A stretch of 39,612 nt of DNA, taken from NCBI GenBank assembly GCA_026392155.1, contig JAPLCP010000147.1, forward strand, positions 1-39,612, written 5' to 3'. The DNA is from Armatimonadota bacterium. GTDB lineage: Bacteria; Armatimonadota; Armatimonadia; Armatimonadales; Armatimonadaceae. The position numbers and the translations under genes were made by a program. Shown piece after piece: positions 1-39,612 of this stretch; the first letter of the stretch is position 1, and every line of letters starts with the position of its first letter. The notes below the pieces were generated by a model. It made no database searches, was not told the DNA's origin, and was given only the letters and a program-made list of their open reading frames with translations.

Positions 1-384
1 CGAGACTGCCGTAAACTTGAACGCGCTGGAGTTTACCGTCATGTCCGTCGTCTTTTGCGGGTTCTGAACCGTGAAGGTGAGTAAGAGAAGCCGCTGATCT
101 TCTCCCGCAACCACAGTAGCCTCGGGAGTTTTATAGAAAGGAGCCACCTGCGCCGACTCCAGGGTGAAGTGTAGCTCGCGGTCTTTCTCTCCAAGCTGAT
201 AGGTGATGCCCAGCTTGCCATTATCGCCGGGAAGCTGTGCGGTTCCCTTGGTAGGTGCTAGGCTACCTTGCCTCGATTTCGCGGGCTTGGGTTTGACTTG
301 TGCGACACTCACCGAAGTGCAGGCAACAAGCATTCCGAGAGTAGCAGTGAAAGAGACAAGATATTTTTTTCGGAGTACTTTCAT
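1..384 (-). CDS. Exported protein, C-terminus cut by window edge
   Basis: The frame reads from an ATG at 382-384 leftward to base 1 without a stop, giving 128 residues of an incomplete protein. The N-terminus is basic (MKVLRKK) followed by a hydrophobic stretch. It could be a lipoprotein signal (L-V-A-C, residues 19-22) or a type I signal cleaved after SVA near residue 28. The mature part is beta-rich. It contains an 'LLLLTFTVQNPQKTTDMTVN' type segment that recalls DUF4352/Ig-like domains in which extracellular ligands or stress are sensed, but this resemblance is weak. A TATAGT hexamer lies 9 nt before the ATG and no Shine-Dalgarno is seen. It is divergent from the pilin-like gene at 465. 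Function unknown. Confidence 0.75.
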   Translation of the reverse strand, partial: MKVLRKKYLVSFTATLGMLVACTSVSVAQVKPKPAKSRQGSLAPTKGTAQLPGDNGKLGITYQLGEKDRELHFTLESAQVAPFYKTPEATVVAGEDQRLLLLTFTVQNPQKTTDMTVNSSAFKFTAVS

Positions 385-393
385 AGTGGGTCT

Positions 394-399
394 ACTATA
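394..399 (-). promoter_or_regulatory. -10-like hexamer TATAGT, near-leaderless
   Basis: On the minus strand TATAGT lies 9 nt before the ATG at 384. No SD-like sequence lies between them. One of a series of such sites in this window. Confidence 0.4.
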
Positions 400-452
400 C
401 CTTGATCGTGTTTTAATCGTCAATTATCAGATCAGATGATCCAACTATTAGG

Positions 453-458
453 TATAAA
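453..458 (+). promoter_or_regulatory. -10-like hexamer TATAAA, leaderless start
   Basis: TATAAA is separated by 6 nt from the ATG at 465, so transcription would begin at or next to the start codon. No -35 hexamer is convincing. Confidence 0.45.
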
Positions 459-464
459 GACGCA

Positions 465-1178
465 ATGTCTCGCGCCTTCACGCTTATTGAGCTACTGGTG
501 GTGATCGCCATTATCGCGATTCTGGCAGCGATTCTCTTCCCGGTCTTTGGGCAAGCGCGAGAGAAGGCCCGCCAGAGCTCCTGCCTCTCGAATGCCAAGC
601 AGCTTGGCCTCGCGATTGTGATGTACCGCCAGGACTACGACCAGGTCAACCCACGCCATCGATTATGCCCTGATCGTGTCGGCGATGCGCTCTGCTCCAC
701 AGCCAGCCCGACCGTCTCGACCGGCTCCAACGAGACCTGGTGGGCTCCCTACGACAATGCCATCTCGCCCGAGCCGCCGAGCCCCGCGAGCGTTCAATAT
801 AACACGGCAACCAAAGCGGGGATGCTCCAGCCCTACGCCAAAAATATGGCGATCTTCAAGTGCCCCAGCTACCCGCAAGGCCAAGTGGGCTACGCCATGA
901 GCTATATCACCGCCGGGCCGATGGGAAAGCCCGATGCGGAAGTAACGAATCCGAGCGCGATGTTTGTCTGGGATCATGCTCGCACGCCCGGCTGTGCCGA
1001 CACACGCACGGGCAATACGGGGCCTGTCTGGGGAATCTTCCCCGTGCGCGCAGACACGGCCCACACCCACTACCCCACTCGGCACAGCGGCGGCTTCACG
1101 ACCCTCCGCTACGATGGCAGCGCCAAGTGGCGCAAGCCCGAGAGCCTGAGTGCCGTCGATTTTACCGCCGTCCCTTAG
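465..1178 (+). CDS. DUF1559 prepilin-like protein (H-X9-DG type)
   Basis: A 237-residue type IV pilin-like protein. Residues 4-25 are a class III prepilin signal ([15 protein letters not shown]), with the cleavage/methylation F right after the short MSRA leader. This is followed by the armatimonad-type [13 protein letters not shown] and a helix ending in YRQDYDQ. The C-terminal part carries the DUF1559 H-X9-DG motif (H..RYDG). DUF1559 proteins are known as multi-copy, surface-exposed pseudopilins of Planctomycetes and Armatimonadota; their substrates are not known. The start follows a TATAAA box by 6 nt. The gene stands alone, not in the tandem array at 14-17 kb, and its C-terminal half differs from those copies. 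Confidence 0.9.
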
Positions 1179-1202
1179 AGGGTAGATGTCTTCAGAGAAT
1201 AG

Positions 1203-1340
1203 ATGTCTTCTCGTCTTTCCCTGCGCTGGCTCGGCTGGAGCGGGCCAACGGCGCTCTGGTTGCGCGTGTTCAGTGCGGCGAGGACATTTCTCAATGAAAT
1301 CCGCGAGCAGCGCTATCGGGAGCCTACAGAAGCGCCATAA
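1203..1340 (+). CDS. Possible small protein, 45 aa
   Basis: A short frame starts 24 nt after the pilin-like gene and overlaps the 3' end of the convergent LysR gene by 17 nt. It encodes a 45-residue, Arg/Trp-rich peptide (MSSRLSLRWLGW..., FSAARTFLNEIREQRYREP) with an amphipathic look. The sequence TAGATGTCTTC is present twice just upstream (about 1182 and 1201), so the start lies in a small direct repeat. Small genes also follow the other two DUF1559 genes, which is the main reason to list it. No family recognised, no good ribosome site; it may be non-coding. Confidence 0.3.
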   Translation: MSSRLSLRWLGWSGPTALWLRVFSAARTFLNEIREQRYREPTEAP

Positions 1341-2184
1341 AGGCGGTGGCAGCGTGCGAGAGTGCCTCGCCGGAGCGCCAGACGAGCGCAAGTGTCCGGG
1401 TGGGGCGGGGCTCGGCGAGCTCGACAATCACGGTGCCGGGCGGTGGGCTCAGCGCGAGGCGGGGAAGCAAGGCGATTCCGAGTCCGGCAGCCACGAGGGC
1501 TTGCATTCCGCCTGCTGAGCCGGAGACGCAGGCAATGCGCGGGGTAAATCCCGCCGCCAGACACGCCGCAAAGATCGGGTGCTCCGGCGACTGCCCCTCC
1601 GGAACCCAGACCCAGCTCTCGCCCGAGAGCGAGGCCAGCGTGGGCGTGGTAACTGCTAAGGCATGTGCCTCGGGGACGATCAAGGCAAGCTCCTCGGTTA
1701 ATAAACTCCTCTGCTCTAGGCCGTCGAGGGCGCACGGCAGGTGCACCACGCCCAGATCCGCACGGCCTGCCAGTACAGCCTCAGCGATGGCACGCGCAGG
1801 GACGGCCTCGTGTACGGAGATGCTAATGCCGGGATGTGCCGCACGAAAGCGAGCAAGGAGGGGAGGGAGTAAGTGCTGGCTTGGTGTCGGAAGCGTCCAG
1901 AGGCTTAGCTTCCCCGCCTCCAGCCCCACGACGCGCCGCACGCCCAGCCGCGCCTCTTCCTCCAGCGCGATCAGCCGCCCGGCATAGCCCAGAAGCGCCT
2001 CACCAGCATCTGTGAGCTGGACGCTTCGACCCCGGCGGTGAAAGAGACTCGTCCCCAGCTCCTTCTCCAGCGCTGCGATCTGCGCCGAGAGTGAGGGCTG
2101 CGCGATATGGCACTGGGCCGCCGCCTGTGTGAAGTTGAGCTGCCGGGCTGCAGCCACAAAGTAACGAAGTTGAAAAAGCTCCAT
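1324..2184 (-). CDS. LysR-family transcriptional regulator
   Basis: A 286-residue LysR-type regulator, the normal family length. Residues 1-60 form the winged HTH (MELFQLRYFVAAARQLNFTQ, then AQPSLSAQIAALEKELGTSLFHR). The rest is the periplasmic-binding-protein-like effector domain (LEAGKLSLWTLP, ADLGVVHLP, GLGIALLPRLAL). Such proteins bind inverted T-N11-A sites and respond to a small-molecule co-inducer, often controlling a divergent gene. Here the divergent neighbour is the uncharacterised gene ending at 2962, which would be the first candidate target. The effector is not predictable. Start chosen at MELFQLRYF, which is where the family begins; a TAGACT box lies 8 nt upstream. Confidence 0.92.
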   Translation of the reverse strand: MELFQLRYFVAAARQLNFTQAAAQCHIAQPSLSAQIAALEKELGTSLFHRRGRSVQLTDAGEALLGYAGRLIALEEEARLGVRRVVGLEAGKLSLWTLPTPSQHLLPPLLARFRAAHPGISISVHEAVPARAIAEAVLAGRADLGVVHLPCALDGLEQRSLLTEELALIVPEAHALAVTTPTLASLSGESWVWVPEGQSPEHPIFAACLAAGFTPRIACVSGSAGGMQALVAAGLGIALLPRLALSPPPGTVIVELAEPRPTRTLALVWRSGEALSHAATAFMALL

Positions 2185-2192
2185 AACGATTT

Positions 2193-2207
2193 AGTCTATT
2201 GTGCAAT
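2193..2207. promoter_or_regulatory. Divergent promoter and candidate LysR operator
   Basis: On the minus strand TAGACT (2193-2198) lies 8 nt before the LysR ATG. Overlapping it is the perfect dyad ATTGTGCAAT (2198-2207), which fits the dyad type bound by LysR proteins. An autoregulated divergent promoter is a reasonable inference. Confidence 0.4.
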
Positions 2208-2371
2208 ATTTGGCACGGAATCTGCTTAAGCTCTCTCTCATGAGAATTACCTGGCATCCCGACTTTGAATCAAACCGTCCCCTGAAGACGCATTCTTCTT
2301 CCCCAACATGGCACAAGGGGGCAGAGAGTACCCATCCGGGTATAGATAAAATTGAGCAGGAAGTGATCCTG

Positions 2372-2962
2372 ATGGCCTCCGTCGCCACTGCGGAGCTTAC
2401 CAACTGCCGTGTCACGCAGGGTAGTGTGGGGGATTCCTCGACCTTTGTGCACTTTCTGGCCGACATGGAGCTGTTTGAGGGGCGCTTTCGCAGCATCTTA
2501 CTCGACCCATCGCTGAGCCACTATCAGACCGCACGCCTCAACCGGATCTTCCGCGCGTACCAGCAGCTCCGTCCGGTCGGCCAGCTCCGCCGCCATATTG
2601 AGTTTCCCCTTCTGTCTATCACCGAGCACAATAACTTTATCCGGATGGAGCTGGGCAAGGCTGTCGGTGCGGTGACTCTTCTGGGCCACAAGTGTATCCA
2701 CAGCATGCGCGAGCCCGGCTGGGCAGGGTTTATGGAAGCCCAAGTAGCCAACGAGCAGGCGGAGGCGCAGGTGCAAGAGACCCGGAAGCGTCTTCTTGCT
2801 GTGCTCTCACCAGGAGCCTTTCGCGCTGCCCAAGCGGCACTATTTGCTCTTGAAGTCGCCTGTGTCGCATTCCATGGGATCGCTAAAGATCACTCCGAGA
2901 TTCTTTGCCCCGAGGCGATCAACAAGATGGGGAACCTGCTGCCACGGACACTCCAGTACTGA
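2372..2962 (+). CDS. Uncharacterised helical protein
   Basis: Not recognised. About 196 residues from the ATG at 2372, which has the best ribosome site (CAGGAAG, 8 nt before). Longer versions starting at ATG 2240 or GTG 2201 are possible, but the extra N-terminus is low in hydrophobic pattern and the GTG lies inside the promoter dyad. The chain is mostly alpha-helical, with several His (LLSITEHNNFIRM, GHKCIHSM, AFHGIAKDHSEI) and a segment rich in Glu/Gln (ANEQAEAQVQETRKR). The spacing of E/H residues in helices vaguely resembles four-helix metal-binding bundles, but no motif is conclusive. Divergent from the LysR gene, so a possible target of it. Confidence 0.7.
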   Translation: MASVATAELTNCRVTQGSVGDSSTFVHFLADMELFEGRFRSILLDPSLSHYQTARLNRIFRAYQQLRPVGQLRRHIEFPLLSITEHNNFIRMELGKAVGAVTLLGHKCIHSMREPGWAGFMEAQVANEQAEAQVQETRKRLLAVLSPGAFRAAQAALFALEVACVAFHGIAKDHSEILCPEAINKMGNLLPRTLQY

Positions 2963-2979
2963 TGTAGACGACGTTTCAA

Positions 2980-3009
2980 TAGACAGTACGACCCCTCACA
3001 TGCTATAAT
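2980..3009 (+). promoter_or_regulatory. Strong sigma-70-like promoter of glmU operon
   Basis: TAGACA (2980-2985), an 18-nt spacer and TATAAT (3004-3009), preceded by TGC as an extended -10. Predicted start near 3016, just before the SD-like AGGGGG at 3020-3025. Confidence 0.65.
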
Positions 3010-3035
3010 CGGCACGGTCAGGGGGTAGTTTTTTT

Positions 3036-4388
3036 TTGGGCACAACAGCAGCAATCGTTCTAGCAGCGGGCAAGTCTACACGGATGCGCTCCAAGCTCTC
3101 CAAGGTGCTTCATGCCGTCTGTGGAAAACCGGTTCTTTTTCATATTTTAGAGGCGCTTGCTGCCGCTGGGGCCGAGCGCCGCATTGTCGTGATTGGCCAC
3201 GAAGGTGAGATGGTAAAAGCGCGTGTCGAGGCCGCCTACGCTGGGCAGAACATTGAGTTTGTTTGGCAGCACAACCCCAAGGGCACAGGCCACGCCACTC
3301 AGCAAGCTGAAGAGGCCCTCGCCGACCACGATGGACCGGTCTTGGTCGTCCCCGGCGATGCTCCACTGCTCTCCGCCGATGTTCTCAGTGAGCTCCTGAC
3401 GGCCCACACGGGCGGTGCGACACTTCTTTCTGCGATCTTAGACGACGCGGGAAGCTACGGGCGGATTGTGCGGGCTACCGATGGCTCTGTGGAGGCAATT
3501 GTCGAGGCGAAAGACGCGACGCCGGAGCAAAAGGCAATCCGTGAGATGAACGCGGCGGTCTATGTCTTTGACAGCAAGTCGCTCTTTGCGCGGCTGAAGA
3601 ACCTGACGCCCAACAACGCCCAAGGGGAGCTGTACTTAACCGATGTGATCGGAATGACCCGCGCCGCCGGAGAGCCCGTGCGCGCCGTGGTCGCCAAAGA
3701 CAACAACGTGACCCTCGGGATCAACACCCGTGTCGAGCTAGCCGAGCTCAACGAGATCCTCAGAAAGCAGCTCTTGCGCGAGCTGATGCTCTCAGGTGTG
3801 ACGGTCCTAGACCCGGCGACGACCTATGTCGAGGTGGGCGTGACGGTCGGGCAGGACACGGTGCTCCATCCGGGAACCCACCTGCGCGGCGCAACGACGA
3901 TTGGGGAGGACTGCATCATCGGCCCCTACACCGTGATTACGGACTCCACCGTGGGCAATGGCTGTAAAGTCGGGCCTTTTGCACAGCTTCGTGGCAAGGC
4001 AGTTCTTGGTGATAAGTGCAAGATTGGTAACTTTGTCGAAGTCAAAAACGGCAAGCTCGCCACGAATGTCTCGGCGTCGCACCTGGCCTACCTGGGCGAC
4101 ACGGAGATCGGAGCGGGGACGAATATTGGGGCCGGGACGATCATCTGCAACTATGACGGCTTCACCAAGAGCAAGACAATTATCGGCGCAGATGCCTTTA
4201 TTGGTAGCAACTCCACACTCGTCGCCCCCGTCACCATCGGCGATGGGGCACTGACTGCGGCAGGCTCCGTGATCACCAAAGATGTCCCCGCGGAGGCAAT
4301 TGCCATTGCGCGGGAACAGCAGAGCAACCTAGAAGGGGCGGAGACGATCCGCCGCGAGCGAAGGCGAAAAGAGCGAGAAAATGGCTAG
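3036..4388 (+). CDS. glmU: Bifunctional GlmU (GlcNAc-1-P uridyltransferase / GlcN-1-P acetyltransferase)
   Basis: Makes UDP-N-acetylglucosamine for peptidoglycan and surface polysaccharides in two steps: acetylation of glucosamine-1-P, then uridylyl transfer. 450 residues, normal length. The N-terminal pyrophosphorylase domain starts with LAAGKSTRM (residues 9-17) and ...SKVLH. The C-terminal left-handed beta-helix has hexapeptide repeats, the acetyltransferase HLAYLGD (His349, matching the catalytic His of the family) and NIGAGTIICNYDG. The start is TTG at 3036, with AGGGGG 10 nt before and a run of nine T between. The gene overlaps prs by 8 nt (ATGGCTAG), so the two are probably translationally coupled. 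Confidence 0.95.
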   Translation: MGTTAAIVLAAGKSTRMRSKLSKVLHAVCGKPVLFHILEALAAAGAERRIVVIGHEGEMVKARVEAAYAGQNIEFVWQHNPKGTGHATQQAEEALADHDGPVLVVPGDAPLLSADVLSELLTAHTGGATLLSAILDDAGSYGRIVRATDGSVEAIVEAKDATPEQKAIREMNAAVYVFDSKSLFARLKNLTPNNAQGELYLTDVIGMTRAAGEPVRAVVAKDNNVTLGINTRVELAELNEILRKQLLRELMLSGVTVLDPATTYVEVGVTVGQDTVLHPGTHLRGATTIGEDCIIGPYTVITDSTVGNGCKVGPFAQLRGKAVLGDKCKIGNFVEVKNGKLATNVSASHLAYLGDTEIGAGTNIGAGTIICNYDGFTKSKTIIGADAFIGSNSTLVAPVTIGDGALTAAGSVITKDVPAEAIAIAREQQSNLEGAETIRRERRRKERENG

Positions 4389-5361
4389 AAAAGCGCTTCC
4401 TATCGGCAAGAACCTGCGTATCTTTGCGGGCAGTGGTAACCCGGCTCTGGCGACCTCCATCTCCCAGGAGCTTGGGGTTCCGATGGGCAAGATGCTCCTC
4501 ACCCGCTTTGCCGACGGCGAGATCCGTGTTCAGGTGGACGAGTCTGCACGGGGGATGGATGTCTTTCTGATCCAGCCGACCTGTATGCCCGTCAATGACA
4601 ACATGATGGAGCTGCTGATCTTGCTAGATGCGTTTCGGCGTGCCTCGGCGCAGCGTATCACGGTGGTGCTTCCCTACTACGGCTACGCCCGCCAGGACAA
4701 GAAAATCAAGCCTCGCGAGCCCGTCACCGCACGCCTTGTCGCGGATCTCATCTCGGAGTCGGGGGCGAACCGTGTGGTCTGTGTAGACTTGCATGCCAAG
4801 CAGATCCAGGGCTTCTTTCGCCTCCCCGTGGATCATCTCTACGCGGGGCCGATTCTAGGGGCGCACTTTAAAGAGATCGGGCTGGTCAATGGCGATACTT
4901 GTGTTGTCTCTCCCGATGAGGGCGGCGTCACCCGCGCCCGCACGCTCGCCGAGACCCTCCAAGCACCCCTTGCCATTATCTCCAAGCGTCGCCCCTCACC
5001 CAATAAAGTTGAGATCACTGAGATCATCGGGGATGTTTTTGGCAAGAACTGCATTATCATTGACGACATGATTGACACCGGCGGCTCAATTGTTGGAGGC
5101 GCACAAGCCCTCATCGCCCGTGGTGCCGCATCAGTCACCGCCTGCTGCACCCATGGCGTTCTGTCCGAGCCCGCCATAGATCGCATCAGCGCCAGCCCCA
5201 TCGAGCGTGTCGTCCTCACCGACACTGTCCCTTTCCGCTACTACGACCACCCCGCCGCCGCCAAGTTCACCGTTCTCTCCGTCGCCGAGCTTTTAGCCGA
5301 CGCTATCCGCCGCATCCACTGTGACGACTCCATCAGCGAGCTCTTCGAGAAGCAGTGGTAG
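4381..5361 (+). CDS. prs: Ribose-phosphate pyrophosphokinase
   Basis: Makes PRPP from ribose-5-phosphate and ATP, for nucleotide, His and Trp synthesis. 326 residues, slightly longer than the usual ~315. Visible signatures are the RQDKKIKPREPVTA segment, the DLHAKQIQGFF metal/ATP site, and the PRPP-binding loop DDMIDTGGS (residues 228-236). The N-terminus (LRIFAGSGNPALATSISQELG) begins as in the family. The glmU-prs order is common in many bacteria, and pth often follows, as it does here after a small membrane peptide gene. Confidence 0.96.
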   Translation: MARKALPIGKNLRIFAGSGNPALATSISQELGVPMGKMLLTRFADGEIRVQVDESARGMDVFLIQPTCMPVNDNMMELLILLDAFRRASAQRITVVLPYYGYARQDKKIKPREPVTARLVADLISESGANRVVCVDLHAKQIQGFFRLPVDHLYAGPILGAHFKEIGLVNGDTCVVSPDEGGVTRARTLAETLQAPLAIISKRRPSPNKVEITEIIGDVFGKNCIIIDDMIDTGGSIVGGAQALIARGAASVTACCTHGVLSEPAIDRISASPIERVVLTDTVPFRYYDHPAAAKFTVLSVAELLADAIRRIHCDDSISELFEKQW

Positions 5362-5370
5362 CATAGGCAC

Positions 5371-5472
5371 ATGAAAAAAGAGATTCGTAACAGCCTGATT
5401 TATTTTGGGGTGCTGATGCTGATGTTGGTGGCTGGAATTACCATTGCTCTGCTACGCGGAAATGGCAAGTAG
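5371..5472 (+). CDS. Small single-span membrane protein, 33 aa
   Basis: Lies 9 nt after prs, in the same direction. MKKEIRNSLIYFGVLMLMLV begins a 33-residue peptide: a short basic head, one hydrophobic helix of about 19 residues, and a basic tail (LLRGNGK). The composition is far from random for this GC-rich region, and the position inside a housekeeping operon argues for a real gene. The charge pattern suggests N-in orientation or an uncleaved signal anchor. The ribosome site is weak (ATAGGC). No family recognised. Its product could be a membrane microprotein, but no partner is visible from the sequence. Confidence 0.6.
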   Translation: MKKEIRNSLIYFGVLMLMLVAGITIALLRGNGK

Positions 5473-5481
5473 TTGAGGGAG

Positions 5482-5522
5482 CCTGTGGATAACTTGGCAC
5501 TTATCCACAGGTTATCCACAGG
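5482..5522. promoter_or_regulatory. Three perfect DnaA boxes forming nested hairpins
   Basis: The 9-mer TTATCCACA is the consensus high-affinity DnaA box. It occurs three times: inverted at 5484-5492, forward at 5501-5509 and forward at 5512-5520. The two forward boxes are 11 bp apart, one helical turn, so DnaA would bind the same face. The inverted box can pair with either forward box: a 10-bp stem with 5501-5510, or a 12-bp stem (5482-5493 with 5511-5522). In RNA these stems would be mutually exclusive. The site ends 13 nt before the pth start. Confidence 0.65.
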
Positions 5523-5535
5523 CGATAGAGCAAGC

Positions 5536-6114
5536 ATGAAACTAATTGTCGGGCTGGGGAATCCTGGAACCACCTACGCAAAAACGCGGCATAACATTGG
5601 CTTTGAGCTAGTTGACGCGCTCGCCAAAGCCCACGGGATTGCGCTCACCAACCGGCGCGATAAAGCCGTCACCGGGCGCGGCACGATCGCTGGGCAGGCC
5701 GTGATGCTGGTCAAGCCGCAGACCTACATGAACCTCTCGGGCGATGCTGTGAGCGCGATTGCCGCCAAAGAAAACATCGAGCGCGGCGCTATCTTAGTGA
5801 TCTGCGACGACATCAACCTACCGCCGGGCCGGATGCGCCTGCGCTCCAGCGGCTCTGCGGGCGGACAGAACGGCCTCAAGGATCTTATTGCCAAACTAGA
5901 AGGTGAGGACTTCCCACGCCTGCGCATCGGCGTCGGGGCACCGCCTGCCTCAGGCAGCGAGCAGATCAGCTGGGTACTCTCCAAGTTTGGCCCTGCCGAC
6001 CGCAAGCTCATGGACGAAGTGCTCATCGCCGCCATGGGAGCCGCCGAGCTCTGGCTGGGTGAGGGCACGCTTGCGGCGGCCAATCGTTTCAATGGTTTGG
6101 TGGTAACGGTTTGA
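5536..6114 (+). CDS. pth: Peptidyl-tRNA hydrolase
   Basis: Recycles tRNA by cleaving peptidyl-tRNA released from stalled ribosomes; essential in most bacteria. 192 residues, normal length. MKLIVGLGNPGTTYAKTRHN places the catalytic His at residue 19. KPQTYMNLSG, the catalytic-site DDINLPPG and SAGGQNGLK follow in the right order. A longer version from TTG 5473 would run through the DnaA-box hairpins and is not supported, since the family begins at MKLIVGLGNPG. Expression may be affected by the adjacent DnaA-box cluster. Confidence 0.95.
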   Translation: MKLIVGLGNPGTTYAKTRHNIGFELVDALAKAHGIALTNRRDKAVTGRGTIAGQAVMLVKPQTYMNLSGDAVSAIAAKENIERGAILVICDDINLPPGRMRLRSSGSAGGQNGLKDLIAKLEGEDFPRLRIGVGAPPASGSEQISWVLSKFGPADRKLMDEVLIAAMGAAELWLGEGTLAAANRFNGLVVTV

Positions 6115-6117
6115 TCG

Positions 6118-6240
6118 GGGCCTAAAAGTCCCCGTCTCAGGCCGCGCAAGCGCGAAGCGGGCCGAGCCCGCAGAGAAGCCGATTCTACGCGGTCGCGGGC
6201 CGCTTCGCCGAAGGCGGCTCAGGCGGGGACTTTCAGGCCC
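6118..6240. repeat. Long inverted repeat between convergent genes
   Basis: GGGCCTAAAAGTCCCCG (6118-6134) is matched by its reverse complement at 6224-6240, 16 of 17 bases. The interior is also self-complementary and GC-rich (GCGCAAGCGC, CGGGCCGAGCCCG, CTTCGCCGAAGGCG). The element fills the whole space between the pth and SDR stop codons (6114 and 6244). It may act as a two-way terminator or be a REP-like mobile palindrome. Confidence 0.65.
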
Positions 6241-6243
6241 TGA

Positions 6244-7023
6244 CTACTGCGCCGTCCAGCCGCCGTCTACAAAGAGTGTCGTTCCCGTGACAAAGCTGGC
6301 GGCATCGGAGGCTAAAAAGACAGCGCTTCCGGTGATCTCATGGAGCTCGCCCCAGCGGCCCATGGGGATCTTGGCCACAAATGCGGCGTAGGCTTCGGGG
6401 TTCTCCAAAAGAGGCTTGTTCATGTCCGTGGCAAACGGGCCGGGGCAGATCGCGTTGACCGTGACGCCCTTGGTCGCGTACTCCAGCGCCAAGACGCGCG
6501 TCATGCCTAAGATCGCGGCTTTGGACGACGCGTAGGGAATCCGCCCCGCCACCCCGATCACCGAGAGAATCGAGCCCAGGTTGATCACCCGCCCCCAGCC
6601 GCGCTCGGCCATTCCTGGCGCAAACTGCTTGGAGACTAAGAACGGCGCTTTCAGATTGACGTTAATGACCGCATCGAACTCGGCCTCGGTGAGATCCGCG
6701 ATCCCGCCGCGAATATTGACCCCGGCATTGTTGACCAGAATGTCCACGGGCCCGCCCAGCCCAAGCTCAATTGCCCTGGCCATCGCGGCCACTTCCGAAG
6801 CGCTGGTCACATCGGCAGCAAACGGGACAATGTGCCGCCCGGTTGCCTCCGAAATCTCGGCGGCAGCGCTGTCCACATCTGCCTGCGTCCGGCTCACCAC
6901 CGCCACATCCGCCCCCGCCTCGGCCAGCGCCTGCGCCATCACACGCCCCAGCCCCTTGCCCCCGCCCGTCACCAGCGCCCGACGACCGTCGAGGCGAAAC
7001 AAATCCAGAACCGTCTTACTCAT
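6244..7023 (-). CDS. SDR-family NAD(P)-dependent oxidoreductase
   Basis: A classical short-chain dehydrogenase of about 259 residues. It shows the Rossmann TGGGKGLG (residues 19-26), NNAG, the catalytic Ser in NLGSILS, the YASSK (Tyr-x3-Lys) pair, and the terminal [12 protein letters not shown]. It most resembles the gluconate 5-dehydrogenase / 2-deoxygluconate 3-dehydrogenase / 3-oxoacyl-ACP reductase group; the substrate cannot be fixed from the sequence. Start taken at MSKTVLDLF (7023), which has GGTGGG upstream; another ATG lies at 7032. The start lies inside or next to the end of the esterase gene upstream, so the two are co-transcribed. Confidence 0.9.
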
Positions 7024-7681
7024 GCCCACCATTATAGTCCACGTCGAGGAGGCTCGTCAGGAAGGTCTGGATATCGGCGATGCTCTGCGGGGAGACTTCG
7101 TGGCCCATGGGGTACTCTTTGTAGGTCATCAGCACCGGGTAGCGCTTGAGCTCGGCCTGAATGGCCCGGCCCTGGTCAATGGGGAGGACACTATCGTAGA
7201 GGCCGTGGGTGACGAAGACAGGCTTGCCGACAAGCTGCATGTAGTGGGCTGCCTGCGTCGCGGCCTCGGGGATCAGCCGACCGCTCATCAAGACCGCTGC
7301 GTGGAGGCACTCGGGACGGGTGAGAAGTAGCAGGAGGGCCATCGCCGCCCCTTGGGAAAACCCCATCAAGACGGTCTGGTTGGGATCGGTGCCGTAGTGC
7401 CGGTGACACTCCTGGATAAATATCTCCAGGGTCTCCGCACTCTCAAAGGCGATATCTTCCTCGAACTCAAGGCCGTCTTCGTGGAAGGTGATGGGGTACC
7501 AGCCCCAGCCGCCGCCGTGACGAAGCGGCGCACGGACGGAGACAACCGTGTAGCGCGGGTCGAGCCAGGGAGAGAGCCCAAAGAGATCCTCTTCATGGGA
7601 GCCAACCCCGTGAAGCAGAACGAGAAGCGGGGGACGTGCTCCTTCGGCTTGTCGCACCCGATGGATGAGCGAAAACGACAT
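7016..7681 (-). CDS. Phospholipase/carboxylesterase-family serine hydrolase
   Basis: A 221-residue cytosolic alpha/beta hydrolase of the acyl-protein-thioesterase/carboxylesterase type. LLHGVGS (oxyanion region) is followed by GFSQG (Ser109 nucleophile), the Asp in GLYDSVLP (Asp163) and the His in PMGHEVSP (His194), with normal spacing. No signal peptide. First gene of a two-gene operon with the SDR dehydrogenase, overlapping its start. Preceded on the minus strand by TACCAT 6 nt before the ATG, a likely leaderless start. Natural substrate unknown; carboxylic esters or small acyl thioesters are typical for the family. Confidence 0.88.
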
Positions 7682-7687
7682 GCCTAT

Positions 7688-7697
7688 ATGGTATCGT
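7688..7697. promoter_or_regulatory. Overlapping divergent -10 boxes
   Basis: On the minus strand TACCAT (7688-7693) lies 6 nt before the esterase ATG. On the plus strand TATCGT (7692-7697) lies 7 nt before the GTG at 7705. The two boxes overlap, so the polymerases would compete. Confidence 0.35.
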
Positions 7698-7704
7698 AAA
7701 ATTC

Positions 7705-8355
7705 GTGCAAGAGACCGAGGAAAAACCAGCGAATGCGGAGCAAGTTCTCAAGACCTTAGGAGAGCGCTGGCGTGGCGCGCTGACACTGCAGTACCGCTCA
7801 CAGCTCGTGCTAAGCCACCAAGGCGAGCCAGGGCTACGGGGGACGCTTCAGGTAATGCTCCGTCGCCCTCACCTCGCGCGCATTGAAGTGCGCGTGGACA
7901 AAGCCGAGTTTTGTTGCCTGCGTGTCTGCGATGGCCGCGTGATCTGGCAGCGCAACCAGGGCGTCCCCCTCCGGCCTGCCCACACCCAAAGGCATGCGTT
8001 TCAGGATACGGTGATGTCGGGGATTCTCCACCCCTTAGACGAAGCCTCTTACTCGGTGGATCAGTTTCTCGCTCCCGTGCCCTTCTGGCTTCCCGGCAAA
8101 GACACCACGCGCACAGCCAAGCGCCGAAAAGAGAGAGACCGGGAGCTTTTTGTGGTGACACAGACCCAAGGGACGAGCATGGACACCTTGACACTGGATG
8201 CGAAAAACTACGCGCCGATCTGTCTGGTGCGTGTGGGCGATCACGGCGGGACGATCCAAGAGCTTCTCCGTGAGGAGTTTACCGAGGTTCAGCTGGGTGG
8301 CCCGCTTCCCCCGAGTCTGTTTCGCTGGAACAAAGAGGACGAGCAGCGGCGATGA
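7705..8355 (+). CDS. LolA/DUF2092-like protein
   Basis: 216 residues starting with GTG. The fold pattern is that of LolA-like/outer-membrane-lipoprotein-sorting proteins: an initial helix (NAEQVLKTLGERWRG), then strands such as LQYRSQLVLSHQG, LRGTLQVMLRRPHLARIEV, a DGRVIWQRN strand, and a C-terminal MDTLTLDAKNYAPICL followed by TIQELLREEFTEVQL. No signal peptide is visible, which is odd for a periplasmic chaperone, so a cytosolic or misread start is possible. Family call by pattern only. Overlaps nothing; trmH-like gene follows 17 nt later. Confidence 0.6.
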   Translation: MQETEEKPANAEQVLKTLGERWRGALTLQYRSQLVLSHQGEPGLRGTLQVMLRRPHLARIEVRVDKAEFCCLRVCDGRVIWQRNQGVPLRPAHTQRHAFQDTVMSGILHPLDEASYSVDQFLAPVPFWLPGKDTTRTAKRRKERDRELFVVTQTQGTSMDTLTLDAKNYAPICLVRVGDHGGTIQELLREEFTEVQLGGPLPPSLFRWNKEDEQRR

Positions 8356-8372
8356 GAGGATAAGCAGCGGAG

Positions 8373-9158
8373 ATGAACAGTAAGCACCCTGCCTACGAGG
8401 CCGCCGAGCGCCTCCTCAAGCCTGTGGGCCGCCGTGAGACGGGGCAGTATCTCGTGGAGGACATCCACCTGGTACGACAAGCACTCGTCGCCCCAGAGAC
8501 AGCGGTCAGCGCTGCCTACTGCCTCCCAGGCGATGTGGCCGAGCTAGAGCCGCTCTGCGTGGCGCGTGGGATCCCACTCTACGTCCTGACAAGCGGACTC
8601 CTGCAAAAGCTCACCGGCACAGGCTACGAAACCGCCGTCAGCGCGATTGCCATCGTCCAGCAGCGCCTCGTCAAGCCCACCGAGCTGCTTTCTGAAAACG
8701 CCCTGATTCTCTGCGGCGAGCGCATTCAAGACCCGCGCAATGTCGGCGTCCTGATCCGCACCGCCGATGCGCTGGGCTGCTCCGGGCTCCTGCTCTCCGC
8801 AGGAAGCGCCGAGCCTTTCTCACGCCAAGCCGTGCGCTCGACCACGGGGAGTATCCTGCGCCTGCCCATCGCCCTTGCCTCTGACCTCGCTGCGGTTTTA
8901 ACCACGCTGCGTGCGCAAGGAGCCACCGTGATTGCCTCATCGGGAGCCGCCACTAAGACCGCCGCTGAGGCCGATCTGACGCGTCGCCCCCTCGTGATCG
9001 TGATGGGAAATGAGCAAGAAGGCATCTCGGAAGCCGTCGCCAGTGCCAGTAGCGCCGTCGTGCGGCTTCCCATGGCTCCAAACACCGGCGCAGACTCCTA
9101 CAATGTCACCGTCGCCGCCGGAATGCTCTTGTACGAAGCGATTCGCATGGTAAAATAA
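8373..9158 (+). CDS. SpoU/TrmH-family 2'-O-ribose RNA methyltransferase
   Basis: SAM-dependent methylation of a ribose 2'-OH in tRNA or rRNA by the SPOUT class. 261 residues. An N-terminal substrate-binding half (residues 1-105) is followed by the knotted catalytic domain: RIQDPRNVGVLIRTADALG (motif 1), VMGNEQEGIS (motif 2) and LPMAPNTGADSYNVTVAAGM (motif 3). The family usually has E-S-L-N in motif 3; here it reads ADSYN, a modest change. The target nucleotide cannot be named. The 3' end of the gene contains the promoter of the following tRNA gene. Confidence 0.9.
   Translation: MNSKHPAYEAAERLLKPVGRRETGQYLVEDIHLVRQALVAPETAVSAAYCLPGDVAELEPLCVARGIPLYVLTSGLLQKLTGTGYETAVSAIAIVQQRLVKPTELLSENALILCGERIQDPRNVGVLIRTADALGCSGLLLSAGSAEPFSRQAVRSTTGSILRLPIALASDLAAVLTTLRAQGATVIASSGAATKTAAEADLTRRPLVIVMGNEQEGISEAVASASSAVVRLPMAPNTGADSYNVTVAAGMLLYEAIRMVK
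9129..9156 (+). promoter_or_regulatory. Promoter of tRNA-Ser inside trmH-like gene
   Basis: TTGTAC (9129-9134), 16-nt spacer, TAAAAT (9151-9156). The tRNA begins 12 nt later, at 9169. The box overlaps the TAA stop of the methyltransferase gene. Confidence 0.6.
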
Positions 9159-9168
9159 TATCCGGCGC

Positions 9169-9255
9169 GGAGAGGTGAGCGGAATGGTATCGCCACCGCC
9201 TTGAAAGCGGTCTCACCCCTGAACGGGTGTGCGGGTTCGAATCCTGTCCTCTCCG
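9169..9255 (+). tRNA. tRNA-Ser (anticodon UGA)
   Basis: An 87-nt cloverleaf. The acceptor stem is GGAGAGG with CCTCTCC; the anticodon stem ACCGC/GCGGT encloses CTTGAAA with TGA at positions 34-36. A long class II variable arm (CACCC/GGGTG) and a T arm with TTCGAAT follow. The discriminator is G. The CCA end is not encoded (the genomic sequence continues CCTTTT), so it would be added after transcription. The TTTT run just after it (9258-9261) is only a weak stop signal. Confidence 0.95.
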
Positions 9256-9490
9256 CCTTTTCCGCCGATTGAAATCGGCGTCTGTGGGCTTCCAGCCAAA
9301 AAGTCGCTCCGCGACTGAAACCAATTCTTCGACCTGAGCCACTTGAGCTTCTTGCCTGGGCTACTCAGCAACCGAACCACGCCTACCCAACGTAAAAAGC
9401 GCCCCGCAATTGAGGAAATACTTCCCCAATCGCGGAGCGATTTCTCAGCCGAGGCACGAGGCTTTTACACGCCGATTTCAATCGGCGGGC
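9256..9490. repeat. Palindrome-bounded intergenic element
   Basis: No gene seen. The hairpin CGCCGATTGAAATCGGCG (near 9264-9281) lies just after the tRNA, and its reverse complement CGCCGATTTCAATCGGCG lies near 9469-9486, before the DUF1501 stop. Each is itself an 8-bp perfect stem, and together they bracket about 200 bp. Inside are further hairpins: GTCGCTCCGCGAC (near 9304) and an imperfect 10/12 stem around 9405-9440 (CCGCAATTGAGG ... CCCCAATCGCGG). The layout resembles a small non-autonomous palindromic element, or two terminators facing each other between convergent transcripts. Confidence 0.5.
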
Positions 9491-9497
9491 CCTATGG

Positions 9498-10793
9498 CTA
9501 GATTAGCCCACGGAAAGATTTGACGCCGCCGTCGTAGCCGGGGAAGAGTTTTTCTAGGCTACTCACCCCAAGGTGCTTCATGGCGACTTCTCCAAAGACG
9601 GCGCGGAAGTCGGTTGTCAGTGCTAGATCGCGGTTTTCGTAGAGCTTCTCGGGAGCGAGGCCGGGCCAGTCGCCGTAGACCTTGCCGCCTTTGATTGCCC
9701 CGCCGAGTGCAAAGAAGCAGGTCGCGTGGCCGTGATCGGTGCCGCCGGTGCCATTTTGCTTGACGGTTCGCCCGAACTCACTCATGGTCAGCACCACCAC
9801 ATCGTCCATTTTGTCGCCCAGATCGGTGTAGAGCGCAGCAAGCGCCTGCCCGACCTCACGGAGCTTGTTGGCGAGGTTGCCCTGCGTCGGAGCGCCGTTT
9901 TGGATCTGGTTGGCGTGCGTGTCCCAGCCGCCGATATCGGCGAAAGCGACTTCGACCCCCACATCGGCCTTGATCAGCTGCGCGATCTGCTTGAGCGACT
10001 CCCCGAGCTTGCCGTTGGGATAGCTGGCGTTGTTCGCGGGGGTGTAGCGCGCCGGATTGATTCCTTTGAGCATCTTGATCGCCTCGAAGCTCTCCTTGCC
10101 CGTGCCGTGCAAGACATCGCCGACCGCCTGGTCGTAGAGCGCCTCGAAGCCGCCTGCGACACTAGAGCCACTGGCGAGGGCGAAGCGGCTGGCCGACGGG
10201 TCGTTGATTCCAAAGGTGCGCAGATCGGGAATGGCGAGCGCTCCGGCATCGCCTTTCAGAGCCGTGGGCAGGCCGCCTCCCAGCGCGACGGCCTTAAACG
10301 GGGATTTTCCGGCTTTTACGTTGGCGCGATCCTCGGGGCAGAGCATTGCGGCGCGAGCCAGCCAGCCGTCGTGGACGGACTTACTGCCAGGTGTGCCGCT
10401 CTCCATGTAGTCCATCGCATCGAAGTGTGAGCGCGTGCTGCTGGGCGAGCCGCAGGCATGGACGGCGGCTAAGTGGCCGTCTTTGTAGATCTTGGCAAGT
10501 GGCTCCAGCGACGGATGCAGGCCAAAGAAGCCATCTAAGTCCACGACTTGGTTGCGCGGAATGGCGATATTGGGCCGGGCGCGATAGAGCTCCGCCTCGC
10601 CGTGGGGCACCACGACCGAGAGACCGTCGGCAGCGCCTCGCATAAACACACAGACAAGCGTCTTCTTTTTCTTGCCTGTGCCCTGCGCCAGCGCCGCCCG
10701 CTGCAAAAACGATGGCCCTAGCATCGGAGCCAGCCCGACGGAGGCTAGAGCCACCCCGCCATTTTTCAGAAACAATCGTCGTGATACGTTCAT
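9498..10793 (-). CDS. DUF1501 family protein, Tat-exported
   Basis: 431 residues. The Tat signal SRRLFLKNG is at residues 4-12, followed by a hydrophobic stretch ending near AALAQG (residues 33-38). DUF1501 is a sulfatase/alkaline-phosphatase-like fold family of Planctomycetes, Armatimonadota and others. Visible family segments are VCVFMRGAADGLSVVVP, SSTRSHFDAMDYMESG, FADIGGWDTHANQ, VVVLTMSEFGRTVKQN and TDHGHATCFFALGG. Second gene of an operon after DUF1800, the usual partner. Activity has not been established for the family, although metal-dependent hydrolysis is suggested by the fold. Separated from DUF1800 by a palindromic repeat (10804-10849). Confidence 0.9.
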   Translation of the reverse strand: MNVSRRLFLKNGGVALASVGLAPMLGPSFLQRAALAQGTGKKKKTLVCVFMRGAADGLSVVVPHGEAELYRARPNIAIPRNQVVDLDGFFGLHPSLEPLAKIYKDGHLAAVHACGSPSSTRSHFDAMDYMESGTPGSKSVHDGWLARAAMLCPEDRANVKAGKSPFKAVALGGGLPTALKGDAGALAIPDLRTFGINDPSASRFALASGSSVAGGFEALYDQAVGDVLHGTGKESFEAIKMLKGINPARYTPANNASYPNGKLGESLKQIAQLIKADVGVEVAFADIGGWDTHANQIQNGAPTQGNLANKLREVGQALAALYTDLGDKMDDVVVLTMSEFGRTVKQNGTGGTDHGHATCFFALGGAIKGGKVYGDWPGLAPEKLYENRDLALTTDFRAVFGEVAMKHLGVSSLEKLFPGYDGGVKSFRGLI

Positions 10794-10803
10794 AATATGC
10801 CTT

Positions 10804-10849
10804 TCCCCCTCCTCCCAGGATTGGGAGGAGGGGCTAGGGGAGGAGGGTC
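10804..10849. repeat. Palindromic repeat, family A (copy A1)
   Basis: CCCCTCCTCCCA (10806-10817), loop GGAT, TGGGAGGAGGGG (10822-10833): a perfect 12-bp stem, followed by CTAGGGGAGGAGGG. It sits in the 54-bp gap between the DUF1800 stop and the DUF1501 start. The same core recurs at 22139, 38774 and 38870. Confidence 0.7.
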
Positions 10850-12803
10850 ATCTCCGCTGGAACTCGGGGGAGCCCAGGATCAGTGCGGCGAGGCGCTTGG
10901 CTGAGAACTCATCGCCTTCGGTTTGTTTTTGCAGCGTTTTTATCGTTGCCGCCGAGAGTGAGCCGCCCGTGAGCTGCTCACCGAGAAGCTCGATCATGAT
11001 GGGAGTAGGCTTGCTGGGCGTCTCGGAGAACGGCATCGCGCCACTCAGATCCGCGTCGCTGATGCGGCCATTGACCAGTGCGAGCGCGTAGTTGATGCGG
11101 CCGATAAGCGCCCCGCTGGAAACCCACTTGCTGGAGTCTTCTGGGTAGCCTGTGGGGAAAGCGTAGTTAAAGAGCGGCTGTCCCAGAAGGCCAATCTGAC
11201 CTGCGAGGAGCCGCTGATTGGTCTGGCCACCGCCATTGGGCGCAAAGATATTGATCCCCGCTCCCTGCCGCATGCCTGCCATACCCCCACCAAATGGGCC
11301 CGACGCAGCAGGCGGCGCGGTCTCCACCGTGGCTCCTAAGGCGCGTGCGGCGGAGACAACAAACTCAAAGGGAGATTTGACTTTGGATTTATACGCCGCC
11401 GCGCTGAAGAACTCCGGGCTGCTGGTGATCGTGGTGAGAATCTCGCGGATGTCGCCGTCGGTGCGCTTCCAAGTCGCCACGCACTTGTCTACCAGGCTCG
11501 CAGGGGGATTGTCTGAGACAAACCGGCGGCACAGCTTGGTGGAGATATTCTTGATGGTCGCCGGGTGGCTGGCAAGGACTTCGAGCATCTTCTCGCCTTC
11601 TTCTTGCCCGCCGCCTGCGGGGAATTTTATGCCCAGCACTTCTTTCTCGTTTCTATCGTGGAGGTTTGCGTGGAACTCAAACTCGCCGCCATAGCGTCCG
11701 CCGCGCACGCCCCAGCCGGTGAGGCAGCGTGCCAGCTCGGTGACATCGCGTTGCGTGTAGCCGCCGTCCACGCCCAGCGTGTGAAGCTCCATGACTTCCC
11801 GGGCGTAGTTCTCGTTCAGGCCCTGTTTCTGGCGTTGCGCCAGCGCGGGTCGGTTGGGCATTCCCTGGCCCGAGAGGCGCTCGTAGGCTTGCTCTTCGGT
11901 GATATTTTGGTTCTTGGCGATCTCCCGCACCCGCGCCATCATCTGCATGGCAGGTGCAAGGCCACGCTCGGCGCCCTGGCGAACCTGAGCAAAACTAAAC
12001 TGTGGGCGACGGCTGTCGGACATGCGCTCGGGCTGTGCGGCGACGGACTGTGCGTTGTCAAGATAGAGCATCATCGCGGCGGAGTGTGCGGAGGCGGAGA
12101 GGAGCTCTTTGAACTTGCCCAGCACATGGGGCCGGATCGCCTGCTCTTCGTCAATGACCTTAGCGGCCCGAACTTTGGTGGCGTCAATATTGAAGTGATT
12201 GCTCCAGAAATCCACTAAGACTTCCTGAAGCTGCTTCTCGCTCTCCACAGCGCGCACCAGCTTGTTCATCACCAGCTGCGAGCCTGCCTCATTGACTTTT
12301 TGCCGCGCCAGCTGCCCTTCTTGAAGCTGCTTACGCTCGTCCGGAGTGGCATTGCGCATGACCTCAAGAAATCCTTGGGCTTGCTGCTGTTGGGGCGGTG
12401 GTGTGCCGGTTTGTGCGGCGGTGACTCCATTTTGGATGGCTTGTGATGCTCCCGTTGCGCCTCGCTGGGAGAGCTGGCTCTGTAGCTGCAAGAGGCGGGC
12501 GTTGTTCCTTTGAACATTACGCTCCATCTCCGCAAGGTCAGAGCCGGTCAGCTTAAGGGCCTCATAGCCTGCCGTCTTTCGCGCCACGGCTTCGTCTTTA
12601 AGCTGCTCGGGGTGAAGCTGCTGGTTGATATACGCCTTGAGCCCAAGCTTCTTGACCTGCTGAATATCGCCGGGGCGCGGCCCAAACCCCAAGCGGTTGA
12701 GCGTGTGGACGATGCGTTGCTCTTCCGTAAGAGGTTTATCGGCACTCCGTGATGGGATCGTCGTTCCTAGCATTAGTGCTAAGAGTGAGTAGAAGACTTT
12801 CAT
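10848..12803 (-). CDS. DUF1800 family protein, exported
   Basis: About 651 residues from the ATG at 12803. The signal peptide is MKVFYSLLALMLGTTIPS with cleavage near SRSA. The DUF1800 pattern starts with EEQRIVHTLNRLGFGPRPGDIQ; later come FWSNHFNID, ENYAREVMELHTLGVDGGYTQRDV and LTGWG, all usual for the family. A low-complexity Gln-rich stretch (residues about 130-165, with TPPPQQQQAQGF) interrupts the N-terminal half. An ATG at 12854 would put the upstream terminator inside the protein and is rejected. DUF1800 and DUF1501 genes are well known as an exported pair in Planctomycetes, Armatimonadota and others; their role is unknown. Confidence 0.9.
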   Translation of the reverse strand: MKVFYSLLALMLGTTIPSRSADKPLTEEQRIVHTLNRLGFGPRPGDIQQVKKLGLKAYINQQLHPEQLKDEAVARKTAGYEALKLTGSDLAEMERNVQRNNARLLQLQSQLSQRGATGASQAIQNGVTAAQTGTPPPQQQQAQGFLEVMRNATPDERKQLQEGQLARQKVNEAGSQLVMNKLVRAVESEKQLQEVLVDFWSNHFNIDATKVRAAKVIDEEQAIRPHVLGKFKELLSASAHSAAMMLYLDNAQSVAAQPERMSDSRRPQFSFAQVRQGAERGLAPAMQMMARVREIAKNQNITEEQAYERLSGQGMPNRPALAQRQKQGLNENYAREVMELHTLGVDGGYTQRDVTELARCLTGWGVRGGRYGGEFEFHANLHDRNEKEVLGIKFPAGGGQEEGEKMLEVLASHPATIKNISTKLCRRFVSDNPPASLVDKCVATWKRTDGDIREILTTITSSPEFFSAAAYKSKVKSPFEFVVSAARALGATVETAPPAASGPFGGGMAGMRQGAGINIFAPNGGGQTNQRLLAGQIGLLGQPLFNYAFPTGYPEDSSKWVSSGALIGRINYALALVNGRISDADLSGAMPFSETPSKPTPIMIELLGEQLTGGSLSAATIKTLQKQTEGDEFSAKRLAALILGSPEFQRR

Positions 12804-12839
12804 GGCGTTTAGGACGAGAGCCTTGGGTGGGAAGTTCAG

Positions 12840-12872
12840 CAAAAAAAATGCCACCTGACAGCGCCAGGTGGC
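12840..12872 (-). terminator. Rho-independent terminator after STAS gene
   Basis: Read on the minus strand: GCCACCTG stem, 7-nt loop, CAGGTGGC, then a run of eight T. It lies between the STAS gene (stop at 12923) and the DUF1800 start. Confidence 0.8.
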
Positions 12873-12922
12873 TTAGAGTAGGAATGGAGAGTAGGATACT
12901 AGAGAAAACGGTGACACAGCGG

Positions 12923-13369
12923 CTAGGGAATCATAAGCCGTTGCGCGAGTTCGACACTGGTCGGAGGCGGTGCATTCATCAGGCGAGTTAGCCCCGTCTC
13001 TTCCAGTGTCACTTTGAGATCGGGGGAGGGCTCGATGTTCCAGGCGACTCCTACCATTTGAGCGACGCGGGCAAAGGTGACGAGAGTGGCGACGCCCGCA
13101 GGTTCCACAAAATCAAGTGGCCTGAGATCCAGTGTTAGGTGCAGGGGGCGCTCGCCCAAAGCACTAAAGATAGTATCCCGAAATGAGAGAATGGTATTGA
13201 GATCCAGCCGTCCTGTTGCAGTGAGTGATAGGCTTCTATCGGTCTGCCAGCTCTGGCTTACCGCGAGGAGATGCGCAGGAACCTGGGCGGTAGGCCGCCC
13301 TCGTCGAGGAACAGAAAAGACAGGTCGAGATTGCCCCGTCTCCGCATCGTGAAATACACAGTCGTTCAT
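12923..13369 (-). CDS. STAS-domain protein, phosphosite residue absent
   Basis: About 148 residues, with the STAS (anti-sigma-factor antagonist-like) domain in roughly the last 90. Strand-helix pattern: LSLTATGRLDLNTILSFRDTIFSAL, LHLTLDLRPLDFVEPAGVATLVTFARVAQ, then VTLEETGLTRLM. In classical SpoIIAA-type antagonists the loop after the second strand reads D-S-S/T-G, the Ser being phosphorylated. Here it reads E-P-A-G, so this protein probably cannot be controlled by phosphorylation there. The N-terminal 55 residues have no recognised domain. No kinase or sigma gene is nearby. Start at ATG 13369; GTG at 13378 is an alternative. Confidence 0.75.
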   Translation of the reverse strand: MNDCVFHDAETGQSRPVFSVPRRGRPTAQVPAHLLAVSQSWQTDRSLSLTATGRLDLNTILSFRDTIFSALGERPLHLTLDLRPLDFVEPAGVATLVTFARVAQMVGVAWNIEPSPDLKVTLEETGLTRLMNAPPPTSVELAQRLMIP

Positions 13370-13755
13370 GCTGTGCACTACTGCAACATTAATGCCTTAA
13401 CGTCAAATCGTGCAAAAAATACCGTGCCTTCATCAGGATAATACAGCATCCACGACAGGGTAGATGTGATATGACCATCACACCGTACAGAAAAACTAAC
13501 AGCTTGGCGAATTACGGGCTGAAAATCTCATAGAAAAACTCGTATGATTACGAGGATAAAGCTTTAACAGATCTCTTGGCTCAAGCCGATCACCTTTAGG
13601 GCAAGTTACATTGCCCCGTGTTCAACCTCGTCTAAACTTCAACCCGATTTATGTTAAACCGTACGGTGCTGACCAAGCTTGGTAGTTTGGTGGATCGAAC
13701 CAGATTTCCCGCGAGTGCCTTGCCCCATCTGGGGTGTGTCTGTCAAAAGCTGAAG

Positions 13756-13785
13756 GTAGTTCCTGATCCTGTAGTTCCTGATCCT
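13756..13785. repeat. Exact 15-bp tandem duplication
   Basis: GTAGTTCCTGATCCT occurs twice in a row, at 13756-13770 and 13771-13785. Confidence 0.85.
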
Positions 13786-13954
13786 AAGGTGGCGAACCCT
13801 TAAGACGAAAACTCTTCACGATATTGTCAAACAAAAAGAAAACATGTAAGAGGAAAAGACAGAAACGAAAAAAATGCAACGATTCGACACTGATACCAAA
13901 AAAGGTTCCCGATTCCTCTTCCGGTCCAGCTACCCCTAGAAGGTCAGGCACGTC

Positions 13955-14006
13955 AGGTTGCCGAAGAGCTTGTCAGCGCTAGGTTGCCGAAGAGCTTGTC
14001 AGCGCT
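13955..14006. repeat. Exact 26-bp tandem duplication
   Basis: The 26 bases beginning AGGTTGCCGAAGAGC at 13955-13980 are repeated exactly at 13981-14006. If the duplication is collapsed, the surrounding bases can be read as a short protein-like string (QVAEELVSAPFERDRG), so this may be a decayed gene fragment. Not conclusive. Confidence 0.8.
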
Positions 14007-14194
14007 CCGTTTGAACGCGACAGGGGAGTCGCTTAGCAATCCCAAAGCCCTCCGAAGCGAGATTGACGTTCGGCTAGGACGGTTTCAATTTATCCTAACT
14101 TGATATATCATAAGGTTTTTAATGCCTCTTCTGAGCCTAATACAATATTGTAAATCACGATTTTTAGATATGGTATCTCTTTATTGGAATAATA

Positions 14195-14223
14195 TTGACA
14201 AATTTTCAATATACCGTTACACT
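14195..14223 (+). promoter_or_regulatory. Sigma-70-like promoter of pilin cassette 1
   Basis: TTGACA (14195-14200), a 17-nt spacer and TACACT (14218-14223). The -35 and spacer are almost identical in cassette 2. An AT-rich dyad, TACAATATTGTA (14141-14152), lies about 43 bp upstream. The leader to the ATG is about 200 nt and contains no other recognised element. Confidence 0.75.
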
Positions 14224-14432
14224 GTAAGTTGCAGTTAAGAGATGGGAAAAATTAAAGTTTAATAATCTTTAGTCAAAAGCCGCATTTCATGTTTGTGATT
14301 CATCACAGGAGACACATATGTTTCTGTCTGATTTGAAAGAAAACTTTTTTGGGTGTCTTCGTGCATCCGAAATTGCTTTTTTCTTTTCCAGCAAAGTTGT
14401 TTGTGGAAAAAATATACTCTGAGAGGGTAGTC

Positions 14433-15278
14433 ATGTCTTATCGAAAATTCAGCCTAGGTAAAACACGCCAGGCATTTACACTTATCGAACTCTTAGTCGT
14501 CATCGCGATCATCGCGATTCTCGCCGCCATTCTCTTCCCTGTCTTTGCACAGGCTCGCGAGAAAGCTCGTCAGGCCTCCTGTATCTCCAACTTCAAGCAA
14601 GGTGCGCTTGGGATCATGATGTACATGCAAGACTACGATGAAGCATTTCCCGTAATGACTGCTGAGTACGGTGTCTGGACACCACAACCGAACTGGGCAT
14701 GGGGGCAGATGGTCTTTCCCTATATCAAGAACTGGCAGATTCACCGCTGTCCCTCTAATGGAACCGCTACTGAGGCTGTGGTCTCTGAAGGTGCAACCAA
14801 TCCTTTAACTAGAGAGTTTAACTATGCACTTCACTCCGGGCTCGGCTTCAACTACATGCACCTGACGCCTTTCACCACGGCTGTTGGTCCTGCTGGAGGA
14901 AATCTCTTCAGCCCGCAGACAAATGCCGCTGTTGGACAGCCGGCAGCTACCATTATGCTTGCTGATTCGATCTGGGATAAAGCAGGCACCGCTCCAGCAG
15001 GTGGGGGTAACTGGTTTATTGAAGCACCTTGTTTTCAAAATTCAGGAACGGCTTACTGGTTTGGTGGCTGGCGGATTGATACCGCTACCGATTGGTTGCA
15101 ATTTGGTGGTACACATCCGTTTCACCAACAGAGTGTGACAGTTGCTTATGTTGATGGACATGTTAAAGCAACTCGTATTGGGGATTTGGCTAAGGGATGT
15201 AATGTCCGTACCAAAACTCTCACGGATCCTACTGCGGCAAATGGGATCACAAATGAGTATCTTTGGGATCGTCTGTAG
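14433..15278 (+). CDS. DUF1559 prepilin-like protein, cassette 1
   Basis: 281 residues from the ATG at 14433, which has GAGAGGG 5 nt before. [14 protein letters not shown] is the basic leader; F15 starts the pilin helix ([20 protein letters not shown]), followed by [16 protein letters not shown]. The globular part includes [10 protein letters not shown] and ends with an H-X9-DG motif ([19 protein letters not shown]), as in DUF1559. Longer starts (GTG 14349) are unlikely because the leader region upstream carries the promoter. The first ~35 codons are nearly identical to the gene at 15965, but the rest diverges strongly. Probably exported and assembled by a type II/IV-pilus-like system. Confidence 0.92.
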
Positions 15279-15301
15279 AGTTAAATAGGAGAAAAGTGAC
15301 A

Positions 15302-15511
15302 ATGAAGCGTCTTATATGTGTGGTTTGCCTCGTTGCTTTAGGAGTGTTAATGGCGGGTTGTCCTTCCAATGAGCCCCCAAAGCCTGAGGAAGTGCAGTCT
15401 AAGAGTGAGATGAATAAACCTAATACGGGTAATCCGAATGAGCCTGCCCCCGGGGCAGTGACTCCTGGGCAAGTTGCGATGCCTGGACCTCCCGGTAAGG
15501 GACGTAAGTAA
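15302..15511 (+). CDS. Small Pro-rich lipoprotein, cassette 1
   Basis: 69 residues. The signal peptide is MKRLICVVCLVALGVLMAGC with lipobox LMAGC (Cys20). The mature 50 residues are Pro/Asn/Gly/Glu-rich and look disordered (PPKPEEVQSKSEMNKPN, PGQVAMPGPPGKGRK). RBS-like AGGAG lies about 10 nt upstream. It follows the pilin-like gene by 23 nt and precedes a terminator, so the two form a unit. The corresponding gene in cassette 2 has a similar layout but little sequence identity. A surface anchor or spacer role is only a guess. Confidence 0.8.
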   Translation: MKRLICVVCLVALGVLMAGCPSNEPPKPEEVQSKSEMNKPNTGNPNEPAPGAVTPGQVAMPGPPGKGRK

Positions 15512-15535
15512 GGACATTGCTTGTCCGGTTCTTAA

Positions 15536-15567
15536 GCGGCGCAGAGCTCCGGCTCTGCGCCGCTTTT
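15536..15567 (+). terminator. Rho-independent terminator, cassette 1
   Basis: GCGGCGCAGAGC, loop TCCG, GCTCTGCGCCGC (12-bp perfect stem), then TTTT. Confidence 0.88.
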
Positions 15568-15580
15568 GCGACAATAGAGC

Positions 15581-15602
15581 ATGAGTTTATGGCTGGCGTT
15601 TT
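15581..15602 (+). pseudogene. 5' remnant of the gene at 17097
   Basis: ATGAGTTTATGGCTGGCGTTTT differs from the first 22 bases of the gene at 17097 by one base. It ends where unit 2 begins. The upstream ACAATAGAGC is also shared. A leftover from the tandem duplication. Confidence 0.8.
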
Positions 15603-15667
15603 GTTGTGTTAGGACGGCTGCAAGTTGTCCTGAGTTGATGTATCGCGAGGCTCTTAATGCCGCATAG

Positions 15668-15691
15668 GATATAAAATAAGGATTTTATATC
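15668..15691. promoter_or_regulatory. AT-rich dyad upstream of cassette 2 promoter
   Basis: GATATAAAAT, loop AAGG, ATTTTATATC: a perfect 10-bp stem, about 40 bp upstream of the -35. Cassette 1 has a different AT-rich dyad at the same distance. A candidate operator. Confidence 0.4.
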
Positions 15692-15730
15692 GCGAATTAT
15701 AGGTCATGAATCCGTTTTTAAAGAGACTAC

Positions 15731-15759
15731 TTGACAAATTTTCAATATCACGTTAGACT
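15731..15759 (+). promoter_or_regulatory. Sigma-70-like promoter of pilin cassette 2
   Basis: TTGACA (15731-15736), 17-nt spacer, TAGACT (15754-15759). Same architecture and spacer sequence as cassette 1. Confidence 0.75.
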
Positions 15760-15964
15760 GTCGCATCTCTAAGAGGTGGGCAACATTAAAGCTTAAAAAC
15801 CTTTAGTCAAAAGCCGCACTTCATGTTTGTTATTTATCACGGGAGACACATGCGTTTACGCTGGTTCGAAAGAGAAACAGTTTTCGGGTGTCGTCGTGCG
15901 TCCTACTACTTTTTCTTTTCCAGCAAAGTTGTTTGTGAAAAAAATATACTCCGAGAGGGTAGTC

Positions 15965-16816
15965 ATGTCTTATCGAAAATTAAGCCTAGGTAAAACACGC
16001 CAGGCATTTACACTTATCGAACTCTTAGTCGTCATCGCGATCATCGCGATTCTCGCCGCCATTCTCTTCCCTGTCTTTGCACAGGCTCGTGCCAAGGCCC
16101 GCTCCATCACCTGTGTGAGCAACGTCAAGCAAGCCGCTCTTGGTGTGCTGATGTACGTCCAGGACTACGATGAAATGCTACCGCAGCTGGACAACGACCG
16201 CACCGCTGGTCATACACCGGACTGGGGCACCCCGGGCAATATCCAGACCTGGGGCAACCACATGTTCTTGGGAGTTGTTCAGCCCTACCTGAAGAACTGG
16301 GACTTCACCGTCTGCCCTGAAGCCGGCAAGACCAACTGGAAGATCGCGATTCCTGATGGTTCCGTTGCAGGTGCCCCCTACGTCCAAGCCATGGACGACG
16401 CCGGTTACTACGCCAGCTCCTTCTCCAAGATCGCCGTGAATATTCTGCTTGTCGAGTGGGGAGCCCGTGGATCTACGGCAGCGATCGCTCGCCCTGCGGA
16501 GACCACCATGCTCGTGGCCGACTCTGTCTGGGACAACACGGGTGTCGCGATTTCACAGGCAGTGGGTAACACCGGTGTCTGGCCGGAGAACGAAGCGGGT
16601 GGCTGTGTTGGTCTCGGAGGACAGGGCTGGACCTGGTACCTGCACTCCAACACCAAGGGTCGTGGCGGAAGCCGCGCGGCAGTGGAGTCGGGTCGCGCCA
16701 ATGTTGCCTTCGTCGATGGGCACGTAAAATCCATGGATCGCAACAATCTGGAGCGCTGTGACTTTAGCCCCGCCGCCAATGCACGAATCTTCACGTACTG
16801 GGAGTACCGCTTCTAG
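15965..16816 (+). CDS. DUF1559 prepilin-like protein, cassette 2
   Basis: 283 residues from the ATG at 15965, with GAGAGGG upstream. The leader and pilin helix match cassette 1 ([14 protein letters not shown], then [15 protein letters not shown]). The globular region (MYVQDYDEMLPQLD...) is different. The final motif is RANVAFVDGHVKSMD, but the usual His of H-X9-DG is replaced by Glu. It is more GC-rich than the first copy after the shared part, so one globular domain may have been exchanged, or the two have different origins. Separated from the lipoprotein gene by a single base, which suggests coupled translation. Confidence 0.92.
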   Translation: MSYRKLSLGKTRQAFTLIELLVVIAIIAILAAILFPVFAQARAKARSITCVSNVKQAALGVLMYVQDYDEMLPQLDNDRTAGHTPDWGTPGNIQTWGNHMFLGVVQPYLKNWDFTVCPEAGKTNWKIAIPDGSVAGAPYVQAMDDAGYYASSFSKIAVNILLVEWGARGSTAAIARPAETTMLVADSVWDNTGVAISQAVGNTGVWPENEAGGCVGLGGQGWTWYLHSNTKGRGGSRAAVESGRANVAFVDGHVKSMDRNNLERCDFSPAANARIFTYWEYRF

Positions 16817-16817
16817 A

Positions 16818-17030
16818 ATGAAAAAATCACTCTCTATCGCGCTTCTTATCGCGCTTCTGGTGTTGCCACTTTTTGGCTGCAGCAACAGCGCCGACGAGGC
16901 ACCACCCCCGCCCCCGAAAGGGGCTGGTGATAACAACTCTCCCGAGGCCAAAGCGGCTAAGGGGCTTGCACCACCTGACAGTGGCATGCCTCCTCCGGGT
17001 GGTGGAATGGGACTGAAGGGCAAGCGTTAG
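16818..17030 (+). CDS. Small Pro-rich lipoprotein, cassette 2
   Basis: 70 residues. The signal peptide MKKSLSIALLIALLVLPLFG ends at the lipobox Cys21 (L-F-G-C). The mature part is disordered and Pro/Gly-rich (APPPPPKGAGDNNSPEAK, then GMPPPGGGMGLKGKR). It shares with cassette 1 a lysine/arginine-rich end (GKGRK versus GLKGKR) and a similar length. Begins one base after the pilin-like stop. Confidence 0.82.
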   Translation: MKKSLSIALLIALLVLPLFGCSNSADEAPPPPPKGAGDNNSPEAKAAKGLAPPDSGMPPPGGGMGLKGKR

Positions 17031-17051
17031 TCGCTGTCCGAGCAAGTTAAT

Positions 17052-17083
17052 GCGGCGCAGAGCTTCGGCTCTGCGCCGTTTTT
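17052..17083 (+). terminator. Rho-independent terminator, cassette 2
   Basis: GCGGCGCAGAGC, tetraloop TTCG, GCTCTGCGCCG, then TTTTT. The T-tract runs straight into the promoter box of the next gene. Confidence 0.88.
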
Positions 17084-17091
17084 GTTACAAT
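17083..17091 (+). promoter_or_regulatory. Extended -10 (TGTTACAAT), leaderless start
   Basis: TACAAT at 17086-17091 with TG one base upstream, 5 nt before the ATG at 17097. Confidence 0.5.
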
Positions 17092-17096
17092 AGAGC

Positions 17097-18212
17097 ATGA
17101 GTTTACGGCTGGCGTTTTATGGGGCATCACTAACCGAGCTACTTTCTGGGCTGGAGCGCCTTGCACAGGCAGGGGTAAAGACTCAGCTCTATCTTTCCTC
17201 ACCGACGAGCCTTCCTGCGGATTTAGAAGTGCTGGGTTTATTGTCCGAGAGTCCGGCGGCGTTGCTGCCCTTGCGTGTCCCCGTTCACCATGCCTTGGCA
17301 ACGCCGGAGAGTCTAGGGGCGGTGCTGGCGCTCGGGGCTCGGGTGCTGGGCGCACAGGCGATTCCTCTTATCTTTGCCACGCCGCGTGAGGGGTATTTTG
17401 TTGCGTTTCGGGGGCTACACCGCCAGCTCTACCCCGAGTCACCGTGGGCGATTGCGCGCCAGGAAACGGATCTTGCTGTGCTACTCCATCAGCAGACAGA
17501 GTACTTCTCACTCTACGACATGAGCTGTTTGTACTTAGAGGCGGGACGCGAGGCGGTTCGGACACGCCTCAAAGAGATCCAGGGTGATCCTGAGCCATCT
17601 GTGATCTTTTTTGATTCTCTCACCACGGCGCACGAAGCGCTGGTGGGCGAGATCTTATGGGAGCAAAAGCCGCGCCTTGTTGTGGGCTCCGAAGGGGTTC
17701 AAACGGCACTACTGGCGGCCTGGGAAACGGCTCAGCTCCTCCCTGAGGTCGTGATGCTGACTCGCCCGGAGCCACTGGGCCAGCTTCTGGTTGCCCATGC
17801 CTCAGCCCTGCCCGAGTCCGTGGTGCAGCAAGACTGGGCACGTACGAATGGTTTCTTCTGCCATACTTTTCGTGATGCCCCTCGGGGGGTCAAGGTGGCG
17901 CAGGGAGCGCTCTCCGTAGGGCACAGTGTCTCGCTCTTTGCCGAAGACCCGGCACTGGGGCCAGAGCTGGCTCAGACGATTATTGCACTCCATCAGAAAA
18001 ACCCACAGCGACGGCTCGTGCTTTCATCGTCGGTGGCGCTTGCCCCAGAGCTTGGCATTGAGGCGCTAGAGTGGGTTGCCGCGCTCGCCTCGGGCTGTCC
18101 ACTCTGTCGGATCGTGGGTGGCCCACTGGAGGGCTGTGAGGTTGTGGTTCAGGCGGAGACGCTCGGGCCGGAGCCGTTTTTCCTGAAAGTGCGCCAGGGA
18201 ATTGCTGTCTGA
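17097..18212 (+). CDS. Divergent DUF1537/four-carbon acid sugar kinase-like protein
   Basis: 371 residues. Overall pattern recalls DUF1537 (OtnK-type four-carbon acid sugar kinases): an N-terminal strand and helix (MSLRLAFYGASLTELLSGLERLAQAG), a middle segment FFDSLTTAHEALVGEIL...LVVGSEGVQTALLAAW, and a C-terminal GCPLCRIVGGPLEGCEVVV...GPEPFFLK. The usual N-terminal acidic DDxTG is replaced by GASLTEL, so catalysis in the known way is doubtful. It may be a pseudo-kinase or have another substrate. The first 22 bases are also present at 15581 because of the duplication. The match to DUF1537 is from pattern only and should be tested. Confidence 0.5.
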   Translation: MSLRLAFYGASLTELLSGLERLAQAGVKTQLYLSSPTSLPADLEVLGLLSESPAALLPLRVPVHHALATPESLGAVLALGARVLGAQAIPLIFATPREGYFVAFRGLHRQLYPESPWAIARQETDLAVLLHQQTEYFSLYDMSCLYLEAGREAVRTRLKEIQGDPEPSVIFFDSLTTAHEALVGEILWEQKPRLVVGSEGVQTALLAAWETAQLLPEVVMLTRPEPLGQLLVAHASALPESVVQQDWARTNGFFCHTFRDAPRGVKVAQGALSVGHSVSLFAEDPALGPELAQTIIALHQKNPQRRLVLSSSVALAPELGIEALEWVAALASGCPLCRIVGGPLEGCEVVVQAETLGPEPFFLKVRQGIAV

Positions 18213-18263
18213 ATCCGCCATTTGGGGGAGGCAGGGCACGGTTGCTTGCGGCACTATCAGGGT

Positions 18264-18596
18264 ATGTCCGGTGAGCTTTGGGTATTGAGTGGCCTTGGGA
18301 GTATCGTGGTACTTTGGGGTGTACAGGGCCTAGGGAGCTGGTGGACAAATCTGCAGCAACAAGAGCAGATGGAAGCTGCCACCGTGGTACAGAAAGTCCT
18401 GGTTCACGAGCAGGGAAGTGGATGGGAGCCTGATGAGCGCTACGTCGTGACCTTCTCTCTCCCTGAGGGCGGTCGCCGCCACTTTGTGGTGACGGAGGTG
18501 CAGTACAAGCAGGTTTATGCTGGGCAGACGGGGCAGCTTCTCACACAAGGCTCTCAGTTTCGGAGCTTCACGCAGCTGAGCACGAAAATTAACTGA
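18264..18596 (+). CDS. DUF2500-like membrane protein
   Basis: 110 residues from the ATG at 18264. One hydrophobic N-terminal segment (SGELWVLSGLGSIVVLWGVQ), then a cytosolic or exported domain whose YVVTFSLPEGGRRHFVVT, YAGQTGQLLTQGSQFRSF fits the DUF2500 pattern (strand, turn, 'G..G.L..QG..F..F'). DUF2500 proteins are small membrane proteins of unknown role. A start at TTG 18222 would give 14 more residues, but the ATG is the only start that leaves the membrane segment at the N-terminus. Neighbouring genes share its direction with short gaps. Confidence 0.65.
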   Translation: MSGELWVLSGLGSIVVLWGVQGLGSWWTNLQQQEQMEAATVVQKVLVHEQGSGWEPDERYVVTFSLPEGGRRHFVVTEVQYKQVYAGQTGQLLTQGSQFRSFTQLSTKIN

Positions 18597-18630
18597 AGGA
18601 ATTTTGGGGGTGACGGTCAATACTAGTGTT

Positions 18631-20142
18631 ATGAAACGTACACTCGTGGCTTCTTTGCCGATCTCGTTGTTGTTCGCGCTTACCGGTTGCGGCGGCTCAG
18701 GCACGGCCATGGATAGTGCGAATCCGCCAGGCGGTCTGGCGACACGTGGCACAGCGGCAAGCATTGATCCCACCGCCGAGCCAGCAGGGGCGAGCGCGGC
18801 TCCTTTTACGCCCATTGGCCTCTTCGTCACCGGCACCGATGCCGTGACTCCTACCTGGGGCCATGTCTGGGCGACGGTCTATAAAGTCGAGGGCGTGGGC
18901 GCGGGTGAGAAAGATAAACCCGTCACGCTGTTTTCTAGTGGGGAAGGTCAGGTTCTAGATCTCACGCAGCCGGGCGCACTTCCGGGCGCAGGCGTGGCAG
19001 CCGCGAGCCTCGCTAGCATGACCCGAATCCGGGTCACCCTGGCACCATCGGTGCAGGCAACCAAGCCTGAGCAAAACGATGTCGAGACCATCAGCCTCGT
19101 GCCCGCCCTTCCCAAAGATGCGGAGGGGCGAGCCGTCGTGACTCTAACCCTCGCCAAGCCTTTTGAGGGAGGGACGTTGCCCCTCGCCGTAGATCTAACC
19201 AAGTTCGTCCCGCGCGACAATAAAGCGGGGCTAGAGCTGGTCCCAGGCGATGCTCCAAAGAAATCTCCCAGCCTGTCTGTGTCGGGTACCCTGCGCGGCG
19301 GTCTGCTTGTGCTGCCTGGCGGAGGACGACTGACGCTGGAGCTGAGCGGTGCACAGCTTGCCAACGCCGATGGCACACCAAAACCTAAGCCCACCGATGG
19401 CACTGCGGCACTTGCCGATGGGACACTCTCTGTAGATGGCAAGACCCTGACGGTCAGTCGCCTGACACTGGGCCGCCCCGAAGCCGCCGCGCTGGAAGGC
19501 ACGACTGCTGATCTTGATCCGAAGCTGGGAACCTTTACTCTAACCCTGAGCCATGCGACCGGCATTCTGCCAACACGCCTCGCGGTCACCGCAACTCTTG
19601 CGGAGAAAGCCATTTTTCGGAGCCGTGGTGGGCTACTGCTTGCCTCGGATGAGTTTCTGACCGCGCTCAAAGACAAGTCCACGATGGTGCGTGTCGAAGG
19701 CACCTACGAGCCCGCCACCGGATCACTCTCCGTGCGACGCGGCTGGCTTCTGGGCAAGAGCGCGCGTGAGGCCACGGTGACCGGAACCCTCACCGCCGAT
19801 GAGAAATCCGGCGCACTCTCCGTCACCGCTCCCACAGACTGGGATGGCTTTGCTCCCACCGAGAAACCCGTCGCCCTGACCACCACGACAGCAACAGCCT
19901 ATCTCGACGAGAAAGGCGCGACGCTTACCGCAGAAGCCTTCAAAGCCGCGCTGAAAGAAAAATCCGCCCGCGCTCTTGGCCTGCTTGACGGCGATGGTCG
20001 GCTGGCCGTCACCAAGCTCACGCTCGTTGCGCCCCTGCCCAAGCCAACGCCGGAGCCTGAGCCAGAGAAGAAACCTACCGAGCCCACGCCGGACAAAAAA
20101 CGTCCTCCCGCTATTACGGTGCCCGACAAAAAAGCCTCATGA
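18631..20142 (+). CDS. Large DUF4382-like lipoprotein
   Basis: 503 residues from the ATG at 18631. MKRTLVASLPISLLFALTGC gives the signal and lipobox (LTGC, Cys20). The N-terminal domain is DUF4382-like (GLFVTGTDAVTPTWGHVWATV, a long VxxLFS..GQVLDLTQPG segment). Three or four beta-rich repeats follow, each with a 'V.GTL....G.L.V' pattern. The last 40 residues are a Pro/Glu/Lys-rich tail (PTPEPEPEKKPTEP). Probably an outer-surface, beta-sheet protein anchored by lipid; no enzymatic motif. It overlaps the tag gene by 4 nt (ATGA). Confidence 0.72.
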   Translation: MKRTLVASLPISLLFALTGCGGSGTAMDSANPPGGLATRGTAASIDPTAEPAGASAAPFTPIGLFVTGTDAVTPTWGHVWATVYKVEGVGAGEKDKPVTLFSSGEGQVLDLTQPGALPGAGVAAASLASMTRIRVTLAPSVQATKPEQNDVETISLVPALPKDAEGRAVVTLTLAKPFEGGTLPLAVDLTKFVPRDNKAGLELVPGDAPKKSPSLSVSGTLRGGLLVLPGGGRLTLELSGAQLANADGTPKPKPTDGTAALADGTLSVDGKTLTVSRLTLGRPEAAALEGTTADLDPKLGTFTLTLSHATGILPTRLAVTATLAEKAIFRSRGGLLLASDEFLTALKDKSTMVRVEGTYEPATGSLSVRRGWLLGKSAREATVTGTLTADEKSGALSVTAPTDWDGFAPTEKPVALTTTTATAYLDEKGATLTAEAFKAALKEKSARALGLLDGDGRLAVTKLTLVAPLPKPTPEPEPEKKPTEPTPDKKRPPAITVPDKKAS

Positions 20143-20654
20143 CCTACTGCGAGTTCGTGCGCTCTGGTAAGGCCCATCCGGTTCATGTCCACTACCACGA
20201 CTCTGTCTACGGCTTCCCGGTCGAGAGCGACGATGCCCTCTTTGAGCGGCTAGTGCTAGAGATCAATCAGGCAGGACTGAGCTGGGAGACGATCCTCAAG
20301 AAGCAAGAGGGCTTCCGTGCCGCTTACGAGAACTTTGAGATCGCCAAAGTCGCCGCCTACGGCGACACGGAGATCGCTCGCCTGCTCGCTGACCCGGGGA
20401 TTATCCGCAATCGCCTCAAAGTACGGGCTGCGATCAACAATGCCCAGAAGATCTTAGAGCTTCAGGCCACGCACGGGAGCTTCAAGGCCTGGCTGGATGC
20501 GCATCACCCGCAAGAAAAAGCCGCTTGGGTAGCGCTCTTCAAGAAGACGTTCACCTTCACCGGCGGCGAGATTGTCGGGGAGTTTCTCATGAGCTGCGGC
20601 TATCTGCCCGGTGCCCACGCCCCCGACTGCGCGATAAACCCCTCACTTGCCTGA
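20139..20654 (+). CDS. tag: DNA-3-methyladenine glycosylase I
   Basis: Removes 3-methyladenine from alkylated DNA in base-excision repair. 171 residues, a little shorter than E. coli Tag (187). Start MTYC puts a Zn ligand at Cys4; His20 is in the conserved Y-H-D; the C-terminal pair is His160 and Cys164 (HAPDC). The helix-hairpin region LVLEINQAGLSWETIL and the GxIxNRLKV segment match the family. It overlaps the end of the lipoprotein gene by 4 nt, which suggests coupled translation despite unrelated functions. Confidence 0.93.
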   Translation: MTYCEFVRSGKAHPVHVHYHDSVYGFPVESDDALFERLVLEINQAGLSWETILKKQEGFRAAYENFEIAKVAAYGDTEIARLLADPGIIRNRLKVRAAINNAQKILELQATHGSFKAWLDAHHPQEKAAWVALFKKTFTFTGGEIVGEFLMSCGYLPGAHAPDCAINPSLA

Positions 20655-20663
20655 CTCAGGCGG

Positions 20664-20669
20664 TAAAAT
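20664..20669 (+). promoter_or_regulatory. -10-like TAAAAT, leaderless start
   Basis: TAAAAT lies 6 nt before the ATG at 20676; no SD sequence is seen. Confidence 0.45.
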
Positions 20670-20675
20670 ACCCTC

Positions 20676-22649
20676 ATGCAAGAGCGTTGGACGTTGGCGG
20701 AGTCGGGGATTGCGTGGGAGATCTCGGGGAGCGAGGGGCTTCCCCACGACGATCATGTGGAGCTGAGTGGGCGGCGGGTGAGTGCGATTATCCGCTACGG
20801 AGTGGATGACAAGCGCCGCTTGATCTTGAGCCGGGAAGTCATCTGGCCCACCCTTCGGCTCAAGCGCGATGATGTACGGGGCTACCTGCGGCGCACCTGG
20901 GGCAATGAGGTCATCCCCCCGATTCGCATTGAGGGCATCCCGCTCGTCCCGGGCCCCGTCCGCGAGGTGCGACTCTGGGAGGGACGGCTGACCATCACCC
21001 ACGGCCCGCTCGATGGGATTATCGTCCAGCGCCATCTCTTCCCCTGCGAAGACGAGCCTGCACTTTTAGAGCGCTGGAGCGTGATCAACTTCAGCGATGC
21101 CCCGGTTGGGCTGGAGTGTGTCACCGAAGAGGACACCGAGACCGTGGCCTGCTACGATGGCGATGTGCTGGTGAGTACTAAGATTGTCGAGGGGCCATCG
21201 CTTCTGGTGCGTCCCGGTGAGTTTGGCAATATCACCTTGGCCTTTGTCGCGCACAAGAAAAACGCGACTCAGAAAGCCCTCAATGTCCCCGACGAAGCCA
21301 TTTTTCGCGAGCGGCGCTGGAAGGCTCTGAGCGAGAAACTGGTGCTGACGACCCCCGATCCCGTGCTCAACCGGGCGTTTGAGTTTGCCAAGTGGCGCGC
21401 CGCGGAGAGCCTCTTTCACACCAAGATGGGGCTGGTGCACTCGCCGGGTGGTGGGCGCTACTACGGCGGCGTCTGGGCCAATGACCAAGCGGAGTACGCC
21501 AATCCTCTCTTTGGCTATCTGGGCGACTCTCTCAGCCACGAGGCCAGCGTCAACTGCTACGAAAAGTTCGCCACCGAGCTTACCTCACGCTTTCGCCCCT
21601 TGCCCTCGTCGTTTGAGGTTGAGGGAGATGTGATCTGGCGCAACTGCGGCGACCGGGGTGATGCCGCCATGATCGCGTCGGGGGCGAGCCGCTACGCGCT
21701 GGCACAAGGCGATAAAAAAATCGCCGAAAAGCTCTGGCCGCTGATTGTCTGGTGCCTGGAGTTCTGCCACCGCAAGACCGACGAGCGCGGCATTGTCCTC
21801 TCCGACACCGATGAGCTGGAGGGGCGTTTTCCCACCGGCGAGGCAAATCTCTCGACATCGTGCCTCGCCTACGATGGCTACAAACGTGCCGCCGATCTCG
21901 CCCTTGAGCTGGGTCACACGGAGCTGGCAGAGCAGTACAGCACTGCCGCCGCTGCGCTGGAGCTCGCCATTGAGAAGCACTTCGGAGCAGAAGTTGAGGG
22001 CTTCACGACCTACCGCTACTACGAAGCCAACACGACCCTGCGGGCATGGATTTGCTTGCCGCTTGCCCTCCTCCCCGGCCCTCCTCCCAACCCTGCGGAG
22101 GCAGGATTAGAGGAGGGAGAGAATACCGCTTCAGGCTCCCCCCTCCTCCTCCCCCCGGCCCCCTCCTCCCAGGGTTGGGAGGAGGGGGCCGGGGCACGTC
22201 GCGACGGCACGATTGCCGCACTGCTCTCGCCACAGCTCTGGACGGAAGATGGGCTGGCGACCGAGTCCGGCGATACGGTTTTCTGGGATCGGGCGACCCT
22301 CTATGCCCTGCGCGGGCTCTTTGTGGCCGGGGCCACGGAAACGGCGCTGGAGAAACTCACCGCCTACACCCACCGCCGCCTGTTAGGGGAGCACGTCCCC
22401 TACGCCGTCGAAGCGCACCCTGAGGGCAGTCAGGCGCATCTCTCTGCCGAGAGCGCCCTCTACTGCCGCATTCTCACCGAAGGGCTCTTTGGCATTGTCC
22501 CGCGCGGCCTAGAGCGCTTCGATGTCACACCCCGCCTCCCCGACGCCTGGAGTGAGATGTCGCTGACACTAGAGGGCTTTGGCGGACACTGGGAGATTCA
22601 GGTTCGCCGTGTTGCAGGGGAAGTGAAGACCGACGTGCGGCGTATCTGA
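20676..22649 (+). CDS. Six-hairpin glycoside-hydrolase-like protein with repeat insertion
   Basis: 657 residues. The N-terminal third is beta-sandwich-like (HVELSGRRVSAIIRYGV, EVRLWEGRLTITHGPL). The middle part is an (alpha/alpha)6-type catalytic domain as in glycogen debranching/amylo-alpha-1,6-glucosidase-like or rhamnosidase-like families: FAKWRAAESLFH, GGVWANDQAEYANPLFGYLGD, DTDELEGRFPTGEANLS and the final GDTVFWDRATLYALRGLF. Candidate acidic catalytic residues are in WANDQAEY and DTDELEG; the exact family is uncertain. Residues about 467-507 (PGPPPNPAEAGLEEG..., PAPSSQGWEEGAG) are encoded by two palindromic repeats (22075-22196) and look like an in-frame insertion between two helices. 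No signal peptide. Confidence 0.75.
   Translation: MQERWTLAESGIAWEISGSEGLPHDDHVELSGRRVSAIIRYGVDDKRRLILSREVIWPTLRLKRDDVRGYLRRTWGNEVIPPIRIEGIPLVPGPVREVRLWEGRLTITHGPLDGIIVQRHLFPCEDEPALLERWSVINFSDAPVGLECVTEEDTETVACYDGDVLVSTKIVEGPSLLVRPGEFGNITLAFVAHKKNATQKALNVPDEAIFRERRWKALSEKLVLTTPDPVLNRAFEFAKWRAAESLFHTKMGLVHSPGGGRYYGGVWANDQAEYANPLFGYLGDSLSHEASVNCYEKFATELTSRFRPLPSSFEVEGDVIWRNCGDRGDAAMIASGASRYALAQGDKKIAEKLWPLIVWCLEFCHRKTDERGIVLSDTDELEGRFPTGEANLSTSCLAYDGYKRAADLALELGHTELAEQYSTAAAALELAIEKHFGAEVEGFTTYRYYEANTTLRAWICLPLALLPGPPPNPAEAGLEEGENTASGSPLLLPPAPSSQGWEEGAGARRDGTIAALLSPQLWTEDGLATESGDTVFWDRATLYALRGLFVAGATETALEKLTAYTHRRLLGEHVPYAVEAHPEGSQAHLSAESALYCRILTEGLFGIVPRGLERFDVTPRLPDAWSEMSLTLEGFGGHWEIQVRRVAGEVKTDVRRI
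22075..22119. repeat. Palindromic repeat, family A (copy A2a)
   Basis: CCTCCTCCCAACCCTGCGGAGGCAGGATT-like core, the GGAGGCAGGATT sub-type also seen at 38774. Inside the glycosidase-like gene; it keeps the reading frame. Confidence 0.6.
22139..22196. repeat. Palindromic repeat, family A (copy A2b)
   Basis: A 19-bp perfect stem: 22153-22171 with 22176-22194 and loop GGGT. The core CCTCCTCCCA/TGGGAGGAGG is that of A1. Encodes PSSQGWEEGAG within the glycosidase-like protein. Confidence 0.7.
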
Positions 22650-22679
22650 TTTTTTACCAGTGATCTTGAGTTCAGGCCA

Positions 22680-22708
22680 TTGCTATTGGCTTCACGAAAG
22701 CTTAAAAT
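22680..22708 (+). promoter_or_regulatory. Promoter of DUF1501-DUF1549-WD40 operon
   Basis: TTGCTA (22680-22685), a 17-nt spacer and TAAAAT (22703-22708). The RBS GGAGGGA follows at about 22720. Confidence 0.6.
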
Positions 22709-22731
22709 AGACCAGCACGGAGGGACGAATT

Positions 22732-24099
22732 TTGGGACGACGCAGTTTTCTGGGAGTGGGCGGGATGGCGCTGGGGCAGGCGAAGCCGGGCGCACGGGCT
22801 AAGCAAGTTCTCGTGATCTTCGAACAAGGTGGTGTCTCGCACATAGACACCTGGGACCCCAAGCCCGATGCGCCCACGGAGCACCGGAGCCCGTTTAAGA
22901 CCATCAAGACCAAGGCCGATGGTGTCTATGTCACCGAGCTACTGGCACAGACCGCCCAGCACATGGACAAGCTCGCCATTGTCCGTTGCATGACTCAGCC
23001 CACGCCTGGTATTGGAAACTCGCACCCCAAGGGTTCGCAGTATGTCTACTCGGGCGAGGCACCCGGCGGCCCGGTGGAGATGCCTGATATCGGCTCGATT
23101 GTCGCCCAGCGCCTCGGCACGAAAGCGCCGTATCTGCCCGCTCATATTCTTCTTCCCGGCACCGATGAGCAGGCCGATAGCTCGCGCATTGGCTTCATGC
23201 CCCCCGGGTTTACTGCCTTCAAGACCGGAGGAAGCCCCGCCGATCCCAAGTGGCAGGTGCCCAACCTCGGGCTGCTTGCCGGGATTGATGAGCGGCGCTT
23301 TAAAGATCGGCAAAATCTGCTCTCCGCGCTGGACGTGGGCTATGTGCACGGCAGTGCACCCAAGGATGTCGAGGCGATGCAGTCGCTGATGCACCAGGCC
23401 ACGGACATGCTCACCAACCCGCTCACCCGAAAGGCCTTCGATCTGGGCACCGAGTCCGATAAAATCCGGGAGCGCTACGGAAGCGGCCACCGAGGCCAGT
23501 GCTACCTGCTGGGCCGCAAGCTGATTGAGTCGGGCGTGCGCTACGTCACCGTGGATGTCCGCGAGCCGATGAACTCCTATGTCAATGGTAAGCAAGTGCG
23601 CTACGACGGTGGCAGTAACATGAACTGGGACCACCACGATGGGATCTACTCCAAGACCCACACCAACAACATTCCCGGCGGCGGCGCGGGGGCAGGGCGC
23701 TGGGGAATCCAGACCTGGCCCATGATGGGCTCGACCGACCAGGCATTCTCCGCGCTCATCGAGGACATGGCCCAGCGCGGTTTATTGCAAGACACCCTCG
23801 TCTGCTTTGTCACCGAGTTTGGCCGCACGCCGCGCATCAACGAGCGCCAGGGCCGCGACCACTGGACCCATGCCTTTAGCTTCGCCTTCGCCGGAGCGGG
23901 TGTCCCCGGCGGCACGGTGATCGGCTCGACCGACCGTGATGGTGGCTTTATCACCAGCCCGATGGCCTACACACTGGAGGACTACGGCGCGACGATCTTC
24001 GAGAAGCTGGGCATTGACCGCCATAAGCCCATCTACACCCCACAAGGTCGCCCCGTGCCAATCGCAGGCAAGGGCAAGCCCATCCCGGAGCTGTTTTGA
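22732..24099 (+). CDS. DUF1501 family protein (planctomycete type)
   Basis: 455 residues. TTG start at 22732, supported by a strong GGAGGGA 6-7 nt before and by the twin-arginine motif RRSFLG right at the N-terminus (residues 3-8). The hydrophobic part is very short, so the Tat signal is atypical. Family segments: VLVIFEQGGVSHIDTWDPKP, GNSHPKGSQYVYSG, NWDHHDGIYSKT, LVCFVTEFGRTPRIN and GRDHWTHAFSFAFAGAG. This is the DUF1501 type that is found with DUF1549/DUF1553 proteins, as here, and is clearly different from the paralogue at 9498. Activity unknown; the fold is sulfatase-like. Confidence 0.92.
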   Translation: MGRRSFLGVGGMALGQAKPGARAKQVLVIFEQGGVSHIDTWDPKPDAPTEHRSPFKTIKTKADGVYVTELLAQTAQHMDKLAIVRCMTQPTPGIGNSHPKGSQYVYSGEAPGGPVEMPDIGSIVAQRLGTKAPYLPAHILLPGTDEQADSSRIGFMPPGFTAFKTGGSPADPKWQVPNLGLLAGIDERRFKDRQNLLSALDVGYVHGSAPKDVEAMQSLMHQATDMLTNPLTRKAFDLGTESDKIRERYGSGHRGQCYLLGRKLIESGVRYVTVDVREPMNSYVNGKQVRYDGGSNMNWDHHDGIYSKTHTNNIPGGGAGAGRWGIQTWPMMGSTDQAFSALIEDMAQRGLLQDTLVCFVTEFGRTPRINERQGRDHWTHAFSFAFAGAGVPGGTVIGSTDRDGGFITSPMAYTLEDYGATIFEKLGIDRHKPIYTPQGRPVPIAGKGKPIPELF

Positions 24100-24153
24100 A
24101 CCCACCCGGCTGCTCGCACGGCTCACATACCCTCCCTCTTCGAAGGAGGGTTA
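24098..24153. repeat. Palindromic repeat, family B (copy B1)
   Basis: Contains GAACCCACCCGGCT and ACCCTCCCTCTTCGAAGGAGGGT. It is in reverse orientation to B2, with which it shares AGCCGGGTGGGTTC after reverse complementation. It overlaps the DUF1501 stop. Confidence 0.65.
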
Positions 24154-24162
24154 AGTAGAAAA

Positions 24163-27162
24163 ATGAGAATGGAACTGCTACACAAAATCAATACCCGACC
24201 ATCCCCAACCCTCCCTGGAACAGGGAGGGTGGCTCGCCGTGAGGAACGAACGAAGAGCCGGGTGGGTTCTGGCTGGCTGGTCTTGGGAATTCTCCTCGCC
24301 CTCGCCACCACATCAGCCCACGCACAAGAGCGTATCGTGGTCACACCGCCATCGGTGGCGCTGACCAGTGCACGGGATGCGCGGCAGGTGGTGGTGACGG
24401 GCTTCTTTGGTGGGCAGCCGCGCGACCTGACCGAGAAGGCGGTCTTTACCAGCGGCAACCCGAAGATCGCCACGCTGGTCGGGAGCCGGGTCGCTGTCGC
24501 AGGGGACGGTAAGACAAGTGTCACGGTCAAAGTCGCGGGAAAGGTCTTTACGGTTCCTGTGAGTGTGAGCGGTGCGAAGAAAGCCGACCCCGTGCGCTTC
24601 GCCTTTGAGACCGTCCCCGTTCTGACCAAGCAAGGTTGCGCAAGCGGTTCGTGCCACGGCTCGCCGCACGGTAAGGGGGGCTTTTCGCTCTCGCTCTTCG
24701 GCTATGAGCCCAAGATCGACCGGATCGCACTGACCCGCGATGGGTTTAGTCGCCGCGTGAACACGCTAGAGCCTGCCGAGAGCCTGATCCTCAAGAAGCC
24801 GACTCTCGCGATTCCCCATGTCGGAGGCAAGCGTCTCAGAGTTGGCGATGCGCGCTACGCCACTCTCAACCAGTGGATTTCTGAGGGCGCGGAAGTCGGT
24901 GTCCCCAGTGTGGGAGTTGCCAAGATTGAGGTGACTCCCAGCGGACGTCGTGTGCTCGAAGCGCCGTATAAAAACCAACAAATCAGCGTGATCGCCGAGC
25001 TGACCGATGGTACCAAGCGTGATGTGACGAATCTGGCAACCTATGAGTCGTCGCACCCTAGTGTCGCGAGTGTGGATGCCGATGGCAAGATCACGGGCAA
25101 GAGCCGGGGCTTTGCCGCGATCTCGGTGCGCTACTTAGACAAGGTGCAGGCCCTCGATCTTACCGTGGTCGAGCCACGACCGGGCTTTGTCTGGAAGCCA
25201 CAGCCGGAGAAAAATCTGATCGATGGGCTGGTGAACTCCCGCCTCAAGCAGCTCCAGTGCCTCCCCGCCGCGACTTGCTCCGACACCGAGTTTCTCCGCC
25301 GCGTCTCGCTGGACCTGACCGGAATGCTCCCTGGGGCAGTGGCCAGTAAGGCATTTCTCGCCGATAAGTCGCCTGACAAGCGCGAGAAGCTTATCGACAG
25401 CCTGCTAGCCTCCGAGGAGTTTGCGCGGTTCTGGGCTCTGAAAAAAGCCGACCTCATGCGTGTCTCACCACGCCATCTCACTGCCGAGCAGGCGGGGCGG
25501 TTCTCCCGCTGGCTGGTCGAGGCAACCCGAGATAACCTGCCCTACGACAAGCTCGCCAATGCGATCTTGACCGCCACGGGAGGCACCGAGCAGTCGCCCA
25601 CGGCTAGCTATTTTTTAGCGATCAAGACCCCTGAGGAGCGCACGGAGCTGACAGCGCAGGTCTTTCTGGGCTCGCGGATCGAGTGCGCCAAGTGCCACAA
25701 CCACCCGTTTGAGAACTGGACCATGCGGGACTACTACAAGATCGCCGCCGTCTTTGCCCGCACCGAGGCGAAGAAAGGCCAGATCACGCTGGCGGCAATT
25801 GGCGAGGTGAAGCACCCCACCACCGGCGAGAACATGGAGCCCTGGTCCAAGCTCAGCACCCCGACCGAAGACCGGCGCACGGCCTTTGCCCGCTGGCTGA
25901 CCACGCCCCAGAACCCCTTCTTTGCCCGTGTGGAGGCCAACCGAATCTGGGCCGAGCTGACCGGGCGTGGGATTGTCGAGCCTGTCGATGACTTCCGGGC
26001 CTCCAACCCGCCCAGCAACCCCGCGCTGCTGGACGGGCTCACTCAGGCGTTTGTGACATCCGGCTTTGACCGCAAGAAGCTCATCAGGTTAATCTGCCAG
26101 AGCCAGACCTACCAGCGTGTCTCCGTGGCCCCAAGCGCCGCCGATGAGGCTCTTTTTTCCCACGCCAAAGTGCGGCTTCTCACAGCGGAGCAGCTCCAGG
26201 ACGCCATTGGAGTCACGGCGGGCACGCTCGCCCCTGCCGCAACTCTCCCGTCTCAGCTTGCCGCATTGGAGAGTAAGCTCACGCAGCGCAGTGCTGCTCT
26301 GGAGGCACAGTTCCCGAGCTGGCTTGCCACGCAGACCCAAGTCGCCAAGGCACTCCCTCTCTGGCAGAGTACCTGGCGCGACTCGGGGACGCCTCTTACG
26401 CAGATTTCGGAGGGGCAGGAGTTTCGCTTTGAGGCGACCGAACGCCAGACACGCACCCTCACTCGGATCGTGCACTCGGACCAAGAGCGCACCGTGACAG
26501 CCACTCTGCGGTTCAGCGACCAGGCGACCCTCAAGCTAAATGGTGTGGCATTGACGGGCAACCTCAGGCGCCCACTGCCTCTTGCGCTCCAGCCGGGGGA
26601 GAACACGATCGAGCTCCGCATGACCGGCGACAATCTCGCCTTCACATGGAAGCTAGACGACGATACCACTGGCCTCTCTAGCCCACTGATCGAGGCGCTA
26701 CGCGCTGAGAAAACCGCGCCTGCCCATGATTTCTATCTCGCCAACGATCCCGAGCGCACCGAGCTCCTGGGGCAAAAGGCGACTCTGGAAGACCGGGTGG
26801 CCTACGCAACCCAGCGCCCGTGGCCGGAGCAGACCGCCTTCACCAAGACCTTTGGCCAGCCTGCACGGGAGACGGCCTGTACCTGTGAGCGTCGCCAAAC
26901 CCCGACCCTGCTTCAGGCACTAGAGCTGCTCAACGGACGAACGTCCTATGAGACGGTCGCTACCGGGGCCGCACGCTACGCCGCCCTCCCCGACACGCAG
27001 CTTCTCGACGAGCTCTATCTCACCGCCCTGAGCCGTCGCCCCACCGAGAAAGAGCGCACGGTCGCGATTGCCTTTCTAAAAAACGCCCCCGAGCGCACCG
27101 CCGCCGTCACTGACTTACTCTGGACCGTGGTCAATACCCAGGAGTTTCTCTTCCAAAAATGA
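24163..27162 (+). CDS. DUF1549/DUF1553 protein with Big_2-like and cytochrome motifs
   Basis: 999 residues, exported. Order: N-terminal repeat-derived region (residues ~14-36), signal-like VLGILLALATTSAHAQE, an Ig/Big_2-like domain, a C-x4-C-H site (QGCASGSCHG, Cys159) of the type heading DUF1549 proteins, a second Big_2-like domain (residues ~265-330), DUF1549 (FLRRVSLDLTGMLP), a C-x2-C-H heme site (ECAKCHNHPF, Cys508) and DUF1553 (FFARVEANRIWAELTGRGIV...). A beta-sandwich insert sits near residues 740-840. Such proteins are thought to be surface or periplasmic redox-linked enzymes, often near DUF1501; the function is unproven. An in-frame GTG at 24229 may be the true start and would place the signal peptide at the N-terminus. 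Confidence 0.9.
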   Translation: MRMELLHKINTRPSPTLPGTGRVARREERTKSRVGSGWLVLGILLALATTSAHAQERIVVTPPSVALTSARDARQVVVTGFFGGQPRDLTEKAVFTSGNPKIATLVGSRVAVAGDGKTSVTVKVAGKVFTVPVSVSGAKKADPVRFAFETVPVLTKQGCASGSCHGSPHGKGGFSLSLFGYEPKIDRIALTRDGFSRRVNTLEPAESLILKKPTLAIPHVGGKRLRVGDARYATLNQWISEGAEVGVPSVGVAKIEVTPSGRRVLEAPYKNQQISVIAELTDGTKRDVTNLATYESSHPSVASVDADGKITGKSRGFAAISVRYLDKVQALDLTVVEPRPGFVWKPQPEKNLIDGLVNSRLKQLQCLPAATCSDTEFLRRVSLDLTGMLPGAVASKAFLADKSPDKREKLIDSLLASEEFARFWALKKADLMRVSPRHLTAEQAGRFSRWLVEATRDNLPYDKLANAILTATGGTEQSPTASYFLAIKTPEERTELTAQVFLGSRIECAKCHNHPFENWTMRDYYKIAAVFARTEAKKGQITLAAIGEVKHPTTGENMEPWSKLSTPTEDRRTAFARWLTTPQNPFFARVEANRIWAELTGRGIVEPVDDFRASNPPSNPALLDGLTQAFVTSGFDRKKLIRLICQSQTYQRVSVAPSAADEALFSHAKVRLLTAEQLQDAIGVTAGTLAPAATLPSQLAALESKLTQRSAALEAQFPSWLATQTQVAKALPLWQSTWRDSGTPLTQISEGQEFRFEATERQTRTLTRIVHSDQERTVTATLRFSDQATLKLNGVALTGNLRRPLPLALQPGENTIELRMTGDNLAFTWKLDDDTTGLSSPLIEALRAEKTAPAHDFYLANDPERTELLGQKATLEDRVAYATQRPWPEQTAFTKTFGQPARETACTCERRQTPTLLQALELLNGRTSYETVATGAARYAALPDTQLLDELYLTALSRRPTEKERTVAIAFLKNAPERTAAVTDLLWTVVNTQEFLFQK
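24203..24269. repeat. Palindromic repeat, family B (copy B2)
   Basis: ACCCTCCCTG, loop GAA, CAGGGAGGGT (10-bp perfect stem, 24208-24230), then GGCTCGCCGTGAGGAACG...GAAGAGCCGGGTGGGTTC. Lies in the first codons of the DUF1549 protein and keeps its frame. Confidence 0.7.
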
Positions 27163-28553
27163 AAAACCGCGCACTCTTGGCGCTTGCGCCACTCGCATTT
27201 CCCACTCTTGCCCATGCCCAGTCGGTGAGCTTCTCGAAAGAAATCGCGCCGATTATCCAGCGGCGCTGCGCGGGCTGTCATGGTGAGCGCACCAACTTGG
27301 GGGACTGGCGGGCACATACCTTTATGGCCCTGATGAAACCCGGCGCATCGGGGGCGGCGATGGTGGTTCCTGGCAAGCCCGAGGCATCCGAGCTCTACAA
27401 GCGTGTCGCCCACAAAGACCCAGACTTGCGTATGCCCAAGTCCGATGATGCCCTCAGTGCGCAGCAGCTTGCGCGCGTGAAGCGCTGGATCGTCGAGGGC
27501 GCGAAGTTCGACGGTTCAAGCAAGACGGTGCTCCTCAAGACGCTACTGGGGCCACGGGTGCACCCGGCGGCTCCCGCGAGCTACCGCACGCCCGTGCCCG
27601 TGCTGGCGCTGGCCTTTGTGCCGGGTGGAAAGCAAATCGCTGTGGGCGGCTACAACGAAGTCACGCTCTGGGACGCAGAAACGGGCAAGCTGGTGCGGCG
27701 AATCGGAGGCCTGCCCCAGCGCATCCAGAGCCTGCAAGTGAGCAAAGACGGCAAGTCGCTCCTCGTGGGTGGGGGGATTCCCGGCGAGTACGGCGAGGTC
27801 GCGCTGGTGGAGCTGGCCACCGGCAAGCGGCGCGTGCTCGACACCTTTGGCGACTTGGTTCTCACCGCACGCTTCAACACCGATGAGACGAAAGTAGCGG
27901 CGGGCGGCGCGGAGGCGAGCGTGCGCTGTTACGACATCAAAAACGGCGAGCGGCTCTGGAGCATGAGTGTCCATGCAGACTGGGTGACCTCCGTGGCCTT
28001 CAGCGCCGATGGGAAGTACGTCGCCTCCGCAAGCCGCGATCATACCGTGAAGGTCTACGAGGCCAACGGGACGCTTTACACAACCTACGGCGGCCACAAT
28101 CGGCAGATTGGGCAGTACAGAGGCCAGGATCCTGTCTACGGTGTCTGCTTCACGGGCAACACAGCACTCTCTGTGGGCGGTGGCAAGTGGGTGCAGCAGT
28201 GGGAGCCTGAGAAAGCAAAGGCTGAGTCCGGCGATGCAGGCGACATGGAAGAGCGCTTCTTCAAGCAAGGTCATGCAAAGTTCCTCGCCCACGGCTGCGA
28301 TAAAGATATCTACCAGCTCTGCCTCAAAGACGGCCAAGTCTTCACCCTCGCCAGCGATGGCATCGTCAAGCAGCTCGATCTTATCAGTCAGAAAGAGATC
28401 CGCAGCTTCGGCCAGAGCGGCGACTTCGCCTTCTCGCTGGATGCGGACACGGCCAGCAAGCGCATTGTCACAGGAAGCTTCGACGGTACCGTGCGGGTCT
28501 TTGACGTGGGAAACGGCCAACAAAAGCGCGCCTTCGCTGCCCGCCCCAACTAG
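27159..28553 (+). CDS. Cytochrome c / WD40 fusion protein, exported
   Basis: 464 residues. The signal peptide is [20 protein letters not shown], with cleavage after AHA. The planctomycete-type cytochrome c domain (PSCyt1-like) has heme site Cys37-x-x-Cys40-His41 in [12 protein letters not shown]; the distal Met is probably in LRMPKSDD. From about residue 145 there are WD40-type repeats, such as [39 protein letters not shown] and [10 protein letters not shown], which would form a beta-propeller of about six or seven blades. Overlaps the preceding gene by 4 nt (ATGA), so it is the third gene of the operon. Its stop TAG shares bases with the stop of the convergent acetyltransferase. Confidence 0.92.
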
Positions 28554-29122
28554 TCCGCCGAGGGGCGATCACGAAGCTTTTTTGCGGGTATCCCTCCCCA
28601 TATCTCATAGGGAGGGATATCTTTGGTAACCACTGCGCCCGCAGCTACAATCGCGCCTTCTCCAATAGTAACCCCTTTTAATACAACAACATTGGCTCCG
28701 AGCCATACATTATTTTCCAATCGAATAGGGCTTGTTGTGAGTGGTTGTGTATTCATTGTGGTTGAGATATCCATACCATGATTACCATCAATAAACTTAC
28801 AACCCGAGGCTATAAGGCAATCATTGCCAATTTCTATTCTTTCACAGATGTTAAATTCTGTCCAACGTCCTACAAAAACATTATCTCCCAGAATTATTGA
28901 GGGGCCAGGTTGCCAGGGTCTTGAGAATTTTATATGCAAATCTGATTCCAGTATGCAATTGTTTCCTACTGTGAATTGATGAGGCCAATTGATAATTGTT
29001 CTTTCTGAAATGTACGTATTTTTCCCTATTTTAGATCCATTTATAATATGAAAAAAATTACGAAAAAAATTCTGAAGTGAAATAGATCTGATTCGAAAAA
29101 ATATTCGTTGTAATGAGCTCAT
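28550..29122 (-). CDS. Hexapeptide-repeat acyltransferase (WbbJ/maltose-acetyltransferase type)
   Basis: 190 residues of left-handed beta-helix repeats. Visible are the [19 protein letters not shown] strand with the catalytic-type H (DGNHG), [33 protein letters not shown] and the terminal [16 protein letters not shown]. This places it among O-acetyltransferases that decorate polysaccharides or nodulation-factor-like oligosaccharides; the substrate is not known. AT-rich compared with both sides, as is the GT2 gene 5 nt upstream of it, so both may have been acquired together. Overlaps the WD40 stop at the CTAG palindrome 28550-28553. Confidence 0.9.
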
Positions 29123-29127
29123 AATGA

Positions 29128-29988
29128 TTATATTTGTCTGTAATTATAGGATTTTGGTGTGTTTTGTATTTTTTTATCCCAGTATTTAACATATGCTAGT
29201 ACATAGTTCATCTCTCCAAGCATTGAATATAAGGCAATCCAGGTATCACGAGAGAGATAGTGCATCAGGCGAAAACGATCCCAGTGGCTACATAGAATAT
29301 TTCTAATTAAAGGATTAACAGCCGAGCTTTGTTGTCCACCTTTATACCAGAGAAGGGCATCGCACTCACGCACCTCCCCCATGCGTTTTCCAAGGCGGCG
29401 CGGACGAGCGGGGTGATCCACAATAGCATTCGGGACAAAAGGAAAAGAATAACCTGCTGCTTTTAGTTTTTCACGAAAGTCTGTGTCCTCTTGAAAGGGG
29501 TAAGGGAAATTTTCATCGAATCCTTGAATGGAGTGAAATACTGAAGGGGCTATCATGATATTGCAAGACCAAAAACATCCTCTGGTAAGGTTCATAGGGG
29601 TTTCTTCAAGAAGAGGAGAAAATGGCTGGACACAAGTGGTGCATCCCTCGTAGGCAAGGCTCTCTGGAGTGATGGCATCTGCATAGGCTTGAAGCCAGCC
29701 TGGATCTGGGATGCAGTCGTCATCGGTGAAGACAAGCCACGTTCCATTCGCATGAGTGGTGGCAAAGTTACGGCTCGCGGCAGGGCCACGTTGTGGTCCT
29801 TGTATCCAATGGGCCCATGGGAAACGCTCTCGCAGTAAATTCTCCGCAGTTGAGTTCTTACCATCATCGCTTACAATTACTTCATACTGGTCTGAAGATA
29901 GTGTCTGGATATCAGGTGCAAGCCGCTCTAAGCAGCGTGCTAATAACTCATTCCGATGGTATGTCGGAATGATTACTGAGAAAAACAT
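29128..29988 (-). CDS. Family 2 glycosyltransferase
   Basis: 286 residues. The GT-A fold starts at residue 3 ([18 protein letters not shown]). SDDG (40-43) and DDD (89-91, in [12 protein letters not shown]) are the nucleotide-sugar and metal sites. [10 protein letters not shown] (68-77) is the conserved loop, and [15 protein letters not shown] is the ED motif region. The C-terminal part has a short basic/hydrophobic tail but no clear membrane span. The sugar and acceptor cannot be determined; polysaccharide or glycolipid synthesis is usual. Lies in an AT-rich island with the acyltransferase gene (5 nt gap). Confidence 0.92.
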
Positions 29989-30015
29989 GAATAATTATAT
30001 CGTGTGAAAAACATG

Positions 30016-30759
30016 CTAATGCCCGTCACGCTTTTCGGGGAGGGTGATGGTCTCCACGGGGCCGGTTCGCCAGCCGGGGCCGTCGTCCTGGATGGTCTTC
30101 CAGGTCTGGCCTAGATCGCGGGTGTAGCGTATATCGTGGCGGGCGTACTGGATGGCGTAGGCGACTCGGGGCGCATCGGTGAGGTTCTTGCCCGAGCCAT
30201 GCACCGTGAGGCGCGAGAAGGCCACCACATCGCCGGGATCCATGGGCACGGGCACGGTGACTTTGGGCTCTAGTCCACTGTTATGATTCGTTCCCGCCAC
30301 GGGATGCAACGTCCCTAAGTAGTGCGAGTAGGGCACCATCGAGAGACAGCCGTTCTCCTCGGTCATGGGCACGAGTGCGACCCAGAGGTTGATACCAGGG
30401 CCGTCGAACTTGGTGTACTGGTTGTCTTGGTGGAAGTGAAACGCCCCGCCGCCACCCGGCGACTTCACCGCGCTGAAGGGCAGATAGAGCCGCGCCTCGC
30501 CCTCCATCAGCTCCGAGGCAATCGCGCAGAGATTCGGGCTATTGACCAGCTCGTCGAGCGGTGAGCCTGCCAGATACTCACTGGTCTGTTTAAGCGCCGT
30601 CATCCCCAGCCCAATTGTGTCCATGATCGCCATTACCTCGTCGCGGGTGGCTTGGGTTGCCTCGGGAGAGAGCAGGCCCTTGAGAAGCACGTAGCCGTAG
30701 GTTTTGTAAGAGTCGCACTCCTCTGCCGTGAGGGCGCGCGGTGAGATCGGATCGTTCAT
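30016..30759 (-). CDS. Phytanoyl-CoA dioxygenase (PhyH) family protein
   Basis: 247 residues, Fe(II)/2-oxoglutarate-dependent dioxygenase fold. His110-x-Asp112 (FHFHQDNQY) and His187 (FSRLTVHGSG) form the metal triad, and Arg198 (APRVAYAIQY) would bind the 2-oxoglutarate carboxylate. All are present, so it is probably active. The substrate is not predictable; members act on small molecules, including phytanoyl-CoA, ectoine and halogenated natural products. The neighbours (alpha/beta hydrolase and 2-hydroxyacid dehydrogenase) suggest catabolism of some organic acid or ester, but this is inference. A TAGAAT box lies 6 nt before the ATG. Confidence 0.9.
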   Translation of the reverse strand: MNDPISPRALTAEECDSYKTYGYVLLKGLLSPEATQATRDEVMAIMDTIGLGMTALKQTSEYLAGSPLDELVNSPNLCAIASELMEGEARLYLPFSAVKSPGGGGAFHFHQDNQYTKFDGPGINLWVALVPMTEENGCLSMVPYSHYLGTLHPVAGTNHNSGLEPKVTVPVPMDPGDVVAFSRLTVHGSGKNLTDAPRVAYAIQYARHDIRYTRDLGQTWKTIQDDGPGWRTGPVETITLPEKRDGH

Positions 30760-30765
30760 ACGTAG

Positions 30766-30771
30766 ATTCTA
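30766..30771 (-). promoter_or_regulatory. -10-like TAGAAT, leaderless start
   Basis: On the minus strand TAGAAT is 6 nt before the PhyH-family ATG at 30759. Confidence 0.45.
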
Positions 30772-30791
30772 GCAGAAAATGAGAGAGCGTA

Positions 30792-31910
30792 CTACAGAAA
30801 CTCGATCTCGGAGCTGGTGATGCAGCCGCGCGAGTCGGTGACATTGAGGTAGCAGGCGACGGTTCCTAGCGGGATCGCCGACGAGGCGGTGTTGCCGCTG
30901 AGGAGCACGGGCTGTGCCTGCCAGTGGCGCTGTGGCCACGGCCCAGAGTCGTCCTTGGTGAAGAGGAGCTCAGCCACTTTGAGCGGCACTTTTGCGTCGA
31001 ACTCCGCGCGGAGCCAGTTGCTCTTGCGCTCTTGTTTCTTCAGGCGGGCTAGAGGCAGCTCGCCGAGGCCGCACTGCGCTGCGGCAAAGACGCGTAGCTC
31101 TTCGGGGTTTTCCCCTGCCGCGCCGTGGCCATGCGGCATGCGCAGCTTAAATGAGAGCGTTTTCTTTCCACGGGGCAAGCGGTGCGACTCCTGCCAAATC
31201 TCGGGGGTGAAGGCAAAGTCGTTGGTGCCATTGATCCAGAAAAAGGGCATCTTCGCGTCTTTGAGGTGCCGCGAGGGATCCCAGAGCGCCATCCACTTCT
31301 CGGCGTGCGGCTTGTCGGTCTTGTCTAGCCCTAGGCCTGGTGAGCGATCCAGAAAACCACAGCCATAGACGGGCATCGCGAAGGCAAAGCGCGGGTCGTG
31401 ACCCGCTGCGATGCCCGTTAGCACGCCGCCCCAGGAGATTCCCGTGAGCCCAATGCGCTGTGCATCCACGCCCGGCTGAGCGCGTAGCAAAGAGTGGCCG
31501 CGCAGGATCGCCTCGACCGCGTGGTAGCCCCACTGCTCGGTGGGCGGCTCTAGTGCCTTGTCATAGACGCCCCAACCTGGCGGGCCACCCAGCGCGTGAT
31601 GATCCCGGCGCTGCGTCCCCGAGTCGGGCGTGTGGCCGCAGGTGTCCATCGCAATCGCCGCAAAACCACGCTCGTTCCAGAGCCGCACCCAGCGGGAAAA
31701 CGCCGATCCCCCGCCGCCGTGCACCAGCACGATCCCCGGCACTTTCTGGCCGTCGGCTTGAGAACCTCGGGCGGGCATTCCCAGCCACGCAAAGACCCGC
31801 GTCGGCTTTCCTTGCCAGCTTGGGCCATCGTAGAAAAGTCCTGTCACGCCCGGCTCGCTAAAGCCCGGCGCGTCGTAGGTTTTTGGCGGCGTATTGTCAA
31901 TCTTCCACAT
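30792..31910 (-). CDS. Alpha/beta hydrolase (acetyl-xylan-esterase/dienelactone-hydrolase-like)
   Basis: About 372 residues from the ATG at 31910 (MWKIDNTPPKTYD). VLVHGGGGSAFSRWVR is the oxyanion loop. The nucleophile Ser159 is in GISWGG; Asp231 (INGTNDFAF) and a His in MPHGHGAA (260 or 262) complete the triad. A cap-like region with GPPGWGVYDKALEPP resembles cephalosporin-C-deacetylase/acetyl-xylan-esterase or dienelactone-hydrolase-type proteins. The C-terminal 90 residues form a beta-rich extra domain. No signal peptide. The longer start at 31973 would overlap the divergent dehydrogenase start. Substrate unknown. Confidence 0.85.
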   Translation of the reverse strand: MWKIDNTPPKTYDAPGFSEPGVTGLFYDGPSWQGKPTRVFAWLGMPARGSQADGQKVPGIVLVHGGGGSAFSRWVRLWNERGFAAIAMDTCGHTPDSGTQRRDHHALGGPPGWGVYDKALEPPTEQWGYHAVEAILRGHSLLRAQPGVDAQRIGLTGISWGGVLTGIAAGHDPRFAFAMPVYGCGFLDRSPGLGLDKTDKPHAEKWMALWDPSRHLKDAKMPFFWINGTNDFAFTPEIWQESHRLPRGKKTLSFKLRMPHGHGAAGENPEELRVFAAAQCGLGELPLARLKKQERKSNWLRAEFDAKVPLKVAELLFTKDDSGPWPQRHWQAQPVLLSGNTASSAIPLGTVACYLNVTDSRGCITSSEIEFL

Positions 31911-31938
31911 CACAGAGCTAGCGTTCGGCGGAGCTAGG

Positions 31939-31944
31939 TACAAT
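31939..31944 (+). promoter_or_regulatory. -10-like TACAAT, leaderless start
   Basis: TACAAT lies 6 nt before the ATG of the dehydrogenase at 31951; no SD is visible. Confidence 0.5.
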
Positions 31945-31950
31945 ACCTGC

Positions 31951-32895
31951 ATGCATATTCTTTGCCTTTCCACGAATCAAAAACTCCGCGATGCTCTTAC
32001 TGAGGAGCTGGGGGAGTCGGTGGTGTTGCACTTCTGCGACCCGAAAGACCCCGATCCGAAAGCTTTAGCGGAGGCGGAGCTGGTGGTGACGGCGAAGCTG
32101 GAGCTGGATTTGTTGCCGCGCTTGCCCAAGCTCAAGGTGGTGCAGATCACGAGCGCGGGGGTGGATGGGAAGCTCTACCCGGAGATTTTCACAAACGGTG
32201 TCCAAGTGGTGACGGGCTCGGATGTGCACGCGAGTGCCTGTGCGGAGCACGTGCTGGCCCTGATGCTGGCCGTCGCGCGGCAGATTCCGGCGAGTGTCTT
32301 GGCACAAAAAGAGAAGCACTGGGGCATCGCGTCCTCGGGGTTTCAGCTAGAAGGCAAGACGGTCGGTATTGTGGGGGCGGGACAGATCGGGCAGGGGATC
32401 GCGACTCGCTGCAAGGCCTTTGGCATGAACACGATTGGCCTGCGCCGCAACCCCGAGCTCCCCGCCGAGGGCTTCGATGTGGTCTTGCCGCACCTCCAGT
32501 ACCACGAGCTCATTCTGCGCGCCAATATGGTCGTGCTGGCGCTGCCGCTCACACCCGCGACGCGCTGGTTTTTCGGCGAGGACGAGATCGAGATTATCCA
32601 GAAGGGCAGCTATCTGTTTAATATCGGGCGGGGCGGGCTGATTGATGAAAAGTATGTCTGGACAGCGCTGAAGAACAGGTGGCTCGCCGGTGCAGGGCTC
32701 GATGTGTTCGAGGACGAGCCGCTTCCCGAAAACTCGCCGTGGTGGGAGCTGGACAATGTCGTGATTACCCCGCATATCGGCGGCGTCACCGACACCCTCG
32801 CCGAGCGCTTGGCGGCTTTAGTGGCCGAGCAAGTGCGCCGTATGCAAGCTGGGGAGCCGCTAAAAAATCTCGTCAGCCCGGAGCTGGGCTACTAA
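31951..32895 (+). CDS. D-isomer-specific 2-hydroxyacid dehydrogenase
   Basis: 314 residues, NAD(P)-dependent, typical two-domain fold of the phosphoglycerate/hydroxypyruvate reductase group. The Rossmann GAGQIGQG is followed by NIGRGGLIDEKYVW (with the catalytic-type Arg region) and the catalytic His in TPHIGGVTD. The substrate could be a 2-hydroxy acid such as glycerate or lactate; the sequence alone does not decide. Divergent from the hydrolase gene with 40 bp between. Its stop TAA shares two bases with the stop of the convergent membrane protein gene (32892-32895). Confidence 0.92.
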   Translation: MHILCLSTNQKLRDALTEELGESVVLHFCDPKDPDPKALAEAELVVTAKLELDLLPRLPKLKVVQITSAGVDGKLYPEIFTNGVQVVTGSDVHASACAEHVLALMLAVARQIPASVLAQKEKHWGIASSGFQLEGKTVGIVGAGQIGQGIATRCKAFGMNTIGLRRNPELPAEGFDVVLPHLQYHELILRANMVVLALPLTPATRWFFGEDEIEIIQKGSYLFNIGRGGLIDEKYVWTALKNRWLAGAGLDVFEDEPLPENSPWWELDNVVITPHIGGVTDTLAERLAALVAEQVRRMQAGEPLKNLVSPELGY

Positions 32896-34823
32896 AAGCG
32901 CGACTTCGTGATCTTGTAGAGCACGTAGTCACCTTCCCGAGCAGCGATGGGGTAGCGCTGGCGGAAGAAGTCTTCGTTGAAGGGGAGCTTGTAGTTATTG
33001 GGAATGTCGCCGCGCTCACGGGGGGTGACTGCCACAAAGTCAATCTCGTATTTTTTGAGGAGCGCTTCGGCCTCAGGGTCGCCCGAGTAGATCTTCTTGA
33101 GCGCTTCCTCGCGGTAGCCGTAGTCGAGGCCATGTGACCAGAGCCAGCCCGTGTAGCCCAGCCAGGTGCGACGGCCCGCCCAGTAGACGGGGTGCGTGAA
33201 GGCCGCCGACGTCAGAATCCGCGATTTGGGTTGCGTGACGGGGAGAATCGCCTCGCCAAAGCGCTGCTCGTCGGCGGAGTAGATCTGCTGCTTGCCACTG
33301 CCCGTCGCCACCTGCCAGACATCCAGAACGCCTGCCAGTGTGCAGCAGAGCACTGCCAGTGGCACCCAGATGCGCACGCCTTTTTGCCGCCACCAGCCTG
33401 CCAGGAGCCCCGCTACCAGCGGCACGCTCAGCAAGTACCAGTAGATCAGCACCTTGAGGTTGTCCCAGATCCACGGAGCCATCTGGAAGACATTGGGGCC
33501 AAAGAAGCACACCAGAAACGGCAGATAGAAAACCCGCCAGCGCCGAGAGACACGGCCCGCCCCTAGCACGAGCAGGGGGATAAACGGCCCAGTGTTGAAG
33601 AGCCAGAACCGTGTCCAGCCGGGCACATCGTTGGCTTTGCCGTCCCAACCCAGCGCGAACCGGGCAAACTGCGCCGTGTTGGTGTGGCTCCCGACCAGCA
33701 TGTAGGCAAGCGACGGCAGGGCAAAGGCACCCAGGATCACAAAAAACGGGAGCCAGCGCTTCACGGCTGCGCCAAAGCCTTCGCGGACGATCATGGTCAG
33801 GGCTTGCAGAGCCGCCACGCCGCCCAGCGACGCGAATGTGTGCACGTGGCCTAGCGGAAGCAGTCCCACGAGCAAGCCCGCCAGCCACATCCCGCGCCGC
33901 CTCCCTGCCCACCAGAGCCGCACGACGGTCAGCGCAATCGGCATTCCCAGCACGAGGCTTCTCTGCGTCCCGAGCAACACGCAGAGCATGTTCCCCCAGC
34001 GCAGCCCCCGCTCCGCATCGTTGGTGTAACTCTTGGGCAGGTGGAACAGCAGCTCGGTGAGGGAGCCACTTGGGGCACTCTGCCAGTCGCCGCCGAAGTA
34101 GAGAAAGCCCCAGCCACCGGAAAACAGCGCCAGTGGCAGGGCTAGATGCGCCGCCACGGAGTCGCGGGTGAAGAGCCGGGTGAGCCGCCAGAGCCAATAA
34201 AGCGTGCAGCCCACGAGTGTGGCGTCTTGAAAGAAAATCGCGCTCGGGATGCTCGCTCCCCCCCGGACATAGAGCGCCGTGGTGAAGTCCACGATAAACG
34301 GGTACGTAAGCTTTGCGCCCTCCATCGCGGGGTGCTCTGGCGGGAAGTTTCCCCCGACGGCAAAGCCCTGGATGATCCCGACATGAAGCGGCAGATCCCC
34401 CAGGTTGGCGACATTGAGAGTCCAGAGCGCACCGTCGCTCTCGGCATAGCACGCGCCCCAGAAAAAGCGCAGGAGTAAAGAGAGAAGCACGCCGTACCAG
34501 AGCGCCAGACCAATTCCGGTCAGGCTTGGCTTTTGCAGTCGTGCTTGTATTCGGCTCAGGCCAATGCTCGCCACCCGTGCCAGCCGCTTTCGTGGGCCGG
34601 GGCGCATCCAGAGAAGTGCCGGGGAGAAGCTGAGCACCGTCGCCAGCCCCATTGCCACGGGCGTCATCCCAAGGCGCGAGGCCAGCATCAGCCCAAGTAG
34701 CCCCAGTGTCAGATTGCCCAGCGGAATCGCCGCCGCCAGCCGCTCACCCAGTGTCCAGTGCCGCGCAAAGACACCCACCAGCGCCAGCGCTCCCAGGGTC
34801 GAGAAGAGAAAGAGCAACAACAT
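32892..34823 (-). CDS. Large polytopic membrane protein (GT-C-like)
   Basis: 643 residues with about a dozen hydrophobic spans. Examples are MLLLFLFSTLGALALVGVF, LALWYGVLLSLLLRFFWGA, LPLALFSGGWGFLYFGG and VPLAVLCCTLAGVLDVW. An extracytosolic loop after the third or fourth span carries an acidic site (ACYAESDGALW), as is usual for GT-C glycosyltransferases. The C-terminal soluble part has a nucleotide-sugar-independent fold pattern (DFVAVTPRERGD...). It would fit a polyprenyl-phosphate-sugar-using glycosyltransferase, or a protein of unknown membrane function. TATAAT lies 8 nt before the start. Overlaps the end of the dehydrogenase gene. Confidence 0.75.
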   Translation of the reverse strand: MLLLFLFSTLGALALVGVFARHWTLGERLAAAIPLGNLTLGLLGLMLASRLGMTPVAMGLATVLSFSPALLWMRPGPRKRLARVASIGLSRIQARLQKPSLTGIGLALWYGVLLSLLLRFFWGACYAESDGALWTLNVANLGDLPLHVGIIQGFAVGGNFPPEHPAMEGAKLTYPFIVDFTTALYVRGGASIPSAIFFQDATLVGCTLYWLWRLTRLFTRDSVAAHLALPLALFSGGWGFLYFGGDWQSAPSGSLTELLFHLPKSYTNDAERGLRWGNMLCVLLGTQRSLVLGMPIALTVVRLWWAGRRRGMWLAGLLVGLLPLGHVHTFASLGGVAALQALTMIVREGFGAAVKRWLPFFVILGAFALPSLAYMLVGSHTNTAQFARFALGWDGKANDVPGWTRFWLFNTGPFIPLLVLGAGRVSRRWRVFYLPFLVCFFGPNVFQMAPWIWDNLKVLIYWYLLSVPLVAGLLAGWWRQKGVRIWVPLAVLCCTLAGVLDVWQVATGSGKQQIYSADEQRFGEAILPVTQPKSRILTSAAFTHPVYWAGRRTWLGYTGWLWSHGLDYGYREEALKKIYSGDPEAEALLKKYEIDFVAVTPRERGDIPNNYKLPFNEDFFRQRYPIAAREGDYVLYKITKSRF

Positions 34824-34831
34824 TGTTTAGT

Positions 34832-34837
34832 ATTATA
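34832..34837 (-). promoter_or_regulatory. -10 TATAAT of membrane protein gene
   Basis: Minus-strand TATAAT, 8 nt before the ATG at 34823. 38 bp from the divergent -10 at 34876. Confidence 0.5.
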
Positions 34838-34875
34838 TGTTGCCTCGCGAAACTTCGTTATAGACCGCATTGCGT

Positions 34876-34881
34876 TATACT
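34876..34881 (+). promoter_or_regulatory. -10 TATACT of Hsp70-HEAT operon, leaderless
   Basis: TATACT, 7 nt before the GTG at 34889. No SD, so the mRNA probably begins at the start codon. Confidence 0.5.
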
Positions 34882-34888
34882 GCTCTTT

Positions 34889-36445
34889 GTGGAACTTGCT
34901 GTTGATTTTGGTACAACAAATAGCGTGGTGGCGGTGGTGGAAGAGGGAAGTGTGCGCGTTGTCTCCTTGCCTACCCTGGCGCGGGAGCAGCCGACAACCC
35001 AGGCGACTCTGGTGCCGACGTGCGTTTTTGTGCGGGAGAAGAAACGCAGGCTCTGGCCGCAGTTCTGGCGCACGGAGCAAGAGGCGCTGATCGGGCAGGC
35101 GGCGCTGGCCTATAACTTCGAGGGGGGCGCTCCGGGTTTTGCCCAGAGTTTTAAAAGAGCACTGGCGCAGGAGCCGCACCGCCAAGTCGCGAGTGTTCAA
35201 GGCAAGCCCGTCGCGGCACGGGAGGCGGCGTATTTGTTTCTTCGTGAGCTGATCACGGTGGCGCGGGGGACACTGAGCAATAAGAAGCTCACACAGCTGA
35301 CGATTAGCGGCCCGGTTGGCTACTTCGAGACCTATCGCGCCGAGCTGGCGGCTCTCACCAAGCGCCTCGGGATAAAGCACTTCAAGACCATAGACGAGCC
35401 GATTGCGGCGGCTTTAGGCTACGGCGTGAATGTCGGGCGCGACGAAACTCTTTTAGTGGTGGACTGGGGCGGGGGGACGCTGAACTTGGCGGTGATCCGC
35501 CTCGGGCCGGGCGTGCTTGCCTCGGGGGCGGCTCCGATTCTGGCCAAGCACATGGTGGGCAAGGGCGGCGACGATGTGGACTACTGGCTGATGGAGGAGC
35601 TTCTTCCCGGCTTTGAGGACATTGCCGCCGGGCGCTACGATGCCAAGTGGGAAGTGATGCGCGCCAAGGAGTCCGTGAGCCGCACCGGCGGCTCGACCCC
35701 GATCTCCTGGCGTGGGATTCAGCGCACGCTCGACCGCGAGACTTTGGTGGCTCTGCTGACCAAGCGCGGCCTCTACGATGATCTCCAGACTGCTCTCACG
35801 GATATCAAAACCCAGCTTGCGGAGACGGCCCCCGACTTCAAAGTGGACGAAGTCTTGCTCACGGGCGGCTCGACGCTCTTGCCCGAAGTGCCTGCCGTGG
35901 TGGATAGCTTCTTCCCCGAGGCCATTGTCCGCCACGACAACGAGTTTGTCTTTACTGCCGTCGCCAGTGGAGCCGCACGCTTTGCGGGGGGCGTCCCCGT
36001 GGACGACTTCATCTACCACGACTACGCCATCGCGGTGCAAGAAGCCGATGGCAGTGTGGGCTACGAGCTGCTCTCGCCGCGCCGCACCCGCTACCCCACC
36101 GCTCCCGACTTTGCCGTGCGCTACTACGCCGACTACGCCGGGATGGAGGAGATGCGCTTTCGGGTCTGTGAGATCGGGCGGCTGGGCCAGGTGCCCGCCC
36201 TCTGGGAGCCGCGCCCCAACGGCAGCCGCTACTGGAGCCCCAAGAGCGAGCAAGAGCGCGGCCAGATCGTCGAGCTAAACCCCACCGATGCCCCCATTGC
36301 TCTCAGCCCCGCCGGTGTCGGAACCTCCCCCAGACTGCGCGTCACCTACCACATCAACGCCGACCGCTGGCTCTGCATGACCGTCGAGGACTTGGTGAAA
36401 AAACAAACCCTCCGCGAAAACGTCCCCGTGGTACGCCTGAGGTGA
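34889..36445 (+). CDS. Hsp70-family protein without normal substrate-binding domain
   Basis: 518 residues from the GTG at 34889, based on VELAVDFGTTNS, where Hsp70 proteins begin. The ATPase domain is complete: phosphate-1 (DFGTTNS, 6-12), connect-1 (DEPIAAALGYG), phosphate-2 (VVDWGGGTLNL, near Asp192), adenosine (LLTGGSTLLPEVP, ~324) and connect-2 (VASGAARFAGG). After about residue 370 there is no DnaK-type EEVD/lid domain. Instead a ~145-residue beta-rich region (SVGYELLSPRRTRYPT, MRFRVCEIGR, LRVTYHINADRWLCM) replaces it. First gene of an operon with two HEAT-like genes, joined by overlapping GTGA. A regulatory or assembly ATPase working with those proteins is the likely role. Confidence 0.92.
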   Translation: MELAVDFGTTNSVVAVVEEGSVRVVSLPTLAREQPTTQATLVPTCVFVREKKRRLWPQFWRTEQEALIGQAALAYNFEGGAPGFAQSFKRALAQEPHRQVASVQGKPVAAREAAYLFLRELITVARGTLSNKKLTQLTISGPVGYFETYRAELAALTKRLGIKHFKTIDEPIAAALGYGVNVGRDETLLVVDWGGGTLNLAVIRLGPGVLASGAAPILAKHMVGKGGDDVDYWLMEELLPGFEDIAAGRYDAKWEVMRAKESVSRTGGSTPISWRGIQRTLDRETLVALLTKRGLYDDLQTALTDIKTQLAETAPDFKVDEVLLTGGSTLLPEVPAVVDSFFPEAIVRHDNEFVFTAVASGAARFAGGVPVDDFIYHDYAIAVQEADGSVGYELLSPRRTRYPTAPDFAVRYYADYAGMEEMRFRVCEIGRLGQVPALWEPRPNGSRYWSPKSEQERGQIVELNPTDAPIALSPAGVGTSPRLRVTYHINADRWLCMTVEDLVKKQTLRENVPVVRLR

Positions 36446-37095
36446 ACCTCGCTCGCGAGCAAGTCTTGCAACACCTGCATGCTATTCACGAGGGGATGCG
36501 AGAGTGGAGAAAGTCACGAGCTGCTCTTCTTGCAGAAGGTAGTGACGTAGTGCCACTTGTGATCGAAGTTCTTGAGGTTGAGCTAAATAGAGCAGATGGG
36601 GATGTCTATATAGTCAGCTACCAGCACTTGCTCCGTCTTGCGGAATTGCTTGCTCAGCTTAAAGATCCTCGTGGCCTTACCTGGTTACTGCGAGTTTCAC
36701 GACAGACCAATGAACATACGTTTTATCGTCAGGCGCTGAAAGCACTTGAGCAGCGCGGATCAGAAGAAGACATTCAAGCTCTTATTGAGGTGATGCAGTT
36801 TACCCATTTACGATGGTTGGGTTTACCCTTTAAGATAAAACTACAACCTCATGAACTCTCTCAGGTAGCGAAAGCACTTGTCCGAATTGCGGAACGAAAT
36901 CCCGACCCTGAGCTACAGAAAGCCTTGCCCCTCTTACGGTATCGGCTCACAGCCCCTGTCGAGTTTATTGGACTGCACAAGCGCCTCAAAGTGGCACTCG
37001 GTCAGTGGAAAGACCTGCCGCTCATCGCCGACGCGCCCCTGAAAGTGGAAGAGAACTTGCCGCTGCCCGCGGACGAGGAAGTTTCTCGTGGTTGA
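36442..37095 (+). CDS. HEAT/ARM-like repeat protein, Hsp70 operon gene 2
   Basis: 217 residues. GTG start overlaps the Hsp70 stop by 4 nt (GTGA). The chain is helical in repeating pairs: VVPLVIEVLEVELNR, YQHLLRLAELLAQLKDPRGLTWLLRV, FYRQALKALEQRGSEEDIQALIEVM, LSQVAKALVRIAERN. The HEAT-like unit is recognisable, but not a strong family match. The C-terminal tail (WKDLPLIADAPLKVEENLPLP) is shared with the next gene. Bases 36450-36960 are noticeably more AT-rich than the operon around them, so part of this gene may have a different origin. Confidence 0.75.
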   Translation: MNLAREQVLQHLHAIHEGMREWRKSRAALLAEGSDVVPLVIEVLEVELNRADGDVYIVSYQHLLRLAELLAQLKDPRGLTWLLRVSRQTNEHTFYRQALKALEQRGSEEDIQALIEVMQFTHLRWLGLPFKIKLQPHELSQVAKALVRIAERNPDPELQKALPLLRYRLTAPVEFIGLHKRLKVALGQWKDLPLIADAPLKVEENLPLPADEEVSRG

Positions 37096-37864
37096 TCTGC
37101 GCCGCTGCCCCAAGACGGTAAAGCTTCTGGAGGAGCGCAGCGTGGTACTGGTGGAGGGAAAGCCAAAGCTGACGGAGACGTGGCTGGCTGCCAGCGAGCC
37201 GCATCTGCGGGGGGCGAGGAAAGAGCACAAAGAGCGCCAGGAGGCGGTGCGAAAATACGGCGAGCAACTTAATGCCACGGCGTTTCTGGGCTGGGTCTTG
37301 CTGACAGACTCCTGGCGGCACGTGCGGGCCGAGGCGGTGCGTGCGCTGGCGGCGCACAAAACCGAGCAAAGCCTGGCACTGATCGCGCTCGCACTGGCAG
37401 ATCGCTCGCAGCTTGTGGTGCGAGCAGGGCATAAGGCGCTCCAGCTCCAAGGCGCAGAGGCGCTGGTGCCATTTCGGGTGCTTTTTGCGCTCTGGGAAGA
37501 CCAAGTGGGAGGACTCTATCTGCTCCAGTGCGCCATCGGAATGGCGAAACGCACCCCACAGCCCGCCATGCGCCAGGTGCTGCCCCGGCTGGAGCAAGAG
37601 GCGCGCAAGTTTTTTATCTTGCCCCAAAGGCGGCGTGCGCTTCGGGAGCTGATCACCCAGCTAGACCAAGCAACCGCGCATCTGAAAGACCTCCCACTCA
37701 CGGCAATGGCGAGCGTGGAGAGCGCAAACCTCCCGCTGCCGACCCAAAACCTCCCTGCCCTGAGGGAGGGTGCCGAAGTGAGGGACGAACGAAGGTGGGT
37801 GGGTCCACGGCGGGTGGGTTCAAGTGGCTGGATTCAGCGCTTCAAACGCTTCTTCGGTTCTTGA
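37088..37864 (+). CDS. HEAT-like repeat protein, Hsp70 operon gene 3
   Basis: 258 residues; GTG start overlaps gene 2 by 8 nt. The middle part has HEAT-type pairs (RHVRAEAVRALAAHKTEQSLALIALALAD, VVRAGHKALQLQGAEALVPF). The N-terminus begins with a Leu/Lys-rich stretch. The tail has the gene-2-like motif LKDLPLTAMASVESANLPLP. Residues about 220-248 (ALREGAEVRDERRWVGPR...) are encoded by a family B palindromic repeat, after which WIQRFKRFFGS ends the protein. Its last 23 bases overlap the convergent araH gene. Confidence 0.75.
   Translation: MVDLRRCPKTVKLLEERSVVLVEGKPKLTETWLAASEPHLRGARKEHKERQEAVRKYGEQLNATAFLGWVLLTDSWRHVRAEAVRALAAHKTEQSLALIALALADRSQLVVRAGHKALQLQGAEALVPFRVLFALWEDQVGGLYLLQCAIGMAKRTPQPAMRQVLPRLEQEARKFFILPQRRRALRELITQLDQATAHLKDLPLTAMASVESANLPLPTQNLPALREGAEVRDERRWVGPRRVGSSGWIQRFKRFFGS
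37746..37830. repeat. Palindromic repeat, family B (copy B3)
   Basis: CCTCCCT/AGGGAGG stem (37750-37769), then GTGAGGGACGAACGAAGG...GTGGGTTCAAGTGGCTGG. Shares with B2 the stretch GTGAGG.ACGAACGAAG and GGGTGGGTTC. In frame in the HEAT gene. Confidence 0.65.
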
Positions 37865-38771
37865 GCTTGTCGAGTAGCACCGCAGCCAAGAGAATCGCGC
37901 CGCTGGCCACGAGCTGCCAGAACGTGGGGATATTGAGTAGGTTCATGGCGTTCTGAACCGCGCCCATGATAAAGACGCCCACGATCATCCCGCTAATAGT
38001 TCCGACGCCCCCGGTGAGCGAGACGCCGCCCAAGACGCAGCCGGAGATCACTTGCAGCTCCAGCCCCTCACTGGTGTTGGGCTGACCCGACGACACGCGT
38101 GAGGCGAGTAGCACTCCCGCTAGCGCCGCCACCGCGCCCTGCACCGCAAAGATCAGGATCTTGGTGCGCGCGACATTTACCCCTGCAAGCCGCGCCGCCT
38201 CGGAGTTGCCTCCAATGGCCAGCGTGTTGCGCCCGTAGATGGTCTTATTGAGCAGCAGACCAAAGACCACAAAGCAGAGCACCATCACCCAGACCGGCGA
38301 CTGGAACTCCAGGAACTTGTACTGCCCGAGCTTGCCAAACGCTTCGTTGCTGACACCAATCGAGGAGCCATCAGCGAGCAGGCGGGCGAAGCCGCGGACG
38401 ATCTGCATCGTGGCCAGTGTGGTAATCAGTGCATTGATCCCCAGCCGCGCGATCACAAAGCCATTGATCGCTCCCACGCCTGCGCCCAGCGCCACGGGAA
38501 TCGCAATGGCCAGCGCGATACTGCTCGTCTTGTTGATCGTCAGCGCCGCCACGACGCCCGCCAGCGCCACGACCGAGCCCACGGAGAGGTCAAAGTCGCC
38601 TGCAGCCAGACAAAACAGCATCGTGCACGCCACAATCCCCACCGTGGTGACGGACATGGTCAGGCCCTTGGCGTTCTCGACCGTCGCGAAGTTGGGAACC
38701 GTAAACGAGAGCACGAGAAAGAGCAGGGCGCAGACCAGCAGCATCCCATTGTTCTGCCAGAGTTTTTTCAT
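37842..38771 (-). CDS. araH: L-arabinose-type ABC permease
   Basis: 309 residues from the ATG at 38771. Membrane component of a sugar-import ABC transporter of the AraH/RbsC family. From memory, it closely matches E. coli AraH along its length: GMLLVCALLFLVLSF, GMLFCLAAGDFDLSVGSV, LGINALITTLATMQIVRG, FGLLLNKTIYGRNTLAIGGN, VISGCVLGGVSLTGG and NAMNLLNI. Eight to ten hydrophobic spans. Upstream bases to 38954 also form an open frame, but they lie in the araG tail and palindromic repeats, so the start at 38771 is preferred. The ATG overlaps the AraG stop (ATGA), so the two are coupled. Expect an AraF-like binding protein outside the window. Confidence 0.92.
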   Translation of the reverse strand: MKKLWQNNGMLLVCALLFLVLSFTVPNFATVENAKGLTMSVTTVGIVACTMLFCLAAGDFDLSVGSVVALAGVVAALTINKTSSIALAIAIPVALGAGVGAINGFVIARLGINALITTLATMQIVRGFARLLADGSSIGVSNEAFGKLGQYKFLEFQSPVWVMVLCFVVFGLLLNKTIYGRNTLAIGGNSEAARLAGVNVARTKILIFAVQGAVAALAGVLLASRVSSGQPNTSEGLELQVISGCVLGGVSLTGGVGTISGMIVGVFIMGAVQNAMNLLNIPTFWQLVASGAILLAAVLLDKLKNRRSV

Positions 38772-39612
38772 GACCCTCCTCCCCGTCCCTCCTCCCAATC
38801 CTGGGAGGCAGGATTGGGAGAGGGGGAGATTGAGTGAGGTTGGGGGTTCTGGCTCTCCTCCTCCTGCGCCCCTCCTTTCCCTTCCTCCCAGGATTGGGAG
38901 GAGGGGCTGGGGGAGGAGGGATTCGGGGAGGAGGGCAGCGCAGCAGCCAAGCACTTCTCCGGTGTGGCGTCCTCGCGGGTAAACTCCGCCGAGAACTGGC
39001 CCTGGCGCATGACCAGCACCCGATCTGCCACGCCGAGCACTTCGGGCAAGTCCGACGACACCATTACCACGCCCACCCCTCGCTCCGATAAATCATACAA
39101 AATGTCATAGATCTCACGCTTCGCTCCCACATCAATCCCGCGGGTTGGCTCATCTAAAAGCAGCACTTTGACGTCCTCGCTCAGCCAGCGCCCCAGAATC
39201 GCCTTCTGCTGGTTCCCTCCTGAAAGCAGGCCGATCTGCTGCTCTAAGTTCGGGGTCTTGACCCGCATCGCCTCGACTTGCTGGGTGGCGTTCTCGCGCT
39301 CCGCAGGCTCGTTGATCCAGAAGCCCAGCGTGGAGAAGCGCCGCCGTGCCGAGAGGTTGATATTCTCCGCCACCGAGCGCACCGGGACAATGCCCTCTTT
39401 CTTGCGATCCTCGGGGCAGAGGCAGATGCCGTTTTTGATGCTCTGCGCCGGGTTGGCGTAGATCTCTTTGAGCAGCTCTGTGCGCCCCGCCCCGACGAGG
39501 CCAAAGATCCCCAATATCTCGCCGCCAGATACTTTCAGGCCATGGCTGTCGAGGACGATACGTCCTATCGTTCGTGGTCGCCAGCCGTAGATATCGGCGA
39601 TATCGCGGCCTA
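38768..39612 (-). CDS. araG: L-arabinose-type ABC ATPase, C-terminal part
   Basis: Runs from the right window edge to the stop at 38768; the N-terminus is outside. The visible part begins GRDIADIYGWRPR, then the second nucleotide-binding domain: Walker A GLVGAGRTEL, signature LSGGNQQKAILGRWL, Walker B LLLDEPTRGIDVGAKREIY and the switch VSSDLPEV. This is the second half of a twin-domain AraG/RbsA-type ATPase. The family ends near ...LAAAL, but here an extra 55 residues follow, encoded by two palindromic repeats at 38774-38935 (PSSPNPSSPSPSSQSWEEG..., PASQDWEEGRGGGS). araH follows with a 4-nt overlap. Confidence 0.93.
   Translation of the reverse strand, partial: GRDIADIYGWRPRTIGRIVLDSHGLKVSGGEILGIFGLVGAGRTELLKEIYANPAQSIKNGICLCPEDRKKEGIVPVRSVAENINLSARRRFSTLGFWINEPAERENATQQVEAMRVKTPNLEQQIGLLSGGNQQKAILGRWLSEDVKVLLLDEPTRGIDVGAKREIYDILYDLSERGVGVVMVSSDLPEVLGVADRVLVMRQGQFSAEFTREDATPEKCLAAALPSSPNPSSPSPSSQSWEEGKGGAQEEESQNPQPHSISPSPNPASQDWEEGRGGGS
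38774..38826. repeat. Palindromic repeat, family A (copy A3)
   Basis: CCTCCTCCC...TCCTCCCAATCCTGGGAGGCAGGATTGGGAG. Shares the GGAGGCAGGATT sub-type with 22075. In frame at the end of araG; on that strand it reads PASQDWEEG. Confidence 0.65.
38870..38935. repeat. Palindromic repeat, family A (copy A4)
   Basis: CTTCCTCCCAGGATTGGGAGGAGGGG followed by CTGGGGGAGGAGGG, nearly identical to A1 at 10804. In frame in araG, reading PSSQSWEEG. Confidence 0.7.

Follow-up and report, generated by a model that had tools for sequence, protein, structure and literature searches.

The closest described counterparts of the repeat family reported here, family A, are the intrastrand triplex motif of E. coli and other Proteobacteria, known as TM-ECO, PIT element or BoxC (Holder et al. 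2015, PMC4666352, and Hoyne & Maher as cited there), and the Rickettsia palindromic elements (RPE). Triplex folding of TM-ECO has been proven in vitro by CD and NMR, and in MG1655 the motif is reported to be always intergenic (PMC4666352). RPE, in the account of Ogata et al. given in PMC2229807, are 105–146 bp long and lie in frame in phylogenetically conserved proteins, in 19 reading frames, where surface loops tolerate them. ERIC/RU-1, the 107-bp Correia elements and the YPAL MITEs resemble family A in being stop-free and found fused in frame, but are 100–200 bp long, bear terminal inverted repeats and are not described as having a mirror third arm (PMC2229807). REP/REPIN sequences with their RAYT genes share with family A short dispersed palindromes, inverted pairs and a frequent position next to stop codons; unlike them, family A has no linked RAYT and carries a triplex-type third arm.

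The stretch analysed here (39,612 nt, hereafter the window) belongs to a 4.77-Mb Armatimonadota genome in 228 contigs, which was compared with a 6.3-Mb genome of the same genus (G001, hereafter the congener); about 1.1 Mb of the former and 1.2 Mb of the latter were read and compared. On the forward strand of the window, positions 20676–22649 encode a 657-residue protein whose frame runs intact through a 129-nt, 43-codon insert (22068–22196, forward strand; LLPGPPPNPAEAGLEEGENTASGSPLLLPPAPSSQGWEEGAGA). The protein gave no Pfam match and no solved structure by sequence, and the insert none in Rfam. Modelled with AlphaFold2 (mean pLDDT 87), the protein is matched by Foldseek to cellobiose and chitobiose phosphorylases of the GH94 fold (E 5e-18 to cellobiose phosphorylases), so that the term glycosidase-like, used for the host in an earlier sequence-only reading, is right at the level of the fold. 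Aligned with 90 homologous loci of 42–80% identity, some of them overlapping, this GH94-like protein has 42 residues in the loop at the insert site, against 4–13 in all the others, and the insert adds about 38 residues to the enzyme. The same place holds the only segment of the model with pLDDT below 50, residues 469–503, flanked by helices 457–465 and 501–516. The segment is thus missing from the homologues and modelled as a disordered loop, both of which that reading had foreseen, and what the homologues have there is a short turn rather than an equivalent ordered region.

That palindromic repeats sit in frame in this gene, as the sequence-only reading proposed, is borne out by the region 22066–22196, which consists of two inverted C/T-rich palindromic units. 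In the left unit (22066–22118, reverse strand), the arms as read from the letters are a degenerate pyrimidine arm (Y, about 22108–22118), a purine arm (R, 22079–22089) and, beyond a CCG-type loop, a second purine arm (R', 22066–22076). The right unit contains the 19-bp perfect stem noted in that reading at 22153–22194 (CCCCGGCCCCCTCCTCCCA/GGGT/TGGGAGGAGGGGGCCGGGG, GGGT forming the loop) and also matches the complete Y-R-R' pattern on the reverse strand (22142–22185; CCTCCTCCCAACCCTGGGAGGAGGGGGCCGGGGGGAGGAGGAGG). Folding of the insert stretch as single-stranded DNA outperforms 200 of 200 dinucleotide shuffles (z −4.3). The insert is made up of two family A units in tandem; the family is a dispersed, species-amplified repeat.

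Family A is abundant in its own genome, where the 24-mer singled out earlier occurs 32 times, an 18-nt core 83 times exactly, and places within 3 mismatches number 118, with 0 in each reversed control. The congener has about 1 copy, and the complete Y-R-R' pattern, applied strictly, is found 59 times in the own genome, once in the congener and 0 times in 289 other Armatimonadota genomes; in the stretches read there are 77 complete units. The unit can be written C(n)TCCTCCC-A-NNNN-T-GGGAGGAG(n)-CN(G)-G(n)AGGAGGG, with arms CCCCTCCTCCC / GGGAGGAGGGG; the consensus of all 83 exact copies, among which inverted pairs are frequent, is [C(n)]TCCTCCCA-NNNN-TGGGAGGA[G(n)]-CN-[G(n+1)]AGGAGGG, and the 42-mer unit reads CCCCTCCTCCCAGGATTGGGAGGAGGGGCTGGGGGAGGAGGG. 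Some units, and some other families, have a longer second loop. Canonical units of 39, 42 and 45 nt have a length that is a multiple of three and no stop in any of the six frames; as a rule for every copy, a length divisible by three did not hold. An origin of the insert by slippage expansion of C/G-rich codons, in place of insertion of a dispersed element, has next to no probability and was rejected on the existence of the repeat family, since specific 18–24-mers recur 32–83 times genome-wide and 0 times in controls and 13-mers are enriched about 1500-fold. What speaks for such an expansion are duplications at four loci (L164, L167, L168 and L192), where the family A tail plus 6–9 nt of adjoining host sequence is repeated two or three times (for example GGAGGAGGGATTCAC twice); they point to replication slippage, the 3' end looking as though it had slipped in the course of copying.

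Beyond what the sequence-only reading had described, the unit is of the three-arm intrastrand-triplex type rather than a plain palindrome, which the conserved third arm rules out. A pyrimidine arm is followed, each time across a loop, by two purine arms, of which the latter mirrors the former if T may stand opposite A, and family A fits the class II triplex order (Y, R, R'; arms of 6–15 nt, loops of 1–6 nt). A mirror third arm is what an antiparallel purine-motif triplex needs, with the triads G*G.C, A*A.T and T*A.T (PMC4666352). Within family A, mirror and direct repeat are inseparable because the block GGGAGGAGGG is its own mirror, and the mirror rule therefore rests on other families and on covariation. 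In the congener, after the pyrimidine/purine hairpins of several further families comes another purine arm that mirrors the first (GGGAAGAGGGG .. GGGGAGATGG; GAAGGAAGGGGG .. GGGGGATGGATG; GAGAGGGGG .. GGGGGAGTG; GGGGAAGGGAGGGGG .. GGGGGAGGGATG). Scored with T allowed opposite A, a mirror match of at least 9 is reached by 30 of its 35 non-A hairpins, against 0 of 35 in a direct-repeat control and a mean of 2.0 (maximum 5) in 300 permutations with arms taken from other hairpins; in the own genome 11 of 19 non-A hairpins reach it, with 0 in the direct control and a permutation mean of 1.0. As for family A itself, a point against the rule is that only 28 of the 66 hairpins with a perfect stem of at least 9 attain a mirror score of 9 in a strict scan. 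In its favour, covariation is seen between the G-runs of the purine arm and those of the tail (r 0.63, permutation p 5e-5), and in one copy (L181) an extra T.A*T is present in all three arms. Neither simple duplication nor simple inversion can yield a mirror repeat. Across families of different sequence, the mirror rule is kept in the genus, and the covariation of the third arm in unrelated families is sequence evidence that a three-strand symmetry is maintained in the genome. By architecture, family A is a class II intrastrand-triplex type repeat that may fold as a triplex in the cell: the pyrimidine arm would pair with the purine arm as a hairpin, in whose major groove the mirror-image purine tail would lie as third strand, using the same three triads.

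This architecture is that of TM-ECO, with which family A shares the class II order Y-R-R', the mirror third strand, T replacing A in that strand, a CCG-type second loop, a size of 34–45 nt, tens to more than 100 copies per genome with some as inverted pairs, sharp differences in copy number between close relatives and the lack of a known transposase. The sequences differ: arms here are 10–12 nt long, with CCCCTCCTCCC and several other families, and the TM-ECO consensus CCCTCNCCC-N3-6-GGGNGAGGG-N3-GGGNGAGGG does not fit the arms of family A.

Unlike the always intergenic TM-ECO, family A has many in-frame copies in conserved genes, at least 20 in at least 17 genes. They are flanked on both sides by Pfam domains or orthologous sequence, and in 14 of the 17 genes the congener's orthologue aligns on both sides of the copy. 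Besides the GH94-like protein of the window, the hosts are the linker of dihydrolipoamide acyltransferase (E2), an FtsX permease, arginyl-tRNA synthetase, a GH20-like protein, DNA polymerase I, altronate dehydratase, two DUF1549-family proteins, a sugar ABC ATPase, two phosphoesterases, a branching enzyme, HemD, two AAA proteins and one unknown protein; entry into coding sequence in the manner of Rickettsia, suggested earlier for an unrelated lineage, is confirmed in this gene and 16 others. The in-frame copies are distributed 10/8/2 over the three codon phases and use both orientations, encoding PSSQxWEEG, LLPILGGG or PPPNPGRR, from which it follows that family A spreads as DNA; because the canonical units are multiples of three and stop-free in six frames, a loop rich in P, S, G and E is added and the gene is not killed. 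The peptide is probably a by-product that the proteins tolerate in loops, neutral for its hosts. Family A is like RPE in being a dispersed palindrome (129 bp here) that lies in frame in conserved proteins and is missing in homologues; it differs in its unrelated phylum, its G/C-rich composition, a basic unit of 39–45 nt with a mirror third arm, the use of three phases and both orientations, and the sharing of sites between unrelated families. Three repeats lie in the polA frame (L168), namely a copy of family A, a palindrome of the family B type and one more palindrome; in the congener's polA other hairpins occupy the first two of these places and a similar one the third.

Most of the remaining copies are intergenic and frequently abut stop codons. 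In the window, a complete single Y-R-R' copy lies at 10805–10848 on the forward strand between DUF1501 and DUF1800 genes, at a place where the congener has a family-B type hairpin, and a composite of two inverted units with 48-nt arms (79% complementary) at 38774–38914 adjoins the start of a permease gene. REP-like elements elsewhere serve as gene-end or RNA signals, and family A might likewise provide mRNA 3' hairpins, terminators or GGAGG ribosome-binding sites near starts, its intragenic copies being strays. This is unlikely: although 24 of the 77 complete units end within 12 nt of the stop codon of a long convergent frame, against 2% of random positions, and the purine tail GGAGGAGGG is Shine-Dalgarno-like, with some copies just upstream of an ATG, proximity to start codons is at chance level (11 of 77 against 12% at random), both orientations occur, coding copies use all phases, neither a T-run nor a constant distance is seen, and hardly any relatives carry the family.

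A further difference from TM-ECO is that, within the genus, one family follows another at a shared site. The congener's orthologue of the GH94-like gene does not simply lack the insert but holds a different, shorter palindrome (GCCCCCGCAAGCGGGGGAGC) in the same loop. Among 21 family A sites with a readable syntenic site in the congener (a 22nd, whose only counterpart was a paralogue, was excluded), 12 have a C/G-rich hairpin of the congener's own, against 0.9 ± 1.0 in random windows (maximum 4 in 200) and a 13% rate in intergenic windows, these controls being random and intergenic windows and not variable protein loops. Counting perfect stems of at least 9 only, 5 of 21 sites are shared against 0.5 expected, a weaker result in the same direction. 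Shared sites include those in FtsX, the GH20-like protein, altronate dehydratase, PolA and L216 as well as that in the GH94-like protein. The congener's family word is CCCCCGCNAGCGGGGG; a first candidate word, CCCCCGCCAGCGGGGG, had no match in 19 genomes. Family D (CCCTCTTCC..GGAAGAGGG) has 32 copies in the own genome and 39 in the congener, which rules out that the congener's families are wholly lineage-specific, and family E (CCCCTCCCTTC..) has 0 and 47. With D in both species, E confined to the congener and A nearly confined to the own genome, new families are found at places formerly held by older ones. Families thus seem to turn over at fixed sites, the candidate routes being replacement, nesting and repeated use of permissive sites. 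It is conceivable, if doubtful, that the shared sites are merely permissive loops and gaps that several families hit independently in each lineage, with neither replacement nor site homology: coding copies do lie in naturally variable loops and linkers (ArgRS, the E2 linker, the ABC linker) and some sites are empty in the congener (nos. 13 and 74, and the second unit of no. 79), but 12 of 21 is far above the 13% intergenic rate and includes the conserved proteins FtsX, GH20-like, PolA and altronate dehydratase. Equally tentative is the proposal that a new family copies itself onto sites already occupied by a triplex or hairpin, essential genes included, by way of structure and not of sequence homology, so that sites are conserved while families are replaced.

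Overall, the reading that we favour, at a probability of roughly 70%, is that family A is a species-amplified, class II triplex-type family, spread by structure-assisted copying and kept as near neutral. Its units would be non-autonomous DNA that multiplies by structure-assisted copying, or by replacement where a hairpin already exists; ectopic conversion or template switching on single-stranded DNA may be the means, and some insertions would be fresh. Retention would be nearly neutral in loops and intergenic gaps and would not require a benefit to the enzyme. Structure-assisted copying or replacement on single-stranded DNA is the route preferred, which on its own we hold only tentatively, and its main rival is mobilization in trans.

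According to that rival, family A would be a MITE or REPIN moved by a transposase, for example of the hairpin-recognizing Y1/RAYT type, with the triplex symmetry as its recognition mark. No transposase or donor for family A was found; the genome has Y1_Tnp genes, and one of them is bordered by inverted copies of another palindrome, AAGCCCGTGCCGGGCT, in the manner of REPs around RAYTs. Several family A copies moreover form inverted pairs with 48-nt arms (L150, L152, L192, L200, L202 and L205, in addition to the pair at 38774–38914). Within the stretches read, however, Y1 genes have no family A copy nearby: at the Y1 loci L214 and L215 there is none, and the nearest, in L216, is about 3.4 kb off in another gene. 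Neither a constant target site nor a duplication is visible, although target duplications relative to the congener could not be delimited, the host sequence often having been exchanged and not only split, and the sharing of sites with other families would be unexpected under free transposition. Mobilization by a transposase is thus rather unlikely, and RAYT mobilization in particular was set aside, the RAYT-linked palindrome belonging to a different family with no link to family A. That palindrome, AAGCCCGTGCCGGGCT, has 22 copies in the stretches read, and its inverted pair flanks a Y1/RAYT-type transposase gene with a 159-aa frame (L215:10641, 11190; G000 C158).

Other repeats were noticed in the same material. 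A third family, MITE-like and present in both genomes of the genus, has ends CCCCCCTAACCCCCG in inverted pairs about 75–80 nt apart (L150:12452-12527, L208:815-893, L156:17464-17542). The window contains a tandemly duplicated gene with a promoter-like region at 14195–14642 and 15731–16174 (265-nt block, 89% identical), a terminator-like hairpin present twice, at 15536 and 17052, and a perfect 26-bp tandem duplication at 13955–14006. In another genus of the family (G007), CCCCCGCAAGCGGGGG occurs in arrays, often 61 bases apart (C46:1751-2012, C55:65633-66389).

In summary, the repeat in the GH94-like gene confirms and extends what had been read from this locus, as an independent case in which protein-coding palindromes are also class II intrastrand-triplex type repeats. 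Two oddities known separately, the in-frame palindromic repeats of Rickettsia and Wolbachia and the intrastrand-triplex repeats of E. coli and Cyanobacteria, are thereby linked: triplex-type repeats can sit inside the genes for DNA polymerase I, ArgRS and HemD, and genes that work can harbour structured, selfish-looking DNA in lineages far from Rickettsia. With two congeners whose shared sites hold different families, it becomes possible to test how such repeats spread and how proteins gain flexible loops.
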